This document shows, in pieces, positions 1 to 64,000 of a DNA stretch of 64,000 nucleotides. Origin of the DNA: Weissella confusa (GTDB taxonomy: Bacteria; Bacillota; Bacilli; Lactobacillales; Lactobacillaceae). A program made the translations under genes and the position numbers. Positions within the stretch are counted from its first letter, which is position 1. Each line of letters begins with the position of its first letter. Below the pieces are notes generated by a model. The model made no database searches. It was not told the DNA's origin and saw only the letters and a list, made by a program, of their open reading frames with translations. Location: positions 994,501 to 1,058,500 of the forward strand of contig CP168942.1 of assembly GCA_041871065.1 (NCBI GenBank), written 5' to 3'.

Positions 1-2
1 CT

Positions 3-536
3 AGTGAATTCATTCGTGAAGCTTGGCAAGGCTATTCAGACGACCGTTTGGATATTCATGCGACGAGCGAAAGTGGTGAACAACAACACACAGTTACGCC
101 GATTGCCATGAAGCGTCCAGGGTTGTACGTTATGTATTTGGTTTTGCGCGACAATGGCACATCAGCTGAATACCCAGAGGGGATTTTCCATCCCCACCCA
201 GACGTCCAACATATCAAGCGTGAAAATATCGGCTTGATCGAAGTGATGGGGTTGGCAATCTTGCCAGCGCGTTTGAAGGATGAACTTAGTGATGTCGAAG
301 CATTCTTGCTTGGAGAGGCGGACATCAATCAGGTCGCTGAAGGGCACCGACCATGGGCTGAAATGTTGGCTAGCGAACATGAGGTCACGACCAAAAATGT
401 CCATGAGATTGTGCAACAAGCAGTTGGGCAGGTGTTTGCTGAAGTCCTAACACACGCTGGTGTTTATAAGTATGACGCCAGCGGTCGTGAAGGCTTGAAG
501 CGCTTTATCGCACATCTGACAGCAGCGGGTAAATAA
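3..536 (+). CDS. galT: Galactose-1-phosphate uridylyltransferase, C-terminal part
   Basis: The frame is open from the window edge (first full codon at 3), so only about the last 177 residues are visible. The conserved C-terminal part of the class II (Gram-positive) GalT family is seen, including the HPHPDVQHI segment and IEVMGLAILPARLKDEL. The enzyme transfers UMP from UDP-glucose to galactose-1-phosphate in the Leloir pathway. It is followed by a terminator and then by lacLM, so lactose hydrolysis and galactose use are encoded side by side. The identification rests on recognised sequence style, not on a search. Confidence 0.85.
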   Translation, partial: SEFIREAWQGYSDDRLDIHATSESGEQQHTVTPIAMKRPGLYVMYLVLRDNGTSAEYPEGIFHPHPDVQHIKRENIGLIEVMGLAILPARLKDELSDVEAFLLGEADINQVAEGHRPWAEMLASEHEVTTKNVHEIVQQAVGQVFAEVLTHAGVYKYDASGREGLKRFIAHLTAAGK

Positions 537-541
537 AAACG

Positions 542-576
542 ATGGCACTTCCAGCAGTGTTGGAGGTGCCATTTTT
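542..576 (+). terminator. Intrinsic terminator after galT
   Basis: A 12-bp stem (arms 542-553 and 561-572, nearly perfect) is followed by a short T run. It sits 5 bases after the galT stop and upstream of the cre-like box, so lacLM probably has its own promoter or depends on read-through. Confidence 0.8.
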
Positions 577-587
577 CAAAAACGTTA

Positions 588-601
588 TGTAAGCGCATAC
601 A
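588..601 (+). promoter_or_regulatory. cre-like catabolite repression site before lacL
   Basis: TGTAAGCGCATACA fits the CcpA operator pattern TGWNANCGNTNWCA with one mismatch. It lies immediately upstream of the lacL ribosome binding site (GAGGAGGG, 605-612), where bound CcpA would act as a roadblock or block initiation. The role is inferred. Confidence 0.5.
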
Positions 602-616
602 AAAGAGGAGGGTGAC

Positions 617-2515
617 ATGGAAGCGAAACTTGAATGGCTAGATGATCCACGCGTATTCCGTGTTGGCAAACTGTCGGCACATAGTGATCATAATGTTTAC
701 CGTAGTGCGAAAGAGTACAAAACAGGTAATCAGGCCGATACGGTGTCACTAGATGGCGAGTGGGATTTTCACTATGGCGAATCACCACGTGAACGGACAG
801 AAATGTTTTATGACCCACAGTTAGTTTCTGCGCGAGCGCAATTTGATAAAATTTCGGTACCTGGTCACATCCAATTACAAGGCTATGGTCAAATTCAGTA
901 CATTAATACACTGTATCCTTGGGACGGACAACAATACCGTCGTCCGCCATTTATGGATGGTGATTTAAAGGGAATGCCAGGCATTTTTAGTGACGCACCG
1001 GATAATCCAGTTGGTGAATATGTTAAAGTATTTGATTTACCAATGCATTTTGAAAAGCGCCGGGTGCATATCATGTTTGACGGTGTGGAACAGGCGATGT
1101 ATTTGTGGGTGAATGGATACTTTGTGGGTTATTCAGAAGACAGTTTTAGTCGAGCTGAGTTTGATATCACTGAGCAACTGCATGCCGGACAAAACATGAT
1201 TGCGGTGGCTGTATATAAAATGAGTACCGCAGCGTTTATTGAAGATCAGGATATGTTCCGTTTCTCGGGTATTTTTAGAAGTGTACGTTTACGCGCATTG
1301 CCTGAGATTGACGTGACGGATGTTGATATCAAGCCAATGGTGCATGGTCAGAATGGTATGGTTGATGTCACGTTGCAGCTATCATCAAAAACACCAGTGA
1401 CGGGTAACGTTCAGATTGCGATTTTAGACCATAATCAGCAATCGCTATTAGAAACGCAGATTAGTGCTGATGAGCAGGTGCGTCTGGCAGACTTGATTGT
1501 GCCAGACATTGCATTGTGGTCTCACCAACAGCCAAACTTGTATCATTTGCAAGTGACGGTGACCAATGCAGCCGGTGACGAGGTTGCCTTTGTGAATTAT
1601 CCATTTGGCTTTCGAACGATTGCGATAGGCGCTGATAATCAGTTGCAACTGAATGGCCAACGTTTGTACCTAAATGGGGTAAACCGCCATGAATGGTCAC
1701 CTGAAACAGGGCGTGCGCTTAACGAAGGAGATATGCGCCAGGATATGCGTGTCATTCAGGAAAATCATATCAATGCGGTCCGAACATCGCATTACCCAAA
1801 CCAAGTGCCATGGTATTTCATGGCTGACGAAGCGGGTATTTACTTGATGGCGGAAACGAATTTGGAATCCCACGGTACCTGGCAGAAGATGGGACAAGTG
1901 GAACCATCTGTTAATGTCCCCGCGTCACATGCAGCTTGGCATGATGTTGTGATGGATCGCGCCCAGAGTAACTATGAGCAATTTAAGAATCACGCATCGA
2001 TTCTATTTTGGTCACTCGGAAATGAGTCATACGCGGGGGACAACATTGCCGATATGAATGCGTACTTTAAGCAGGTTGATCCAACGCGCTTAACGCACTA
2101 TGAAGGGGTCTTCCATAACCGAGCCTATGACGACCAAATTTCTGACGTGGAAAGTCGCATGTACGCGTCACCGGCTGATATTAGGACGTATTTGACTGAA
2201 CACCCTAAGAAGCCTTATCTGAACTGTGAGTTCATGCATAGTATGGGTAATTCGGTTGGCGGCTTTGACGAATATATGGCCTTGTACGATGAGTTCCCTG
2301 CCTATGGTGGTGGTTTCATGTGGGATTTCAAAGATCAAGCGTTGTGGCAGGAGGATTCAATTACAGGACAACGATTCTTAGCCTATGGTGGTGATTTTAA
2401 TGACCGTCATTCTGATTATGAATTTTCGGGTAACGGCATTGTCTTCGCCGACCGTCAGTTGAAGCCAGCGATGCAAGAGGTGAAATATTTCTATGAGCGA
2501 TATGAAAACAAATAA
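617..2515 (+). CDS. lacL: Beta-galactosidase large subunit LacL
   Basis: This 632-residue protein is the large subunit of the heterodimeric GH2 beta-galactosidase typical of lactobacilli, Leuconostoc and Weissella. It hydrolyses cytoplasmic lactose to glucose and galactose. The GH2 acid/base glutamate is visible in SLGNES (about E470) and the nucleophile in LNCEFMHS (about E538). The start has a strong GAGGAGGG ribosome binding site. The 3' end overlaps lacM by 23 bases, which indicates translational coupling and matched subunit synthesis. Length fits the family (about 625-630 residues). Confidence 0.95.
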   Translation: MEAKLEWLDDPRVFRVGKLSAHSDHNVYRSAKEYKTGNQADTVSLDGEWDFHYGESPRERTEMFYDPQLVSARAQFDKISVPGHIQLQGYGQIQYINTLYPWDGQQYRRPPFMDGDLKGMPGIFSDAPDNPVGEYVKVFDLPMHFEKRRVHIMFDGVEQAMYLWVNGYFVGYSEDSFSRAEFDITEQLHAGQNMIAVAVYKMSTAAFIEDQDMFRFSGIFRSVRLRALPEIDVTDVDIKPMVHGQNGMVDVTLQLSSKTPVTGNVQIAILDHNQQSLLETQISADEQVRLADLIVPDIALWSHQQPNLYHLQVTVTNAAGDEVAFVNYPFGFRTIAIGADNQLQLNGQRLYLNGVNRHEWSPETGRALNEGDMRQDMRVIQENHINAVRTSHYPNQVPWYFMADEAGIYLMAETNLESHGTWQKMGQVEPSVNVPASHAAWHDVVMDRAQSNYEQFKNHASILFWSLGNESYAGDNIADMNAYFKQVDPTRLTHYEGVFHNRAYDDQISDVESRMYASPADIRTYLTEHPKKPYLNCEFMHSMGNSVGGFDEYMALYDEFPAYGGGFMWDFKDQALWQEDSITGQRFLAYGGDFNDRHSDYEFSGNGIVFADRQLKPAMQEVKYFYERYENK

Positions 2516-3425
2516 ATTAAAGCTTGTGTTTGGTGACGGTGTTCTTGGTGTGCATACTGCCGACACGCATTACCTATTTAGTTATGAAAAAGGTGGCTTG
2601 GAATCATTACGCGTAAAAGATGTTGAGTGGTTGTACCGTGTACCAAAGCCAGCCTTCTGGCGTGCAACGACGGATAATGACCGTGGTAATGGTTTTTCAA
2701 CCAAGAGTGCACAATGGTTTGGCGCTGACCAGTTCAGTGCAGTAGTCGATTTCAACGTTGTGGTTGACGGGACCGAGATTGCCAAACCTGTGTCACCTGA
2801 GAACAATCGGTATGACAATCAGCAAGCAGCCGACCAAGTAAAGCTTACATTCGTATATCAGACGGCAACTAGTCCACAAGCGACTACATTAGTGAGTTAT
2901 GAGGTGACTGCTAGTGGTGAATTAACGATTACCGCAACCTATTTGGGCCAACTGGGATTGCCGGAGTTGCCAGCTTTCGGGTTGCGATTCGTGATGCCTG
3001 AACCGGTTGTTGGTTTCACGTATCAGGGGTTGTCTGGTGAAACGTATCCTGATCGTTGGCAAGGCGGTGAACCTGGTATTCATCATGTTGAAGGTTTACC
3101 GGTTACACCATATTTGGTGCCGCAAGAGATGGGGATGCATATGAAAACGGATTGGGTAACATTAACCCATAATACTGGGTCTCATTTGCGTGTTGATAAG
3201 ACAGAAGATCAATTTCCCTTTTCAGCATTACCGTACACGGCCATTGAATTAGAATCGGCAACACATCAAAATGAATTGCCACCGGCTCGGCGGACGGTAT
3301 TGACGGTCTACGGCGCTGTTCGTGGCGTTGGTGGTATTGATAGTTGGGGTAGTGATGTACAACCGGCATATCGATTGCTAAGTGATCAGGATTACACGGT
3401 TAGTGTGACGATTTCAGGTAATTAA
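2493..3425 (+). CDS. lacM: Beta-galactosidase small subunit LacM
   Basis: The 310-residue protein corresponds to the C-terminal (beta-gal small chain) domain of single-chain GH2 enzymes such as E. coli LacZ. Motifs seen are KPAFWRATTDNDRGNG near residue 53 and GLSGETYPDRWQGGEPG in the second half. It pairs with LacL to complete the active site. The start lies inside lacL, preceded by AGAGGTG. A bidirectional terminator follows at once. Confidence 0.95.
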   Translation: MSDMKTNKLKLVFGDGVLGVHTADTHYLFSYEKGGLESLRVKDVEWLYRVPKPAFWRATTDNDRGNGFSTKSAQWFGADQFSAVVDFNVVVDGTEIAKPVSPENNRYDNQQAADQVKLTFVYQTATSPQATTLVSYEVTASGELTITATYLGQLGLPELPAFGLRFVMPEPVVGFTYQGLSGETYPDRWQGGEPGIHHVEGLPVTPYLVPQEMGMHMKTDWVTLTHNTGSHLRVDKTEDQFPFSALPYTAIELESATHQNELPPARRTVLTVYGAVRGVGGIDSWGSDVQPAYRLLSDQDYTVSVTISGN

Positions 3426-3427
3426 AG

Positions 3428-3455
3428 AAAAGGCGTACCAACTGGTACGCCTTTT
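3428..3455. terminator. Bidirectional terminator between lacM and DUF1129 gene
   Basis: Arms AAAAGGCGTACCA and TGGTACGCCTTTT pair perfectly over 13 bp with a two-base loop. They give an A/T-flanked hairpin that works for both convergent transcripts. Confidence 0.9.
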
Positions 3456-3457
3456 GC

Positions 3458-4288
3458 TTATGCATTGGTTTTTCTGTTTTTGAATGTTTGAAAAGTGGGC
3501 ATGCCAATACCAACCACGATTAGGATGAATAAAATGCCAAACATGGCGACAGGATTCTTTTCACGTAAGAGTTCACCGAGTGAGGTGACTCGGACTAGAA
3601 TACCCAGGACTGTCAGTACGAGAATGTATACGCCGAAAATCCAAGACTCTTGGCCAAACTTTCCCAGTACGAAGAGCAACAATAATATCGTGCCAATGCT
3701 GGTGATGAAAATTAAGTCATAAGGTTGTTGCACAGTTAGCGTAAACCGCTGGGCAAAAGTTTGATTAACCCAGATTAATGCAGCGATGGTACCAATCCAA
3801 ATGACACCAATCCCAATGTAGTATCGCCACGACTTACGAGCATACACACTATTACTGATGAGTCGGAAGATCGTCATAATCAAAAGGCTAGTGATACCGG
3901 CGTTTAAAATTGCGTTGATGAGATTGATTTTTAGGATAGGGTCGAGAAAATCACCGACCAACATGTAGGCGTTTATTAGCAAAAAGATTAATAAGAACAG
4001 CCCGATTAATGACCAAGGTGATTCAGCATCAAACGTTGCAATCAAGTCGTTGCCGGCATCTTTTGGTGTTTTTCCAAAAAATGCGCTGGCAGACTCTCCG
4101 TTTTCTTGCGCGACAAGAATATCGGATACAATCTCATACAGTGATGCATTCACTTGTTCCTCGTTCTTAAAGAGTGTGCGACTTCGAACGTAGACGATTA
4201 AATCTTCCACGTATGCTTGATTGTCTGACGTCAATTGGTTAGTTAGTTGATTAATTTTATGAATGTATGCGTCAGTTGCTTTTGTCAT
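3458..4288 (-). CDS. DUF1129-family membrane protein
   Basis: This 276-residue protein has a soluble helical N-terminus of about 90 residues followed by roughly six hydrophobic segments. The arrangement resembles DUF1129 membrane proteins, which commonly sit beside a PadR regulator in lactic acid bacteria. No catalytic motif is seen. It is the second gene of a two-gene minus-strand unit, 34 bases after padR, so it is probably a target of that regulator. Function unknown. Confidence 0.7.
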   Translation of the reverse strand: MTKATDAYIHKINQLTNQLTSDNQAYVEDLIVYVRSRTLFKNEEQVNASLYEIVSDILVAQENGESASAFFGKTPKDAGNDLIATFDAESPWSLIGLFLLIFLLINAYMLVGDFLDPILKINLINAILNAGITSLLIMTIFRLISNSVYARKSWRYYIGIGVIWIGTIAALIWVNQTFAQRFTLTVQQPYDLIFITSIGTILLLLFVLGKFGQESWIFGVYILVLTVLGILVRVTSLGELLREKNPVAMFGILFILIVVGIGMPTFQTFKNRKTNA

Positions 4289-4322
4289 AATGAATACTCC
4301 CCCGATATAGTCGTAATGACGG

Positions 4323-4637
4323 TTACTTAATGATGTTATTAACGATGCCAGTTAAGGCTGACCAATCTTGATCAAACTTGGCTAGAAATTTCTCGCCGGC
4401 GGGTGAAATGAAAAGGTATTTGCGATTTGGGCCATCGGGTGATGGTAGTTGTTTGCTTGTTAGTTGACCAGCTTTTTCCATCTTTTGAACGATCGGATAG
4501 ACGGTACCCCCGGTAATATCAGTAAAGCCCAGTTCGCGCAAACGTGTCACCAATTCATATCCGTAAATAGGACCTTCAGCGATTACGTGTAGCACGACAC
4601 CACTTAAAATGCCTTTCAACATTTGTGAATTGTTCAT
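4323..4637 (-). CDS. PadR-family transcriptional regulator
   Basis: The 104-residue protein has the PadR winged helix: EGPIYGYELVTRLRELGF (helix-turn-helix) and GGTVYPIVQKMEKAGQL leading into a wing with PNRKYLFISPAGE. PadR proteins repress neighbouring transporter or membrane protein genes and often themselves. It is co-oriented with and just upstream of the DUF1129 gene. A promoter and a TATGT-TTT-ACATA palindrome lie upstream. Confidence 0.85.
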   Translation of the reverse strand: MNNSQMLKGILSGVVLHVIAEGPIYGYELVTRLRELGFTDITGGTVYPIVQKMEKAGQLTSKQLPSPDGPNRKYLFISPAGEKFLAKFDQDWSALTGIVNNIIK

Positions 4638-4657
4638 CTGTTTTCTCCACTTACTAT

Positions 4658-4696
4658 TATGTTTTACATACTAGTTGTTTGTGAGTACCTTGTAAA
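4658..4696 (-). promoter_or_regulatory. padR promoter with candidate operator
   Basis: On the minus strand TTTACA (4691-4696) and TAGTAT (4668-4673) are separated by 17 bp. The palindrome TATGTTTTACATA (4658-4670) overlaps the -10 and start region, consistent with autorepression. Binding is inferred. Confidence 0.5.
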
Positions 4697-4762
4697 GACT
4701 ACTAGTGAAAATAATAGTATTTATGTTTTTGAGACACGTTAATTTTCATAGACTTTGTAAGT

Positions 4763-4777
4763 GCAACCGTCAGTTGC
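4763..4777. promoter_or_regulatory. Inverted repeat upstream of first XRE-membrane regulator
   Basis: GCAAC-CGTCA-GTTGC is a perfect 5-bp inverted repeat with a 5-base spacer. The same element with another spacer (CTATA) precedes the paralogous gene at 5971, which suggests a shared operator for the two HTH proteins. Confidence 0.55.
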
Positions 4778-4835
4778 TTGGAGATATACCGGCATTCTTG
4801 TAAAGTTTAAGGGGTAGGAATGAGGAGGATACAAC

Positions 4836-5387
4836 ATGAAGATTGGTGAAAATATTCAATTGCACCGTGAGCAACACGGTATGTCACAACAGGAACTAGC
4901 GGATAAGTTGGGCGTTACTCGGCAATCGATTTCAAAGTGGGAGAATGACACAGCACTGCCAAGTTTCAAGAGCGTATTGATGATTGGGGATGTGTTTAAT
5001 CTTTCATTGGATGAATTAGTGCGTGGGGATGATCGGTTAATTGAGGAGTATCAAAAGGATAAGGGATTCAAACTTTCGCCGACAGAAAAAGTTGTTTTTT
5101 CAATTATCGGCATCAGCATACTGGCATTTGTATTGGTTAGTGCGTGGCCCGGCCTTTTTCGAGGAGATTGGCAGCAGGGGCTATTTGAATTTGCACAACT
5201 AGTCGCATTTGTCGCGTTGATGAAGAATGTGCCTTGGCGAGATGTTAATAAGTTATTACGTAATCGAAAGTTGTTTTGGCTATTGCTAGTATGGGTTCTT
5301 CTGGCCGCAACGCCATACATTGTGTCCGCCACGCAGTCTACTATTGCGGGATATATTCAAGGTACTCGTGAATATCAGTCACGTTAA
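4836..5387 (+). CDS. XRE regulator with C-terminal membrane anchor (paralogue 1)
   Basis: The 183-residue protein has an N-terminal HTH_3 domain (residues 1-60: NIQLHREQHGMSQQELADKL, TRQSISKWENDTALPSF) and a C-terminal part with three or more hydrophobic segments. It is a close paralogue of the gene at 5971. Membrane-tethered XRE proteins of this kind are thought to respond to envelope or metabolic signals, but the signal is unknown. A good GAGGAGG ribosome binding site fixes the start. Confidence 0.8.
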   Translation: MKIGENIQLHREQHGMSQQELADKLGVTRQSISKWENDTALPSFKSVLMIGDVFNLSLDELVRGDDRLIEEYQKDKGFKLSPTEKVVFSIIGISILAFVLVSAWPGLFRGDWQQGLFEFAQLVAFVALMKNVPWRDVNKLLRNRKLFWLLLVWVLLAATPYIVSATQSTIAGYIQGTREYQSR

Positions 5388-5446
5388 ATTGCGTGACCAG
5401 TAGTCAAATGTTACCATTAACGTACAATCTGAAAGTGAGAATAAGC

Positions 5447-5815
5447 ATGAATAATGACGTTGAAGTAATGTTGTATGTAAGTGACGTGAACCGTGAAGCT
5501 GATTTTTGGGTATCATTGGGGTTTGTTGAGCGTGATCGTCAAGATATGGGCGAGACTGAAATGGTGCAAGTAGCACCTTCAGAAGATGGCGCATTTGCCT
5601 TGAATATTTTCGACCGTGAGTTCATCAAGGAGAACTCACCTGAAGTTGTTGATAACGTTCCTTCGATTATGTTCCACTCGGATGACGTTGAAGCGTTGTA
5701 CAACAAGATGACAGAATTGAATGTCGAAAAGGGTGAACTAGTTGAGATGGGGCTACAAAAGGTCTTCAACTTCGCGAACCCGGACGGTCTATACTTCGGT
5801 GTTTCAGGTATCTAA
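5447..5815 (+). CDS. VOC (glyoxalase/bleomycin resistance-like) protein
   Basis: The start is placed at ATG 5447 because the VOC fold begins there (NNDVEVMLYVSDVNREADFW), giving 122 residues. It has the beta-alpha-beta pattern of the vicinal oxygen chelate superfamily and ends with FNFANPDGLYFGVSG. Such proteins bind metal or small molecules or detoxify electrophiles; the substrate cannot be predicted. It lies between two paralogous XRE-membrane regulators and may be co-transcribed with the first. Confidence 0.75.
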   Translation: MNNDVEVMLYVSDVNREADFWVSLGFVERDRQDMGETEMVQVAPSEDGAFALNIFDREFIKENSPEVVDNVPSIMFHSDDVEALYNKMTELNVEKGELVEMGLQKVFNFANPDGLYFGVSGI

Positions 5816-5823
5816 TAGGAGAC

Positions 5824-5856
5824 AAAGTCAGCGCATTTGCTGGCTTTTTTTTTTTT
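5824..5856 (+). terminator. Intrinsic terminator after VOC gene
   Basis: Stem AAGTCAGC / GCTGGCTT with a six-base loop is followed by a run of more than ten T. Confidence 0.85.
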
Positions 5857-5895
5857 ACCGGAAATCCCGCTGGTTGCGAAGCTGTTTTCCAAAGT

Positions 5896-5910
5896 GCAAC
5901 CTATAGTTGC
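5896..5910. promoter_or_regulatory. Inverted repeat upstream of second XRE-membrane regulator
   Basis: GCAAC-CTATA-GTTGC, 60 bases before the start of the second paralogue, matches the element at 4763-4777 in both arms and spacing. Confidence 0.55.
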
Positions 5911-5970
5911 TAGTAATTTAATAGTTTTTCCGGTAGATTTTTACTGTAGTAAATGAGCGGAGGAACTATC

Positions 5971-6519
5971 ATGAAATTTGGTGAGAACATTCAATTGCAA
6001 CGTGAAAATCACAATATGTCACAACAAGAACTTGCAGATATTCTGGGGGTTACGCGGCAATCTGTTTCAAAGTGGGAAAACGATACTTCCTTGCCGAGTT
6101 TTAAGAACGTGCTGGCAATTGGAGCGTTGTATGATGTTTCCTTGGATGAACTGATTCGTGGGGATGAACGGTTGGTTGAAAAATTTGAGGATCATAGTGC
6201 TGGTCATTATACGCCGGTTGAAATCATTCTATTTACGCTGATTGTAGCCAGTGTGGTGGTATTCATCTTAAGAAATTTCGATGCCAAATTAGCGAATTGG
6301 CCTTACTTGGTAAATATGGCGTTCTATACTATACAATTGGTTGCTTTTATAACTGTGCTTATCATGGCACCATGGCAACGCATTAATGAGTTACTCCGCC
6401 AGAATAAGTGGTTCTTTTTTGTGGTATTGGTTTGGGTATTGTTAGTATTTACACCAGATATGGTCGATTTCTTTAGAGGGTTTTTAGATGGTTTTTTGGG
6501 AAGTGTGAAGCAGTATTGA
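5971..6519 (+). CDS. XRE regulator with C-terminal membrane anchor (paralogue 2)
   Basis: The 182-residue protein starts at ATG 5971 after GCGGAGGAA. The HTH_3 domain (residues 1-60, SQQELADILGVTRQSVSKWE) is followed by three hydrophobic helices. It parallels the gene at 4836 in architecture and in HTH sequence, indicating a local duplication that now flanks the VOC gene. Targets are unknown; cross-regulation through the shared upstream repeat is plausible. Confidence 0.8.
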   Translation: MKFGENIQLQRENHNMSQQELADILGVTRQSVSKWENDTSLPSFKNVLAIGALYDVSLDELIRGDERLVEKFEDHSAGHYTPVEIILFTLIVASVVVFILRNFDAKLANWPYLVNMAFYTIQLVAFITVLIMAPWQRINELLRQNKWFFFVVLVWVLLVFTPDMVDFFRGFLDGFLGSVKQY

Positions 6520-6526
6520 TGCACAA

Positions 6527-6566
6527 AAAAATAAAGGACTTGGTATTTTACCAAGTCCTTTATTTT
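6527..6566. terminator. Bidirectional terminator
   Basis: A perfect 17-bp stem (arms 6529-6545 and 6549-6565, loop TTT), flanked by A and T runs, separates the convergent XRE and TetR genes. It overlaps the TetR stop codon. Confidence 0.9.
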
Positions 6567-7116
6567 ATAGGTTCGCGTGTTGTGCGTCAGTCATTTCAGT
6601 GGCAATCTTGGCCATTTCATCAACTGATTCGTGCATCCCCGTTGCAATCCAGCGGATGGCCAAAGCCAACATACCAGAAGCGGTAAAGTCAGACACATAG
6701 TCAATTGACATTGAGTGACTAGCTTGGCTACGGAACAATTCCGCGTACAAGCCGTGCATGATATCACGCAAAGGTGGGTAGAATTGTTCGCGAAGGCCGG
6801 CATTTAGCAAAACTGCAATTGCCATACCATTAGCTTGCACGAATCCAAAGAATTCGCGTGCAATGATTTCGCTTTCCAACGGTAGGGCAGCGGCTTCCTT
6901 CGCAAAGTCATCTGTAAGTTGTTCTACAATCGTCTTGATGACTGCTTCCTTTGTACCAAAGTGGCGATAGAAAGCCATCCGTGACACGCCTGCCATGCGG
7001 GTAATTTCAGTAACCGCAAGTTGGTCATAGGACTGGCTTTGCAACAAAGTCAGCGTTGCATCAATAATTTGATCGTCAGTCTGCTGACGAATACTCTCCG
7101 TTAACATGTTCTTCAT
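6565..7116 (-). CDS. TetR/AcrR-family transcriptional regulator
   Basis: The 183-residue protein has an N-terminal TetR helix-turn-helix (residues about 10-57: QQTDDQIIDATLTLL, VTEITRMAGVSRMAFYRHFG, TKEAVI) and an all-helical ligand domain. TetR proteins repress efflux or stress genes and release DNA when a ligand binds. No target gene is adjacent: its neighbours are a convergent XRE gene and the end of the mevalonate operon. Confidence 0.85.
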   Translation of the reverse strand: MKNMLTESIRQQTDDQIIDATLTLLQSQSYDQLAVTEITRMAGVSRMAFYRHFGTKEAVIKTIVEQLTDDFAKEAAALPLESEIIAREFFGFVQANGMAIAVLLNAGLREQFYPPLRDIMHGLYAELFRSQASHSMSIDYVSDFTASGMLALAIRWIATGMHESVDEMAKIATEMTDAQHANL

Positions 7117-7219
7117 GCTTCTAATATACCGAGTAAAACGTACAGCTGTCAGTGATAACCGGCAATCGCAAGGTGACCTTTACTCGCTTTACTAATCCTT
7201 TGAAAATGCCATGAAAACT

Positions 7220-7249
7220 AAAAAAACAAGGCTACAAACGTAACCTTGT
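7220..7249 (-). terminator. Terminator of the mevalonate operon
   Basis: On the minus strand ACAAGGTTAC / GTAGCCTTGT (one G-U pair) is followed by a T run. It lies 30 bases after the fni stop. Confidence 0.85.
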
Positions 7250-7279
7250 CTTAATGATTCGTTAATCAAATCGTCCGCA

Positions 7280-8317
7280 TTAACGGCGTTGATCGATATA
7301 GTTTTTCAATTCAGGAGACAGAACTGTCTTAACCTTGGCCAAGTCGGCTTGGTTCGTCGCACCAACCATTGCGTAGAGCTTAGCCAAGTGGTTTTGCCAA
7401 CGGGTGATTTCAGTAATCAAACCATCAGTGCCTTCATTTAGCACAGTGTGCAAGAAGTGACCAGCAACACCAACAGCTTTGGTGCCAAGAACTTGAGCCT
7501 TCATGACATCCAATGGGTCTTGGATACCACCAGTAGCAAATACAGTAGGCGCGTTTTCAACCAATTGGGCTTCCAACAAGCTTTCAGCAGTGGTTTGACC
7601 CCAGTCGTAAAGGTAGCCGTGAGCAGCCGTCATTTCACGATTGCGGCGATCTTCAATCACGGCGAAGTTCGTCCCTGAACGACCACCCAAGTTAACGTAT
7701 TGGGCACCCAAGTCACGAATTTGTGCAATCGTTTCTTGTGACATGCCGAAACCGACTTCCTTAATGATGACAGGAACAGATACCGTTTCGATAATGCGTT
7801 GTAGCTCTTCAGCCCAAATGTATTCACGATCACCTTCAGGCATCACGACTTCTTGGGCAACGTTGATGTGAACTTCAAGCGCGTTAGCTTGAATCATGTC
7901 CACAACTTGTTGGGCGTGTTCAGCTGTGTGGCCAGCACCGATGTTGGCCATCACGAAACCATCTGGGTTAATTTCACGAACAGACTTAAATGTTGCAATC
8001 GCTTCGGGATCCTTCAAAGCGACACTTTGTGAGCCAACAGCCATGGCCAAACCAGTTTCCTTAGCAGCGGTTGCCAATTGGGCATTCACTTTACCGGTCT
8101 TTTGGCTACCACCCGTCATCGCTTCGATGTAAAAGGGGGTTGTAAAGTTAAAGTAAGGGTCCATCACACTTAAATCAACGTCTGCGACGCGTGTTTCTGG
8201 CAACCCTTGGTGAATAATGCGAACGTCATGCAATGATGACGTTGGGGCATTACGACGGAATTCGGCTTCCGCTAGAGCAAGGTGCTCATCTTTGCGGTGT
8301 GCGTGGGCAGATTCCAT
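7280..8317 (-). CDS. fni: Isopentenyl-diphosphate delta-isomerase, type 2
   Basis: The protein is about 345 residues and is the FMN- and NADPH-dependent type 2 isomerase that interconverts IPP and DMAPP. Visible family motifs are RKDEHLALAE near the N-terminus, EAMTGGS, the phosphate-binding GGRSGTNFA, and the FMN-binding FATGGIQDPLDV. It is last in the mvk-mvaD-mvaK2-fni operon. ATG 8317 is preferred over 8323 because the AGGAG box then sits at normal spacing; the upstream ATG remains possible. Confidence 0.93.
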   Translation of the reverse strand: MESAHAHRKDEHLALAEAEFRRNAPTSSLHDVRIIHQGLPETRVADVDLSVMDPYFNFTTPFYIEAMTGGSQKTGKVNAQLATAAKETGLAMAVGSQSVALKDPEAIATFKSVREINPDGFVMANIGAGHTAEHAQQVVDMIQANALEVHINVAQEVVMPEGDREYIWAEELQRIIETVSVPVIIKEVGFGMSQETIAQIRDLGAQYVNLGGRSGTNFAVIEDRRNREMTAAHGYLYDWGQTTAESLLEAQLVENAPTVFATGGIQDPLDVMKAQVLGTKAVGVAGHFLHTVLNEGTDGLITEITRWQNHLAKLYAMVGATNQADLAKVKTVLSPELKNYIDQRR

Positions 8318-8329
8318 AATCATTTTCTC

Positions 8330-9394
8330 CTATAAAGTTGCAATTGAGAGTGGTAGCGGTTGGATGCCGGCTGCAAGCCAGGCTTGCATGAGCGCTTTAG
8401 CAACCAAAGGATTGTTTGTAATGGCGATACCATTATCACCACCACCAGCTCCTGATATTTTAGCACTTGCACCAAGTTCACTCGCAGTTGAAAGGAGTGT
8501 TAATAGTTGTGGCGTCATGTAGGATACCCCAACTTGACTGGTATAAGTGAATAGTTGTTCTTGATTCAAACGAAGCGCTGTAGCGACCTTATCGTAGTCC
8601 ATCCGGCGCAGACCTTCAACCAGCATGTTAACGAGTGGCGCTGTGTTTTGGGCCAGTAATTGCTTCGCGTGTTGCTTATCGACCGACGTTGCACCTTGCG
8701 CCAACATTTGCTGCGTATCTGCCGGTGCACCGGTCCAACCAACAAGAAGTTGCCAGTCGGCAGGGAAACCAAGTCGCTCAAGGCGAAGCATCGGCCAGTC
8801 GCGAGCAATGATTTCTGAGAAATAGCGATTACTGTCAATCCATTCAGTTATGACGTCAGTATCAAATTTGCTGTACAAAACAACACCACCGAGGCTTGCA
8901 GCAGCGATGTCACCCATTGAACCTGCTTTAAAGTTAGGCGTTGTTAACGTAATTAACGCAGCTAACTTAAAACGTTGCTCGGGTGTCATTGGTAACTCGT
9001 AGTTATCAATGACGGCCTTAATGAGGGCAACCACGACAGCAGCCGATGATCCAAGACCGAGTTTTTGACCATTGTCAGCATTTAAATGACTCGTAATGGA
9101 AACGGTCAACCCTGTGACAGGTTGACCGTTGTCGAGTAGATAATCATTTAATACCTGCAATGTGCGGATCACAAGGCGCCAGTCATCGTTGAGAGCCAAA
9201 TTTGGTAATTCGGCTACTGACCAAGTTTGTGAGCCTAGTTGATCGCTGTTAACGACCAATTGGTCATCTGAACGACGCGTTACGTCAGCAGTAACAAATC
9301 GATCAACAGCGATGACAACACTAGGTTGACCACTAAGTGTGACCGCATATTCACCAGCAAGGTAGAGCTTGCCGGGTGCTTTAGCAGTTGTCAT
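8330..9394 (-). CDS. mvaK2: Phosphomevalonate kinase
   Basis: The 354-residue GHMP kinase phosphorylates mevalonate-5-phosphate to mevalonate-5-diphosphate. The N-terminal KAPGKLYLAGEYAV, the ATP-binding LGLGSSAAVVVALI (about residue 115) and the C-terminal KISGAGGGDNGIAI are all present. It overlaps or abuts mvaD at 9394, in keeping with translational coupling. Confidence 0.93.
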   Translation of the reverse strand: MTTAKAPGKLYLAGEYAVTLSGQPSVVIAVDRFVTADVTRRSDDQLVVNSDQLGSQTWSVAELPNLALNDDWRLVIRTLQVLNDYLLDNGQPVTGLTVSITSHLNADNGQKLGLGSSAAVVVALIKAVIDNYELPMTPEQRFKLAALITLTTPNFKAGSMGDIAAASLGGVVLYSKFDTDVITEWIDSNRYFSEIIARDWPMLRLERLGFPADWQLLVGWTGAPADTQQMLAQGATSVDKQHAKQLLAQNTAPLVNMLVEGLRRMDYDKVATALRLNQEQLFTYTSQVGVSYMTPQLLTLLSTASELGASAKISGAGGGDNGIAITNNPLVAKALMQAWLAAGIQPLPLSIATL

Positions 9395-10380
9395 TAAATT
9401 TCATCTCCTTCAACGATTTTGATACCAGGTCCTGGCGTCGCAACCTTAATTTGAACACCAGGTAACTCAGCAGAAAGTGCAGCAAGAATTGTTTCAGTGT
9501 CCGAAGGTTGTGAAATCAACTTAACATTTGGACCGGCATCCATGGTTGCATAGACGGGCACACCTTGTTCGCGTAGCTTTTGCGCGATGGTGATGATTGT
9601 CCAAGACGTATCCGTTAGGTAGTTAAAAGGAGGGACGGCTGTCGCATTGGTTGCATGCATCATCAGTGCATCTGTTTCAGCAATCTCACCAATGGTGGTT
9701 AAGTCATGTTCCTTAATCGCAGTCGTCATGGTGTCAACGTGATTGTTCGTGTAGTCAACCCACGTTTGATACATTGGCGATGTCGTGAGGGCATGTTGCA
9801 TCCCACCACGTGAGTCAACCTTCTTGGGTTGATCACTAACAATCACCGTCAACAATTGGATTGGCCAATCAACGTTTTCTTGGAATGCGTGGGCAACCGA
9901 CGTTTCACTATCAGTACCACGTTCCCAGATGGCAAAACCACCAAAGATAGACCGTGATGCTGAACCTGAACCTTGACGAGCAAGGCGTGACAGGTCTGAA
10001 TCTGACAGCGTTAGACCAGCTGCTTTGCTGGCAGCACCGGCTAGTGCCGCAAATGCTGAAGCTGAAGAAGCTAGGCCAGCGGCAGTTGGGACGTGGTTGA
10101 TTGAGTGAACATGGGCAAAACGGCTTTCACCGGCCTGCTCACGGACCATATCGAGGAAACGGATAACTTTCGTCGCACCCTTACCAGTCAATGGTGCACC
10201 ATCCAATGTTAGTTCATCGGCAGTTAAGGCATCGTCAAACCAAACCGTTGTATCAGTATAAAATTCATCCAACGTGAGCGACACAGAGGTCGTAGTTGGC
10301 ATAATTAGTTTTTCGTTTTGCTTACCCCAGTACTTTAGCAACGCAATGTTCGTGTGCGCGCGGGCAGTTACATGCATCAT
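9394..10380 (-). CDS. mvaD: Diphosphomevalonate decarboxylase
   Basis: The 328-residue protein carries out the ATP-dependent decarboxylation that yields isopentenyl diphosphate. Seen: AHTNIALLKYWGKQ at the N-terminus, AAGLASSASAFAALA (phosphate-binding loop), SGSASRSIFGGFAIWE and TMDAGPNVK near the end. The start is one of two adjacent ATG codons. Second gene of the mevalonate operon. Confidence 0.95.
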   Translation of the reverse strand: MMHVTARAHTNIALLKYWGKQNEKLIMPTTTSVSLTLDEFYTDTTVWFDDALTADELTLDGAPLTGKGATKVIRFLDMVREQAGESRFAHVHSINHVPTAAGLASSASAFAALAGAASKAAGLTLSDSDLSRLARQGSGSASRSIFGGFAIWERGTDSETSVAHAFQENVDWPIQLLTVIVSDQPKKVDSRGGMQHALTTSPMYQTWVDYTNNHVDTMTTAIKEHDLTTIGEIAETDALMMHATNATAVPPFNYLTDTSWTIITIAQKLREQGVPVYATMDAGPNVKLISQPSDTETILAALSAELPGVQIKVATPGPGIKIVEGDEI

Positions 10381-10390
10381 GAGTTATCTC

Positions 10391-11326
10391 CTACAATTGT
10401 GGGTAACGTTGGGCCCAAACTTCTTGTGCGCCAGCAGCTTCTAACGCTTGGATGATACGTTGTACGTCGTCATCGTTTTGCGCAAGGGCGAGCATGGCAC
10501 CACCAACGCCACCACCAGTTAACTTAGCGCCAAGGGCACCAGCTTGGTTGGCAGCATTGATTAATTCGTCAAGCTTTGGATGAGAAACACCTAAAGCAGC
10601 GAGGTGAGATTGGGCGTCATTCATATGACGGCCCAATGATTCGATATCGTCATTAGCCAAATCTTCGCGGGTTTCACGCGCAATTTGACCGAGTGCTTCA
10701 ATGTGTGGGCGGGTTGTTTCAGGTTCGTTATCTAGTTGCTCACGGACAACCGAAACAGCAAGACCGGTTTGGCCGTGCACACCGGTGTCAGCAATGATTA
10801 GCGTACCGTGAAGTGCCATTGACATTGGTTCAGGTTGTTCGCCCTTCACAAACCAGACTGGCACATCATGCGCCGTCGTGGCAGCGTCAATGCCAGAGGG
10901 CGTGCCATGTGTAATGGCTTCTTCAATGTTTGCCCAGCGTTGTAGTTCAGCATCGCTTAATTCAGCATCGAAGAACGCGAAGAAAGCACGCACAATGGCA
11001 ATGGCTGAGGCCGCAGAAGACCCCATGCCACGTTCTTGTGGAATGCTTGACTGGATACGCAAGGTAAAAGGCGTCTTGATAGCGTTGAAGTGACGTAGCA
11101 AGCGCACGATTAACTGACGCACGCCTTCATATACTTCTGCCATGGTCGCTAGAGGGCCTTGATACCCTTGAGCGATTACAATTTGTCCTTCTTCACGAGC
11201 CTCGATTGTAGCTGTCATCGCCAAATCCGGTAGGGGTAAAGCGATGGCAGGTTGGCCGTAAACGACCGCGTGTTCACCAAGTAAAATCACCTTGGCGTGG
11301 CTAGTACCAGTTGCTAGCTTTTCCAC
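10391..11326 (-). CDS. mvk: Mevalonate kinase
   Basis: The 311-residue GHMP kinase is the first gene of the operon and phosphorylates mevalonate. Motifs: HAKVILLGEHAVVYGQPAIA, PQERGMGSSAASAIAIV and KLTGGGVGGAML. It is divergent from dinG across a 138-base gap. HMG-CoA synthase and reductase are not in the window, so only the lower mevalonate pathway is clustered here. Confidence 0.95.
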   Translation of the reverse strand: MEKLATGTSHAKVILLGEHAVVYGQPAIALPLPDLAMTATIEAREEGQIVIAQGYQGPLATMAEVYEGVRQLIVRLLRHFNAIKTPFTLRIQSSIPQERGMGSSAASAIAIVRAFFAFFDAELSDAELQRWANIEEAITHGTPSGIDAATTAHDVPVWFVKGEQPEPMSMALHGTLIIADTGVHGQTGLAVSVVREQLDNEPETTRPHIEALGQIARETREDLANDDIESLGRHMNDAQSHLAALGVSHPKLDELINAANQAGALGAKLTGGGVGGAMLALAQNDDDVQRIIQALEAAGAQEVWAQRYPQL

Positions 11327-11419
11327 TGTAAAATCACCAATCCATTCTCTAATTGTTTTTTCAAACTGCTATTATCATACCAAAACCCATTATATTAGGG
11401 AAATATCTGTGAACTTTCA

Positions 11420-11428
11420 TGCTATAAT
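11420..11428 (+). promoter_or_regulatory. Extended -10 promoter of dinG
   Basis: TGCTATAAT is a perfect extended -10 element (TGn plus TATAAT), 37 bases before the dinG start. No good -35 box is seen, as is usual for extended -10 promoters. Confidence 0.5.
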
Positions 11429-11464
11429 TTAATTACTACTAAAAGAAGGTCGTGGTACGCTCTG

Positions 11465-14284
11465 ATGCTAAATCGAGACATCTATGCGGTTGTCGATCTA
11501 GAGACAACCCGTACAACGAGCGAATCGGGCCGAATCATTCAGATTGCGGTCGCATTCGTACAAAATAAAAAAGTCATTAACCAATTTTCAACGTTGGTTA
11601 ATCCTGGCGAGCAAATTCCACGTAATATTACCCAGCTAACGGGTATCACCCAAAGCATGGTGAAGGGGGCGCCTTTTTTTGAGGACGTCGCCATGACACT
11701 ACATGCCATGCTACAAGGCACAATTTTTGTGGCCCACAACGTTAACTTTGATTTGCCGTTTTTGAACGCTGAATTTGAGCGTGTTGGGTTAACAGGATTG
11801 AAGAGCACCGCTTTGGATACGGTGCCATTGAGCCAAATCTTGTGGCCAACTGCACCTGGGTATCGTTTGGTTGATATGACCAACTACCTCGCGTTGGAAC
11901 ACAGTCATCCGCACCAGGCGGATAGTGATGCGTTGGCGACTGCTGATTTGCTAATTGCGATTTTGAATCGCGCAGAAGGCTTGCCGATGTTGACGCTACA
12001 AACGTTGGCTGATTTGCCACTTGTTTTGCCACGTGACACGAAGACGGTGTTTGAAAAGGCGTTGGCAAAGAATCAAGCCCAGCCACAACCATTACCAGCG
12101 CATTTGCAAGTGATTGATGGATTGGCATTGCGTCGCTTCTCTGATCCAGCACCGCTGGTTACAGGGCACGCACCGGCATTCCCGGCTAAAAAAGCTGCTA
12201 AAGAACAGCTATACGGCAAGAGCCTCGCTTACCGTGAGCAACAAGCGAAGTTGATGAATGCGATTTACACGCATTATACGGAAGCTGAGCTATCAACTGA
12301 ACCTGGTAAGACGGCATTTGTTGCTGAAGCACCAACGGGGATGGGAAAGACGTTGGCTTACTTGTTGCCATATGCTTATCTAGCTGATGAAAAGCAGAAA
12401 CAGGTAGTCGTTGCCGTGCCAACGATTACATTGCAACAACAAGTGACTGACACAATCAACACGACGTTGAAGGACATTTTGCCATTTGAAGTACGTGGGG
12501 CAAGTCTGAAGGGACGTACCCACTATTTGAATTTGCAAAGTTTCAAGCGGGCATTGCGTGTCGACGAAGGATCAACGTCATTGCAATTCATCAAGGCACA
12601 AATCTTGGTTTGGTTAACTGAAACTTTGAGCGGTGACTTTGACGAATTGAATTTGATTAATCCACAACCTGACTTTATGGCTAAGTTGTCACAACCGGCT
12701 AATAATCCAGCTGGTTCGCCTTATTACGGCCACGAATTCAGCGAACGTCAGCATGTGTTAGCTGAGAATGCACAATTCTTAGTTGTTAACCACGCTTACT
12801 TGGCTGAATACGCCCAAGAATTGGGAACGACCGATGATTCACCATACTTGGTGATTGACGAGGCCCAGAACTTGCCAAATGCCGTTTTGGAACAAAGTCG
12901 TCATCAATTGCCATTCCAAGTTTGGTTAACGCGTGTTCAAAACGCGACGAACTTGATTTTGCGTGATAACGACCCATCAATCGGGGTGATTTTGAATCGC
13001 TTGGTTGGTGGACAGCAACTAAAGTCACGTTTCTTACAACAATTAGAAGTGCTCTCAAGTGAGCTGCCAAAGTTGCAAGTGGCATTCTATCGTCGCTTCT
13101 TGTTAAACGGTCATACGCCGGCCACTGAAGGTCACTATGAAGTTGAATTACCAATTTCTGAGTTGGCCCAGTTCTGGGTTGACCAAGGTCATCATCTAAC
13201 AAGCATGCGTCGTGCAGTTCGTGATTTGGGTGAGTCACTGGATTATTTGTTGGAACAATTCAGCAATACCAAAGACGCATTCTCATTGAATGAACGTCAA
13301 CACTTGGCGGATTTCCGTCGCTTGCTAGAGAGTATTGCGAAGTATGAGCAACGCTTGACGACGTTCCAACAAGATTTGGTTGATTTCCCAGATGCGAGTG
13401 TCTTCTGGCTAACGGAAAATCAAAACCACGACAGCAGTAACTTGCGCTTAAGTGGTGGGTTGCTGCACACCTTGGATTTCTTCAAGGACAAGGTTTATCC
13501 GCACTTTATGCCACCAACAATTGTCGGGGCAACGTTGTTTACATCAACAAAGTCGGGTTATCTATATGACCGCTTGAATATTGATCGTGATACGGTCTTT
13601 GCTCGTCGTTACCCTGAAGTGTTTGATTTCAAGAATCAAGCTGAATTGGTGATGGTTGAGAATGCACCGTCACCAACTGATTCAGGTTACGTTAGTTATT
13701 TGGCCAAGCAATTGGTGCAATTGACGACAACGGTCCAAGAAAACACACTGGTACTGTTTAATTCGTTGGACACCATTCAGCAAGTCTACAATCACATGCA
13801 GTCAAATCAAACTTGGCAGCAAGGGAATATGACGTTGCTGGCACAAGGTGTGACCGGGACACGTAGCAAAATTATGAAGCGCCTGCAAAACGAATCACAT
13901 ATGGTGGTTTTGGGTGCCAATAGTTTCTGGGAAGGTGTCGACTTGCCTGGTGATCAACTCCGAATGGTCGTGATTGCGCGACTACCATTTGACCAACCGA
14001 ATAGCGTGCTAGCTCGCGCTGAGGAAGCGGTCTTAATGGCACATGGTAAACAGCCGTTCTATCAAAGTACGTTGCCAAAGGCGGTGCTACGTTTGCGCCA
14101 AGGTGTCGGTCGTTTGATTCGCAAGCCGGATGATTTTGGTGCTGTGGTGATTTATGACCCGCGTATCTTGACCAAGTCTTACGGTAAGACGTTGCGTAAC
14201 ATGCTGCCGGAGGAAATGCCACAATATACGTTGGCTGACAATGAAGTTGTCCCAAAGGTGAAGCGATTTTTTGATGCGCATTAA
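11465..14284 (+). CDS. dinG: DinG-family helicase fused to DnaQ-type 3'-5' exonuclease
   Basis: The 939-residue protein has an N-terminal DEDDh exonuclease (DLETT at about 13-17, HNVNFDLPFLNAEF, HQADSDALATADLL) and an XPD/DinG-like superfamily 2 helicase: Walker A APTGMGKT near residue 290, DEAQ near 465, and the C-terminal RQGVGRLIRKPDDFG. This fusion is the Gram-positive form and lacks the iron-sulfur cysteines of E. coli DinG. It is thought to act in repair of replication-transcription conflicts or damage. The gene order dinG - tseB - asnS - dnaD matches other Bacilli. Confidence 0.92.
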   Translation: MLNRDIYAVVDLETTRTTSESGRIIQIAVAFVQNKKVINQFSTLVNPGEQIPRNITQLTGITQSMVKGAPFFEDVAMTLHAMLQGTIFVAHNVNFDLPFLNAEFERVGLTGLKSTALDTVPLSQILWPTAPGYRLVDMTNYLALEHSHPHQADSDALATADLLIAILNRAEGLPMLTLQTLADLPLVLPRDTKTVFEKALAKNQAQPQPLPAHLQVIDGLALRRFSDPAPLVTGHAPAFPAKKAAKEQLYGKSLAYREQQAKLMNAIYTHYTEAELSTEPGKTAFVAEAPTGMGKTLAYLLPYAYLADEKQKQVVVAVPTITLQQQVTDTINTTLKDILPFEVRGASLKGRTHYLNLQSFKRALRVDEGSTSLQFIKAQILVWLTETLSGDFDELNLINPQPDFMAKLSQPANNPAGSPYYGHEFSERQHVLAENAQFLVVNHAYLAEYAQELGTTDDSPYLVIDEAQNLPNAVLEQSRHQLPFQVWLTRVQNATNLILRDNDPSIGVILNRLVGGQQLKSRFLQQLEVLSSELPKLQVAFYRRFLLNGHTPATEGHYEVELPISELAQFWVDQGHHLTSMRRAVRDLGESLDYLLEQFSNTKDAFSLNERQHLADFRRLLESIAKYEQRLTTFQQDLVDFPDASVFWLTENQNHDSSNLRLSGGLLHTLDFFKDKVYPHFMPPTIVGATLFTSTKSGYLYDRLNIDRDTVFARRYPEVFDFKNQAELVMVENAPSPTDSGYVSYLAKQLVQLTTTVQENTLVLFNSLDTIQQVYNHMQSNQTWQQGNMTLLAQGVTGTRSKIMKRLQNESHMVVLGANSFWEGVDLPGDQLRMVVIARLPFDQPNSVLARAEEAVLMAHGKQPFYQSTLPKAVLRLRQGVGRLIRKPDDFGAVVIYDPRILTKSYGKTLRNMLPEEMPQYTLADNEVVPKVKRFFDAH

Positions 14285-14375
14285 CGCAAGGTCTTTAATA
14301 TTGCTGTAAAATTTGATACAGTAATAATTGATTTTGTTCTGTTCACGCAGAACTAACCAGAAGGAGCCACGACAC

Positions 14376-14888
14376 ATGGAAATGCGATCAACCGCTCGTT
14401 CAAGACGTCGCCGGCACGGATGGCGCTGGCTAATTGGCTTAATCGTTGTGTTAGTACTCCTTATTGGTGGTGCTACGATTGTGTCGGTTGCAATGCACCC
14501 GGTTACTGCGGCGCGTGAACGAGTGACTGAATTGGCGGTTAAGCGAAATAAGATCACCTCAGCAACCCAATTTTACGCAGTTTCTCGCAATGACACTTAC
14601 TACAGTGTGGTCGGCGAGAATAAGAAGCACCAAAAAATCGGTGTCATCGTAAAAGGAAAGTCAAAGAAACTCGTCACCGTTAAAATGGCTGATGGCGTTT
14701 CGGCTGCTGAGGTGCGACAACTTGTGAAGTCAAAGTACAACCCTAAGCGGATTACAAGCCTTGGGTTGGCTATCTATAAGCAAGTTCCTGTGTGGGAAGT
14801 AACGTTTATAGATCGACAAGGCAATTTGAACTTTATCACCTATCAATTTGCGGATGGTAAGGCAGTTCGGACCATCCAACATTTATAA
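14376..14888 (+). CDS. TseB/YpmB-like DUF5590 membrane-anchored protein
   Basis: The start is ATG 14376 after AAGGAG. The 170-residue protein has a basic N-terminus (RSRRRRH), one transmembrane helix (about residues 18-42) and an extracellular part with two PepSY-like (DUF5590) repeats. The gene before asnS in Bacilli is ypmB/tseB, whose product in B. subtilis modulates PBP2A. The role here is inferred from position and topology. Confidence 0.75.
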   Translation: MEMRSTARSRRRRHGWRWLIGLIVVLVLLIGGATIVSVAMHPVTAARERVTELAVKRNKITSATQFYAVSRNDTYYSVVGENKKHQKIGVIVKGKSKKLVTVKMADGVSAAEVRQLVKSKYNPKRITSLGLAIYKQVPVWEVTFIDRQGNLNFITYQFADGKAVRTIQHL

Positions 14889-14917
14889 GAGATTACACAT
14901 CTAAGGGAGTTTAGAAG

Positions 14918-16213
14918 ATGGATACAATTCGCATTGAAGACGCGAAGAACTACGTCGGCCAAGAGGTTCGATTGGGCGCTTGGTTGCGTAACAAGCGTGG
15001 TTCAGGAAAGATGCAATTCTTGCAATTGCGTGACGGTACGGCCTTTTTCCAAGGGGTTGTTTCAAAGGAAGCTGTTGGTGAAGAAATCTTTGCCAAGGCC
15101 AAGGCTTTGACGCAAGAAACGAGCATGTACTTGATTGGTACGATTCGTGAAGACGAGCGTTCACCATTCGGATACGAAATGCAAGTTAAGGATTTGACGG
15201 TTGTTGGGGAGTCAGAAGGTTACCCAATTACACCAAAGGAGCACGGTACTGATTTCTTGATGGATCACCGTCACTTGTACTTGCGCCACATCCAACCATT
15301 TGCTGTTTTGCGTATTCGTAACACGATTATCGCAGCAACGTATGAGTTCTTTAACAAGGAAGGGTTCGTTAAGATTGATTCACCAATTTTGACGGGTTCA
15401 GCACCTGAAGGAACGACTGAATTGTTCCACACGGAATACTTCGATACTGATGCTTACATGTCACAAACTGGACAATTGTACGCTGAGGCTGGGGCAATGG
15501 CCTTTGGACGTGTCTTCACGTTCGGACCAACGTTCCGTGCTGAAAAGTCAAAGACGCGTCGTCACTTGACTGAGTTCTGGATGATCGAGCCAGAAATGGC
15601 TTGGATGCACCAAGAGCAATCACTTGAAGTGCAAGAGCGTTACATCGCTTACTTGATTCAAGCTGTTTTGGATCGTAACGAGTACGAATTGGACTTGTTG
15701 GGACGTGACAAGGAATTGTTGAAGTCATACACGCAATTGCCATACCCACGTTTCTCATATGATGATGCTATCAAGTTGTTGCAAGAAAACGACTTTGATG
15801 TTGAATGGGGTGCTGATTTCGGTTCACCTGAAGAGACGTTCTTGGCAAACCACTTTGCTAAGCCAGTCTTCATCACGAACTTCCCTAAGGAAATTAAGGC
15901 CTTCTACATGAAGCGCCACCCAGACCGCGATGATGTCGTTATCTCAGCTGACTTGTTGGCACCTGAGGGATACGGTGAAATCATTGGTGGTTCAGAGCGT
16001 GATACAGACTACGACTACCTTGAGCAACGTATCAAGGAACAAGGTTTGGATTTGAAGGAATACTCATGGTACTTGGACTTGCGTAAGTATGGTTCAGTAC
16101 CTCACTCAGGATTCGGTCTTGGGTTGGAGCGTGCCGTTACTTGGATTACAGGTGAGGAGCACATCCGTGAGGCAATTCCATTCCCACGTACGATGAACCG
16201 TTTGTGGCCATAA
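14918..16213 (+). CDS. asnS: Asparaginyl-tRNA synthetase
   Basis: The 431-residue class IIb synthetase has an N-terminal OB fold (residues 15-100), class II motif 2 ([20 protein letters not shown]) and motif 3 ([15 protein letters not shown]). It ligates asparagine to tRNA-Asn. Codon use is strongly biased (TTG for Leu, TCA for Ser), as in highly expressed genes. Its last 11 codons lie in the 42-bp phage attachment core, so integration leaves the protein intact. Confidence 0.97.
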
Positions 16214-16220
16214 GCTAAAA
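16179..16220 (+). other. attL core, 42-bp direct repeat
   Basis: These 42 bases, covering the end of asnS and its stop, recur without a mismatch at 58486-58527. The bases beyond the repeat differ on both sides. Integrase, arm-site repeats and phage genes all lie between the copies, so this is the left attachment site. Confidence 0.95.
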
Positions 16221-16234
16221 ATAAACGTTGGTAC

Positions 16235-16277
16235 ACCGCTGGAAACCGTTGATATGACTGGTTTCTGGCGGTTTTTC
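16235..16277 (+). terminator. Phage-borne substitute terminator for asnS
   Basis: Arms 16235-16247 and 16260-16272 form a 13-bp stem with two wobble pairs, followed by T's. The sequence resembles the native asnS terminator now displaced to 58533-58584 (both contain a GTTGATAT loop), so the phage supplies a diverged copy of the host terminator. Confidence 0.85.
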
Positions 16278-16322
16278 ATATCTATTTTTAAATGTCTGAA
16301 AGTGTGCAAAAGTATCAAAAAA

Positions 16323-16382
16323 TTTGCGCCAATTTGCGCCAAAATGGGGGTTTTTAAAAAAATTTGCGCCATATTTGCGCCA
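16323..16382 (+). repeat. Integrase arm-type sites, left (4 x TTTGCGCCA)
   Basis: TTTGCGCCA occurs at 16323-16331, 16333-16341, 16363-16371 and 16374-16382, as two closely spaced pairs just outside the integrase stop. Three more copies lie beside attR. This is the layout of arm-binding sites of tyrosine recombinases. Confidence 0.8.
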
Positions 16383-16386
16383 AAAA

Positions 16387-17478
16387 TCAGTCGATTTTAT
16401 CAAGAATATTAAGCGTCTTTGCTTCTTCGCTTTGTTGCTTGTCACGTAGTAGGTGGGCATATACTTGTTGCGTAATTGTAACGTTTGAATGGCCTAAACG
16501 CTTAGATGCATAATTAATGTCGACGCCTTTCGATAGTAAGCAAGAAACGTGCGAGTGACGCAAGCCATGAACGGAAACTATATTTTCAAAACCAAGTTCA
16601 CGTTCAATTCGTTCAAGCCAGTGGTTATTGATAGTAGCCCAACGGCGGCCATCGAATAATTCATTGGCATCGTTCCATTCAGACTTTGCACTAATAAACG
16701 TTTCGTAGTTATCAAAGAAACGATCTGGCATAGCAATAGTGCGAATAGATGATTTTGTTTTTGGCGTGGTTGATTCGCCGGAACGTTGCTTGGTCTTTGT
16801 TACGCTGATATTTTGCGCATCAATATCAACATCATCACGAGTAAGTGCTAATGCTTCACCCGCACGCAGACCTGACAATGCAATCAAATAAATCATGAAT
16901 GACGTGTTCCACTTAATTAGCTTGTCGTTAGTTTCGATGTATTTAAGTAGCTGGTTAAACTCATCAACTTGAAGGAATTTTTCATCCGCAGACTTAGAAT
17001 CAGCGCCTGGTATAACAACGCCATAGGTGGGGTCAGCTGTTATTAAACCATCGTGAAATGCTTGTTCGATTACTTGTTTCATAATCTGGTGACGCTTAAG
17101 TACAGATTTACGTTTCTTGTCACTTGAATAATCGTTCAAGAATGCTTGATACATTTGGCGAGTAATCTGATCTAGTGTTACATTCTTAAAATACACATCA
17201 ACAACGTATTTGCGAACTGCATGCCATGATTCTTTTGTTGTTTCCTTGAGACCAGCATCGAACCGTAATTGTTGATACTCGTCGAAATAATCGCTGAAAA
17301 GGGTAAGGGTGCCTTTTTGAAGTGTTGGCTTGCTATTAGCAACTGAGTATTCAGCCACCCAAGCTTCAGCTTCCTTTTTAGTCTTGAAACCACGCTTACC
17401 TTTTTTGCGATATTTTCCGGTTGTGTCTTTGAATGATATTTCAACACGCCAACCGGTGTCGGTTCTGTATACTGCCAT
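16387..17478 (-). CDS. int: Phage integrase, tyrosine recombinase
   Basis: The 363-residue protein has an N-terminal AP2-like arm-binding domain (GWRVEISFKDTTGKYRKKGK, FKTKKEAEAWVAEY), a SAM-like core-binding domain (about 65-160) and a catalytic domain with Arg in SGLRAGEAL (about 203), HxxR in HGLRHSH (about 304) and the Tyr in VYAHLL (about 340). It catalyses integration at the asnS 3' end. It is transcribed toward attL, the usual lactococcal-type arrangement. Confidence 0.95.
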   Translation of the reverse strand: MAVYRTDTGWRVEISFKDTTGKYRKKGKRGFKTKKEAEAWVAEYSVANSKPTLQKGTLTLFSDYFDEYQQLRFDAGLKETTKESWHAVRKYVVDVYFKNVTLDQITRQMYQAFLNDYSSDKKRKSVLKRHQIMKQVIEQAFHDGLITADPTYGVVIPGADSKSADEKFLQVDEFNQLLKYIETNDKLIKWNTSFMIYLIALSGLRAGEALALTRDDVDIDAQNISVTKTKQRSGESTTPKTKSSIRTIAMPDRFFDNYETFISAKSEWNDANELFDGRRWATINNHWLERIERELGFENIVSVHGLRHSHVSCLLSKGVDINYASKRLGHSNVTITQQVYAHLLRDKQQSEEAKTLNILDKID

Positions 17479-17516
17479 TAGTTTAAACCTAACCTTTACA
17501 TAAAAAATTTAGGCAG

Positions 17517-17628
17517 TTTAAAGACATGCCTAGGTCTGGTACAATTGAATACGTAAATAGGGCAGTGATGTTCTGTTTTGTTCGATACGCACACTACTTG
17601 TTTGGCGACGGGGAGTGTGCTTTTTGTT
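17517..17628 (+). ncRNA. Possible small plus-strand transcript with terminator
   Basis: TTTAAA (17517-17522), a 17-bp gap and TACAAT (17540-17545) form a moderate promoter. About 70 bases downstream GCACACT (17589-17595) pairs with AGTGTGC (17614-17620) followed by TTTTT. The unit lies between two minus-strand genes and points at the 3' end of the Abi gene. It could be an antisense RNA or encode a tiny peptide (ATG 17569); neither is established. Confidence 0.35.
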
Positions 17629-18602
17629 TAAAGAATAAAGTCTTTATAGTTTTGAGGAAAATTCATATCATTTAAGACGGAATTAAATGTAATTGATTTG
17701 AAATCGTTCTGATAGTCACGTATCAATTCATCAATGCGATGAGCAAGTTTTTTAAAGTCTTTTTTAGGCAATACAACCTTGAGTCCGATTAATAATTCAA
17801 AAACGCCAGCTTGACTGTTCAATGGAATATTAGGGTTTCCAAGTGCAGCCTTAAAAGGACGCAAGTTTGGAGTCTTGAAAATCTTTTTTGAGAAAGTTAT
17901 TTCGCCATGAGCTACTGCGTTTCTGAAATGATTTACAAGTTGGTTAACAGAATCTATAGCCTCAGGCTGAATACCGGCAATAAATTGACCGGGGTACGAG
18001 CGACGCTGAAAATGCGTAAAATCTTTTGCGACGGTGATGCGCAAGTCGTTGGTCATTATTTGGTGAAAGAAATTGATGTCACCAAACGTCAAAAAGTTGA
18101 CTAGAACCCAGAGCGGAACATGACGGTGTTTGTTAACGTAATGCTTAATTGCGTTGTCTTGACCGGACTTATTTTTAACAACATTTGAAAGTGAACTGAT
18201 GGTTCTAACTACGCTTTGTACCTTTTGAGGGTCTCTTGTGAAGTTGTCGATAGCAAGGTATGAATGTTCTTCTGGATGCGCCTCGGAAAATCGATATGAA
18301 ACAGTGGCGTTAAGGGTGTTTTCGTACTTCAGTAGTGATTCAAATAATATTGATCTTAATTCTCTGTCGAAATCGTATAAAGATTGTATTTCAGAAAAAT
18401 TAGCTCCATTAACAAATTGCTCTGGAGAAATTACAGTTCCTTTTGAATCACGTTGTAGAAAAGACCATTTGTAGCCGTTTATGATTGCGTAATACCCATT
18501 TTGCTCCAAACTTCTTTTGGCGTTGCTTGGGACATTCAGGCCTCGGTCTCGTAAAATCTTAAGTTGCTGATTTAGCGTTTTGAATGGTTTGGAATTAGTC
18601 AT
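17628..18602 (-). CDS. Abi_2 family (AbiD/AbiF-like) abortive infection protein, HEPN
   Basis: The 324-residue protein matches the Abi_2 pattern: N-terminal TLNQQLKILRDRGLNV and LEQNGYYAIINGYKW, the central FDRELRSILFESLLKYENTLNATVSYRF, and PLWVLVNFLTFGDINFFHQIM. LVNHFRNAVAHGE gives the HEPN ribonuclease motif R-N-xxx-H. AbiD/F proteins arrest phage growth, presumably by RNA cleavage. It is immediately preceded by a promoter and a structured RNA on the same strand, as in abiF-associated ncRNA systems. Lower GC than the neighbouring phage genes suggests separate acquisition. Confidence 0.85.
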   Translation of the reverse strand: MTNSKPFKTLNQQLKILRDRGLNVPSNAKRSLEQNGYYAIINGYKWSFLQRDSKGTVISPEQFVNGANFSEIQSLYDFDRELRSILFESLLKYENTLNATVSYRFSEAHPEEHSYLAIDNFTRDPQKVQSVVRTISSLSNVVKNKSGQDNAIKHYVNKHRHVPLWVLVNFLTFGDINFFHQIMTNDLRITVAKDFTHFQRRSYPGQFIAGIQPEAIDSVNQLVNHFRNAVAHGEITFSKKIFKTPNLRPFKAALGNPNIPLNSQAGVFELLIGLKVVLPKKDFKKLAHRIDELIRDYQNDFKSITFNSVLNDMNFPQNYKDFIL

Positions 18603-18618
18603 GTATCAATTCTCCTAT

Positions 18619-18712
18619 GAAAAACAAAAGCCCCGGTATAATGTGTAAACACATAAACCGGGGCTTTGTTAGTTCGGCACCTAACTCCAAGGGCCCTCCG
18701 AACTTGATCTAT
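18619..18712 (-). ncRNA. abiF-type structured small RNA upstream of the Abi_2 gene
   Basis: Read on the minus strand from about 18712, the RNA has a stem GUUCGG / CCGAAC (enclosing AGGGCCCUU), a possible pseudoknot in which GUUA of the loop pairs with UAAC just after the stem, and a long terminator hairpin (ACCGGGGCUUU arms, 18627-18639 and 18657-18667) ending in a U-rich tract. It is driven by a consensus promoter and ends 16 bases before the Abi start. The position and design match the abiF RNA motif known from comparative genomics; family membership was recalled, not tested. Confidence 0.65.
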
Positions 18713-18718
18713 GTGATT

Positions 18719-18747
18719 AATATATAGCTAGACTGTTTTTTTGTCAA
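18719..18747 (-). promoter_or_regulatory. Strong promoter of the abiF-type RNA
   Basis: TTGACA (18742-18747) and TATATT (18719-18724) with a 17-bp spacer on the minus strand. Confidence 0.75.
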
Positions 18748-19000
18748 TATAAATGTTCGTAAATAGACCGTGAAACGAATACTTGGCTGAACTTTATTCC
18801 TTTAAAATCGAACATGAGCGCATTAATAGCGAAAAATAAAATTGATAATTTCTATTTAAAACTAGAAAAGCGAACATTTACAACGGAGCGTTATATATTA
18901 CATTTTCAGTTTTTCTTTCTGAAACGTTGACATAAATGCTGATCGATTGAAATGAATAGCCGGTTTGGTTAGTTTCCGTTTTTTAATAGTGTATATATCG
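18748..19000. other. AT-rich intergenic stretch, no gene seen
   Basis: About 250 AT-rich bases lie between the ncRNA promoter and the SHOCT gene. An inverted repeat TTGGTTAG / CTAACCAA (about 18965 and 19002) reaches into the SHOCT stop codon but has no T run. No coding frame or RNA gene could be supported. Confidence 0.4.
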
Positions 19001-19678
19001 CTAACCAAGTACCTTGGCTTTTTGGGCATCAAATTCGTCTTGAGTAAGAATACCGGCGTCTAGAAGTGACTTTAACTTTGCTAGTTCGTCCGCTACTGAA
19101 GAGCCGTTATCTTGTGGTGCTGGTGCTGTTTCTTGAATTGACTTTGATTCTTCAAGCTCAATGATAGCCTTTTGAAGGAACTCAACGATTTGGTCAAGAG
19201 AGGTGTTGGCTACCTTAGCAATCCATCCATCTGCCTTGGTCTTTTGGCTGATCAAGGGAATATCGTGCATTGCTTGTTCACCGGTTGTGTAGATACGTAC
19301 ACGTAAATCTCTGATTTCATTTTTCTTCTTTTTAAGCAAGAACCCACCTAGAAGACCAATAGGTCCAAGGATAAGACCACCAACTGCCGCGCCACCTAGT
19401 CCAAATCGTTCAGACTTTTCACCATCTTTACTGACTTCAAAAGAACGAATATCGGCACGCTTGAACATTTGTGTTGTACCCATATTCATGATGCCACGAT
19501 TGATAACAACTTCGTCAGTTGACTCACTCCAAAGAAGGTAGTCACTAACGCGTGTAGTTGCAATCTTTGGAAAATCCTTGATGTATGCTTTATCTTCTTT
19601 GCGCTTCTGAGTTGCTTCAGCGCGTTTGGCTAACAGCTCTTGCTTTTCAGCTTCTGTTTTCTTAGAAAATAGTCCCAT
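19001..19678 (-). CDS. SHOCT-domain protein
   Basis: The 225-residue protein has a charged N-terminal helix, a bPH-like central beta region (about 35-150) with a glycine-rich hydrophobic stretch (AAVGGLILGPIGLLGGFLL), and a C-terminal SHOCT motif (ELAKLKSLLDAGILTQDEFD). SHOCT proteins are common in lysogeny regions of Lactobacillales prophages; their function is unknown. It has its own transcription unit ahead of the Abi gene. Confidence 0.75.
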   Translation of the reverse strand: MGLFSKKTEAEKQELLAKRAEATQKRKEDKAYIKDFPKIATTRVSDYLLWSESTDEVVINRGIMNMGTTQMFKRADIRSFEVSKDGEKSERFGLGGAAVGGLILGPIGLLGGFLLKKKKNEIRDLRVRIYTTGEQAMHDIPLISQKTKADGWIAKVANTSLDQIVEFLQKAIIELEESKSIQETAPAPQDNGSSVADELAKLKSLLDAGILTQDEFDAQKAKVLG

Positions 19679-19730
19679 AAGTTCATACCCCCCAAGCTTT
19701 TAACGTCATTCCTTTGCTGGACGTATGTAT

Positions 19731-19754
19731 GCCACTTTAAGAGTGGCTTTTTTA
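19731..19754 (+). terminator. Small plus-strand terminator
   Basis: GCCACT / AGTGGC with a five-base loop is followed by TTTTTT on the plus strand. No plus-strand gene reaches it, so it may end an antisense transcript. Confidence 0.45.
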
Positions 19755-20117
19755 ATCTATCTCAATGCCTTTTTCTTTTAAGTTTTCAATACACTCTTTT
19801 AAATAGGCGTTGTCATGCTCGGGGTAAATCGGCGAAGTCAGAACTTCACTTGATAGTGAAGTATAAGCAGCTTCATTAGCTCCACGGTACAAGGGGTCTA
19901 ACCACAATGCGTTAGGTTTATACCCGCGACTTAACATCTCATTCATTACTAGTTGGTGGTATTGAAATAATTTGTATGGTGAGTGGTCAAAGACGTAATT
20001 TACAGTTGCATGCTTCTTACCCCAACCACCGCCACGAAGTGCACAACACTCTCTATGTTGCCCCAGTAATTGCTGACGAGGGAGTTTTGAGATTAAAGAT
20101 TCGTGTCACAATCTCAT
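19752..20117 (-). pseudogene. Pyrimidine dimer DNA glycosylase-like gene (TIGR02328 type), nonsense mutated
   Basis: Starting at ATG 20117 after a good AAAGGAG box, the frame reads MRL-stop-HESLISKLPRQQL and then runs open for about 117 more codons: LLGQHRECCALRGGGWGKKH, TVNYVFDHSPYKLFQYHQLV, and the intact tail from 19946. The family normally begins MRLWH, so codon 4 (20106-20108) appears to have changed from TGG to TGA. The intact part could only restart at ATG 19946. The function name follows recollection of the family and is tentative; the nonsense codon is directly seen. Confidence 0.7.
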
Positions 20118-20145
20118 ATTAATAACTCCTTTCTAGGTAACGTGG

Positions 20146-20322
20146 TTAGTACGTCCAATTTTTAAAGAAGTAAAGATAGATAAAATCAACTATTGCGAAA
20201 CTAACTATCAATGCAGCAGCTACGTGTTTAAAATAAGCTTCTTTCAACTTAAAGTAAGCATATAGAGATATAGAGATTAGCAATAGTAATGTGTTGACAA
20301 TGATTAAAATTGTACGTAGCAA
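20146..20322 (-). CDS. Small two-helix membrane protein, TTG start
   Basis: From TTG 20322 (GCGAGG box 7 bases upstream) a 58-residue frame encodes two hydrophobic helices: an N-terminal one (LRTILIIVNTLLLLISISLY) and a second one around AALIVSFAIVDFIYLYFF, with a basic hinge between. It follows immA by 15 bases on the same strand. Small membrane proteins near CI/ImmA often act in superinfection exclusion, but nothing here proves that. Confidence 0.5.
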   Translation of the reverse strand: MLRTILIIVNTLLLLISISLYAYFKLKEAYFKHVAAALIVSFAIVDFIYLYFFKNWTY

Positions 20323-20337
20323 ACGAATGCCTCGCTT

Positions 20338-20745
20338 TCATGCTTGCATAACCGCTTCACGGGCCATATCTTCAAAGTGCGATTGCAAGCCAAGATAGTT
20401 CATAAAGTCCAGCCAATTTCTACTTTCTACCGGGACATCATCAAACCAAAATGAAGCAATCATGCGTATTGCTTGTACATTGGCTGCACGTTCTGAAACT
20501 CTCATTATGTAAGGCGAAAAGTTATAAACTGCATCCGATTCCGTGTCACCATAAAGCAGGTGAGCTAGTTCATGAGCTAATCTGAACTCATATGCATACT
20601 GCGTACTTGAATTCGGATTCATGATGATCATAGATAAAAATGGTATTGCCATATCTGGACCATCGTCTTTTGTCTCAACATTAGAAACAGTTATATCATT
20701 CCGCCTTGCCAAGTTGAGAAGATATTCTCTTAATTCTTTCATCAT
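20338..20745 (-). CDS. ImmA/IrrE-family metallopeptidase
   Basis: The 135-residue protein has the zinc protease motif HELAH in EFRLAHELAHLLYGD (HExxH) with a downstream acidic SERAANVQAIRMI helix. ImmA-type proteases cleave the CI-like repressor after DNA damage and so induce the prophage. It overlaps the repressor gene by 4 bases (ATGA), the usual CI-ImmA pairing. Confidence 0.88.
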   Translation of the reverse strand: MMKELREYLLNLARRNDITVSNVETKDDGPDMAIPFLSMIIMNPNSSTQYAYEFRLAHELAHLLYGDTESDAVYNFSPYIMRVSERAANVQAIRMIASFWFDDVPVESRNWLDFMNYLGLQSHFEDMAREAVMQA

Positions 20746-21089
20746 TCACCAAGCATCAACTTAGCCATTTCGTACAACTTGATTTTTTGTTCATCAGTTA
20801 GTTCTTTACCTTCAAAGCGAAGGGTAGGGCCTAACTTGGCTAAGACTTCTTCAAGATCCACAGGCATATCGTCCTTCTTATTACTGTGCATCTCATCAGT
20901 GTTACCTAATAGGTAGTCTACTGATACGCCGAGGACTTTTGCGAGAGCAGCCACAGTTGAATACTTTGGTTCAACCCCTTGATTGTATCTATAAAGAGCG
21001 TTTTCGCTGAATCCTGCGTCAATAGCTAACTTTTTAAGGCTATATCCCCGTTCATTCGCAACTTTTTTAATTCTTTCAAACGTAGTCAT
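20742..21089 (-). CDS. CI-like phage repressor (XRE)
   Basis: The start is set at ATG 21089 (GGAG upstream), giving 115 residues with an N-terminal XRE domain: KVANERGYSLKKLAIDAGFS, ENALYRYNQGVEPKYSTVAAL, KVLGVSVDYLLGN. The short acidic C-terminus probably mediates dimerisation or the ImmA contact. Its promoter region has inverted repeats that fit operators. It maintains lysogeny. Confidence 0.88.
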   Translation of the reverse strand: MTTFERIKKVANERGYSLKKLAIDAGFSENALYRYNQGVEPKYSTVAALAKVLGVSVDYLLGNTDEMHSNKKDDMPVDLEEVLAKLGPTLRFEGKELTDEQKIKLYEMAKLMLGE

Positions 21090-21156
21090 ATCAATGATTT
21101 CTCCAAGATGTGACGAATTAAAGCACACAAAAGCACACAAAATAGTTTGCAAAAGA

Positions 21157-21297
21157 ACACAACTGTGTTATATTTAATTCATCAAGTAATTTAGCAACAA
21201 AAAACAGACCTAAGATAATCAATGCTTTGGCGAGCGAATGTTGATATACAGGCGTTTATTGTGCTTTTTCGTATGCCTTTATTGTACACAACAGTGT
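21157..21297. promoter_or_regulatory. Candidate CI operators, two ACACAAC(T/A)GTGT sites
   Basis: ACACAACTGTGT (21157-21168) and ACACAACAGTGT (21286-21297) are near-identical inverted repeats. They bracket the region between the minus-strand repressor and the plus-strand gene at 21344, as expected for operators over divergent promoters. Direct repeats AAGCACACAA (21121 and 21131) lie on the repressor side. Confidence 0.55.
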
Positions 21298-21343
21298 ACT
21301 AAAACGCAACAACTTGATAATAAAAAAACAGAAAGGAGTGCGC

Positions 21344-21502
21344 ATGGCTAGGAAATTACGTAAAAAAATAAAAGCACTCACCTATAACGATAAAGGTGGG
21401 TACTTTATAGAAAAAGAATGGTATTGGAAGTTGAAAATTGTTCTGGCATATATATCTGCAATTTTGACGCCAATAGTTTTACTCAAATGCGTTTTTATTT
21501 AG
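21344..21502 (+). CDS. Small basic membrane protein
   Basis: The start ATG 21344 has an AAAGGAG box. The 52-residue product has a lysine-rich N-terminus and one C-terminal transmembrane helix (IVLAYISAILTPIVLL). It is the first rightward gene from the CI operator region, where a Cro gene would be expected. Function unknown. Confidence 0.55.
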   Translation: MARKLRKKIKALTYNDKGGYFIEKEWYWKLKIVLAYISAILTPIVLLKCVFI

Positions 21503-21734
21503 GTAGGTAAGTTCGTATAACAGCCAACAGGATTGTCACCATAAGTGTAATCATTGGTATCTTGGTATACCACTTTGTTTCAGAGGTAATACGTGAGTTC
21601 AATTCTTTAACCTCGTCGTTTATCTTGGTGGTTAATCTCTTATCAAGTTCAGATAAATCTAATTTTGTAGCGTAATGTTTTTCCATCGTTTCTCGAGTGA
21701 AATCCTCTTGGGTATAACTATATTTGTCTTTCAT
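21495..21734 (-). CDS. Coiled-coil protein with C-terminal membrane anchor
   Basis: The 79-residue protein has a helical, heptad-like middle (SELDKRLTTKINDEVKELNS) and a C-terminal transmembrane helix. It overlaps the convergent gene at 21344 by 8 bases and follows the gene at 21747 by 12 bases on the same strand. Topology resembles XhlA-like proteins. Function unknown. Confidence 0.6.
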   Translation of the reverse strand: MKDKYSYTQEDFTRETMEKHYATKLDLSELDKRLTTKINDEVKELNSRITSETKWYTKIPMITLMVTILLAVIRTYLPK

Positions 21735-21746
21735 ATACCGTCACCA

Positions 21747-22100
21747 CTAATCCAATTTTTGATGTAAAACTTTGACGACGGTGCTATCTATAACTTCTTT
21801 TGAATTATCAGATAGTTGGATGACAAACTCTAATATCTGTGTTCCTTCTAGCTTTGATAGGTTAATGCAAAGTTTTCTTTGGATTTCCCACAGATCTAAG
21901 TCATTAACAGGGACGCCGTTTTTAATGGTTAATGGTTCAAAATAATCAAATTCAGTTACTTTTTCAGAGATACCAAGGTGATAGTCTCCGCCGTTTTGAA
22001 TGGCTAAAACAATATATAAATTGATTTCATTAAAAACATTAGAACTCGCCAAATTATGTTTATCAGGCGAAGCATATGCTCCAGAAATAAATGATTTCAT
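21747..22100 (-). CDS. Hypothetical protein in antisense lysogeny cassette
   Basis: From ATG 22100 the product has 117 residues, soluble, with alternating beta and helix segments (FNEINLYIVLAIQNGGDYHL, KVTEFDYFEPLTIKNG) and no recognised motif. It heads a two-gene minus-strand unit inserted between the repressor and the Cro-like gene, a place where lysogenic accessory genes are often found. Not recognised. Confidence 0.55.
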   Translation of the reverse strand: MKSFISGAYASPDKHNLASSNVFNEINLYIVLAIQNGGDYHLGISEKVTEFDYFEPLTIKNGVPVNDLDLWEIQRKLCINLSKLEGTQILEFVIQLSDNSKEVIDSTVVKVLHQKLD

Positions 22101-22164
22101 TAGTGTTACCTGCTTTCTTATATATAAGTAAATATTATCACAAAAAAACAAGGGAGGTTGCGAC

Positions 22165-22392
22165 ATGACAGCAACAACAATTGAAGAACAACAAGAAGCG
22201 CTAAAGCGCAAGATTAAGAAGCGCATCAATGACGAGATGTGGGATCGAAACGGCATGAAGCAATTTGAACTCGCAGAGATGATTGGTGAGGGGGTTTCAC
22301 AAACGAATCGTGCAATCAACGGTGACAACTCACCTCGATCAAAGGATATTCGTAAGAAGATTTTCACGTTGTTTAACATCACAGACTTATAA
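22165..22392 (+). CDS. Cro-like helix-turn-helix protein
   Basis: The 75-residue protein has an HTH core (MKQFELAEMIGEGVSQTNRA). It has a strong GGGAGG box and directly precedes the antirepressor, so it is probably the early repressor that shuts off CI. The sequence is diverged from classical Cro. Confidence 0.65.
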   Translation: MTATTIEEQQEALKRKIKKRINDEMWDRNGMKQFELAEMIGEGVSQTNRAINGDNSPRSKDIRKKIFTLFNITDL

Positions 22393-22404
22393 GGAGAAAT
22401 AAAC

Positions 22405-23157
22405 ATGACAAACGAATTGATTAAGGTTCAAACGAACCAAGAAGGTGAGCAACGGGTTAGCGCTCGTGAATTGTATAAGGAGTTGGGGGTTAAAACTCGT
22501 TTCAGCCTTTGGGTGGATCAAAACTTCAAGATGTTTGTTGAAGGAACAGATTTTGAGGGTGTAGTTGTAACTACACCCTACCGAGAAGGATCTGACAAGG
22601 TGCAAACCTTGCAAGATTATTCCTTAACAACAGATATGGCTAAGAATGTAGCGATGATGTCTAAGACAGCTAAGAGCCAAGAAATTCGAGACTACTTCAT
22701 CGCAGTTGAAAAAGAACACAAGGCGTTGATGGCAGACCCGCGTATTCAAATGGCAATGGGCTTGAAGTCAGCTCAACTGATGTTAGACCACAAGGACAAG
22801 ATCATCGCAGAGATGACGCCCAAGGCGTTGTTTGCTGACGCGGTATCAGCTAGTCAGTCATCAATTCTTATTGGTGAGTTGGCAAAGTTGCTTAAGCAAA
22901 ACGGCGTAGATATGGGACAGAACCGTTTGTTCGGTTATCTCCGTGAAAACGGTTATCTGGTTAAGCGACAAGGTTCAGACCGGAACATGCCAACACAGAA
23001 GAGCATGGAGCTTGGCTTGTTTGAGATTAAGGAACACAACCACATCAACTCTAATGGTGTGAACGTGACTACTAAGACGCCAAAGGTGACCGGCAAGGGT
23101 CAACAATATTTCATTAACAAGTTTCTTGGTGAAACTAAGGCTTTATTGGAGGTGTAG
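22405..23157 (+). CDS. Phage antirepressor (AntA/AntB + KilAC)
   Basis: The 250-residue protein has an N-terminal AntA domain (RVSARELYKELGVKTRFSLW, TTDMAKNVAMMSKTAKSQEI, residues about 15-105) and a C-terminal KilAC domain (about 130-245: LAKLLKQNGVDMGQNRLFGY, LRENGYLVKR). Antirepressors inactivate the lysogeny repressor. AAGGAGA ribosome binding site; 12 bases after the Cro-like gene. Confidence 0.9.
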   Translation: MTNELIKVQTNQEGEQRVSARELYKELGVKTRFSLWVDQNFKMFVEGTDFEGVVVTTPYREGSDKVQTLQDYSLTTDMAKNVAMMSKTAKSQEIRDYFIAVEKEHKALMADPRIQMAMGLKSAQLMLDHKDKIIAEMTPKALFADAVSASQSSILIGELAKLLKQNGVDMGQNRLFGYLRENGYLVKRQGSDRNMPTQKSMELGLFEIKEHNHINSNGVNVTTKTPKVTGKGQQYFINKFLGETKALLEV

Positions 23158-23160
23158 GAA

Positions 23161-23400
23161 ATGAAGAATTTAAAGAAGGATACGGATGTAGCTATGTACA
23201 AAAGTCAAAAAGCAGCTCAAAGACAATCTGAGGTAGCGATTAGTAAGGAATTGAGTGAAGATGAAGAATTACGAGAAATGACATTGCAGATAGTTGGATT
23301 TTTAAAGCAAGAACCGGCCAGTTATGCAAAAAAAGAAAGAGCACTCAAATTGGCTAATGAGTTGCTCTTTACAAAATTAGTGACTACTCGTCGTGGCTAG
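23161..23400 (+). CDS. Hypothetical early phage protein
   Basis: This 79-residue charged helical protein starts 3 bases after the antirepressor stop and has a GGAGG box within the end of that gene. No motif recognised. It overlaps the convergent gene at 23384 by 17 bases. Confidence 0.6.
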   Translation: MKNLKKDTDVAMYKSQKAAQRQSEVAISKELSEDEELREMTLQIVGFLKQEPASYAKKERALKLANELLFTKLVTTRRG

Positions 23401-23662
23401 AGTTGTCTAAAAGAATGATTTTTATTTCTTTATTCAAGTCGAAGTGTTCTAATGCGGCTTTCTCTTGTAAATAATTATCATACTGTTCTTGGTTGGCACC
23501 GACAACATAGATGGTGTACAAGAATGGGTTCCCATTTTCATCTACATCAGCTGTATTTATTGTTCCGACATGTAGCAATTTCCATCCTTCGGCTAACTTT
23601 TCATTGGCTTGAGCATTAGCATTTAGGTCGGAAAATTCTAAAGTAAACATAATATCGTTCAT
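23384..23662 (-). CDS. Hypothetical protein on the opposite strand of the early region
   Basis: From ATG 23662 (GGGGAAAA box) the product has 92 residues, an alpha/beta pattern with GWKLLHVGTINTADVDENG, resembling small DUF-type proteins with a KLAEGWKLLHV signature. It is the only minus-strand gene in the early operon, so it would be expressed apart from it, perhaps in lysogens. Function unknown. Confidence 0.55.
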   Translation of the reverse strand: MNDIMFTLEFSDLNANAQANEKLAEGWKLLHVGTINTADVDENGNPFLYTIYVVGANQEQYDNYLQEKAALEHFDLNKEIKIILLDNSSHDE

Positions 23663-23784
23663 TAGTTTTCCCCTTTTTGAAAAATTTTTGGAAAGCAAAT
23701 GAACCTTTGGAAAATCGAATTCAAAAACGTTTCCATATTTAATTATACCACTAAACGGAGATAAGAAAGCGGAGAGGTAGGTAT

Positions 23785-24024
23785 ATGTCACTAGCAGAAA
23801 TGATTAATAATGGCTTGCAATTAAAGGGTAATAAGACCCGATATTGGTTGGCCCATGTAACGGGTGTATCTATCGCAGCGTTATATGACGTATCGAACGG
23901 AAAACGAAATAGGTTAACTTTACCGGCGATGGTTAAAGTGGCCATTGCGTTAGATTTAGATTTGAACGAATTAAAGAAGATTGATTGGGACAATCAAGAA
24001 CAAGGAGATAAGCATGACGAATGA
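23785..24024 (+). CDS. XRE-like DNA-binding protein
   Basis: The 79-residue protein carries an HTH (NKTRYWLAHVTGVSIAALYD, VSNGKRNRLTLPAMVKVAIA) of the XRE type. It overlaps the next gene by 11 bases. Probably an early regulator; the target is unknown. Confidence 0.7.
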   Translation: MSLAEMINNGLQLKGNKTRYWLAHVTGVSIAALYDVSNGKRNRLTLPAMVKVAIALDLDLNELKKIDWDNQEQGDKHDE

Positions 24025-24217
24025 AGTTCAAAAAGACGTACTTGGTCAAAAGGATGTTGCTGAACTGTTTGGTCACTCGGTGAATTGGTTCAAGAACAAT
24101 CTGCGTTTCACTAAGAAGTTCATGCAAAACGTGCCAAACAAGACACCTAATGCGATTCGACCAACATATTTACGTCACGATGTCGAACGCTTTAAAGAAT
24201 TGAATGATTGGTGGTGA
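24014..24217 (+). CDS. Small DNA-binding (excisionase-like HTH) protein
   Basis: The start is ATG 24014 after AAGGAGA. The 67-residue product has an MerR/excisionase-like helix-turn-helix (GQKDVAELFGHSVNWFKNNL) and RPTYLRHDVERF, a pattern of phage excisionase or early regulators. It could supply the missing excisionase; this is inference. Confidence 0.6.
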   Translation: MTNEVQKDVLGQKDVAELFGHSVNWFKNNLRFTKKFMQNVPNKTPNAIRPTYLRHDVERFKELNDWW

Positions 24218-24272
24218 ATGAGATGCGATCGGTAGGGTATGCAATCGCAATTGCTGTTGGCAGCGTGGGTTA

Positions 24273-24374
24273 ATGGCGTGGCTCTTTGATTTCCTAGATG
24301 CACATGGATTCCACTTGCGACCACATTGGGAGAAGAAGATAAAGGAGGCAACTGATGATCAAGACGATTGTTAA
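24273..24374 (+). CDS. 33-residue early peptide
   Basis: The frame starts at an ATG overlapping the upstream stop (TAATG) and encodes MAWLFDFLDAHGFHL followed by a charged tail. It overlaps the next gene by 20 bases. Tight packing supports it, but it is short and unrecognised. Confidence 0.4.
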   Translation: MAWLFDFLDAHGFHLRPHWEKKIKEATDDQDDC

Positions 24375-24522
24375 GGCATTGGCTAACGCATTCGATGCGA
24401 TTGCACTCATTGGACTTGATAGTCAATTTGAGAAGCGTTCCAAAAAGGCAGCCGCCGATGTTGGCTGGGATCCAGATGAATATTGGAATGGCTTTGTTGA
24501 GTACAACAACTCACATCAATAA
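24355..24522 (+). CDS. 55-residue early phage protein
   Basis: An AAAGGAGG box 7 bases before ATG 24355 gives strong support. The product has a hydrophobic N-terminal helix (IVKALANAFDAIALIGL) and an acidic aromatic tail (DPDEYWNGFVEY). Unrecognised. Confidence 0.55.
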   Translation: MIKTIVKALANAFDAIALIGLDSQFEKRSKKAAADVGWDPDEYWNGFVEYNNSHQ

Positions 24523-24653
24523 CAATTGAATATGGGTCGCGCATCGCCAGATGCACATCAACCACTTACATGTAATATTTTTTCTCTTACTGTTTGTCTC
24601 TTAACAACATGTTGGTGTGTGTCTTGGGGTGTGCGACCCAGAAAGGAATGGAA

Positions 24654-24920
24654 ATGGATGAGTTTACTCCGGTGATGATTTCACCGAAACAATTGTTTTC
24701 AATCTTCATCGTTCAAGGTGTCGAAAACTTGTTCGACGAAGAGTTGGCTGAACAATTAGGAACTAGCGAGAATTCGTTGAACATGATGCGTGAAGCAAAG
24801 TTTTCTGGCATCTTAATGCCGCCTTGGTTGGCGTTGAATGTACATCGTCTTTTGTCAGAAAAGCACCATCTTATTGAAGCCACAAAACAAATATTGGAGG
24901 ACGATCATGGCGGATTATGA
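24654..24920 (+). CDS. Hypothetical early phage protein, HTH-like
   Basis: ATG 24654 follows AAAGGA at normal spacing and gives 88 residues; longer frames upstream lack a ribosome binding site. DEELAEQLGTSENSLNMMRE has the look of a helix-turn-helix. It overlaps the next gene by 14 bases. Confidence 0.6.
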   Translation: MDEFTPVMISPKQLFSIFIVQGVENLFDEELAEQLGTSENSLNMMREAKFSGILMPPWLALNVHRLLSEKHHLIEATKQILEDDHGGL

Positions 24921-25221
24921 TATTGGATCAACAGGTGTTGCGAAGTTGCATTACAGCTTTGCACCAGATAAGGAGTTTGACATCGAAGCAGAGCGTAAGC
25001 GCATTCTGCAACATAACGGTCGTTTGGAACACCGTACTACTTGGGTAGCGCCTGGTGAAAATCAGGTGAAGAGAGATGAGTACGAAAGTCGGTACCAAGT
25101 GTTCAAGAAGATGCGAGACGCAGGTGAATCATCAAGTGAAATTGCATCAGCTATTGGAGTGTCTAAGGTGACGCTGTCATCGATTCGTTATCGTGGACGT
25201 TACCAAAAAGAAAACGCCTAA
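24907..25221 (+). CDS. Phage protein with C-terminal helix-turn-helix
   Basis: The start ATG 24907 has GGAGG 5 bases upstream. The 104-residue product has a charged N-terminus and a resolvase-type HTH at the end (AGESSSEIASAIGVSKVTLS, SIRYRGRY). It probably binds DNA; role unknown. Confidence 0.65.
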   Translation: MADYDIGSTGVAKLHYSFAPDKEFDIEAERKRILQHNGRLEHRTTWVAPGENQVKRDEYESRYQVFKKMRDAGESSSEIASAIGVSKVTLSSIRYRGRYQKENA

Positions 25222-25246
25222 CGGCTGCAACCGTTAAGCGCAAAAA

Positions 25247-25276
25247 GGGGTAAATCTGTTTAGGACGATTTACTCC
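25247..25276 (+). other. Stable intergenic hairpin
   Basis: GGGGTAAATC (25247-25256) and GATTTACTCC (25267-25276) pair over 10 bp with one wobble and a 10-base loop. There is no T run, so it is not a terminator. It precedes the gene at 25303 and may set mRNA processing or stability. Confidence 0.45.
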
Positions 25277-25302
25277 TCCAGAGTACCACAAGGAGGTATG
25301 AA

Positions 25303-25449
25303 ATGAAACACGAATTGCGATTAGAAGCTCAAAACCGTATGAATCGAGCCTTCAAAGCAGAACAACGGGATAACAATGACGGAACTGTTTCGGAGTTTGA
25401 AACGGGTGTTGCTGACGTTTTGAACTGGGTGGCTGAATATGTTCGATGA
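25303..25449 (+). CDS. 48-residue early phage protein
   Basis: AAGGAGG 7 bases before ATG 25303. Charged helical protein (LRLEAQNRMNRAFKAEQRD) ending ADVLNWVAEYVR. It overlaps the next frame by 11 bases. Unrecognised. Confidence 0.5.
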   Translation: MKHELRLEAQNRMNRAFKAEQRDNNDGTVSEFETGVADVLNWVAEYVR

Positions 25450-25534
25450 ATTAATTGATCCATTTAATGACCCAAAAGATGAAGAAGAAGCACTTAACGA
25501 TTACATGGATGAATACGAGGATACAGACTTATGA
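25439..25534 (+). CDS. 31-residue acidic peptide
   Basis: The frame begins inside the previous gene and ends in the ATGA overlap with the next. The product is strongly acidic (EEEALNDYMDEYEDTDL). Coupling on both sides supports translation, but it is short. Confidence 0.4.
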   Translation: MFDELIDPFNDPKDEEEALNDYMDEYEDTDL

Positions 25535-25932
25535 GTGAAATGGGAATGATTATCTCGACTGGCGAGATTGCAACGATGGAGCAACTTACAAACCCAAAGT
25601 TGTTGGAGCAAGTTGATAACGACACATTGGAAGAATTGAAGTACACATCAAAGATGGTCGCTGCACCAGCTGTCAAAGCGATTGATGCAGAAGTTAAGCG
25701 TCGTCTTGACGAGGGCGTCACATTCAGTCATGCACAATATCGCGAGGGTATGAGGACGGAAATTTCAGATAATGACAATGCATTGAAGCGTGAGTTCGTG
25801 GAGCGCTTTGGCTGGGACGCTGTGAGCTTGAAGACGCCGAACAAGCTAAAGGCTAAGTATGGCGAAGTTGTTGATGAGTTGCTTGATGGACACACAATCC
25901 AGACACCAACCAAGACATTAATGTGGAAGTAG
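25531..25932 (+). CDS. Hypothetical phage protein upstream of ERF
   Basis: The 133-residue, helical, charged protein (ELKYTSKMVAAPAVKAIDAE) is coupled to its neighbours: a 4-base overlap upstream, and the ERF start lies 8 bases after its stop. It belongs to the recombination module by position. No family recognised. Confidence 0.6.
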   Translation: MSEMGMIISTGEIATMEQLTNPKLLEQVDNDTLEELKYTSKMVAAPAVKAIDAEVKRRLDEGVTFSHAQYREGMRTEISDNDNALKREFVERFGWDAVSLKTPNKLKAKYGEVVDELLDGHTIQTPTKTLMWK

Positions 25933-25940
25933 GCTTATTG

Positions 25941-26564
25941 ATGAAAGAACTTATTGAAATTCAAAGTGAATTAGAAGTCGGAAAAGGGCAGTATAACGAC
26001 TTCAGTAAGTATTCGTATCGCAATGCAGAAGACATTGAGGCGGCGCTGAAACCACTTAAGAAGAAGCATAACGTATCTGTCACGACTACATACGATGTTG
26101 TTTTGATTGGTGATAGGTACTACATCAAAGCAACCTCTACCATTAGGAACGAGAATGGTGAAATCGAGTCAGTCACGGCATTCAGTCGTGAACCGGATGC
26201 AAAGAAAGGTATGGATCCTTCCCAGATTACGGGTAGTGCAGAATCGTATGCGCATAAATACGCTTTGGGCGGGTTGTTTGGTATTGATGATACTAAGGAC
26301 GCTGACAGCATGGATAACAGGCAAACTGGAGCTAAGCAACAAGGTAATAACCAGCAACAAACGCAAGCGAAGAACCCGCTTAACTCGAAGTTTGGTGCAG
26401 TGGCAAAGCAATACCAAAATAAGCACTCACTCACTGAAGAAGAGATTTATTCACAAATCAGTAATGCGTTCCAAACAAACATTGCTAACTTCTACGCATT
26501 CAACAAGCTAAATGATACGCAGAAGAATCAAATAATCGATTGGCTAAATCAGGGGATTAATTAA
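25941..26564 (+). CDS. erf: ERF-family single-strand annealing recombinase
   Basis: The product is about 207 residues from ATG 25941 (GTG 25923 would add six). The ERF core is clear: KYSYRNAEDIEAALKPLKKK, DRYYIKATSTI and the family hallmark ITGSAESYAHKYALGGLFGI followed by DDTKDAD. A Q-rich linker leads to a C-terminal helical tail. ERF proteins anneal complementary single strands in phage recombination, working with SSB, which is encoded two genes on. Confidence 0.9.
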   Translation: MKELIEIQSELEVGKGQYNDFSKYSYRNAEDIEAALKPLKKKHNVSVTTTYDVVLIGDRYYIKATSTIRNENGEIESVTAFSREPDAKKGMDPSQITGSAESYAHKYALGGLFGIDDTKDADSMDNRQTGAKQQGNNQQQTQAKNPLNSKFGAVAKQYQNKHSLTEEEIYSQISNAFQTNIANFYAFNKLNDTQKNQIIDWLNQGIN

Positions 26565-27274
26565 TGGATATTTGGGGGCGTATCACTAACATCAGCGGCA
26601 ATAAAGTAACAATGTCGGTGGAAGATGCGCAAGAGCTGGCTATGTTGTCACTCTACACCTCAGAAGAACGACCACAGGCAGTTATTAGCATTGCTGATGA
26701 ACGCAGTATTAGTCGTGTACAACGAAAAAAAGCATATGCAATTATCGGTGAGATAGCGAAGTGGTCAGGATATACACCAGAAGAAACTAAGTGGTGGATG
26801 AAATTCTATTATGAAGCAGAAACAGGTGATCAACATTTTTCGTTTGCTGATACAGATATGACGACAGCACGGAAATTTATTTCATACCTGCTTGATTACG
26901 CAGTTAAGAACCACATACCGATGTCTAAGAGTGGTTTGGCGTATATGGACGATGTAGAAGCCTATATGTATTCATCATTGAGCCACCGAAGCTGTGTGGT
27001 GTGTGGACGCCCTGCTGATGTCCACCACATTGACACCGTTGGAATGGGTAACGACAGAAATCTGGTAGACCACAGAGAAAAGAACCTGATTGCATTATGC
27101 CGAGTTCACCACAATGAAGCACACAACATTGGGTGGCCAGCATTTGAACAGAAATATCACGTTAAGGGTATCAAGTTAGACCCTGAAACATTGCAACGTC
27201 TTAGAATTATGACGTTCAAGCGAATGGAGGAAATAGACAATGAATCACGTCGCACTAATCGGACGGCTTACTAA
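26564..27274 (+). CDS. Putative HNHc nuclease (HNHc_6 type)
   Basis: The 236-residue protein has an N-terminal helical domain and a C-terminal HNH centre: CVVCGRPADVHHIDTVGMG and ALCRVHHNEAHNIGW, with paired Cys and the catalytic His. This family lies between ERF/RecT and SSB genes in many Gram-positive phages, where it is thought to process recombination intermediates. The start overlaps the ERF stop; the 3' end overlaps ssb by 35 bases. Confidence 0.85.
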   Translation: MDIWGRITNISGNKVTMSVEDAQELAMLSLYTSEERPQAVISIADERSISRVQRKKAYAIIGEIAKWSGYTPEETKWWMKFYYEAETGDQHFSFADTDMTTARKFISYLLDYAVKNHIPMSKSGLAYMDDVEAYMYSSLSHRSCVVCGRPADVHHIDTVGMGNDRNLVDHREKNLIALCRVHHNEAHNIGWPAFEQKYHVKGIKLDPETLQRLRIMTFKRMEEIDNESRRTNRTAY

Positions 27275-27731
27275 GGAGCCTGAAATTAAGTACACAACGT
27301 CGGGTACAGCAGTTGCGTCAGGAACCATCGCAGTAAATCGAGATTTCACTAATGCAAGCGGAGAGCGTGAGAGTGACTTCATCAACTTTGTGATTTGGCG
27401 CAAGGCTGCCGAGAATTTTGTCAATATGACGGCTAAGGGGTCACAGGCTGGCTTGGAAGGCTCGTGGCAAACACGAAGCTATGAGAACCAACAAGGACAG
27501 CGTGTATACGTTTCTGAACTAGCAGTAAGTAACTTTACTTTAGTTGAAACAAAAGAGCAGACAGAGCAACGCAAGAGGCAATCAATGCAACAAGGCAATG
27601 GCGGTTTCAATTCTTCACCGGCTCAACAAAACAACTTCAACAGTCAAAAACCACAGCAAGGTGGATTCACACCTAATCAAATGTACGGTAACGATGCAAC
27701 TTCGTTTAACGAAGATGATCTACCATTCTAG
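27240..27731 (+). CDS. ssb: Single-stranded DNA-binding protein
   Basis: The 163-residue protein has an OB fold (MNHVALIGRLTKEPEIKYT, NFVIWRKAAENFVNMTAKG), a Q/N-rich linker and the acidic C-terminal tip DDLPF that recruits partner proteins. GGAGG box upstream within the HNHc gene. Confidence 0.95.
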   Translation: MNHVALIGRLTKEPEIKYTTSGTAVASGTIAVNRDFTNASGERESDFINFVIWRKAAENFVNMTAKGSQAGLEGSWQTRSYENQQGQRVYVSELAVSNFTLVETKEQTEQRKRQSMQQGNGGFNSSPAQQNNFNSQKPQQGGFTPNQMYGNDATSFNEDDLPF

Positions 27732-27741
27732 GCGGTGAGAT

Positions 27742-28050
27742 ATGGCGGAAGATTTTAAAGGTGTTAATTACTATCTAAACACGCCAGCAGTAGTAGCTCA
27801 TGACAACCGATTGAAACCAAACGCAAAACTATTCTTTGGTGAAATTTACTCACTGGCTAATGTGTACGGTGACGTTTATATCAGTAATGCAGCACTTGCA
27901 CAACGATACGAATTAACGGTTGATGCTGCTTCTAGGCTCATCAGTCAATTGGTGAAATATGGATACATCACGATTGAATTGCATTACAAGGAAGGCACTA
28001 AGCAAGTTATTAAACGCAGTATTAAGGTGAACCCCCTACCGGATAAATAG
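27742..28050 (+). CDS. Replisome organiser, N-terminal winged-helix half
   Basis: The 102-residue protein has the helix-turn-helix domain of phage replication initiators (NAKLFFGEIYSLANVYGDVY, ISNAALAQRYELTVDAASRL, QLVKYGYITIE). It ends within the first of three 23-bp iterons. In many phages this domain continues into a DnaD-like domain; here that part is a separate gene at 28214. It probably binds the iterons to open the origin. Confidence 0.75.
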   Translation: MAEDFKGVNYYLNTPAVVAHDNRLKPNAKLFFGEIYSLANVYGDVYISNAALAQRYELTVDAASRLISQLVKYGYITIELHYKEGTKQVIKRSIKVNPLPDK

Positions 28051-28100
28051 TCTATACCCTACCGGACAAAAAGTCGGTACCCTACCGGACAAAAAGTCTA
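28034..28100 (+). repeat. Iterons, candidate phage replication origin
   Basis: CCCTACCGGA(T/C)AAA(T/A)AGTC repeats start at 28034, 28057 and 28080, exactly 23 bp apart; copies 2 and 3 are identical over CCCTACCGGACAAAAAGTC. An AT-rich stretch with two TTAATAACACA repeats follows (28103-28140). The position between two replication genes is typical for an origin. Confidence 0.65.
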
Positions 28101-28213
28101 GGAGAAGAACACATATTAATAACACAAGTTAATAACACAGTGTGGCCCGCTGGCTAGCCGCTTTCATAGTATACGTAACGATATATAGCAACCAGCCAGC
28201 CAATGGAGTAACT

Positions 28214-28738
28214 ATGTTAAATCAAAAACAAATCATTATTGAATGGCAAAAAGCTGGGTTAAAAGAAAACGGCTTTATGTTTCAAGACATCACGAACTTG
28301 TATGAACTAGCTGTTCATAATGCTGATTCTGATGAAGAAGCAAATAAGCTAATCATCTTAGCAATTCGAGCAGCTGCAAAAAATGGTGGTAAGACAGCGA
28401 TGGCTGTTGAGAATAACTTAAATAAGTGGCTAAATGCTGGCGCTACTAATGCAACGGCTGTTGGTGAATATGAAAGTGAAGCTCAAAAGATTCAGCAAAC
28501 ACGGTACGGGAACCAGCCGATTCAACGTGAAACCGGACCAAGTAAACCGACTGCAGAACAGATTGATCAACAAAATCAACGCATGGCTAAAGAGCTTGGC
28601 TATACATTAGTTGAAGATATGGCTAAGGGGACAGCAGAGAAGCTGTCAGAGCTTAGAAGTACACGAGCTGACCGATTAGCTGCCCAGTCCGCAAATGGGC
28701 GTACAGCTAACGGCAGGCGTGTTTTACAGCGTTTCTAA
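28214..28738 (+). CDS. DnaD-domain replication protein
   Basis: From ATG 28214 (TGGAG box) the product has 174 residues: a DnaD C-terminal-type helical domain at about 1-75 (EWQKAGLKENGFMFQDITNL, RAAAKNGGKTAMAVENNLNKW) and a charged linker tail. It probably loads the host helicase with the winged-helix protein encoded before the iterons. Confidence 0.7.
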   Translation: MLNQKQIIIEWQKAGLKENGFMFQDITNLYELAVHNADSDEEANKLIILAIRAAAKNGGKTAMAVENNLNKWLNAGATNATAVGEYESEAQKIQQTRYGNQPIQRETGPSKPTAEQIDQQNQRMAKELGYTLVEDMAKGTAEKLSELRSTRADRLAAQSANGRTANGRRVLQRF

Positions 28739-28753
28739 AATTAGGAGGAAAAG

Positions 28754-29266
28754 ATGGGGATTAAGAAGATTGAACAGTATGAATTGTCAATTCACGCAGA
28801 GGATCAAATGAAAGAACGTTTCAAGACGTTGAAGAACAATTGGAGGAATTGGCTTAATCAATTCAACATGGATGCGGAATTGATTAGGACGCAAAAGGAC
28901 GGCACGCAAGTTTGGCAAAGCGGCGAGGTGGGTATGGTTATTAACCCACATAGTAAGGTTATCGTGACTGTGTATCACGTCTTCTCGAATGATTTTCCAG
29001 ATGAACTCAAAACCGACCTTGCAGAGGCTGCACAACGTCTAAAAATGGATCACATCAGTGCGTTTTCGCATGACATCTACCGCGATAGTGCAAAATTTGC
29101 ATACCTAGCCTATAACACTAGCGAAGAAGATGCAGACAACTTCTACAAAATGACGGTTGAACGCATTCAAGACTTGGGGCATAAGGCAGATGAGTCAATT
29201 AAATATATCGAGGGATTGAATCAACTGATTGTTCTCAAGAACGACGTAGTAGAAGAAGTCGAGTAA
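28754..29266 (+). CDS. Hypothetical phage protein
   Basis: The 170-residue protein starts after TTAGGAGG. It has an N-terminal SIHAEDQMKERF and a central beta strand VGMVINPHSKVIVTVYH, which recalls DUF4258-like small folds, and an acidic helical C-terminus. Function unknown. Confidence 0.6.
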   Translation: MGIKKIEQYELSIHAEDQMKERFKTLKNNWRNWLNQFNMDAELIRTQKDGTQVWQSGEVGMVINPHSKVIVTVYHVFSNDFPDELKTDLAEAAQRLKMDHISAFSHDIYRDSAKFAYLAYNTSEEDADNFYKMTVERIQDLGHKADESIKYIEGLNQLIVLKNDVVEEVE

Positions 29267-29317
29267 ACGTAAACAGCCAAGGGTGAAAAGACTGCGAGCC
29301 CGTATGGAGGAAATAAG

Positions 29318-29464
29318 ATGATTATCGTTAAGTGGCAAGAAGTGATCAATGGCAAGAAGAAGGATATTCACCAACACGTTGTGAACATGCAACTGGCCAA
29401 TCAACTGCGTAACAGTAAGCGTAGCGAAGGGATTAATGCATGGATTGAGTTGGAGGGGAAGTAA
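29318..29464 (+). CDS. 48-residue phage protein
   Basis: ATGGAGGAAATAAG precedes ATG 29318. Basic product (MIIVKWQEVINGKKKDIHQH) whose stop overlaps the next start by one base. Unrecognised. Confidence 0.5.
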   Translation: MIIVKWQEVINGKKKDIHQHVVNMQLANQLRNSKRSEGINAWIELEGK

Positions 29465-30033
29465 TGACTAAGTATGTAATTGATTTGCCAGATGGAACTA
29501 CAGCGGTTGTAGCTAAGAAGCCGTATTTTCTAAATGAAACCGATGTGATGCGAATTCCGGTTAGTCAACTTGAAATGTATGTTGAACCAAGCGCTGCAGA
29601 AAACGCAACTGTTGAGAAACGTGTAATTGAGTTGCCGGCTGATGTGATTGATGTCTTGAAAATGATTAAGGAAGACAATGGCGACGACAATCTTCAAGGA
29701 TTTATGAATGATGTAAATGACGATGACGAACTTCGGCAAGATGTTGAAGAAATTAATTTTTCAGGAATGCCTACCGATGCGCTTCTTGGTGAATGGTGGT
29801 TAGAACACGTCGAGTTCGTACCGAAGAAAGAGCCGAGATACAAAGTGTTAATTACCGGTTGCTCAATTAATGGCAACCAATTCGTCAACATGGATCTTGA
29901 TGATAGGGATATTCTCATCATCAATGAGGGAATAGCTATTACGTATTCAAAATCAGAAGCAGACAAAGTCATCGAACGCCTCGGCGGCGAAAACGGATTC
30001 TTACAACCACGAAAGGTAAAGGTAGAAGAATAA
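29464..30033 (+). CDS. DUF1642-like phage protein
   Basis: The 189-residue protein has an N-terminal beta strand and an acidic middle. The C-terminal half (LLGEWWLEHVEFVPKKEPRY and a beta-rich end) resembles DUF1642 proteins of Lactobacillales phages. Function unknown. It overlaps both neighbours by one base. Confidence 0.5.
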   Translation: MTKYVIDLPDGTTAVVAKKPYFLNETDVMRIPVSQLEMYVEPSAAENATVEKRVIELPADVIDVLKMIKEDNGDDNLQGFMNDVNDDDELRQDVEEINFSGMPTDALLGEWWLEHVEFVPKKEPRYKVLITGCSINGNQFVNMDLDDRDILIINEGIAITYSKSEADKVIERLGGENGFLQPRKVKVEE

Positions 30034-30509
30034 TGGCATTACCACCAATTCTAGACATGACATCAGGGAGCCGCATGATGTGGTTCGACAAGGATAATCC
30101 AAATGCTCTATTTTCTGATAAGCGCCAAATGTTTGAAGAATTACCAAGCGGACATGTGATTGATGTTGCACCAGACGTGATTACTGATTGGTCTGAAGGC
30201 TTGCCATTTCCAGATGAGTCTTTTCATCTGGTGGTATTCGATCCGCCACATTTAATTCATGCTGGCGCCAACAGTTGGCTTGCTAAAAAGTATGGTGTAC
30301 TTGATGAAGTGTCTTGGCCATTCATAATTCGAGATGGATTTTACGAAGCTATAAGAGTTTTAAAACCGTTCGGTACCTTGGTTTTTAAGTGGAATGATAG
30401 CCAAATCAATCTAACGGAATTATTGAACGAGATACCATACAAACCATTGTTTGGTCAGAAACGTGAAAAAACGCATTGGCTGGTATTCATGAAGATGGAG
30501 GAAGAATAA
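30033..30509 (+). CDS. Phage SAM-dependent DNA methyltransferase-like protein
   Basis: The 158-residue protein has a catalytic VVFDPPHLIH motif (DPPx, adenine-N6 or cytosine-N4 type) and FYEAIRVLKPFGTLVFKWND. It lacks a target recognition domain and a partner nuclease, so it is likely a solitary methylase that protects phage DNA or modifies host sites. Confidence 0.75.
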   Translation: MALPPILDMTSGSRMMWFDKDNPNALFSDKRQMFEELPSGHVIDVAPDVITDWSEGLPFPDESFHLVVFDPPHLIHAGANSWLAKKYGVLDEVSWPFIIRDGFYEAIRVLKPFGTLVFKWNDSQINLTELLNEIPYKPLFGQKREKTHWLVFMKMEEE

Positions 30510-30703
30510 TGGCACATTTGATTAGCGAGGCAATCTTGTGGATTGTAATTGGTATTTATGCATACTGGACATATAAAGCTGATAAAGCGCGACGCAAATA
30601 CGAACGTAAGGCACAACGTGCAGTAGAGGCAGTAGAAGGATGGCGTGATGCATATCTGAAGGTATATCAAATGAACGACTCGAAAGAAGAGGATAATGCG
30701 TAA
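30509..30703 (+). CDS. Small membrane protein
   Basis: ATG 30509 after GGAGGAAG; 64 residues. One N-terminal transmembrane helix (EAILWIVIGIYAYWTY) and a basic helical tail. Overlaps the next gene by 8 bases. Unknown. Confidence 0.55.
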   Translation: MAHLISEAILWIVIGIYAYWTYKADKARRKYERKAQRAVEAVEGWRDAYLKVYQMNDSKEEDNA

Positions 30704-30884
30704 GTATTACTATTTCCGAGATAAGCAAGGCTACTTCAAACTCGCTTATACGCCAGACGGCAATCGCGTGATTGTGCGGACGTGGAATAAGCGTCAGGCA
30801 TATCGCACAAGTAGCAAGTGGCTCATCAAGCATATGGTCAGCAAGTGGTTAGTTGGCTATTACTATTGGGTAGAAGAAGCATAG
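30696..30884 (+). CDS. Small aromatic basic phage protein
   Basis: 62 residues, rich in Tyr, Trp, Lys and Arg (MRKYYYFRDKQGYFKLAYTP). It is coupled to the gene before it. Unrecognised. Confidence 0.5.
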   Translation: MRKYYYFRDKQGYFKLAYTPDGNRVIVRTWNKRQAYRTSSKWLIKHMVSKWLVGYYYWVEEA

Positions 30885-30921
30885 GTGGATGAAATTACGA
30901 TAGAAAAGTGGGGGAAGAATA

Positions 30922-31152
30922 ATGCCACAACCGGAAACATTATATGAGCATGAGCAACTATTCTTTAACGAGCACGCAACGCGTTGGATTGCTATGAGTG
31001 TGCTTATGGAGTATGCGGGAGTCGACTGGCTGGACTTGAAACACGGTAAGCCAGAGCTGCTAAAACAATTTGATGAGATTGTGGACCATAAAGTGACAGA
31101 GTGGCGGAAAGTTGGTGACGAAGCCGTCACTAATTACGGTCACTTATGGTAA
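30922..31152 (+). CDS. Hypothetical phage protein
   Basis: 76 residues, acidic and helical (HATRWIAMSVLMEYAGVDWL). It starts after GGGGGAAG and its stop overlaps a 22-codon frame. Unrecognised. Confidence 0.5.
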   Translation: MPQPETLYEHEQLFFNEHATRWIAMSVLMEYAGVDWLDLKHGKPELLKQFDEIVDHKVTEWRKVGDEAVTNYGHLW

Positions 31153-31214
31153 ACAAAAAACGCCAGACCGAAGTCCAGCGCCATGTAAAAGAATTCAAGG
31201 TAAGTTCATTTTAA
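31146..31214 (+). CDS. Possible 22-residue basic peptide
   Basis: A frame beginning in the ATGG overlap at the end of the previous gene encodes MVNKKRQTEVQRHVKEF plus five residues. The same stretch holds CCATGTAAAA / TTTTAACATGG, so the DNA may instead act as a hairpin. Weak. Confidence 0.25.
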   Translation: MVNKKRQTEVQRHVKEFKVSSF

Positions 31215-31235
31215 CATGGTTCGGAGGACGTAGGA

Positions 31236-31661
31236 ATGGCACTTTTACCAGCGGTGAATGAGAAGGCAACAAGAGAAGCGGTTCGAGAGTTTTTTGATAG
31301 TGAGTGGCCACGTATTGTTAACATGGCTGATATGGGATATGTTGATTTGAAGTCAGTTGAAATTTCAGACATGCCAAGTGCGCGATCATTTGGAAATGCC
31401 AACGATGAACGATTTACTAATCACGCTAACGCTGTGTACTACTACGACGCCGTGGTCCATGCCATTAAAGTCATGACACAGCCACACAGGCACTTCATGT
31501 GGTTGCGATACGTCCGACACTTAGAATGGTTACAAGTAGAAGCACTGACTGGTTACAGCACTAGACGTGGTCAAGAGATTATCGATGAAGCGTTTCTGTT
31601 GTTCGCTGATAATTTTTCTGACGTTGATGATCTGCGAGTTAAGGAAAGCAGCAGTTATTAG
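31236..31661 (+). CDS. ArpU-family late transcriptional regulator
   Basis: The 141-residue protein has the ArpU/RinA-like pattern: a helical N-terminus and a sigma region 4-like C-terminus (LRYVRHLEWLQVEALTGYST, RRGQEIIDEAFLLFAD). Such proteins switch on the packaging and morphogenesis operon. It is the last gene before the moron/tRNA region. GGAGG box. Confidence 0.85.
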   Translation: MALLPAVNEKATREAVREFFDSEWPRIVNMADMGYVDLKSVEISDMPSARSFGNANDERFTNHANAVYYYDAVVHAIKVMTQPHRHFMWLRYVRHLEWLQVEALTGYSTRRGQEIIDEAFLLFADNFSDVDDLRVKESSSY

Positions 31662-31684
31662 TTGCGCAATTTATTAATTATTTA

Positions 31685-31713
31685 TTGACTATTTAGCCAA
31701 GTGGATATACCAT
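31685..31713 (+). promoter_or_regulatory. Promoter of csbD-like gene
   Basis: TTGACT and TACCAT with a 17-bp spacer, about 45 bases before the start. It makes the gene independent of phage late control. Confidence 0.45.
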
Positions 31714-31755
31714 TTGTGTGTAACATATTATAGATAACCTGAGGGGGGTACGATC

Positions 31756-31962
31756 ATGGCTTTAGAAGACAAGATTGATGGCGCAAAGGATCAAGTAGCA
31801 GGTAAGGCGAAGGAAGTTGAAGGTAAGGTTACTGGAGATGAAACTCGTGAGGTAGAAGGTAAGGTCCAAGGACTATTGGGTAAGGCCAAGGATGCCTTTG
31901 GAGATGTTAAGGATGCTGCAGAAGATGTAGTTGAAGACATCAAGGAAAAGTTTGATAAGTAA
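31756..31962 (+). CDS. CsbD-like stress protein
   Basis: 68 residues of the CsbD family: repeated amphipathic GKAKEVEGKVTGDE and GKAKDAFGDVKDAAEDV units. CsbD proteins are small and general-stress induced, of unknown mechanism, and normally chromosomal. Here the gene has its own promoter, a GAGGGGGG box and its own terminator between ArpU and the tRNAs, that is, a moron. It may be expressed in the lysogen. Confidence 0.85.
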   Translation: MALEDKIDGAKDQVAGKAKEVEGKVTGDETREVEGKVQGLLGKAKDAFGDVKDAAEDVVEDIKEKFDK

Positions 31963-31967
31963 TTTTT

Positions 31968-32010
31968 AATACTTCCGAATGCGTACTCGCTGTATTTGGA
32001 AGTATTCTTT
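31968..32010 (+). terminator. Terminator of csbD-like gene
   Basis: AATACTTCC and GGAAGTATT pair over 9 bp across a structured loop, followed by CTTTTG. Confidence 0.65.
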
Positions 32011-32011
32011 T

Positions 32012-32085
32012 GTTCCTTTAGCTCAGTTGGTTAGAGCAGACGGCTCATAACCGTCCGGTCACTGGTTCGAGACCAGTAGGGAACA
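32012..32085 (+). tRNA. tRNA-Met (CAT)
   Basis: Complete cloverleaf: acceptor GTTCCTT / AGGGAAC, D-arm GCTC / GAGC, anticodon arm GACGG-CTCATAA-CCGTC (anticodon CAT), T-arm ACTGG-TTCGAGA-CCAGT. No CCA is encoded. An Ile-decoding (lysidine-modified) CAT tRNA cannot be fully excluded. Confidence 0.92.
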
Positions 32086-32092
32086 TGGCATG

Positions 32093-32158
32093 GATTGATA
32101 GATCTTAGGCCTTTTCATCCCTATATGGCCACAACACTCACCCAGATGTCTATCAATC
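32093..32158 (+). other. Long stem-loop between the tRNAs
   Basis: GATTGATAGA (32093-32102) and TCTATCAATC (32149-32158) pair perfectly; the 46-base loop contains AGGCC / GGCC. It is followed by TTTGCTTTTA and may be a weak terminator or a processing signal. Confidence 0.45.
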
Positions 32159-32171
32159 TTTGCTTTTATAA

Positions 32172-32253
32172 GCCGATATGGCGGAACTGGCATACGCAGC
32201 GGACTTAAAATCCGTCCCTTAATTGGTTGTGGGTTCGAATCCCACTATCGGCA
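32172..32253 (+). tRNA. tRNA-Leu (TAA)
   Basis: Acceptor GCCGATA / TATCGGC, D-arm GCG / CGC with GGCA loop, anticodon arm GCGGA-CTTAAAA-TCCGT (anticodon TAA), a long variable region typical of Leu, and T-arm GTGGG-TTCGAAT-CCCAC. It reads UUA. Confidence 0.92.
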
Positions 32254-32263
32254 TATTCACATC

Positions 32264-32296
32264 AGGTAGCAATCAGTTAGATTGTTACCTTTTTAT
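32264..32296 (+). terminator. Terminator after tRNA-Leu
   Basis: AGGTAGCAATC / GATTGTTACCT with a five-base loop, followed by TTTTT. Confidence 0.8.
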
Positions 32297-32406
32297 TTTA
32301 TTTTGACAAATTTTACGAAGAAAAAGCGCGTATATGGTTCATAAGTGCCGCATGCAAGGTGCGGGCGATCCAAGTTATTATGATAGAGTAGAAAAGTTGA
32401 AATAAA

Positions 32407-32533
32407 GCATGTGTGGCGGAATAGGTAGACGCTTAGTTGGACTAGAGAGCAACGAAATGGTGCTAGATGGGACGTGGCCACTTCTCAAGAAGCCTAGCAC
32501 TATCATGTTAGGTGCAAATCCTAACCGCTTGCA
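32407..32533 (+). ncRNA. Enlarged tRNA-like element 1
   Basis: GCATGTG (32407-32413) can pair with CGCTTGC (32526-32532) with one mismatch. A Leu/Ser-type D-arm (GCG-GAATAGGTAGA-CGC) and a T-arm-like hairpin (GTTAGG-TGCAAAT-CCTAAC) are present. About 65 bases lie between the D-arm and T-arm instead of 25-40, and contain a strong extra stem GTGCTAG / CTAGCAC. No canonical anticodon arm is found. It may be a decaying tRNA, an insertion-bearing tRNA or a tRNA mimic. Confidence 0.35.
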
Positions 32534-32683
32534 TAAACTTGAAAATATTTGTATTATCATGTTCATTATGATATGGTTAATTTTATTGGGAATATTTGCT
32601 TAGAGAGACTACTAACGATTAATTATATGATTGTTATAAGATAGTCCATCTATTAATGTTGATTAGGTTGAGCAAATAGGCAC

Positions 32684-32786
32684 GTATTTGTAGCATATTA
32701 GGTAATGCAGTAAATTGTTGATCTCCATTCTGAGAGATGAAAGATTCAGGTTTAGTAATAAATGAGTTCGAAACTCATCAGATACA
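32684..32786 (+). ncRNA. Enlarged tRNA-like element 2
   Basis: A 7-bp acceptor (GTATTTG / CAGATAC), D-arm (GCAT-ATTAGGTA-ATGC) and a perfect T-arm (ATGAG-TTCGAAA-CTCAT) are in canonical order. The D-arm to T-arm distance is 53 bases, about 30 too many, and the central part offers ATCTC / GAGAT or CTGA / TCAG stems but no clean 7-base anticodon loop. The total is 102-103 bases. Confidence 0.4.
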
Positions 32787-32797
32787 TTAGTTATTAA

Positions 32798-32828
32798 AGG
32801 TTATCCAATCGGGTAGCCTTTTTATTTT
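32798..32828 (+). terminator. Terminator closing the tRNA region
   Basis: AGGTTATCC / GGGTAGCCT pair over 9 bp (with G-U pairs) around a 4-base loop, followed by a T-rich stretch. The rest of 32297-32406 and 32534-32683 is AT-rich with a TTGACA at 32303 but no gene I can support. Confidence 0.7.
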
Positions 32829-32849
32829 GCACTGAAAAGGAGCGACGAC

Positions 32850-33014
32850 ATGCACAAGAACTTAATGGGTAAGTTGATTAAGAGTAACAATGTCAATCGT
32901 GGGGAATACACGTACATTTATGGTGGTAAAGAATTGGTTGATATAGCTACTAACGGTGGTAAGCAATATTCACGCAACACGGCGTTTGATGGTCGATTCG
33001 ATGAGAATGCATAG
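32850..33014 (+). CDS. 54-residue phage protein
   Basis: AAAAGGAG before ATG 32850. Product of 54 residues (HKNLMGKLIKSNNVNRGEYT, then YIYGGKELVDIATNGGKQY). It overlaps the next frame by 14 bases. Unrecognised. Confidence 0.5.
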   Translation: MHKNLMGKLIKSNNVNRGEYTYIYGGKELVDIATNGGKQYSRNTAFDGRFDENA

Positions 33015-33144
33015 GTGTGCAGAGATTTGTTGCCGTGAGTTGATTAAACAAGGTTGGACATATTGCCAGCCACATTATGAAGCACGCATGAAGAAGTATG
33101 TACATGCTAAGCAGGCAACGCGGTGCATACATATTACTAATTAA
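33001..33144 (+). CDS. Small Cys/His-rich protein upstream of HNH gene
   Basis: The frame from ATG 33001 encodes 47 residues with MHRCAEICCRELIKQGWTYC and QPHYEARMKKY, a possible zinc knuckle similar to the N-terminus of the adjacent HNH protein (CRYVSPAGVRCHRL). It may be a partial duplication of that zinc-binding part. Confidence 0.45.
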   Translation: MRMHRCAEICCRELIKQGWTYCQPHYEARMKKYVHAKQATRCIHITN

Positions 33145-33160
33145 GGAAGGAATTAGGTAC

Positions 33161-33700
33161 ATGGCTAAGATGACACGATGCAGATACGTCAGTCCAGCCG
33201 GTGTTAGATGCCACAGATTAGCAGAAGAACCAAACCACTACTGCGCTATGCACATCGAACATGAAGCAGAGTATCAAGCTAAGCGGAAGCAGTGGAACGT
33301 TAAGCACACGTCACAGTACTACCACAAGTACAACAAGACGCAACGTGTACGCAATGATACCAAGCGGGAACAGGATAAGTTCTACCGCACTAAGCAGTGG
33401 ACGAATGGACTAAGACCAGCAGTGCTAGAGCGTGACAACTACCTATGCCAATACTGCAAGGCGAATGGACGGATGACGCCAGGCAAGATAGTTGACCACA
33501 TCATTCCTTATGAGTTCGATCCAAGCAAGCGTGATGACCTAAGCAACCTAGCAACCATCTGTGCTGCATGCCACACTGGCAAGACACGTTGGGAGCAGGA
33601 GTATTACGGTACAGGAGCAGGGAACGAATTGAAGAACGTGGCAGCAGTGCCCGACATTAAGTACTTACCAGATTTTATGGATAGCGCTAAAACGCAATGA
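33161..33700 (+). CDS. HNH homing-type endonuclease of the packaging module
   Basis: From ATG 33161, 179 residues: an N-terminal Cys/His zinc motif, a basic linker, and the HNH core (LERDNYLCQYCKANGRMTPG, KIVDHIIPYEF, LATICAACHTGKT). Phages with cos-type HK97-like packaging carry such an HNH protein immediately before TerS, where it helps the terminase cut cos. GGAAGG box about 10 bases upstream. Confidence 0.88.
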   Translation: MAKMTRCRYVSPAGVRCHRLAEEPNHYCAMHIEHEAEYQAKRKQWNVKHTSQYYHKYNKTQRVRNDTKREQDKFYRTKQWTNGLRPAVLERDNYLCQYCKANGRMTPGKIVDHIIPYEFDPSKRDDLSNLATICAACHTGKTRWEQEYYGTGAGNELKNVAAVPDIKYLPDFMDSAKTQ

Positions 33701-33884
33701 GAGCCGTTTTAAGCGCTTTTTATTTTGTCCGGCATAATTACTCGAACACGTTCTGAAAATTAAATGACCCCGCCCCTGGGTGTCTCAAAAGAAGAGCACA
33801 CACATTACTGTGTTCTTGTAGAAAAGTTTGATTTTGAAAAATTTTTAATAGGGGGGTACCCAGCAATTAAGGAGGTGATGTTAG
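33701..33884 (+). other. Intergenic region likely to contain cos
   Basis: 184 non-coding bases between HNH and terS contain GC blocks in AT-rich DNA (ACCCCGCCCCTGGGTGTC at 33768-33785 and GGGGGGTACCC at 33852-33862). HNH-type phages have cos here. No cut site can be assigned from sequence alone. Confidence 0.4.
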
Positions 33885-34367
33885 GTGCCACGAAAAAGCT
33901 ATGAAAGCGAGTCTGACGCGGTTTTGTCGCTGACACCGCCACATCACTTAGGCAAGATTGCAAGTGCTATGTGGCGTAAAATGGTGCCCGTACTTAATGC
34001 TTCAAACAAGATGGCTCCATTGGATAAGAATTTGGTTGAAATGTACGCAAGTCAATACGAGATTTATCGAAATGCCTATGAAGATATCAAAGAGAATGGT
34101 CAAGTTACCAAAGTTTATAAGACGGTGGTTAACCCAGTGACCGGTGATGTGATTGCTAACGATATGACGGGCTATAAGCGCAACCCAAGCACACAGATTT
34201 ACTCGGATGCCATTAAGCAGTTGAAATCATTAGGTAGTGAGCTTGGTTTATCGCCTGCCAGCCGTGCTGAACTTATGCAATTGAGTTTGGACGACGGAAA
34301 AGACAAACCAAGTGCTACGGAACAACTGCAAGCGCTATTGAATGGAGGTGGTGACGATGAGAGTTGA
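33885..34367 (+). CDS. terS: Terminase small subunit, P27 family
   Basis: 160 residues from a GTG start with GGAGG upstream. Features: LTPPHHLGKIASAMWRKMVP, LVEMYASQYEIYRNAYEDIK and NPSTQIYSDAIKQLKSLGSE, the P27-type pattern. It recognises phage DNA for packaging. It overlaps terL by 11 bases. Confidence 0.9.
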   Translation: MPRKSYESESDAVLSLTPPHHLGKIASAMWRKMVPVLNASNKMAPLDKNLVEMYASQYEIYRNAYEDIKENGQVTKVYKTVVNPVTGDVIANDMTGYKRNPSTQIYSDAIKQLKSLGSELGLSPASRAELMQLSLDDGKDKPSATEQLQALLNGGGDDES

Positions 34368-36088
34368 TCTAACTCAATCACACGACGTTCTAGGTTGGTA
34401 CCAGCAACTACATGGTGATTACGCAGATATCAGAACCAAATACAAGGACGCTGGAACAAAGTACGTATTCAGTGTCCTAGATGGTGATGTTCTGGCTGGC
34501 TACATGATTAAGCTTGCAGCGTTCCGGCATATTCAAGACTTGGTGCGTTCAGAAACAGATGATTCGTTCGATTACCATTACAACGTCAGGGAAGCCAACA
34601 AGATACTTCAATTTGCGAGTGTATTTCCTGATGTTGATACCGGTGAACCAATGCCACTTATGCCGTGGGAAAAGTTTGCGCTAACTCAGTTGGTTGGGTG
34701 GCGTGACCACCTTGGTAACAAACGATATACAACGGCTATTCTGTCAGTTGCGCGCGGACAAGGTAAAACTTATCTAATGGCTATTCTTATGGCCTATGAC
34801 TTCATGATTGAGTCAATTGGATTGTCTAACCAAGACTATCTAGTTGCATCTATCAATTGGAAACAGACTAGTAAATTGTTCGGGTATATTGGAACAGCAC
34901 TTAATAAGATGACGATGGTTGACCCATGGAGATCGTTGGCTACTGAATCAGGATTGAAAGTTCAAAATGACCAGATTGTTATGAAGAATTTCAACAATGT
35001 AATGCGAGCCATTAGTCATGAATCAGGGCAATACGACTCGTTCCACTTCAAGACAGCCGTTTTTGATGAAATTGGTGAAGTTAAGAGTCGTGAAAAGATT
35101 GCCAAGATTACTTCTGGCCAGGTCAAAGTGCCTAACAAGCAATTCATTCAAATTTCGACATCATACCCAGACCCAACGGTGCCGTTTCATGACGACCAAA
35201 AGGCTGGCCAGCAAATCATGGAACAGGACTGGAACCGCGCAAATGACGACAATTTGGTGCTAGTTTGGGCGCAAGATAGCTTGGATGAGACCTTTATGCC
35301 AGAAACTTGGGTGAAATCTAATCCACTGCTCGACTTGGCTGGTCAACGGGAAGTTTTGCTAAAGGGTTTGACAACTGAACGCGATACAAAGATGCTGCAA
35401 GGTGATTTGCCAGCGTTCCAAACCAAAAACATGAACATGTGGCTGGCACAATCAACTGACAGCTTCTTAAACTTGGCTGATGTTGAAAGCGCTGTTGTTC
35501 CAGACTTCGATATACGTGGACGCCAAGTTTACATTGGCTTCGACTACTCAATGATGTCCGATAACACAGCACTTGCGTTTGTTTATCCTTATGTTGATCC
35601 AGAAGGTAATGGACGATGGCACATTGAACAACACTCATTCATACCGTGGCATAAATCTGGTTCTATTGAAGCCAAAGAGAAGCAGGACGGTATCAACTAC
35701 CGTGAAGCTGAACGACTTGGCTATGCCACCATTACTAGCCACGAACAAGGAATGATTAATGACGACGAAGTTTACGGGCGCTGATGTCAAGATTATGGAC
35801 AGGTTTTTTCGGCACCGAGAGGTGCCGGACTCCGAAAAATTTTCAAAACCCGGATTTCAGCCTAAAATGGCGTGATTTCTGGGTGTTTTTGTAGGCGGAA
35901 CAGGGCTCAGCCCTTCCGTCGAGAGAAAACGAGTGGTATAGATTGTGAACCGGCCGGATTTCACAAGTTGTAGCGTGCGGTAAATAAGCCTTCACAAGGC
36001 GAATTTTTGAAATTCACAAGTGACGGCTTATAAACTGTGTCGTACCGGCTGGTGCCGATAATCGAGATTAAGTAAACCAGACATTGGT

Positions 36089-36883
36089 CTAGGCGGCCCG
36101 AAGCCAATCAGTGCGTGAGTTGATGCGACTGTTGTTGTACCAGTTCACATACCACTCGACAGACACCCGGACATCATCAATGGTCCTGTACTCTTCGTGA
36201 TAAATCATTTCGCGCTTGATGAGCGAATGGAAGCTCTCGATACGAGCGTTATCGTAAGGATGCCCCTTACGGGAGTAAGAGTGATTTATTCCAGAGTTTT
36301 GTAATGTTCCTTCGAACAGGCTAGAAGTGTATTGGCTTCCCATGTCGCTGTGAATCATCTTTGGCTTACCGTTGGCTCTTAGAGCCTTAACTACGACGGA
36401 TGTTGCGAATTCCTTGGTCATCTCTGGACTTAGTCCGTATGAGACTACGCGACGCTTTTCTGGGTCATAGACGGTTGCCAGATAAACCCACTCACGATTC
36501 ATCAACTGGATGTATGTAATGTCAGTTGCCAGAACGCCACTCAAATTATCCAACTTCTTCATGAGGTTGGGCTTTTGAGGTGTGTCAGTGGTTGTTGTTG
36601 GCTTCTTGTATGACTTCTTGACCATGCGAGATTTGAGATTGAGCTCATTCATGAGTTCCCAAACCAAACGATCGCCAACATCAGTCTTCAAAATGAAGCG
36701 CAAGAACGCTGCGATACGACGGTAGCCATAGATGCCACGATTGGTGTTATAAACGGCTTTAATTGCCGTTTTCAGAGCATTACGCCGTGTTTCTCGTTGG
36801 CTAGGTTGCCAGTTTTTCCATTGATAATACGTGCTTCGAGCAATGTTCAAAGCCGATAAAACGCTTGTTATGCGGTGTCCCAT
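36089..36883 (-). CDS. IS3-family transposase OrfB (DDE)
   Basis: 264 residues from the first ATG; the frame is open further upstream through LTQNRELGLEIIDRSLA, which belongs to the OrfAB fusion. An N-terminal HTH_21 (NTNRGIYGYRRIAAFL) precedes the rve integrase core with DDE residues in ATDITYIQ, IHSDMGSQYTS and NARIESFHSLIKRE. Intact. Confidence 0.92.
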   Translation of the reverse strand: MGHRITSVLSALNIARSTYYQWKNWQPSQRETRRNALKTAIKAVYNTNRGIYGYRRIAAFLRFILKTDVGDRLVWELMNELNLKSRMVKKSYKKPTTTTDTPQKPNLMKKLDNLSGVLATDITYIQLMNREWVYLATVYDPEKRRVVSYGLSPEMTKEFATSVVVKALRANGKPKMIHSDMGSQYTSSLFEGTLQNSGINHSYSRKGHPYDNARIESFHSLIKREMIYHEEYRTIDDVRVSVEWYVNWYNNSRINSRTDWLRAA

Positions 36884-36930
36884 TGCGAGTGACCGGTCAA
36901 TGATTTCCAGTCCTAACTCGCGATTTTGCG

Positions 36931-37191
36931 TTAATTGTACTTCGAAAGCAACACCGCGGCTCGTTTTAAAATCTCAAGTTCTTCGCGAAGTTTGGCGTTT
37001 TCCTTTTGTAATGCGTTTACATCAGCTTGCGTCCATTTTTCGCCGTCCACTTCGTGGACTGTGTACAATTTGACCCAGTTACGGATTGAATCGGCCGAAG
37101 GCCCGTATTCAGCGGCTAGTTCAGTGTAAGAACGCCCTTGGTTGTGCATCTCGACAAGAGATTGCTTAAATTCTGGTGAATATCGAATCAT
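36931..37191 (-). CDS. IS3-family OrfA, helix-turn-helix and leucine zipper
   Basis: 86 residues: HTH_Tnp_1 (YSPEFKQSLVEMHNQGRSYT, EYGPSADSIRNWVKLY) and a coiled coil (VNALQKENAKLREELEILKR). A TTTAAAA heptamer in the correct phase (plus-strand 36964-36970) allows -1 frameshifting into the orfB frame with no stop between, so the active OrfAB transposase is probably made this way. Confidence 0.9.
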   Translation of the reverse strand: MIRYSPEFKQSLVEMHNQGRSYTELAAEYGPSADSIRNWVKLYTVHEVDGEKWTQADVNALQKENAKLREELEILKRAAVLLSKYN

Positions 37192-37715
37192 ATAAAAAAT
37201 GCTCCTCTGCTATTAGTTTACAGGGCAGAGAAAAATCTGTCCGTAAATCTAGCATAAGAGCAACGCTTGGTTGCTTGATTATGTTGAAGAAAATGACTTG
37301 GACGTGCTGTTCTTTGGTTACGATGCAATGGGAGCCACTAACATGGTGAAGATGCTGGAAAACAATTCAGTGTTCCCACTGCAACCAATTAGGCAGTGTA
37401 CAGGTGAGCTGAAAGACGCCACCAAGTTCTTACAACGCATCTTTGTTGAGAATTCGGTTGACCGATTAGACGACATGACAATGGAAAAGGCGTTGTTGAA
37501 TGCCGTGTTACGTGAAGATAGTGTGGGAATTCAAGTTGATAAGACAAAAGCCACGCTAAAAATTGACGTTGTGGACGCTATTATAGACGCCATGACACAA
37601 GCGATGTATCACTTTGAAGAGTTTGGAATGGTAAATGATGCCACATGGCAAGTTGAACACATGAGTGCACAGCAAGTTGCGGACTGGTTCAACAGCGCAG
37701 AAAGCGGGTTACTTG

Positions 37716-37928
37716 ATGATTACTAAGAAAATTAAAGGCTTTGCACGAGCGATTAGGGCTAGGTTGGACGTTATTTTGTTCAGCTTGGCACTAGTCGCTT
37801 TTGTTTTGACCATGTTTTTAACAATTAATGCATTTTTCGGTGGGATTTCACTGACTATTGCACTTGCTGTTGCCGGATATGGCGTCGTGCTTATCGACAA
37901 TGGCACCAACACTAACAGAAAGGAGTAA
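37716..37928 (+). CDS. Small membrane protein between terL and portal
   Basis: From ATG 37716, 70 residues with two transmembrane helices (VILFSLALVAFVLTMFLTI and LTIALAVAGYGVVLI). It overlaps the end of terL by 11 bases. Small hydrophobic proteins occur here in many Firmicutes siphophages; role unknown. Confidence 0.6.
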   Translation: MITKKIKGFARAIRARLDVILFSLALVAFVLTMFLTINAFFGGISLTIALAVAGYGVVLIDNGTNTNRKE

Positions 37929-37934
37929 AGGAGT

Positions 37935-39098
37935 ATGGCAGTATTCAAGCCACCTAAGATTAGCAACATGTTCGCTGCTAGTTCTGACGGTGGTAGTTTA
38001 GATGACGGCATTGTCAACTTTCTAACTGGTGGTAATTCAGATTACGTGTCTGTGCGTGAAGCAATTCATAACAGTGATTTGTATTCGCTGGTTTCACAAG
38101 TCAGCGGCGACCTTGCAAGCTCACGATTAATTGCGGATGCAACACGTGCACAGGGTATTTTGAATAACCCTGATCCACGAACTAACCCGCACGCATTCTG
38201 GCAGTCATTCTTTGCTCAAATGTTGTTCAACGGTGAAGCGTTTGCTTATCGTTGGCGCAATGCTAACGGACAAGACCAACGTTGGGAACAATTACGGCCT
38301 TCACAAGTTCAACCGTACATCACTGATGACGGTAGCGGGTTGTTATATCAAGTGTCATTCGATGAACCGATGATTGGTACGCAATTCTTTGGTCAGGGTG
38401 ACATTATTCACGTTCGATTGATGAGTACAAACGGTGGTTTGACTGGTATCAGTCCACTCACGGCATTAAGCAACGAATTAAACGTAAAAAGAGAGAGCGA
38501 CAAGCTCACAATTCAAGCGTTGAAGCAGTCGATTAATGCAAACGGTGTGCTGTCTATCAAGGGTGGGGGTTTGCTTGACTGGAAAACCAAGGCATCACGT
38601 TCCAAGCAGTTCATGAGTCAATACACCGCTTCAAATGGCGGTCCAATTGTGCTTGATGATTTGGAAGAGTTTAAGCCGTTAGAAATCAAAAGCAATGTTG
38701 CAGCACTTTTGGGACAGGTCAATTGGACTTCGACCCAAATTGCCAAGGTTTATGGCGTACCAGATAGTTATTTGAACGGTACAGGCGACCAACAATCGTC
38801 ACTTGACCAAATCAAAGGGCTGTACGCAAACGCGCTTAATCGCTTTGTAAGTGCCGTTGTTGGTGAGTTAAACACTAAGCTTTCAGCGAACATCACGGCA
38901 GACATGCGACCAGCTATTGACCCAATGGGTGATGACTATCTTGGTATGTTGGCAAATATTGTTAAGCAAGGTGCACTTGGCCAAAACCAATTTGAATATC
39001 TGGTGCGAAACCAAGGATATTTGCCTGATGATATGCCGGTTGCAATTATGCCTAAGCCAGTATTGAAGGGAGGTGAAAAGGAAGATGAAGAAAATTAA
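37935..39098 (+). CDS. Portal protein, HK97 family
   Basis: 387 residues with the HK97 portal pattern (NSDLYSLVSQVSGDLASSRL, FWQSFFAQMLFNGEAFAYRW, IHVRLMSTNGGLTGISPL, YGVPDSYLNGTGDQQSSLDQ). It forms the dodecameric DNA channel at a capsid vertex. The 3' end overlaps the protease gene by 14 bases. Confidence 0.93.
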   Translation: MAVFKPPKISNMFAASSDGGSLDDGIVNFLTGGNSDYVSVREAIHNSDLYSLVSQVSGDLASSRLIADATRAQGILNNPDPRTNPHAFWQSFFAQMLFNGEAFAYRWRNANGQDQRWEQLRPSQVQPYITDDGSGLLYQVSFDEPMIGTQFFGQGDIIHVRLMSTNGGLTGISPLTALSNELNVKRESDKLTIQALKQSINANGVLSIKGGGLLDWKTKASRSKQFMSQYTASNGGPIVLDDLEEFKPLEIKSNVAALLGQVNWTSTQIAKVYGVPDSYLNGTGDQQSSLDQIKGLYANALNRFVSAVVGELNTKLSANITADMRPAIDPMGDDYLGMLANIVKQGALGQNQFEYLVRNQGYLPDDMPVAIMPKPVLKGGEKEDEEN

Positions 39099-39786
39099 CG
39101 TCAAGGGCGCTGTCATGGATAACGATAGCGCATGGTTTTATGACTACTTTGGCATGGACTATACAAGTCCTAAGTCAGTGGCAGACGTATTGAATGATGG
39201 TGAAGTTGATGATGTTGTGGTGAATATTTCATCACCTGGTGGTGACGTGTTCGCGGCCAGTGAAATCTATTCAGAGTTGAAGGCATATCCAGGCAACGTC
39301 ACGGTCAATGTGCAAGGACTAGCAGCTAGTGCTGCATCTGTAATTGCGATGGCCGGGGACACGGTGAATATGGCTCCAACCGCTCAACTGATGATTCACA
39401 AGGCATCAACTACCCAAGGTGGCAACTCTGATGACATGGACAGTGCATCAGCAATGCTAAACAACACTGATAAGTCAATTGCGAATGCCTATCAACTAAA
39501 GACAGGTAAGTCACAAGCTGATTTGTTGCAAATGATGTCTAACGAAACATGGCTGAATGCACAAGATGCAGTTGATCAGGGGTTCGCAGACAGTATCTTG
39601 TTTGTAGATGAAAATGCGCCACTGGTGACTAATTCACTGGAAGCTGCATTGCCACCTAAGTCAGCCATTAACAAGCTGATGAACATCATAGCTAATGAGA
39701 AGCAAAAAGAAATGAATAACAAGACTGATAGCCAGCCTGTGGACGATTTGAAAGCCCGCAAGTTGGCTATTTTGCTAGACAAATAA
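39085..39786 (+). CDS. Head maturation protease, ClpP-like
   Basis: About 233 residues from ATG 39085 (a GTG 12 bases upstream is an alternative). ClpP-type fold with VVNISSPGGDVFAASEIYSE, the Ser in GLAASAASVIAMAG (about residue 81) and the His in AQLMIHKAS. It processes the capsid and scaffold. The C-terminal tail may act as scaffold. Confidence 0.92.
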   Translation: MKKINVKGAVMDNDSAWFYDYFGMDYTSPKSVADVLNDGEVDDVVVNISSPGGDVFAASEIYSELKAYPGNVTVNVQGLAASAASVIAMAGDTVNMAPTAQLMIHKASTTQGGNSDDMDSASAMLNNTDKSIANAYQLKTGKSQADLLQMMSNETWLNAQDAVDQGFADSILFVDENAPLVTNSLEAALPPKSAINKLMNIIANEKQKEMNNKTDSQPVDDLKARKLAILLDK

Positions 39787-39805
39787 ATTTACGAGGTAAA
39801 AAAAT

Positions 39806-41029
39806 ATGGATATTCAATCATTAAACAACGCATGGGTTGAAGCTGGACAACGATTGTCTGACTTGCAAAACAAGGCGGCTTTGTTGGTAAACGACGACGC
39901 AGCAGACGTTGACGCTATTAACTCAATTAAGAACGACATCGAAGTTGCAAAGGCTAAGCGTGACTTGGCGAAGGACAACTATGATCGTGCCGTTGAAGAC
40001 CAAGCACATGCAGTCTTGAACGACCCAGAGGCTGGCAAGAAGCCATTGAACGACGAAGAGGTCAATATCAAGGACAAGTTTGTTAAGGACTTTGTCGGAA
40101 TGATGAAGAATGACCCAAAGGTGGTCAACTTGGTTTCATCATCAACTGACGAAAATGGAAACGCAATTGGTTTGACGATTCCACAAGACATTGAGACGGC
40201 TATCAACACGTTGAAGCGTCAATATGATTCATTGGAGCAATACGTCAACGTTGAAAAGGTTGGAACGCCTAACGGTTCACGTGTATTTGAGAAGTGGTCG
40301 GACATCACGCCATTGACTAACTTGGATGCAGAAGATGGTGTAATTGCCGACAACGACGACCCTAAGCTATCAACCGTCAAGTACTTGATTAAGCGTTACG
40401 CAGGTATCACGACGGTAACTAACACGTTGTTGAAGGATACGGCAGAAAACATCTTGGCATGGTTGTCATCATGGATTGCGAAGAAGGTTGTTGTTACGCG
40501 TAACAATGCCATCATCGCTGCTATGAACGCAGCACCAACTAAGCCAACATTGGCAACGTTCGATGACATCAAGAAGATGGCGTTGACTGCTGTTGACCCA
40601 ACTATCCGTGCAACGTCATTCTTCATGACTAACACGTCTGGTATTGCTGTTTTGGCAACGGTTAAGGACGCAGACGGACGTTACTTGTTGCAACGTGATG
40701 TTACTCAACCTGAAAACTACATGATTGAGGGTAAGCAAGTAATCGAAATCGCTGACAAGTGGTTGCCTTCAAACAAGGGTGCAATGCCTTTGTACTTTGG
40801 TGACTTGAAGCAAGCTGTGACGTTGTTTGACCGTGAAAATATGTCATTGTTGTCAACCAACATCGGTGGTGGTGCCTTTGAAAAGGACTTGACGAAGCTA
40901 CGTGTTATTGATCGCTTTGATGTTAAGACAACCGATGCCGATGCATTTGTGGCTGGTTCATTCACGGCTATTGCTGACCAACCTGCAAAGACTGTTCAAC
41001 AAGCTGCTGCAGCCGGAACGCAAGCTTAA
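39806..41029 (+). CDS. Major capsid protein, HK97 fold
   Basis: 407 residues: an N-terminal coiled-coil delta domain (about 1-100, probably removed by the protease) and the HK97 core (VNVEKVGTPNGSRVFEKWSD, YAGITTVTNTLLKDTAENIL, YLLQRDVTQPENYMIEGKQV). High use of TTG and TCA codons suggests strong expression. Confidence 0.93.
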   Translation: MDIQSLNNAWVEAGQRLSDLQNKAALLVNDDAADVDAINSIKNDIEVAKAKRDLAKDNYDRAVEDQAHAVLNDPEAGKKPLNDEEVNIKDKFVKDFVGMMKNDPKVVNLVSSSTDENGNAIGLTIPQDIETAINTLKRQYDSLEQYVNVEKVGTPNGSRVFEKWSDITPLTNLDAEDGVIADNDDPKLSTVKYLIKRYAGITTVTNTLLKDTAENILAWLSSWIAKKVVVTRNNAIIAAMNAAPTKPTLATFDDIKKMALTAVDPTIRATSFFMTNTSGIAVLATVKDADGRYLLQRDVTQPENYMIEGKQVIEIADKWLPSNKGAMPLYFGDLKQAVTLFDRENMSLLSTNIGGGAFEKDLTKLRVIDRFDVKTTDADAFVAGSFTAIADQPAKTVQQAAAAGTQA

Positions 41030-41045
41030 TAGGCAGGTGAGTTAA

Positions 41046-41363
41046 ATGACGGTCAATATTGAACAATTCAAGACACTAATGCGCGTTGATTTTGCTGATG
41101 ATGACGCAATTATCAATGGCTACTTGTCTGCAGCTGAAAATTACATCCAGGATGCAATTGGAACGGATGACAATTTCTATGCTCAACCTACTGTTGTTGA
41201 CCGTTACGAAACTGCTGTCTATGCCTATGCTGGCACGTTATACACGTACCGCATCAGTATGACAGAAACTAGAGCCATTGGTATGGATGCTACGGTTAAT
41301 TCTATTGTTGGCCAATTGCGTGGTAAGTATGCAGAATGGGAGGAACAACATGAGGGCAGCTGA
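41046..41363 (+). CDS. Head-tail connector (gp6-like)
   Basis: 105 residues, helical, MTVNIEQFKTLMRVDFADDD and YLSAAENYIQDAIG, the DNA-packaging/head-tail adaptor type 1 pattern. It sits directly after the capsid gene, the standard place. Confidence 0.85.
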   Translation: MTVNIEQFKTLMRVDFADDDAIINGYLSAAENYIQDAIGTDDNFYAQPTVVDRYETAVYAYAGTLYTYRISMTETRAIGMDATVNSIVGQLRGKYAEWEEQHEGS

Positions 41364-41676
41364 GTTCAATCGCAAGGTCGCGTTTGGTACTGTGGAATCT
41401 AAACAGAATGCTAATAATGGTTCTATTCATAAAATTTTTGTGGAACAATTCAGTGTATGGTGTGCACCTAAACTCCGCACGTTGAACCAACAGTATCAAA
41501 TTCAAGGTACAGCACTCGATAACACTAAGGTTATCGTGGTACGCCATAACACTGCTGTGGAAGGTGTCAAGGTTGCTCAAATTGACGGCGTGATGTACGA
41601 CGTTGTGCAATACTCACCAGATGAAAGTAATGCCATTATTGCGTATGACTTCGTAACTCTAAAACGGAGGGCATAG
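41350..41676 (+). CDS. Head closure protein
   Basis: From ATG 41350, 108 residues, beta-rich (AEFNRKVAFGTVESKQNANN, VIVVRHNTAVEGVKVAQIDG), the SPP1 gp16-like adaptor type. Overlaps the previous gene by 14 bases. Confidence 0.8.
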   Translation: MRAAEFNRKVAFGTVESKQNANNGSIHKIFVEQFSVWCAPKLRTLNQQYQIQGTALDNTKVIVVRHNTAVEGVKVAQIDGVMYDVVQYSPDESNAIIAYDFVTLKRRA

Positions 41677-41678
41677 GT

Positions 41679-42158
41679 ATGGCAGAACAATCATTAGAGG
41701 ACATTTTGAACGCCTTTATTGAAGACGCTGAAGCAGTATCAACCAACATGACGGTAGATGATAAGGCTAAGGTTACTAAGGCAGGTGCTGATGTGTTTGC
41801 TAAGGAACTTGAAACAGAGTACAAGGCTAATCACTACCGACACCGCACAACGGGTGAAGACCCACACTTAGCTGATTCAGTTACTACGCAGAGTACCAAT
41901 GTAGACGGCATGAAAAATGGCTCATCAACAGTTGGGTTCTCAAAGGACAAAGCTTACATTGCTAACTTCATCGAGAACGGTACTAAGTTTCCGATGTACA
42001 CCTCAAAAGGTCGCAAGTACAAGCATGGTGGCCAGGTTGCTATTAACGGTGACCATGCAATCGATAACCTGCGTAACGACTCACAGTTGCAGGCTAAGAT
42101 TGTTGAAGCTCAGGCAGAAGTATACAAGCAGATTATCGATAGGAGGAACAATCAATGA
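41679..42158 (+). CDS. HK97 gp10-like head-tail joining protein
   Basis: 159 residues with the gp10 signature (DVFAKELETEYKANHYRHRT, YIANFIENGTKFPMYTSKGR). Overlaps the next gene by 4 bases. Acts in head-to-tail joining. Confidence 0.85.
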   Translation: MAEQSLEDILNAFIEDAEAVSTNMTVDDKAKVTKAGADVFAKELETEYKANHYRHRTTGEDPHLADSVTTQSTNVDGMKNGSSTVGFSKDKAYIANFIENGTKFPMYTSKGRKYKHGGQVAINGDHAIDNLRNDSQLQAKIVEAQAEVYKQIIDRRNNQ

Positions 42159-42541
42159 CACCAGTGCAAGAGATTAGTAACGTTGTTCATTCAGTGTTCC
42201 CCGGTTGGCAAGTATACTTTTATACTATTCCAGAGGAAGTTATCGACAATAAGAATGTCACTCAAGTGCTAATTACTGAGAGCAACTCAGACGTAACCGG
42301 ATATGGTGGTAACTCATTCAATGAGATAGCCTTTGGGTACCGTTTGCAGGTATTCTATGGGCTTGACGAAGAGAACCTTATCAGTAAAGAGATAACGCTG
42401 TACAAGGCCTTAGAGAGCTTCTCATGGCGTATTACAGACAGCCAGCCACGGTACTTGGATATTAGCCAAACCGATGGACAGCAGATTATTAAAATTATTG
42501 AAGTAAATAAGACAATGACACTTGATGAGCTTGACCAATAA
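42155..42541 (+). CDS. Tail terminator-type protein, DUF806 family
   Basis: 128 residues (NVVHSVFPGWQVYFYTIPEE, VFYGLDEENLISKEITLYKA). DUF806 proteins hold the tail completion position just before the major tail protein in Lactobacillales siphophages. Confidence 0.8.
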   Translation: MTPVQEISNVVHSVFPGWQVYFYTIPEEVIDNKNVTQVLITESNSDVTGYGGNSFNEIAFGYRLQVFYGLDEENLISKEITLYKALESFSWRITDSQPRYLDISQTDGQQIIKIIEVNKTMTLDELDQ

Positions 42542-42579
42542 CGGTTGGCTCATTTTTTTATTGAAAGGAATTACATTTT

Positions 42580-43191
42580 ATGGCTATTGCAGGATTGAAG
42601 CTTATCACGTTGGCATTGCGTGATAAGGAAACAGGTGCTCTATTGAAGGGTAATGCAGGATTGTCAGCAGACGGTCTATTTCCCGTAACCACAAAGATGC
42701 TTGGTGCTAAGTCAGCCAACATCACAAACATCTCAGCTAATGGTACGCCGGTATACGGTAACAACTCTAAGGTTGACCAAACTCAAGTAAAGGGTGAACC
42801 ATCAGTTGCTTTGGACTTTAATGATTTGCCATTCGATGTAAAGCAAAAGTTGCTTGGACGTATCTCGGATGGTAAGGGTGGATTCGTACAAGGTGACCGC
42901 CCCCGAGTTGCTATGACGATCGAAACGCAAAACGTCAAGCGTACTAACTCAATTTGGTTTGGCTTTGCTAATGGTGAAGTACAAGAAAATGCAGCCAACG
43001 TACAAACTGATACGAACAACGAAGTCCGTGTTGATGACCAACTGACATTCACTTCATTCGGTGTTGAAGCATGGAACAACGAGGCTATGAAGGTTTACTC
43101 AGACCTCGACTCTAAGTTCGACAAGGCAGCCATGCAAGCTGATGTATTTGGTACTACGGTTGCTCCGGCACCTGCCACGCCCAGCGTATAA
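42580..43191 (+). CDS. Major tail protein (phi13 type)
   Basis: 203 residues with ALRDKETGALLKGNAGLSAD, KSANITNISANGTPVYGNNS and SVALDFNDLPFDVKQKLLGR. It polymerises into the tail tube. A terminator-like hairpin follows at 43263, so its transcript may be more abundant than downstream tail genes. Confidence 0.88.
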   Translation: MAIAGLKLITLALRDKETGALLKGNAGLSADGLFPVTTKMLGAKSANITNISANGTPVYGNNSKVDQTQVKGEPSVALDFNDLPFDVKQKLLGRISDGKGGFVQGDRPRVAMTIETQNVKRTNSIWFGFANGEVQENAANVQTDTNNEVRVDDQLTFTSFGVEAWNNEAMKVYSDLDSKFDKAAMQADVFGTTVAPAPATPSV

Positions 43192-43262
43192 GGTCGTTCC
43201 AATTGTCCTACAGCCACGACAATAAAGAGGCTCAAATGGGGTGAGAAGCCCTAATATGAACG

Positions 43263-43303
43263 GGGGTTCACTTGAATAATCAGGTGGGCTCCTTTTTTTG
43301 TAC
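43263..43303 (+). terminator. Hairpin with T run after the major tail protein
   Basis: GGGGTTCACTTG and CAGGTGGGCTCC pair over 12 positions (several G-U) around a 6-base loop, followed by seven T. Located inside the late operon, it probably attenuates transcription into the tail assembly genes. Confidence 0.65.
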
Positions 43304-43318
43304 CCAAGAAAGGAATAC

Positions 43319-43675
43319 ATGATGAAAATTTCGTTTAAGGAATTGCGTAAGGCACCCTTTGAAGTTAAGGCTTCAGTTAAGAATTTAAAGAAGACATACG
43401 CCATTCAATTGAAGATGGCCACGTTGGAAGATTCTATGCAAGAGGACGCACGGGTTGAATCACTACAAGCTGTACTGGGCGCACTGGACAACTTAACAGA
43501 ATACGTTGTCGACATGTTGAAGCTTAAGCCAGCTGAGATTGAAGCACTTGAAGATTTGAGTCAAGAGGACGTTATGGCAATTGCACAACGCTTGAACATG
43601 CGCTTGATGGGTATGTCAGAAGCTGATATTGAGAAGGCTTTGACGGAAACTGATGACGATGAGGGTTTAGAGTAA
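43319..43675 (+). CDS. Tail assembly chaperone, gpG-like
   Basis: 118 residues, helical (KEVR-type N-terminus ISFKELRKAPFEVKASVKNL; DMLKLKPAEIEALEDLSQED). AAAGGA box. The penultimate codons contain a G-GGT-TTA slippery heptamer at 43663-43669, so part of the ribosomes should shift to make the longer G-T product. Confidence 0.82.
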   Translation: MMKISFKELRKAPFEVKASVKNLKKTYAIQLKMATLEDSMQEDARVESLQAVLGALDNLTEYVVDMLKLKPAEIEALEDLSQEDVMAIAQRLNMRLMGMSEADIEKALTETDDDEGLE

Positions 43676-43881
43676 CCCCGATTGAACGAGTGATGGCATA
43701 CACAAACCATCTGGCTGATCTAAGAATGTTTGAAAAAGATACCATGCAGAACTTGCACTGGTCTTTAGACGACATCGAAGAAGCTGATTATGCAGAGTTG
43801 ATGGAAGTCATGAATGCTTCAGAAGAAGACAAAATGCAGAACCCAGACGCCATGATGAACCTGTATCAATCACTTGGATAA
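43319..43881 (+). CDS. Tail assembly chaperone, frameshifted G-T fusion
   Basis: A -1 shift on GGGTTTA (43663-43669) reads GGG-TTT-AGA-GTA-ACC and continues without a stop into the frame ending at 43881 (MAYTNHLADLRMFEKDTMQN, acidic end). This gives about 187 residues. The fusion layout (long acidic extension immediately before the tape measure gene) is the conserved siphophage arrangement. The downstream frame has no ribosome binding site of its own. Confidence 0.75.
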
Positions 43882-43899
43882 AAAAGAAAGGAGGTAAAC

Positions 43900-46800
43900 A
43901 TGGCAAAAGAAAAAGTAGCCGGCTTAATGTCGACAGAGATCGGCTTGAACACTGCAAAAGCCACCCAAGGCCTTAACGAGTTGAAGTCCGCTGTTAAGGA
44001 TTCAACAAACGAGTGGAAGCAAATGGAATCCCAGATGAAGGCTTCTGGTGATGAAATTGGGGCATCTGAAGCTAAGTACAAAGGGCTATCCCAGTCAGTT
44101 GAAAAACAACAAGACGTGCTGCAAAAGTTGCGACAAGAGCAAGCTGAAGTTAACCGTTCAACTGAAGCCGGTGAAGCTACTTATCAGAAGTACGCTAGTC
44201 AAATAACCACGGCAGAGCGTCAATTGAACTCTATGATTGCGCAGCAAGCCAAGGCAAAACAAGCTTACGAACTCCAAGAGTCTGGAATTGCTGGTCTTAA
44301 CAAGGAAATCCAACAGTCCATCAAGGAGACGGACGCTTATGTTGAACGATTGAAGGCCGAAGGTAAGGAAGAAGAAGCCCTTAAAGCTCAAAAGGAAGGC
44401 CTATCACGTACCCTTGATAAGCAATCTCAACTGTATGAAGCCCAGTCACGACAACTTGAGAAGATGACCAAGTCTGGTGACGCTTCAAGTGAGTCCATCA
44501 GTAAGCAAAAGATTGCCTTGGATAAGACAGCTACGTCAATTGCTAAGGGTAAGCAAAGCCTTGAAGAATTGGATTTAGGGCAATCTAAGATTGGTAAGAA
44601 TGAGGGCGCTACTGAGGCAGGTGGGAAGTTTGAGAAACTAACTGGCGCAGTTGATAAGACCAAATTGGGGCTTACGGCCACCGTTGCAGCTGCAGGTGCT
44701 GCACTAGCTGGTGTGTCTAAACTGGTGTCGGCTGTCTATGATCAACAGTCACAAGTATCAGCCCTGCAAGCTAAGACCACGGGTTCTTACAAGGAATCCA
44801 AGGAAGCTATCTCAGCTATCAACAAGCTGTATGCCCAAGGTTATGGTGAATCTGTTCAAGATTTGACTGAGACTTATACCAAGTTGAAGCAGATGAACCC
44901 AAAGGCTGAGGTTGGTGAACTGGCAGAGCAAACGAAGCTGGTAACCCAATATTCAAAGGCTTCTGGTGCTGATACTGAAGAGGTCTTGAAGGGTGCTCAG
45001 AATGCTACAAAAGCATGGCATATGAGTTATGAAGAATACTTCGACAATCTGTTCACTTTGCAAAAGCAAGGTGGTGACGTGGGCGGAGAGATTTCCGACA
45101 ACATGGCCGAGTATACCCAAGTTCTGGGACAAATGGGACTATCTGCCAAAGATTCGTTCTCAATGATTGCCAATGGTATTAAGAGTGGTGCCTACAACGG
45201 TGACAAGTTGCTGGATTTCACCAAAGAATTCTCTCTTAGCTTGAACGATGGTCATATGGACAAGTCAATCAGTGAGTTCTCTAAGAAATCACAGGACATG
45301 TTCCAAGGCTACAAGGAAGGTAAGGTCACAGCTGGTGATATGTTCAAGCAAATCACTGGTGAGATGGGTACGATGACCGACAAGCAGAAGGAAGCGACAC
45401 TTGCTTCTAATCTGTGGAGTGCTTTGGGTGAAGATAATTCATTGAAGGTACTTGAGTCGCTTGGTAAGCAGAACAAAGCCTTTGACAACGTTTCAGGTAC
45501 TGCTAAGAAGGCATCTGACCAGTTGAAGGAGTCTAACCCGTTTGAGTTGATGAAGCGCTCAGCAGAAGCGTCTGTCAGTTCAGTAACAATGTCAGCCACG
45601 GAGACGAAGAAGTTCAAGAAGGCACTGGATCCACTTCAAAAGGCTGTTAAGAACTTTATCGATACCATGGTGAAGAATATGCCAGCAATCGTTAAGGCAA
45701 TCACACCTGTTGTTAACTTTGTTGCAGACCACGGTAAGTTGATTTTGGGCGTGCTGACTGCCATGTTGGCCTTGAATTTTACTGGTAAAGCTATCAACGG
45801 ATTGAGCAAGTTGCATGACGCTGTCACAAGCACCATATCAGTTGCCAAAAAAGCAAAGGATAGCAAAGCCTTTGAATGGTCGGCAAAATTAGGTAAAAAG
45901 TCCTTTGATAAGTCATGGGGAGCCATTAAGACAGTTGGTTCAACAGCTAAGAAATGGGGCAAATCTGCCTTTAGCTGAACTGCCAACTTGGGTAAGAAGG
46001 CATTCACGAAGAGTCTTGGAGCTATCAAGACAGTTGCTTTAGGTACTGGCAAGCTGATTGGTAAATCTTTGAAGTTTACAGCTTCGGTTGCTACCAAAGG
46101 AGCTAACTTGGCAATGGCTGGGCTTGTGAAAACAGCTAAGGCAACAGGTCAAGGACTTAAGTTGGCATTTAACTTCCTTAAGGCTAACCCACTTATCTTG
46201 TTGGTAACAGCTATCACAGCCATTATTGTGGCATTGGTTGAGCTGTACAAGCACAATAAGAAGTTCCGACAATTCGTAGACGGCTTGGTTAAGTCTGCTA
46301 AGCAGTTCTTTGAAGGAATTACGAAGTGGTTTGGTAATGCTTGGTCATCAGTAACAAAGGGTTACAACTCATTCAGTCGTAGCTTCAGTAAGGGCTGGAA
46401 TTCATTTACTGATGGCATTGGTAAAGCTTGGAACTCAACGTGGAGTTACGTTGGGAACGTATTCGATAAGTACATCAATGTGTACAAGCGTATTATTAGG
46501 ACGTTTACTGATTTCTTTACAGGAAACTGGGGAAATCTTGGTAAAGACATTCGAGGTATCTGGAATGCACTGTGGGACTATGTAGAGTCAATCTTCGGTA
46601 AGAAGGTTGGTTCAATCAAGTCTGGCATCGAAGGCTTTAGTTCTAAGATTTGGAACACTTTCCAAACCATCAAAGATAAGGTATCGGGATTCTGGTCTGA
46701 TATGTGGAACGGCTTGAAGGACTTTGCCCGTGACGGCATCAATAATGTTATTGGTGTAATCAACACCGGTATTGGTGGTATCAACACAGTTATCCATACG

Positions 46801-47991
46801 TTTGGTGGTAAGAAGGAAGCCATCGGTAAGATTCCGAAGTTTGCCAATGGTACCAAGGGAGCTCCTAAGGGGCTGGCAATCGTTAATGACGCCCCAGGAG
46901 AGCACTACCAAGAAGCAATTATTGATAACTCTGGACGTGCTACAGTCCTTGAAGGTCGCAACAGATTGGTTAACTTCTCAGGTGGTGAAACAGTTATCCC
47001 AGCCCATGCACTTCCTAAGTTTGCCAATGGTACTGATAACTGGCTTGATACAGCAATTGGTTGGATTTCAGATAAGTGGGACAAGTTAACGGAGTTCATC
47101 GCACACCCAATCAAGGCGTTGGGAAATGTTATGAACAAGGCGGTCTCAGGTATCACAGGAAGCCCTCTGGTAACGAACATCGCACCAGCTATGGCCAATG
47201 GATTGGTTCAAGGTATTGCAGACCCAATTGTCAGCATGTTCAAGTCTTTGAAAAAGAAGCACGAAGATGAGGACGTTGTAGCACAGGGCGGTGAAGGTGC
47301 TATGTCAAAGGAATCCTTCAATAAGACAGCCCGTAAAGCTGCCGACATGATTGGAGAACACCTATCAGGTGCAGATTTGGCACAGCTATGGTCACAAGCC
47401 ATGTTCGAGTCAAACGTGAACCCAAGTATCAACACTGGTTACGATGACCATGATGGTACTGGTAAGCCACGAGGATTGTTCCAATACAAGGTTGGGACGT
47501 TTAATGCTTGGAAGTACCCAGGCCACAACAACATTCTGTCAGCCTTAGATCAGTTCCTTGCCGTGTTCAACATGGTGGATTGGCGTTCAGCTTTGGCACC
47601 AACTGGTGTTAAGCGTGGTTGGGGGCCTTGGGGTGCTAAGAGATTTGCCAATGGTGGTTGGATTAACTCACGTACGTTTGCGGAAATGGGTGAAGAAGGG
47701 TTCCCAGAAGTGGTTATCCCAATGAATCCATCACGTAAGCCAAGAGCCAACCAATTGCTTGCAGAAGCTAACCAACGTATCAATGGGGCACAACCACAAC
47801 AGGTTGTAGTTCAATCAGATACAGCACAGTTGGAGCAAAAGTTCGACAACGTAATTGCGCTATTGTCACTCATGCTTGGCGTTAACCAAGACCAGCTCAA
47901 GACAATGCAGGCTCAAGGCGGTATCAACTTACCCAACTTGATGAACCAAATGGGTATGGCTCAAGCAACACACAATTATCAATCAATTTAA
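43900..47991 (+). pseudogene. Tape measure protein, interrupted by an in-frame TGA
   Basis: The reading frame is open from 43900 (AAAGGAGG box) to 47991 except for TGA at 45976-45978 (codon 693). Both halves share one frame and the repeat SWGAIKTVGSTAKK / SLGAIKTVALGTGK spans the break. Features: an N-terminal coiled coil (about 20-240), hydrophobic segments, and a C-terminal transglycosylase-like domain (about 1140-1250: LAQLWSQAMFESNVNPSINT, GKPRGLFQYKVGTF). The full protein would be 1363 residues and set tail length. As written, only 692 residues are made unless the stop is read through. Confidence 0.88.
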
Positions 47992-48009
47992 CGAAAGGAT
48001 ATTCCTGTT

Positions 48010-48825
48010 ATGAAATTATTCATACAGCCCTACGGTGGCCAAGAATATGACTTAACAGCCAGACTTCCATCTGTGAAGTTTCTGGATATGAAGTCATCAG
48101 CACCTCAGTTATCTGGCAACTGGCTAACAATAGCCGGCTCAGATGGCCAACGGTTACAAACAGCCACCTATGGAGCCAATCAAGTAACGGTTTCACTGTT
48201 CATTAAGGGGCGCAACATGGCTGATTTTAGGTTGCTCAAAGCGGAGTTACAACGCATCTTCTACCAACGTAGCTTGATACGCCTGAGAAGTTCACAGGAG
48301 CCGTATAAGACGTTTTGGGTAATGGCCAACCCAACTGACATCACACCGATTCAAGCCTCATCGCAAGGAACGGTAGACCTCATATTCACTAATCCAAGTG
48401 GTATGGCACAGAGTTTGGTCAGGTCGGATAAGTTACCCGATGACTTAAGCAGCTTGGGCTTTGGTATGAATCTACCGGCCGAGCCGTTGAGCTATGTTGG
48501 CATCAGTAATCGATTCAACATTTACAATCCAAGCGATGTAGCTATCGATCCATATGTTAACCATCATGATTTGGTTATTACAGTGAAGGGTTCTGGGGCG
48601 TTCACCTTGACCAATCAGACAAATGGTACCAATATCGAGTTGAATGAAGCGATGACCACCAGTGATATATTCGTATTGAATGGTGTGGTACCAAAGTTGA
48701 ACGGTTCAACTAACGTAGATACGAACTTTGGTCATATCGAGTTGGAACGTGGAGATAATGACATTCGTTTAAGTGGACTAAGCAATGCCAATGTTACCTT
48801 CAGCTTCCCATTTTTGTACTTCTAA
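48010..48825 (+). CDS. Distal tail protein (Dit)
   Basis: 271 residues of the siphovirus Dit family (N-terminal domain with FLDMKSSAPQLSGNWLTIAG, and a galectin-like C-terminal domain). It forms the hub between tail tube and baseplate. It is followed without a gap by the Tal gene. Confidence 0.85.
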   Translation: MKLFIQPYGGQEYDLTARLPSVKFLDMKSSAPQLSGNWLTIAGSDGQRLQTATYGANQVTVSLFIKGRNMADFRLLKAELQRIFYQRSLIRLRSSQEPYKTFWVMANPTDITPIQASSQGTVDLIFTNPSGMAQSLVRSDKLPDDLSSLGFGMNLPAEPLSYVGISNRFNIYNPSDVAIDPYVNHHDLVITVKGSGAFTLTNQTNGTNIELNEAMTTSDIFVLNGVVPKLNGSTNVDTNFGHIELERGDNDIRLSGLSNANVTFSFPFLYF

Positions 48826-49899
48826 ATGGATTACAGTAAAGATAAGGTTGTTATTCAATCGAGGGACGGCAAGTCCACACAGGCGTTATCCTCATTGAAT
48901 TTCAGCACGTTTCAAATTACCCGTACGAAGAATGAAGCTTACCAAGTTGATTTCCAAGCATATGATGATGAGTCACTTGGGTTTGCCTTGTTGCAAGTGG
49001 AGAATCTGGTGCAATATGACGGTCAAACCTACGTGATTAAGCAGGTGACTGATGACAACACTGGCGGGGTGAACAACGTAACGGTTACGGCAACACACAT
49101 CTTTTACCAGCTCAACAATCGGTTCCAGTACAACGTTAGACAGGGTGATAATTCGTTCAGTCTGACAGACGCCTTGAATTTCCTGCTCAGAGATATTGGT
49201 GATGGCTACTCATATCAGATTCATGGTAAGTTCGACAGCAACAAGACGCTAACAGATTTTGGTAACACGTCAATTATTGGAGGGCTATCAACAATCAAGA
49301 GTGCATTTGATGTATATGCCATCGCACCTGATAACAGGGTCATTCATTTGTACGACAAAGATTCATATGTGATCAATACTCGTAAGGTGTTCAGGTATCG
49401 CCATGATACTGCCGCAGTACAACTTCAATATGACGCCACCAGCATTGTAAACACGGTGCAAGCTGTATCAACCATGGAACAACCAGCATTCTCACCCTTC
49501 AAGATACAGGACGCAGATTCAGTTGCTAAGTGGGGAATTAAAGAAGGTGCAAGGGTTGAAAGTGACAAGATTACTTCAACAGACGCCATGAAGAACTTGG
49601 CTTCCCAATCGTTTGTATTAGAGCCATCGTTGGCTATGACAGTTACATCAGCCGGTAATGAAGACGTTGCTTTAGGTGAAAATTGGACGGTACAGATGAT
49701 TGAAAACGGGTTCCTGACTTCAGTTGAAGTGGTCAGCATTGTAAGGGCACCGTTTGCGACAACAGCGGTACAAGTTACGCTGAACAACACCCGCAAGAAT
49801 TATCTGGACGCCCAAAAGGTACAACAATCAACAGTCGACACAGCAAAAAAGAACATGACAACAGATAACATGTGGGTTATCGGAAAGGTAGACAGCTAA
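48826..49899 (+). CDS. Tail-associated protein (Tal / gp27-like)
   Basis: 357 residues. NVTVTATHIFYQLNNRFQYN and FGNTSIIGGLSTIKSAFDVY match the prophage endopeptidase-tail N-terminal fold, but no C-terminal peptidase is attached. The lytic function seems to be supplied by the separate GH25 protein that starts on its last base. Confidence 0.82.
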   Translation: MDYSKDKVVIQSRDGKSTQALSSLNFSTFQITRTKNEAYQVDFQAYDDESLGFALLQVENLVQYDGQTYVIKQVTDDNTGGVNNVTVTATHIFYQLNNRFQYNVRQGDNSFSLTDALNFLLRDIGDGYSYQIHGKFDSNKTLTDFGNTSIIGGLSTIKSAFDVYAIAPDNRVIHLYDKDSYVINTRKVFRYRHDTAAVQLQYDATSIVNTVQAVSTMEQPAFSPFKIQDADSVAKWGIKEGARVESDKITSTDAMKNLASQSFVLEPSLAMTVTSAGNEDVALGENWTVQMIENGFLTSVEVVSIVRAPFATTAVQVTLNNTRKNYLDAQKVQQSTVDTAKKNMTTDNMWVIGKVDS

Positions 49900-50744
49900 T
49901 GGCATTAAATGGAATCGACATAAGCAATTGGCAGGCTGGCATTAACCTAAGCGCAGTACCAGCTGATTTCATCATTATTAAAGCCACCGAAGGAACTACC
50001 TATGTATCACCCGAAGCTGATACGCAGTACCAAGGAGCTAAGTCAGCAGGCCGGTTGTTAGGTGTGTACCACTTTGCGACAGGTGTCGGTGCTGTGGAAG
50101 AGGCCAAATTCTTCCTTAGCAACATTCAGGGTTACCTTGGAGAAGCAATCTTGGTGTTGGACTGGGAAGGTGCTGTTGTAACGCAAGGTGTTGGTTACGC
50201 TAAGGCCTTTTTGGATTACGTGTATCAGCAGACCGGCATCAGGCCATTGATTTACATGAGCAAGTCAGTCACAAGCAGTTATGACTGGTCAACGGTGAGT
50301 GCCAATTATGGTCTCTGGGTCGCCCAATACGCAGATTCAAACCCCACTGGGTACCAAGATGACCCATGGACAGACGCTAATGGTTATGGTTCATGGAGTG
50401 GACCAGCAATATTCCAATACGCTTCAACGGGGCGCCTAAGTGGCTATGATGGCAATCTGGATTTGGACAAGTTCTATGGTGACGACAAAGCGTGGCAAGC
50501 CTATGCTAAGTCAGACCGGATTGACCCAGATCCAGACCCCAACCCAGAACCGGAGCCGCCTAAGAGCACGCCAATCGTGCAATATGCTGACCCCGATGGG
50601 AATAAGGCTTATGCCTACACCCATTGGCAAGCTATCGCAGGCAAGCCTGACTTGAGCACAGTGGTATTGACCAGCCCCAATGGTACGAAGTATCAACTGG
50701 TGGTTGATGATAAGGGGACACTGACAACAAAGGTGGTGAAGTAA
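49899..50744 (+). CDS. Tail-module GH25 muramidase
   Basis: 281 residues from ATG 49899, with no signal peptide. The GH25 fold is clear: GIDISNWQAGINLSAVPADF, IIIKATEGTTY, the catalytic acidic pair in ILVLDWEG, and YDGNLDLDKFYGDD. A Pro/Asp linker (DPDPDPNPEPEPPK) leads to a C-terminal domain (VQYADPDGNKAYAYTHWQAI). Its place between Tal and the baseplate genes suggests a structural lysin for local wall digestion on DNA entry. Confidence 0.85.
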   Translation: MALNGIDISNWQAGINLSAVPADFIIIKATEGTTYVSPEADTQYQGAKSAGRLLGVYHFATGVGAVEEAKFFLSNIQGYLGEAILVLDWEGAVVTQGVGYAKAFLDYVYQQTGIRPLIYMSKSVTSSYDWSTVSANYGLWVAQYADSNPTGYQDDPWTDANGYGSWSGPAIFQYASTGRLSGYDGNLDLDKFYGDDKAWQAYAKSDRIDPDPDPNPEPEPPKSTPIVQYADPDGNKAYAYTHWQAIAGKPDLSTVVLTSPNGTKYQLVVDDKGTLTTKVVK

Positions 50745-51137
50745 ATGATATTGGATTTACCTAAGCGTATTTCTGGAGCTGATGATACAGCACAACAGAT
50801 TTACCAAGCATTTTATGATGTTGGCATGATTACAGATATGCCTATGCCAATGAAGACGCTGAACATTTCAGAATACAACGAGCAAGCATTCTCAAATATT
50901 GGGAGTGCTTTAATTTTGCTCAAAAACAACCTCAATCGACTGGTGGACATCTTCAATGAGTATCATTTTGTCGATATGGAGGGCATACAGGCCAAAGGAC
51001 ATGAATACTGGGGAAGCGATCTAAGCGGTTTGGGGGAATCTTATGATGACTTCAACGGCCACTTGGTTGATATGGAAAACACATTACGAAACATGGTTGA
51101 GATTATGATTCTCAACGGTTTAATCGAAAGGAATTAA
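50745..51137 (+). CDS. Hypothetical tail/baseplate protein
   Basis: 130 residues, helical (YNEQAFSNIGSALILLKNNL, NTLRNMVEIMILNGLIERN). It starts directly after the muramidase stop in the baseplate operon. Not recognised. Confidence 0.6.
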   Translation: MILDLPKRISGADDTAQQIYQAFYDVGMITDMPMPMKTLNISEYNEQAFSNIGSALILLKNNLNRLVDIFNEYHFVDMEGIQAKGHEYWGSDLSGLGESYDDFNGHLVDMENTLRNMVEIMILNGLIERN

Positions 51138-51143
51138 GAAAAT

Positions 51144-52262
51144 ATGGCTACACAAGCACAATCACAGGGTCGATATGCCGTTGTTAACACGTTGCTAGAC
51201 ACAACTGATGTGACGTTGATTGACTCACTCTCAGGACGCCAAGGCGACAATGGACGTATCGTTTACTTTGCTATCAAGGACGGCAACTTGCCACACAACT
51301 TAGACGGACAAAACGTTGTTCTTACGGCAAAGGACTCAGCAGGTAAGGTTAAGCAAATTTCTGGGGTTCACGACATGATTTCAGCCACTGGTGGGCTGTT
51401 CTCAATGCTAATCCCGGGAGAGATGTATCAATCAGCTGGGGACATTGAAGAAGCCTACCTAAGTGTTCAAGATGGCGCTGGTACGGTTATCAGCTCAATC
51501 CCAGTAACGTTCACGGTACTGGCTAACAACATTCTGTTCACGGCTAATGCTTCAAAGGACTACATCGATTCAGTACAAAAGGCTGTTGATGAAGCAAACT
51601 CACGTATCAGTGGTTTGAATGACAATATCAAGGCACAACAACTTGCTTATGAAACTTTGAAAACGTCAGTTGAGAATCTGGCAGGGCAAATCAACTCCAA
51701 GCAAGTGGCTATGCTGAACGTTGAAAATCACTTTACTGAAACAGCTACGTTCGACAAGGGTATTGTTGGTAATCTATCTGGAAATGCCACAACGGCTACA
51801 AAGTGGCAAACGGCGCGTACTCTATCACTGACTGATACAGTTTCAGGGTCAGCTTCGATTGATGGTTCTGGCAACGTTTCAATTTCCGTAGCAACCCCAG
51901 TTGTAACTCGTACGGTAAGCGGTACGAACGGCATGTCGTTCAAGTTCAGAAGGACGGGTAACGCTGTGCACGTTGAGGTTTCAGGTAACTACACAGGCGC
52001 AAGCTGGAAAAATTCACAGACACCAAATTATGCAAGTGAATTGTTCCGTGCCACTGTCCCTGATGGATTTGCGCCAGATGACTGGAGTCAAACAGTATTC
52101 ATTGAGTACAGTAGCGCTATCGGGTTCGGTCGATGTGAATATGACGTATCCTCAAAGGAAATGATGTTTACTTATCGAGGTATGTCAGGAGTCATATCAG
52201 ACACTTCAAAGTATATTGTTTCGTCCGTGACATATACGACTAGTGACGTTTGGCCAGAATAA
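51144..52262 (+). CDS. BppU-family upper baseplate protein
   Basis: 372 residues: N-terminal BppU domain (about 20-140: RQGDNGRIVYFAIKDGNLPH, NLDGQNVVLTAKDS), a coiled-coil stalk (about 140-190) and a beta-rich C-terminal head. It connects the baseplate core to receptor-binding parts. Confidence 0.85.
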   Translation: MATQAQSQGRYAVVNTLLDTTDVTLIDSLSGRQGDNGRIVYFAIKDGNLPHNLDGQNVVLTAKDSAGKVKQISGVHDMISATGGLFSMLIPGEMYQSAGDIEEAYLSVQDGAGTVISSIPVTFTVLANNILFTANASKDYIDSVQKAVDEANSRISGLNDNIKAQQLAYETLKTSVENLAGQINSKQVAMLNVENHFTETATFDKGIVGNLSGNATTATKWQTARTLSLTDTVSGSASIDGSGNVSISVATPVVTRTVSGTNGMSFKFRRTGNAVHVEVSGNYTGASWKNSQTPNYASELFRATVPDGFAPDDWSQTVFIEYSSAIGFGRCEYDVSSKEMMFTYRGMSGVISDTSKYIVSSVTYTTSDVWPE

Positions 52263-52319
52263 TCCGAAAAAGGAAGGCAACTGACAGCTACTTTAAGTAA
52301 TAAAAGAAAGGCGTAGGAT

Positions 52320-52547
52320 ATGGGATTTTTTCCACACGACTTAGCGGGCTGGCTCGCAGTTCTGGCAACCCTAAGTGCCGCAATGTGGTTCGTAATCAAG
52401 ATGACTTTTGTCAAAGCAATCGACAGTCTGAATAAGACGATTGCCGGTTTGCAGGACACCTTGAAAGGGTACGATCATCGCATTGACGACCACGAAACAC
52501 GTATCAGAGTAATCGAGGATTGGAGGGAACATCAAGATGACAAATAA
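52320..52547 (+). CDS. XhlA-like membrane/coiled-coil protein
   Basis: 75 residues: one transmembrane helix (LAGWLAVLATLSAAMWFVI) and a coiled coil (SLNKTIAGLQDTLKGYDHRI). It precedes and overlaps the holin by 11 bases, as hemolysin XhlA-like lysis accessories do. Confidence 0.6.
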   Translation: MGFFPHDLAGWLAVLATLSAAMWFVIKMTFVKAIDSLNKTIAGLQDTLKGYDHRIDDHETRIRVIEDWREHQDDK

Positions 52548-52857
52548 CTTAATAACCCTTGCAGAAGCGCTTTGGCAGTCAGGTATTGTTCCAGCGCTTT
52601 TAATTTTGCTCATTGGTTGGGCTTCAGCACGATTCGCCCGCAATAAGAGGCTAACAGCCTTGTTAGGTATTGCAGAAAATGCAGTGAATTGGGCTGAGGT
52701 GACCTTTGACGGTGGCCAAACGCAAAAGGCTCAAGCCATCAAGATGATTACAGATTATCTTATGAAGGCTGACAAGGCTCATCTGTTCACTGCTAAGCAG
52801 ATTGATGACGCAATTGAATGGGCTGTCAAAGAGATGAAGAAGGGAACGATTAAATGA
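52537..52857 (+). CDS. Phage holin, LL-H type
   Basis: 106 residues: one N-terminal transmembrane helix ([19 protein letters not shown]) and a C-terminal amphipathic region ([40 protein letters not shown]) typical of the LL-H holin family. It permeabilises or depolarises the membrane at lysis. Overlaps the fibre gene by 4 bases. Confidence 0.85.
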
Positions 52858-54185
52858 AAACAGTAAAGATTTTGGGCGACACCCTAAACAAGGTGGCCGA
52901 TACATCAACAGTCTTTGATTTTCGGCTCTGGAATGAAGGTCAGGCACAAGATGTCACTGGTAAGGCGGTGTCATTCGTGATTGCTAATGATTCTGGCTAT
53001 CTATTCGATGCACCAGCTGTGGTTGATGGTAACGTGGTTTCGTTGGATTTCTCAAATGACTTATTAAAGCAATTGACGCCTGACACGTATCACATGGAAG
53101 TATCTGTTACCAACGAAGACGGTGATGTTGAGGTATACCCCTCACAAGGCACAATCGACTTCACGGTAGGTAAGAACCTTCATGGCACACAAGGGAAGTT
53201 AGTCCCGCAGATTACATTTGATACGGTTTTGGCTTCAGTTGATGAGAAGATTGCTGAATACGCAAAGATGCTTCCCAAGGGTGATAAGGGTGATACTGGT
53301 GCCCAAGGACCTGCTGGACCGGTTGGACCCAAGGGAGATAAGGGTGATAAGGGAGACCAAGGTATTCAAGGCCCTGTGGGACCTAAGGGAGATATTGGCC
53401 CTAAGGGAGACCAAGGTATCCAAGGACCCCAGGGACCACAAGGGCCTAAGGGTGATATGGACCTATCTCAGATTTCAGTAGGTGGACGGAATTACCTATT
53501 GAATTCGTCAGGTATGAACTCGTCTGACTCGATTAGGCCTGTGTTGAAAGGGGGTATTTCTGACAACACGCCGTCCGTTAGTTATTCAAATGAAGGAATA
53601 AAAGTTTCAAACAATAACGGCAATAAGGAGTGGTTCTATGGACTGACAAAAGCTTTTGCAAGCATAACCACAACTCCTATTGTGGCCGGTAAAACTTATA
53701 CGTTATCAGTTAAAGTTAAAGGAGACGTTCCGCAAGTTGCTCTTCGTGTTGGAATCAAAAGCGATGTAGCAGAATGGCCAATGTTTAAATGTAATGCAAT
53801 TAACATTAATACATGGACTACGGTAGTATATACATTTACAATTCCTTCTACTACCACAAGTTTTTTCATCAGAATTCAAGGCGCTAATAATAATCAATAC
53901 GCTTCTGGTTTTACAGGAAATGAGTCCTTCACAATGAAGGAGTTGAAGCTAGAAGCCGGAAACGTTGCTACTGACTGGACGCCAGCACCAGAAGACGCGT
54001 CAAGCAACGATGCACAACTAGTCCACAAGACAGGAAACGAAACGCTTGCAGGGGATAAGGCGCTTGTAGGCAACACAACTCTTGCAACAACTACCATATT
54101 GGCGGGTAATTACGGGCTAAGGGTTACCACAAGTGGTATTCAAAAAACGACAGATGGTAAGACATGGGTATCTGCCAACATTTAA
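52854..54185 (+). CDS. Collagen-like tail fibre / receptor-binding protein
   Basis: 443 residues in three parts: a BppU-like N-terminal domain (1-110), about 18 Gly-X-Y triplets (about residues 142-200, e.g. [17 protein letters not shown]), and a C-terminal carbohydrate-binding-like beta domain (about 210-375: [30 protein letters not shown]). The C-terminal part is more AT-rich than the rest, in line with exchange of the receptor-binding module. It lies between holin and endolysin, outside the main tail operon. Confidence 0.8.
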
Positions 54186-54208
54186 CGGCATCATGAAAGG
54201 AAATAAAA

Positions 54209-54559
54209 ATGATAGTAACAGTAAACTTCGCAGATCCGCAAGTGCGGCCGGAAAATGGACCAGTGGGAATTGAAATCTCACAGGTCATTATGCCTTATTC
54301 AATTCATAACACAGAAGATCCATCTCAATATTTGGGCGGTCAAACTGTTTTGACGAAGGCTGACGGTGTAACACTTGCTGACAATACAGCTGATTGGAAT
54401 AAGTTGGCGCTTGCTAAAATCAAGAATATGGTGGCTGCATCAGACATTTACGTGCCAGACCCAATCATTGGAGTTCCTGAAGGACTACCAGCAAGTTCGG
54501 CAGTAGAAGCTCCAGTAAGCTCAGCTCCCACTCAGGTAACGACAACAACGAAGGTTTAA
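54209..54559 (+). CDS. Hypothetical protein between fibre and endolysin
   Basis: 116 residues, soluble, with a Ser/Ala/Pro/Thr-rich end (PASSAVEAPVSSAPTQVTTT). GAAAGGAAA box. Probably a fibre accessory; not recognised. Confidence 0.55.
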   Translation: MIVTVNFADPQVRPENGPVGIEISQVIMPYSIHNTEDPSQYLGGQTVLTKADGVTLADNTADWNKLALAKIKNMVAASDIYVPDPIIGVPEGLPASSAVEAPVSSAPTQVTTTTKV

Positions 54560-54560
54560 T

Positions 54561-55814
54561 ATGAATAAATTGCTGAAAAGCGCTTTGGTTACGACTGGAG
54601 CGCTTTTAATTATGGGATCAGTACCATCAGTACAGGCTGCCAAAGGTGACCAGGGTGTTGATTGGTCAATCTACCAAGGTTCACAAGGTAAGTTTGGATA
54701 TGGCCACGATAAGTTTGCCATCGCTCAAATTGGTGGTTATCACGGGTACATCTATGATCAATCTACTTATGCCACGCAAGTCCAATACGCAATTGCTCAG
54801 GGCAAGCGCGCTCACACGTATATGTGGTGGCAAGATATCACTGATTATGCGGCGGCTGATAAGGTATTGGACTACTTCTTGCCGAAAATTCAAACGCCAA
54901 AGGGGTCGATTGTCGCTCTTGATGTTGAGAGTGGCGTGCAAAATACCGACGTAATCATGCACGCCTTGCAACGCATTAAGGACGCTGGTTACACACCAAT
55001 GGTTTATGGATACAAGAACTACTTGCAATCCTCAACAGACCTGCAACGCATTGCTAAGTCATATGAATTGTGGCTTGCTGAATATCCAAACTACGAAGTG
55101 ACGCCAGAGCCAAACTATAACTACTTTCCATCATTCGATAATGTCGGGTTGTTCCAATTCACATCGACTTATATTGCCGGTGGGTTGGACGGTAACGTTG
55201 ATTTGAGCGGTGTTACTGATAATGGTTACAAGAACGGTAACCCTAACAAGCCAAACACGGATACACCTGCCGTTGATGCTGGTAAGGAAGCTGACAACAC
55301 GCCAAAGGCAGACATTGCGCCAGGTATGACTGTTAAGGTAAACTTCAGTGCTAAGAACTACGCAACTGGTGAGAACATTCCTGACTATATCAAGGGTGTT
55401 CCACACAAGGTGTTAGAAGTTGATGGCGACCGCGTGTTGCTTGATGACATCTATTCTTGGGTATCAAAGAAGAACGTCGAAATCTTGGACGCTAACACGC
55501 AAGATGACTCGGCAGAGTTTAACGGTGTATTCTATCTGGATAGCTGGCAATATGAGCTGGGTGGTGTGTACGTTCGAAATAATGATATGGCTATTCCAGT
55601 AGCAGACTATCACAACGATATGCCAGCTGCATCAGTAACGTTGACCGACCGTCATGGTAACCCATTGGCGGACCAAAACGGCCTTGGTAACAACGGAGTT
55701 CCGGAATACTTCACTTTGAATGGTAAGTACACGGTATTGCAACGCGTTGGATCATCAATTGAAGTAGAGATGAATGGCGAGTCTGTCTGGTTGAAGGCTG
55801 CATACGCTGAATAA
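54561..55814 (+). CDS. lys: Secreted GH25 endolysin with SH3-like wall-binding domains
   Basis: 417 residues. A clear Sec signal peptide (LLKSALVTTGALLIMGSVPS, cleavage about after VQA, residue 27), a GH25 muramidase (about 30-220: GVDWSIYQGSQ, IVALDVESGV, GLFQFTSTYIAGGLDGNVDL), an SH3_5-like domain (about 250-320) and a second C-terminal wall-binding domain. An exported endolysin needs the holin only for activation by membrane depolarisation, as in phage fOg44. Confidence 0.9.
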   Translation: MNKLLKSALVTTGALLIMGSVPSVQAAKGDQGVDWSIYQGSQGKFGYGHDKFAIAQIGGYHGYIYDQSTYATQVQYAIAQGKRAHTYMWWQDITDYAAADKVLDYFLPKIQTPKGSIVALDVESGVQNTDVIMHALQRIKDAGYTPMVYGYKNYLQSSTDLQRIAKSYELWLAEYPNYEVTPEPNYNYFPSFDNVGLFQFTSTYIAGGLDGNVDLSGVTDNGYKNGNPNKPNTDTPAVDAGKEADNTPKADIAPGMTVKVNFSAKNYATGENIPDYIKGVPHKVLEVDGDRVLLDDIYSWVSKKNVEILDANTQDDSAEFNGVFYLDSWQYELGGVYVRNNDMAIPVADYHNDMPAASVTLTDRHGNPLADQNGLGNNGVPEYFTLNGKYTVLQRVGSSIEVEMNGESVWLKAAYAE

Positions 55815-55837
55815 GTAAACAGGTCGAATTCGATCAG

Positions 55838-55867
55838 TTTGTGACCGACAATATTGTCGGTCACAAA
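55838..55867. repeat. Perfect 30-bp palindrome
   Basis: TTTGTGACCGACAAT followed by its exact reverse complement, with no central spacer. It lies 23 bases after the endolysin stop and just before the terminator at 55873. It may be a protein-binding operator, a cruciform, or the first hairpin of a tandem terminator. Confidence 0.85.
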
Positions 55868-55872
55868 TAGAT

Positions 55873-55923
55873 AAAGCCCGTCTGGACTAGGTGTTATTGC
55901 ACTTAATCTAGGCGGGCTTTTTT
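55873..55923 (+). terminator. Late-operon terminator (repeat copy 1)
   Basis: AAAGCCCGTCTGGACTAG and the far arm CTAGGCGGGCTTTTTT form a long hairpin with a T run. Two further copies of this terminator occur at 57130 and 58285. Confidence 0.85.
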
Positions 55924-56009
55924 GCTTAATTGATTAATACTGGCACTTTAAAACACCAATTATAATGAGGCGAAGCTTAACAAAATTTAGGTATTTGTAA
56001 TATAAGCTG

Positions 56010-56038
56010 TTGATTAATGGTGGTTTGTGCTGTATTAT
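56010..56038 (+). promoter_or_regulatory. Promoter of the Panacea cassette
   Basis: TTGATT (56010-56015) and TATTAT (56033-56038) with a 17-bp spacer, 32 bases before the start codon. It allows expression in the lysogen. Confidence 0.6.
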
Positions 56039-56069
56039 AAATTAATTATCAAATTTAATGGAGGTTTGC

Positions 56070-56723
56070 ATGAGCATAATTAATTCTAATTCTAACGAGT
56101 TAGCACTTGCTAACTGGCTCTATGAAAACGATCCAAGGTCATATCAAAATACCCGTAAGTTTCAAAAATTTTTGTTTTTCTACGAGGTTTTCTCCAAGGT
56201 AAACGAAAAAGAATATGACTTGGGTAGATTTAAAATATGGATGCACGGCCCAGTCAATTCGGTAGCATATGGTGATTATACTTATAGGGGTGCCGATTTT
56301 GTAACTGCTTTTAAAAAAGTAGAGGAGAAGGTTGATCAAGAAATCGCACGCAAGGCGGATTTTTTGGTTCAAATTCTAAACACTGAGGAAATTTCTGAAC
56401 TGACTCATACGTTTGATTTTTGGAAAATACCTGCCATTAAATTGTCAGGAAGTTGGAATGATAATGTTTCAGCAAGTGAAAAGAACTTTTCTTCTACTGA
56501 CATGGAAAGGGCACACAGGCTGTACACAATGTATGATGATACGTTTATAAGGAACTCCGAAGTCATTCATACGTTCGGTAAGCATTTTGTTATTTCTAAG
56601 AGCGATAAAGAAAATCTTACTTCTGAACATATTGAGGTATTGGAAAAGCTGTCAACTGATACGAGTCTTATGAACCCAATATTTGTTGAAATTGACAATG
56701 ACGGGAGGCTGGCAATTGATTAA
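56070..56723 (+). CDS. Panacea (DUF4065/SocA-like) antitoxin candidate
   Basis: 217 residues from ATG 56070 (GGAGG box; ATG 56058 is part of the ribosome binding site). NTRKFQKFLFFYEVFSKV and FKIWMHGPVNSVAYGDYTY carry the Panacea signature of a conserved K-x-QK-hydrophobic helix and a HGPV loop. The C-terminal half is helical. Panacea proteins are the antitoxin part of PanAT pairs and neutralise varied small toxins. The next gene overlaps it by 8 bases, giving a two-gene operon. AT-rich composition points to horizontal acquisition. Confidence 0.65.
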   Translation: MSIINSNSNELALANWLYENDPRSYQNTRKFQKFLFFYEVFSKVNEKEYDLGRFKIWMHGPVNSVAYGDYTYRGADFVTAFKKVEEKVDQEIARKADFLVQILNTEEISELTHTFDFWKIPAIKLSGSWNDNVSASEKNFSSTDMERAHRLYTMYDDTFIRNSEVIHTFGKHFVISKSDKENLTSEHIEVLEKLSTDTSLMNPIFVEIDNDGRLAID

Positions 56724-57114
56724 TCCTTCCGATGTTGTAAAAATGTTTATACCCTTTCCGAGTATTGAATCCGGATTAGCTTATAAAAAACATATGTATG
56801 TTGTGGAGAATGATAGGTTTTCTGTTTTTGCGATTCAAACAGCTAAACCTCAACTTGTAGAGCAAGCGGTTTTAAATAACTACTTAGTTCTAAATCCAGG
56901 TGATATGTCTCCCGTTGTTCGACGATCTTATTTAGGGATGGATACTAGGTTTATACTTGAAGGAGTTGAAATTTCGGACTCTGTAAAGGCAAGTATTGGA
57001 CTTTCGGAGTATCTATTCGATATAGTAAAATCAAAAGCTAGATTTGTTACTGACAACGTAGTGTTGAATCAAAGAGAAGTTGCACAGCTTAATGAAGGTG
57101 TGACTTTGTTGTAA
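56716..57114 (+). CDS. Small protein paired with Panacea gene, candidate toxin (MazF/PemK-like)
   Basis: TTG 56716 preceded by GGGAGG at correct spacing is the likely start (132 residues); ATG 56683 lies upstream of that box and has none. DVVKMFIPFPSIESGLAYKK and HMYVVENDRFSVFAIQTAK recall the N-terminal beta barrel of MazF/PemK toxins. Translational coupling to the upstream Panacea gene is typical of a toxin-antitoxin pair. The toxin assignment is inference. Confidence 0.5.
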   Translation: MINPSDVVKMFIPFPSIESGLAYKKHMYVVENDRFSVFAIQTAKPQLVEQAVLNNYLVLNPGDMSPVVRRSYLGMDTRFILEGVEISDSVKASIGLSEYLFDIVKSKARFVTDNVVLNQREVAQLNEGVTLL

Positions 57115-57129
57115 CGCGAACTAATAATT

Positions 57130-57174
57130 AAGCCCGTCTGGACTTGGATTAACTTCCTCGTCTGGCGGGCTTTT
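57130..57174 (+). terminator. Terminator of the Panacea cassette (repeat copy 2)
   Basis: AAGCCCGTCTGGAC pairs with the far arm GTCTGGCGGGCTT, followed by TTTT. It differs from copy 3 (58285) by a single base over 44. Confidence 0.85.
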
Positions 57175-57185
57175 CTGTATTGAAA

Positions 57186-57258
57186 TTGACATTCAATATG
57201 GTGCCGCATATAATAAAGGTATATCAAGTCCCCGGGCAATTATGTTCGGGCTTTTTTT
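57186..57258 (+). ncRNA. Consensus promoter and short terminated leader before second Abi_2 gene
   Basis: TTGACA (57186-57191), 17 bp, TATAAT (57209-57214): a perfect sigma-A promoter. Only about 10 bases after the expected start a hairpin CCCGGGC-AAUUAU-GUUCGGG followed by seven T forms an intrinsic terminator at 57229-57258. Most transcripts should stop as a roughly 40-base RNA; read-through gives the Abi mRNA. This may be an attenuator or a small regulatory RNA. Confidence 0.6.
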
Positions 57259-57279
57259 ATAGTAAAGTTGGAATTAAAA

Positions 57280-58263
57280 ATGAATATACAAGATGAAGAT
57301 CAAAAACTTGTAAATGTTTTTAGTGATCGAAAGATGACAATCGATTCAGAAAATGCAAGTATCTACATTAAAAATATCGGATACTATAAGTTAAAAGAAT
57401 ACGCAAAGCCATTTGTAAGGGATGGTCTATATGATGGACTACTATTCAGCAGTGTGTTAAAACGATATTTTTTTGATAAAAACCTAAGAATACATTTATT
57501 ACATATTATCGAAATGATTGAACTAGCCTTTAAAAACAGTCTTGCCGAGCTAATAGGTAATGACTCTGGCCCATTTGGATATTTGGACTTTTTAGTTTGG
57601 GCTGATCAAGGACGTTATACCTCTGAGTATATTATTGGAGAACAATCTTTGATAAAAAATACAATTTTGAAAAGAATTAAAAATATGAATGAATATTCAA
57701 ATCCAGAATATTTTGACGAAAAAAATCTCACTTTAAAAGATAATAAATATAATAAAGTAGAAAATGGTTCTCAACCTAAGAAGTATCCTACCGTTTGGCT
57801 AGCATTTGATTTATTATCATTTGGACAATTACATCATATTTACCAACTTTTACCGTTGGAAAGTAAGGATAAAATTGCTAAAAATTTTAATTGTGGTAGT
57901 TCTGAATTAAATTCATGGATTGGGGCAATGGTTTTAGTTAGAAACGTTTGTGCACACAGTTCTAATTTAATTGATATTGAATTTAAAACTGTGCCAAAAT
58001 CTAAAGTCGAATGGAGAGAATATTTACATGTTCACGAACGAAAAAATGGTAAAACTGAGATAACTAATAAATTAGCCAGCGTTATTATTCCGATAGTTTA
58101 TTTGGCTCATAATATAGATCAAAATTATGGTTTTGGAGACATTTATAAAGATATTCAAAACGCCATAAAGCCTGTAAGAAAAAACGGTGAAAATCAAGCG
58201 CAAGCATTAGGCTTTAGTAGCAAGGCAAAAATGATTAAGTTCTTTTCAAATTATTTTCAATAA
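57280..58263 (+). CDS. Second Abi_2 family (AbiD/F-like) HEPN protein
   Basis: 327 residues from ATG 57280; TTG 57268 is possible and neither has a good ribosome binding site. Abi_2 features: YIKNIGYYKLKEYAKPFV, FFDKNLRIHLLHIIEMIELA, TVWLAFDLLSFGQLHHIYQL and the HEPN motif in LVRNVCAHSSNL (R-N-xxx-H). It is only distantly similar to the Abi_2 protein at 17628. GC content is clearly lower than the rest of the prophage. It is the last gene before attR. Confidence 0.82.
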   Translation: MNIQDEDQKLVNVFSDRKMTIDSENASIYIKNIGYYKLKEYAKPFVRDGLYDGLLFSSVLKRYFFDKNLRIHLLHIIEMIELAFKNSLAELIGNDSGPFGYLDFLVWADQGRYTSEYIIGEQSLIKNTILKRIKNMNEYSNPEYFDEKNLTLKDNKYNKVENGSQPKKYPTVWLAFDLLSFGQLHHIYQLLPLESKDKIAKNFNCGSSELNSWIGAMVLVRNVCAHSSNLIDIEFKTVPKSKVEWREYLHVHERKNGKTEITNKLASVIIPIVYLAHNIDQNYGFGDIYKDIQNAIKPVRKNGENQAQALGFSSKAKMIKFFSNYFQ

Positions 58264-58284
58264 TAACTTTAGTTGATTTACTTG

Positions 58285-58333
58285 AAAAAAGCCCGCTGGA
58301 CTTGGATTAACTTCCTCGTCTGGCGGGCTTTTT
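58285..58333 (+). terminator. Terminator of the second Abi cassette (repeat copy 3)
   Basis: AAAAAAGCCCGCTGGAC pairs with GTCTGGCGGGCTTTTT. Near-identical to copy 2, including the loop. Confidence 0.85.
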
Positions 58334-58401
58334 ATTGTACAATAATTAGGTGAGGGAATGACAGGTCATAACCTGCAAACTAAAAATTTAATTCAGCTTA
58401 G

Positions 58402-58449
58402 TTTGCGCCAGCCGATATGAGGCTTAATATTTGCGCCATATTTGCGCCA
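58402..58449 (+). repeat. Integrase arm-type sites, right (3 x TTTGCGCCA)
   Basis: TTTGCGCCA at 58402-58410, 58430-58438 and 58441-58449, in the same orientation as the four copies beside attL, ending 36 bases before the attR core. Confidence 0.8.
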
Positions 58450-58485
58450 GTAAACGCTCAAACTACTGGTGTATAAGCATTTACA

Positions 58486-58527
58486 CATTCCCACGTACGA
58501 TGAACCGTTTGTGGCCATAAGCTAAAA
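58486..58527 (+). other. attR core, 42-bp direct repeat
   Basis: Identical to 16179-16220. It holds a non-functional copy of the last asnS codons and stop, followed by the native host terminator. Confidence 0.95.
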
Positions 58528-58532
58528 TAAAC

Positions 58533-58584
58533 ATACAAAAACCACTGAAACAGTTGATATAACGGCTTTCAGTGGTTTTTTGTA
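58533..58584. terminator. Native asnS terminator, displaced by the prophage
   Basis: AACCACTGAAA and TTTCAGTGGTT pair perfectly with flanking A and T runs. It now also serves as the terminator of the convergent gene at 58597. Confidence 0.85.
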
Positions 58585-58596
58585 TGTATTTAATTA

Positions 58597-59061
58597 TCAT
58601 TGCAAAGCTTGTGTCGCTGCTAGATCATCACCGGTACTGGTATCTGCAGTAGCAGTACCATCATCTTGTACTTGGGTTGCGGATGCAGTTGCTTGCGAAT
58701 CAGAAGCAACTGGTACTTCGGCCGTTTCGGGTTGTGAATAATATGATGTGGCAGGTGCATAAGCTGTGTCGTCACTTGGAACATTAGTGTCGGCAACGGA
58801 TTCTTGCACGTCAGCCGAAGTAGCGACTGCTGGTTCATATGTATCTTGAGGCGTCACAACAGTAGCTGAGCTTGCTTGTTCTGTTGAAGAACTCGCTGAT
58901 GATGACGAAGAACTACTTGATGTGATGATTTTAGTTTTTGGATGGTGAACCTTAGTAGATTCGGCTTTTTTATTTGTGTAATGTTCTGCGGCCAACATTA
59001 CGCCATCTGTACCTAACACTAGAACGACTAGTGCGCCGGTAATGAATTTTCCATATTTCAT
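58597..59061 (-). CDS. Ser/Thr/Ala-rich membrane-anchored extracellular protein
   Basis: 154 residues from ATG 59061. An N-terminal hydrophobic segment (FITGALVVLVLGTDGVMLA) acts as signal or anchor, followed by a low-complexity tail with a poly-Ser run (TSSSSSSSSASSSTEQ). It has no enzymatic domain and no LPxTG. Probably a wall-spanning host protein. It is the first host gene after attR. Confidence 0.6.
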   Translation of the reverse strand: MKYGKFITGALVVLVLGTDGVMLAAEHYTNKKAESTKVHHPKTKIITSSSSSSSSASSSTEQASSATVVTPQDTYEPAVATSADVQESVADTNVPSDDTAYAPATSYYSQPETAEVPVASDSQATASATQVQDDGTATADTSTGDDLAATQALQ

Positions 59062-59215
59062 ACTCAAATTTCCCTACAAGGTTTAACGTGGACTAGTTAT
59101 TGCACGTGACATGTTGTGTTTTTACATCAACTTCTAACTTTATGTAAACATTATATCAATAAAACGGACGCGATCCCTTGATATATATGGATCTTGCCTG
59201 TTTTTAAATAATTTT

Positions 59216-59311
59216 TTATTTGTTTTTCTTTTTTCGGCGACCGATGAAGAACAATGCTACGAGCCAGAACCAGGGACGTAGCCATAGTGGGCGATTGTCA
59301 TGACTATTCAT
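59216..59311 (-). CDS. 31-residue membrane peptide
   Basis: A strong GGAGG box 10 bases before ATG 59311. The peptide has a central hydrophobic stretch (PLWLRPWFWLVALFFIG) and a very basic end (RRKKKNK). It lies between two host genes on the minus strand. Function unknown. Confidence 0.45.
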   Translation of the reverse strand: MNSHDNRPLWLRPWFWLVALFFIGRRKKKNK

Positions 59312-59436
59312 GCTAAAAATCCTCCTTTACACCAGCGTACGATAAATATCGTCATCGCGTTGACGGAAATATGAGGGTATAATAGAAAAATCGAAAAGTG
59401 TGGAAACACGCTTTCAAATTTTAGTTAGGGGAACGT

Positions 59437-60177
59437 ATGACAGATAAATTAAATTTTGCAGCGTTTATGCAAGCTGGTACAACGAGCATCAGTAACTATT
59501 TACTACAACATTATCGTGACCTTGGCATGACAAACGAGGAACTGCTGGTTTATGTACAAACGAAGGCAGGTATTGATCGTGGCGAGCTAGAGCCAAGCAC
59601 GCAAAAAATTGGGGATACGCTTGGTTGGGATGCACAAACGGTGTTTGGACATCTTGAAGCCATGCGCGCAAAAGGGTTGGTTAATTTTGTTAGCATGCGC
59701 GATGGTGCCGGCCGTGTTAGCACACAACTGGATTTCCAACCACTATACGACAAATTGGTGTCTGAACCAGGTAGCGACGCAATGACTGCTGCGCAACGGG
59801 TTGCAACGCAAGGTCAACCAGTCACGCATCAGGACGATTTGAGTCGCGCTGCGATTTACAATCTGATTGAGCAAGAGTTCGGGCGACCATTAAGTCAAAT
59901 GGAGATGGAAACCGTTAAGAACTGGTTTGATGTTGATCATTTTAAGCCGGAGTTTATCAAGGCTGCCGTTCAGGAAGCAGTCTTAAATGCAGCGTTGAAT
60001 CTGCGTTATATTGAGACGATTTTGGTGGCTTGGCAGAAGAAGAATTATCGTTCTGTCCAAGAAGTTCGTCAAGAACGTCAGAAGCGTACGCAGTTTAAGC
60101 AGTTGAATTCGGATGAAAAGGTCAATATTCCAACCAATGTTGATATTTTGAATACTGACTGGTCAAAATATAAGTAA
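59437..60177 (+). CDS. dnaD: DNA replication initiation protein DnaD
   Basis: 246 residues. N-terminal winged helix (about 1-100) and the C-terminal DnaD domain (about 125-200: IYNLIEQEFGRPLSQMEMET, KAAVQEAVLNAALNLRYIET, ILVAWQKKN). Works with DnaB and DnaI in helicase loading. In related genomes dnaD follows asnS; the prophage has separated them. Confidence 0.93.
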   Translation: MTDKLNFAAFMQAGTTSISNYLLQHYRDLGMTNEELLVYVQTKAGIDRGELEPSTQKIGDTLGWDAQTVFGHLEAMRAKGLVNFVSMRDGAGRVSTQLDFQPLYDKLVSEPGSDAMTAAQRVATQGQPVTHQDDLSRAAIYNLIEQEFGRPLSQMEMETVKNWFDVDHFKPEFIKAAVQEAVLNAALNLRYIETILVAWQKKNYRSVQEVRQERQKRTQFKQLNSDEKVNIPTNVDILNTDWSKYK

Positions 60178-60181
60178 TTAA

Positions 60182-60231
60182 AAAAGCAAGGGGTCGAACG
60201 GTGATTAAACCATTCGACCCCTTGCTTTTTA
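60182..60231. terminator. Bidirectional terminator between dnaD and pbp1A
   Basis: A stem of about 20 bp (AAAAAGCAAGGGGTCGAA / TTCGACCCCTTGCTTTTT) serves both convergent genes. Confidence 0.93.
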
Positions 60232-60241
60232 ATTAATTTAT

Positions 60242-62506
60242 TTACGGCTGTCGCTGTTGCTGTGAAGACGAACTAGCGGGCGTTGAGCTGGAGCTTTGAA
60301 CTGACGAACTAGCAGGTGTTGAAGAACTTGCTGGTTCGCTTGATGCAGCTGGAGCTTCAGATGAACTTTCAGCAGGTTGTGTTGAACTGCTATAAGTTGA
60401 ACTTGCTGACGGCGTGTACGTTGATGTAGCACGTGAAGATGAGTAAGTTGGCGAGTAGGTTGTGGCATAACCGACAGTCTTTTCGTTTGCCACGTTAGCG
60501 CCAGCTACTTGATATTCCTTCTTACCGTTAACATAAACTTGCTTTACGGTTGAAGGAGCGGTCCAATCTGATCCGTCCATTGAAGAATCAGACATCACGT
60601 AATCCATCAAAGCGCTGTAAACCTTCAACATGATGTATTGCTCGTTACCAGTCAAATCGTGACCAACTTCATTTGGTTCGTCGTAACCAGTCCAAACAGA
60701 AATGGTTGCGCTCTTTGTGTAACCTGTGAACCATGTATCCATAGCTGAGTCGGCTGACATCTTTGAATCTTCGCCATAAGCGACGGTACCAGTCTTACCA
60801 GCTTGGTTGTAGGCATCAGTGGCAATCATCTTAGCGTATGAATCGCTGACAACTGACTTCAGCATGCTTGTCATCATAAATGCCGTAGAAGACTTCATGG
60901 CAGTTGAACCCTTAGAGCTAAACTTCTTCACGGCGCCACTACGATCGGTAATCTTAGAAATGTAAGATGGCTTGTAATACGTACCACCGTTTGCGAAAGC
61001 AGAGTAGGCGGCTGCTTCTTGCTCAGTTGAGATATCAATTCCGATGGCGTTTGAACCGACCATCTTCTTTGGATTCTCGTTAATACCAAGCTTCTTCAAG
61101 AATGCAGCTGACTTGTCGTAACCAACTTCTTGCAATGTTTGAACGGCAGGAATGTTACGAGATTGTGCAATCGCTGTACGCATCGAAATCGTACCAAGAT
61201 AGCGGTGGTCAAAGTCGTTCACGGAGATGTTCGTGCCAGGATACTTGTAGGCATTATCATCAACGGCATGGTTAGTTGACCAGCTCATATCTTCAATTGC
61301 TGGACCGTATGCGACCAAAGGCTTAGCAGTTGAACCAGATGAACGACCTTGGTTTGTTGCGTGATTAGTTCCGAATAGGGTAGTCTCCTTACGACCACCA
61401 ATTTGGGCAATCACATCACCGTTACGTGGGTCGGTCACCGTCAAACCAACTTGCATCTCGTCATCAGGCCAAGCAACATAGTTTTCCGTGTTGACGATGT
61501 TGTAAGCACGGTCTTGAACCTTGGGCTCAAGATTCGTTTGAATCGTCAAACCGTCAGTGTCAGGGTTGTAGCCGAGACTCTTCAATTCTTCGTTTACTGA
61601 CGTGATGTAGGCTTGGTTAACCTTAGTCTTCTCTTCAGAATTTTCAAGTTGATCTGTGTGAGTTGAAACCAAACCATCGTCGATAGGCGTCTTCATGTAC
61701 TCATTAGCCTTGGCTTGGGTGATAACACCGTTTTGGGCCATCGCTTCAAGTACTTCGTCACGACGATTCTTGGCATCCTTTGGGTTGGTGTAAGGATCAT
61801 AGCCAGTAGGTGATTGTGGCAATCCAGCCAACAATGCCATTTGAGGTGTTGATAATTGGTCGAGTGACTTGCCGAAATAGTAATCGGCAGCCGTCTTCAT
61901 ACCGTAAACACCGTTACCCATATAGACCTTGTTCATGTAAAGCGTCAGAATTTGATTCTTTGAATATTGCTTTTCTAGCTTCAAAGCAAGCCAAGCTTCT
62001 TGTGCCTTACGCTTCAACGTTTGATCACTGGTTGCCGTTGAGAAAACAGTCAACTTAATCAATTGTTGTGTTAGGGTAGACCCACCTTGCAAACCGAGTG
62101 ATGATCCAGTGAAGTTAGCAAAAGCAGCTCCAAGGATACGACGTGGATCAACACCGTGGTGCTTGTAGAAACGACGATCTTCAATTGAGACAACGGCCAT
62201 ACGCATTTCTTGTGGAATCTCAGATTGCTTGGCCATCTCACGCTTTTGTGAGCCACTTGTATAGAAAACGTCACCGTTCTTATCCAAGTACTGGGTTTGT
62301 GAAGTGCCGACAAGAGCAGCATTTGTCACTTTAGGTGCTGATGAAGCATAGTAGGTGAAAGCACCAACTCCGGCTAGTGTGCCGGCTGCGCCAAGGGTCA
62401 CTAGGGTTAGCAACGTATACTTTGTATATCGCTTCCACTTTGGACCTGGCTGGGATGTCTTCTTTTTTGAACGTGACCTTTGCACGCGTGACATCTCTTC
62501 TGTCAT
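60242..62506 (-). CDS. pbp1A: Class A penicillin-binding protein 1A
   Basis: 754 residues. A basic cytoplasmic tail and one transmembrane helix (about 30-50), a GT51 glycosyltransferase (SIEDRRFYKHHGVDPRR at about 105, GGSTLTQQLIKL), and a transpeptidase with SxxK (STAK, about 390), SRN and KTGT (about 570). The C-terminal 90 residues are low-complexity Ser/Thr/Pro. It synthesises and crosslinks peptidoglycan at the outer membrane face. It follows recU by 15 bases. Confidence 0.95.
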   Translation of the reverse strand: MTEEMSRVQRSRSKKKTSQPGPKWKRYTKYTLLTLVTLGAAGTLAGVGAFTYYASSAPKVTNAALVGTSQTQYLDKNGDVFYTSGSQKREMAKQSEIPQEMRMAVVSIEDRRFYKHHGVDPRRILGAAFANFTGSSLGLQGGSTLTQQLIKLTVFSTATSDQTLKRKAQEAWLALKLEKQYSKNQILTLYMNKVYMGNGVYGMKTAADYYFGKSLDQLSTPQMALLAGLPQSPTGYDPYTNPKDAKNRRDEVLEAMAQNGVITQAKANEYMKTPIDDGLVSTHTDQLENSEEKTKVNQAYITSVNEELKSLGYNPDTDGLTIQTNLEPKVQDRAYNIVNTENYVAWPDDEMQVGLTVTDPRNGDVIAQIGGRKETTLFGTNHATNQGRSSGSTAKPLVAYGPAIEDMSWSTNHAVDDNAYKYPGTNISVNDFDHRYLGTISMRTAIAQSRNIPAVQTLQEVGYDKSAAFLKKLGINENPKKMVGSNAIGIDISTEQEAAAYSAFANGGTYYKPSYISKITDRSGAVKKFSSKGSTAMKSSTAFMMTSMLKSVVSDSYAKMIATDAYNQAGKTGTVAYGEDSKMSADSAMDTWFTGYTKSATISVWTGYDEPNEVGHDLTGNEQYIMLKVYSALMDYVMSDSSMDGSDWTAPSTVKQVYVNGKKEYQVAGANVANEKTVGYATTYSPTYSSSRATSTYTPSASSTYSSSTQPAESSSEAPAASSEPASSSTPASSSVQSSSSTPASSSSQQQRQP

Positions 62507-62521
62507 AACAAATAGTTCTCC

Positions 62522-63127
62522 TTATACTTTACGTTGATTAAGCAGTTCATCAATAGCGGTTAAATAAGGGGTGGTTGGATTAATTCCGAGGGGAACCAAA
62601 GCGCCTTCTTCCTTAATAACATCGTATGGAATCGACTTTCGCTGGGTTTCTTGATTGTCCCAGTAAGTGAATAAGAGCTCTGCCCAAATGACGTATGTCT
62701 CGTTTAGGTTTGAAAAGCGAATAATCATGAAAGCGAGTCCGTGTTGTGTAACCACTTGCTTCAAATGCTTAATCTGATGTTCATGGACATTTTTTAAAGG
62801 AAACGACTGTTTATTGGTCGTTTCCTTCGCATCGAAGTCGATATAATGCCCATTATAAACACCATTGTAATCTGTGGTAGAAGCCTGTCTAAAGTAAGCT
62901 TCCGTAATTTTCGCGGCTGAACGGGCGGGATAACTCACATTAACAATTTGGATGGGCGTGGGCTTTTTATGGATCACGGCCTTATCCGTTGCTAAGTAGT
63001 ACGCGTTTGCGTCGTTCAAGTCATTTTCCAATGACATACCACGGTTACTTTGGGAAACACCTTTAGAAACCGGCTTTGAAAACGCACTCGGATTAAATTG
63101 GCGTCCATTTGGATAGTTAATAGCCAT
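62522..63127 (-). CDS. recU: Holliday junction resolvase RecU
   Basis: 201 residues. GMSLENDLNDANAYYLATDK at the N-terminus, HYIDFDAKETTNKQSFPLKN (catalytic D-x-E/K core) and HEHQIKHLKQVVTQHGLAFM. It resolves recombination intermediates. The recU-pbp1A operon is conserved in Bacilli. Confidence 0.95.
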   Translation of the reverse strand: MAINYPNGRQFNPSAFSKPVSKGVSQSNRGMSLENDLNDANAYYLATDKAVIHKKPTPIQIVNVSYPARSAAKITEAYFRQASTTDYNGVYNGHYIDFDAKETTNKQSFPLKNVHEHQIKHLKQVVTQHGLAFMIIRFSNLNETYVIWAELLFTYWDNQETQRKSIPYDVIKEEGALVPLGINPTTPYLTAIDELLNQRKV

Positions 63128-63230
63128 TTCGTACTCCTGCGTCTTAAGGTATCCTTTATATTATAGCAAAATGACAATTATTCTGACAAACTTTCCTATA
63201 ATGTAAGTAATACGTAAAGAGGTGATGAAG

Positions 63231-63812
63231 TTGACAGTTGATGGTGAGTTACATCGAATTTGGATTACGGGCTTTCGTAGTTACGAACTGGGCGTAATGG
63301 GCACAAAAGACCCAAAATTGATGGTTATTAAATATGCATTGCGTAAAATTTTGGAAAATGCGATCCAAGATGGCACGGATTGGTTGATTACCGGTGGGCA
63401 ATTAGGCATTGAACAGTGGGCAATTGAGGTTGCGCTAGAATTACGAGACGAAGCGTACCCAGAGTTTCAAATTGCTTTAATGACACCTTTTAGTAAGTTT
63501 GGCAGTCAGTGGAATGAAGCGAATGCGGAAAAATTGACGCAATTAAAAAACTCAGTCAATTTTACCAGCGCTGTGTCGCAGGGGGATTTTGCTGGCCGTA
63601 ATCAAATGGTGACTTACCAAAACTTTATGTTGACGCACACCGACGAGGCGGTCATTTTCTTTGATGAAGAAGCGACGGAATCAAAGGCGCGGTATGATGA
63701 TATTGCCATTCATGATTTTGCTGAAAACCACGATTATCCAGTACGCCGGGTGGATTTGGATCGCCTACAAGACTACGCGACTGAGTATCAAGAAACGCTC
63801 TGGGAAGACTAG
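63231..63812 (+). CDS. ypsA: YpsA-like SLOG-domain protein (DUF1273)
   Basis: About 193 residues if translation starts at TTG 63231, which places AGAGG at normal distance; GTG 63222 would overlap that box. RIWITGFRSYELGVMGTKDP, DWLITGGQLGIEQWAIEVAL and EAVIFFDEEATESKARYDDI match the YpsA/DUF1273 Rossmann-like family, linked to cell division in B. subtilis and adjacent to gpsB. Function otherwise unknown. Confidence 0.88.
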   Translation: MTVDGELHRIWITGFRSYELGVMGTKDPKLMVIKYALRKILENAIQDGTDWLITGGQLGIEQWAIEVALELRDEAYPEFQIALMTPFSKFGSQWNEANAEKLTQLKNSVNFTSAVSQGDFAGRNQMVTYQNFMLTHTDEAVIFFDEEATESKARYDDIAIHDFAENHDYPVRRVDLDRLQDYATEYQETLWED

Positions 63813-63900
63813 GACACAAACAATTCACATAAAGTGCTTTTGTAACTGAGTTTAAAACCTGTTAAACTAATAATACGAACAAAACGGAGGAGTCCTAGTG

Positions 63901-64000
63901 ATGGAAAACGTGCTACACAACCGCGAGGAAATTTTGACGAAGGAATTTAAGAAGACGCGTATCGGTACTGGATACGATATGACGGATGTTGATTCTTTCT
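63901..64000 (+). CDS. gpsB: Cell division protein GpsB, N-terminal part
   Basis: The frame runs off the window after 33 residues. NREEILTKEFKK and GTGYDMTDVDSF match the lipid-binding N-terminus of DivIVA/GpsB, and the gene follows ypsA as in other Bacilli. GGAGGAG box; GTG 63898 is an alternative start. Confidence 0.88.
   Translation, partial: MENVLHNREEILTKEFKKTRIGTGYDMTDVDSF

Follow-up and report, generated by a model that had tools for sequence, protein, structure and literature searches.

Whether the short RNA in front of an Abi_2 gene in Weissella confusa belongs to a described family of antitoxin RNAs, and whether it serves only the gene behind it, is the question raised by this locus. 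The window, that is, the whole stretch of 64,000 nucleotides analysed here, contains the following features that bear on it:

16179..16220, no strand: left 42-bp repeat, likely att, at the 3' end of a gene that we take to be asnS (identity to the right repeat)
16387..17478, minus strand: prophage integrase, the next gene downstream of the Abi_2 gene (Phage_integrase, E 1.4e-20)
17628..18602, minus strand: Abi_2/AbiF-type HEPN protein of 324 aa (ORF translation, Pfam, PADLOC, PDB sequence matches, AlphaFold2)
17907..17924, minus strand: HEPN motif RNAVAH, residues 227-232 (alignment)
18612..18616, minus strand: AGGAG ribosome-binding site (read from sequence)
18619..18712, minus strand: structured small RNA of ~94 nt, a predicted transcript with approximate ends (folding, covariance model R1)
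18621..18667, minus strand: intrinsic terminator, hairpin and T tract, between RNA and gene (folding)
18661..18712, minus strand: conserved RNA core, consensus AYAGAUCAAGUYYRRAGGGCCCnnGGAGUAGGUGYYRRACUAAC (alignment A2, pair counts)
18719..18747, minus strand: promoter TTGACA-17-TATATT (read from sequence and promoter scan)
58486..58527, no strand: right 42-bp repeat, likely att (100% identical to 16179-16220)

The Abi_2 unit and its prophage setting

The open reading frame at 17628-18602 encodes the 324-residue Abi_2 protein with an R-N-xxx-H HEPN motif that the initial annotation had described. Its Abi_2 domain scored 120.9 bits against a Pfam cut-off of 25.6, which places the protein in the family, and PADLOC assigned it to AbiD (165.1 bits). 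The motif RNAVAH conforms to the R-polar-xxx-H pattern of HEPN proteins, and R227, N228 and H232 were invariant in all 59 aligned sequences, including the window protein. A sequence search of the PDB returned a single chain, 8VZ6 (phmmer E 1.4e-9; profile E 6.5e-17), a similarity of sequence only, with the profile match spanning positions 5-199. According to a figure legend in a review, 8VZ6 is a PbAbiF-ncRNA complex (PMC12737573). PbAbiF with its RNA AbiFr is thus like the window unit in belonging to the Abi_2 family, whereas its protein is remote in sequence; the comparison covers the protein alone. The AlphaFold2 model of the window protein had a mean pLDDT of 94.4 and a pTM of 0.90. A relative with 99% identity also comes from Weissella confusa.

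The order of promoter, RNA, terminator and toxin gene can be read directly on the minus strand, as had been annotated, and most details of that annotation held. The predicted promoter is near-consensus: the -35 box TTGACA (18747-18742) and the -10 box TATATT (18724-18719), separated by 17 nt, match 11 of 12 consensus letters, and the site scored highest in a scan of a 1.7-kb stretch that returned 11 promoter-like sites, compared with a shuffle mean of 4.4. In 11 of 12 loci, the window included, a promoter of 10-12 consensus letters ends 8-10 nt upstream of GATCAAGT, the exception being the relative L011. The RNA, given earlier as about 95 bases, is predicted to run for ~94 nt from 18712 to 18619 and folds far better than shuffled sequences, the stretch 18715-18622 having a folding energy of -37.2 kcal/mol vs -21.9 for shuffles (z -4.9; 0 of 200 shuffles as low). 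The covariance model R1 found one copy in the window, at the small RNA, with 74.4 bits. The proposed stem is present, but its length of 6 bp was wrong, the conserved stem having 7 bp (18704-18698 paired with 18677-18671). The suggested GUUA/UAAC pseudoknot was abandoned: among 10 distinct sequences, two of its pairs were invariant, one was gapped in 7 of 10, and no pair showed a compensatory change. The intrinsic terminator after the RNA was recovered by folding as a hairpin with a T tract, though the simple terminator scan did not list it.

Judged from sequence, the arrangement has the layout of a type III toxin-antitoxin system, with the RNA upstream of the toxin, a shared promoter and a terminator between them. 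The tandem repeats typical of type III antitoxin RNAs are absent, R1 giving a single match in the window.

The unit is flanked by the integrase gene on one side and, on the other, by a run of genes of which the last encodes a Cro/C1-type regulator (20742-21152). In a Streptococcus phage relative, Javan119 (37.6% identity), the Abi_2 gene is likewise located between repressor and integrase. The perfect 42-bp repeats suggest a prophage of ~42.3 kb in the 3' end of asnS, a name presumed from the sequence of the gene without a search.

At the other prophage end we observed a second Abi_2 unit (57186-58263), which has the promoter TTGACA-17-TATAAT, a short stretch with a hairpin and T tract, and an ORF (57268-58263) with RNVCAH; R1 had no match at this unit. 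An identical 37-nt repeat flanks it on both sides (57138-57174 and 58296-58332), within terminator-like sequence, as if the unit had been inserted as a cassette. The prophage also contains an Rfam tRNA match of 40 bits at 32684-32786, downstream of tRNA-Met and tRNA-Leu, for which ARAGORN made no call and behind which R1 found no RNA.

A distinct class of RNA before Abi_2 genes

The initial annotation had regarded the locus as an abiF-type RNA-protein unit, to be recognised by a covariance search with the Rfam abiF family. As a unit of AbiF-kind RNA and HEPN protein this stands, but the RNA does not fall in RF03085: that model gave no match in the window at its gathering score and none at E<=10 over 18580-18800, which rules out membership. 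The two RNAs share the same genetic position, as short hairpin RNAs before an Abi_2 gene, whereas their consensus and layout differ. A survey of 198 Lactobacillales genomes with RF03085, which served solely for reading its consensus, gave three matches at E<=0.001 and none above the cut-off.

The RNA was present in all 11 fetched relatives from Lactobacillaceae with 47-61% protein identity (L003, L008-L017), and R1 matched none of 19 loci with 23-35% protein identity at E<0.1 (L018-L036). Alignment A2, which comprises 11 rows with L011 excluded, has the invariant blocks AGAU, AAGU, GGAG, UAGGU and ACUA and the 7-bp stem AGUYYRR/YYRRACU, four pairs of which show compensatory double changes in the pair counts. 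For 34 distinct RNAs, aligned by fitting to the structure before covariation was counted, four of the seven pairs had double changes, 99.2% of cells were paired and 40 cells were double changes. The covariation score of this stem exceeded all 500 shuffles. Three of five measures did so; the other two did not, namely double-change pairs (137 of 500) and further pair types (500 of 500). Only two rows of alignment A5, L011 and L092, break a stem pair. In L011 the protein has an internal stop, the promoter is gone and one stem pair is lost, as if RNA and toxin had decayed together. The predicted RNA of the window is a distinct conserved class outside Rfam abiF.

The order of promoter, hairpin with T tract and gene was found at 24 of 31 Abi_2 loci (a count that takes in the window and also L011, whose match is spurious), compared with 1 of 48 other ORFs there. 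Distant Abi_2 genes often share this layout, although their RNA sequences differ. Visual inspection suggests that at least two further recurrent RNA types precede such genes (L021-L029, L144 and L145; L030, L031, L033 and L035). Rfam searches of 17 distant Abi_2 loci returned nothing but tRNA at E<=0.05. A pattern for the second RNA type from these loci gave 0 viral matches, and the toxin-free copies reported below are therefore not generalised to other RNA types.

The lactococcal Abi_2 genes on pNP40 and pIL105, which we take to be abiF and abiD1 (the records read Abi family protein), resemble the window in that a short RNA-like stretch with a T tract precedes them. Unlike the window class, these stretches have a motif, CACGCCUCU..GCGCAU, that looks similar to RF03085 by eye; the Rfam abiF model did not match them at E<=0.5.

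Copies of the RNA apart from the toxin gene

Among 397 Lactobacillaceae genomes, R1 gave 25 matches in 23 genomes. Twelve of them precede an Abi_2 gene, which is broken in two cases (L081, L088), and the other 13 have no intact Abi_2 gene nearby (L071, L074, L093, L079, L080, L083, L085, L087, L094, L089, L090, L091 and L092). Within the range that was checked, ~1.5 kb to either side, or 0.86 kb downstream in the case of L080, a 40-residue Abi_2 remnant was found at L090 and none at the other 12. One genome contains both L074 and L093, in identical surroundings. A promoter at the usual distance was recognised by eye for L079, L080, L085 and L087, that of L079 resembling the promoter of the L014 unit. 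L071 follows a tRNA-Ser gene at a distance of 5 nt, L089 is a weak match and L092 has one broken stem pair. A search of 295 order-level genomes gave eight matches, six already among the Lactobacillaceae ones. L126 and L127 (27.7 and 31.6 bits), outside the family, overlap protein genes and were judged to be chance; R1 matches of 28-32 bits therefore need support from their context.

A 19-base core pattern was found in 30 IMG/VR viral contigs, and the reversed pattern in none. Five contigs are linked to AbiF (L061, L062, L066, L097, L098), L100 is cut by the contig end, and 24 are toxin-free (L102-L125) over the stretch examined, which after the core extends for 329 nt in L111 and 817 nt in L110. 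As with pseudo-ToxI, 24 of the 30 viral matches thus present an antitoxin-like RNA in a phage without an adjoining toxin. The four stem pairs left free by the pattern paired in 44 of 44 cases in 11 distinct viral cores, and in 32 of 32 in the eight cores that were new to the alignment of the model. Of 11 viral contigs scored with R1, nine reached only 24.8-34.5 bits. The loop is changed in most phage copies, from GGGCCC to UAAACCC or GAAGCCC, and a blastn search of phage records with the window RNA found no match. That the RNA of an AbiF unit also occurs without the toxin is new, and the initial annotation had missed both this occurrence, in phages and in chromosomes, and the distinctness of the predicted RNA class.

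In 22 of the 24 toxin-free contigs, the RNA follows a tRNA-like end (the best-scoring T-arm and acceptor strand), with 8-10 nt from this end to AAGU, discriminator included. In 19 of these contigs the score was reached by no more than 2 of 100 shuffles, the values for L105, L109 and L116 being 5, 11 and 9. L104 has a truncated tRNA end before the RNA, and L114 has a promoter instead, by eye. According to a simple test, a hairpin and then a T tract follow the RNA in 23 of the 24, L125 being the exception. The genome copies L083, L091 and L092 have the tRNA-like geometry too (0 of 100 shuffles each), whereas at nine comparison loci (L074, L079, L080, L085, L087, L094, L097, L098 and L071, the tRNA-Ser spacing of the last lying outside the scanned range) 15-94 of 100 shuffles were as high. 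The tRNA-like bodies of the 22 contigs are of five kinds, judged by their ends, and only some of those tested were called tRNA by Rfam and ARAGORN, often without an anticodon. Unusual T loops (TGCAAAT, TGCAACT) were noticed in the bodies of L103, L105, L121 and others. In the promoter-driven units, the predicted RNA start is at about the same distance from AAGU as the tRNA-like ends, and an identical 5' end could therefore arise by tRNA maturation.

L102 is identical to phages PL-1 and J-1 over 91 compared bases, and a stretch of L092 matches 48 phage records, 47 of them from Lactobacillus or Lacticaseibacillus phages. On stretches of 10 named phages, R1 gave seven matches at E<=1: CL1, PL-1, J-1, CL2 and R24.2 below 0.01, and weakly R24.1 (E 0.088) and JNU_P9 (E 0.25); Lrm1, Lc-Nu and iLp1308 had none at E<=1. 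The records of the seven positive phages carry no annotation on the RNA, and that of CL2 has a 'tRNA-OTHER' just before it. Many phage RNAs precede a GcrA-like gene near the genome end. It is unlikely that the phage copies are attP sites, the neighbours in PL-1 and CL2 not being integrases and the tRNA-like bodies looking whole. Two other search patterns were set aside: AGATCAAGTYYRRAGGGCC found 10 viral contigs, of which L095, L096, L099 and L101 were judged to be chance, two of them having an R1 score of 20.6 bits and the other two no R1 match, and GGAGGGCCCTNGGAG, with 30 contigs and a fuller core in three, was too unspecific.

A title by Rince et al. 2000 reportedly points to a region of Lactococcus phage sk1, which prompted the idea of an AbiF antitoxin copy there. 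We found neither an RF03085 match in sk1 at E<=1 nor a GCCTC..ATGC motif. At the end of its middle operon, sk1 has a long stretch without annotated genes (L140:27381-27910), in which we noticed two tRNA-like genes, one of them tRNA-Trp-like and unannotated, and, on visual inspection, one more tRNA-like end.

Proposed mechanism and alternatives

Studied systems offer two points of comparison. In Clostridioides difficile, RCd22 is described as neutralising AbiF in two ways, through termination in cis and through direct binding in trans, and the HEPN residues R202 and H207 of AbiF as needed for toxicity (PMC12373285). As portrayed there, RCd22-AbiFCd of prophage phi027 is like the window unit in its prophage location, SigA-type promoter, RNA of ~100 nt, terminator and Abi_2 HEPN protein with R-N-xxx-H; unlike it, RCd22 has two RF03085 motifs and lies in the lysis module, whereas the window unit has a single core from a different RNA class and adjoins the integrase gene (PMC12373285). 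Phage phiTE carries pseudo-ToxI, reported as an RNA mimic that defeats the type III system ToxIN, and so sets a precedent for a phage carrying an antitoxin-like RNA against such a system (PMC3475682). There as here, a phage bears a copy of the RNA antitoxin of a defence system. Pseudo-ToxI, however, concerns another toxin family, consists of repeats and has a demonstrated function, whereas here a single core stands behind a tRNA-like gene and its function is one that we infer (PMC3475682).

We consider it very probable that the unit is an AbiF-type, type-III-like toxin-antitoxin or abortive-infection module on a prophage, and that its RNA binds and silences the HEPN enzyme; as a further proposal, the phage copies may be antidotes. 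By analogy with the studied relatives, the single promoter would yield mostly the short RNA ending at the terminator, made in excess, and occasional read-through would yield the Abi_2 HEPN ribonuclease. The RNA, a 7-bp hairpin in which both the loop (GGGCCCnnGGAGUAGGU) and the flanking segments (GAUCAAGU, ACUA) are strongly conserved, would bind the HEPN dimer and keep the enzyme inactive. Infection that upsets transcription or the RNA would free the enzyme, which would cut RNA and stop growth. The existence of toxin-free copies argues that the RNA works in trans.

An RNA acting only in cis, as an attenuator or a 5'-UTR switch through which a phage signal would turn on toxin synthesis, with no binding to the protein, would suit the position of the terminator between RNA and gene, and a phage protein is said to bind the 5' UTR of AbiD1 and activate translation (PMC12373285). 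We regard this as very unlikely for the window RNA, considering that no intact Abi_2 gene to control lies within the stretch examined at 13 of the 25 genome copies and at 24 of the 30 viral ones, nearly all of which keep the stem. A guide function, in which the RNA would direct the HEPN enzyme to its targets as a forerunner of the Cas13 crRNA, is extremely improbable: AbiF has been proposed as the ancestor of Cas13 (PMC12737573), but the RNA has no variable guide segment and its loop is strongly conserved among relatives.

The toxin-free copies might instead be functionless, decaying remnants of lost AbiF units, as the remnant at L090, the L014-like promoter of L079, the weak L089 and the broken pair of L092 could indicate. 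This is unlikely in view of the other 12 genome copies, which lack an Abi_2 remnant over the same range, and of the viral copies, which keep their stem by pair-saving changes, are nearly always followed by a hairpin and T tract, and in 22 of 24 cases keep a spacing of 8-10 nt behind tRNA-like bodies of five kinds. The retained stem, hairpin with T tract and tRNA-like placement suggest selection on the viral copies. It is decidedly unlikely that the phage RNAs are an unrelated phage element, such as a signal for packaging or processing, whose resemblance to the AbiF RNA is accidental. The GcrA-like gene behind many of them would fit such an element, and R1 scores of 25-35 bits are by themselves compatible with chance, the matches of L126 and L127 overlapping protein genes; but the 19-base pattern has no reversed counterpart, the free stem positions always pair, also in the new cores, and toxin-free intermediates of 53-76 bits (L125, L083, L071, L114), behind tRNA-like ends, a tRNA or a promoter, bridge the score range.

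If the RNA silences the HEPN enzyme in trans, the toxin-free RNAs behind phage tRNA-like genes would be antidotes by which other phages disarm AbiF. The specific proposal that phages of lactic acid bacteria carry AbiF antidote RNAs as single copies behind tRNA-like genes, with a 5' end from tRNA 3'-end maturation without a promoter and with a terminator of their own, is evenly balanced in our judgement. In 30 genomes, one per species, of the probable host genus, taken to be Lacticaseibacillus, a full-length AbiF with >40% identity was present in one, a promoter-type toxin-free copy in one and phage-type copies in two; with one such AbiF in 30 genomes, an encounter of these phages with a cognate AbiF is so far unsupported. 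Among the papers listed by literature searches, titles and abstract openings mentioned no AbiF RNA class of Lactobacillaceae and no toxin-free phage AbiF RNAs; the primary AbiF-Cas13 paper, outside this search, may hold more on AbiF RNA diversity.

These results provide a compact class of antitoxin RNAs outside Rfam that shows clear covariation and comes with a set of cognate AbiF proteins. They also provide candidate RNA anti-AbiF elements in the known phages PL-1, J-1, CL1 and CL2, which bear on AbiF silencing and phage escape. If the antidote proposal is true, the trailer of a phage tRNA-like gene would be an unusual deployment of an RNA antidefence element, and it could explain why phage tRNA-like genes without a clear anticodon exist.
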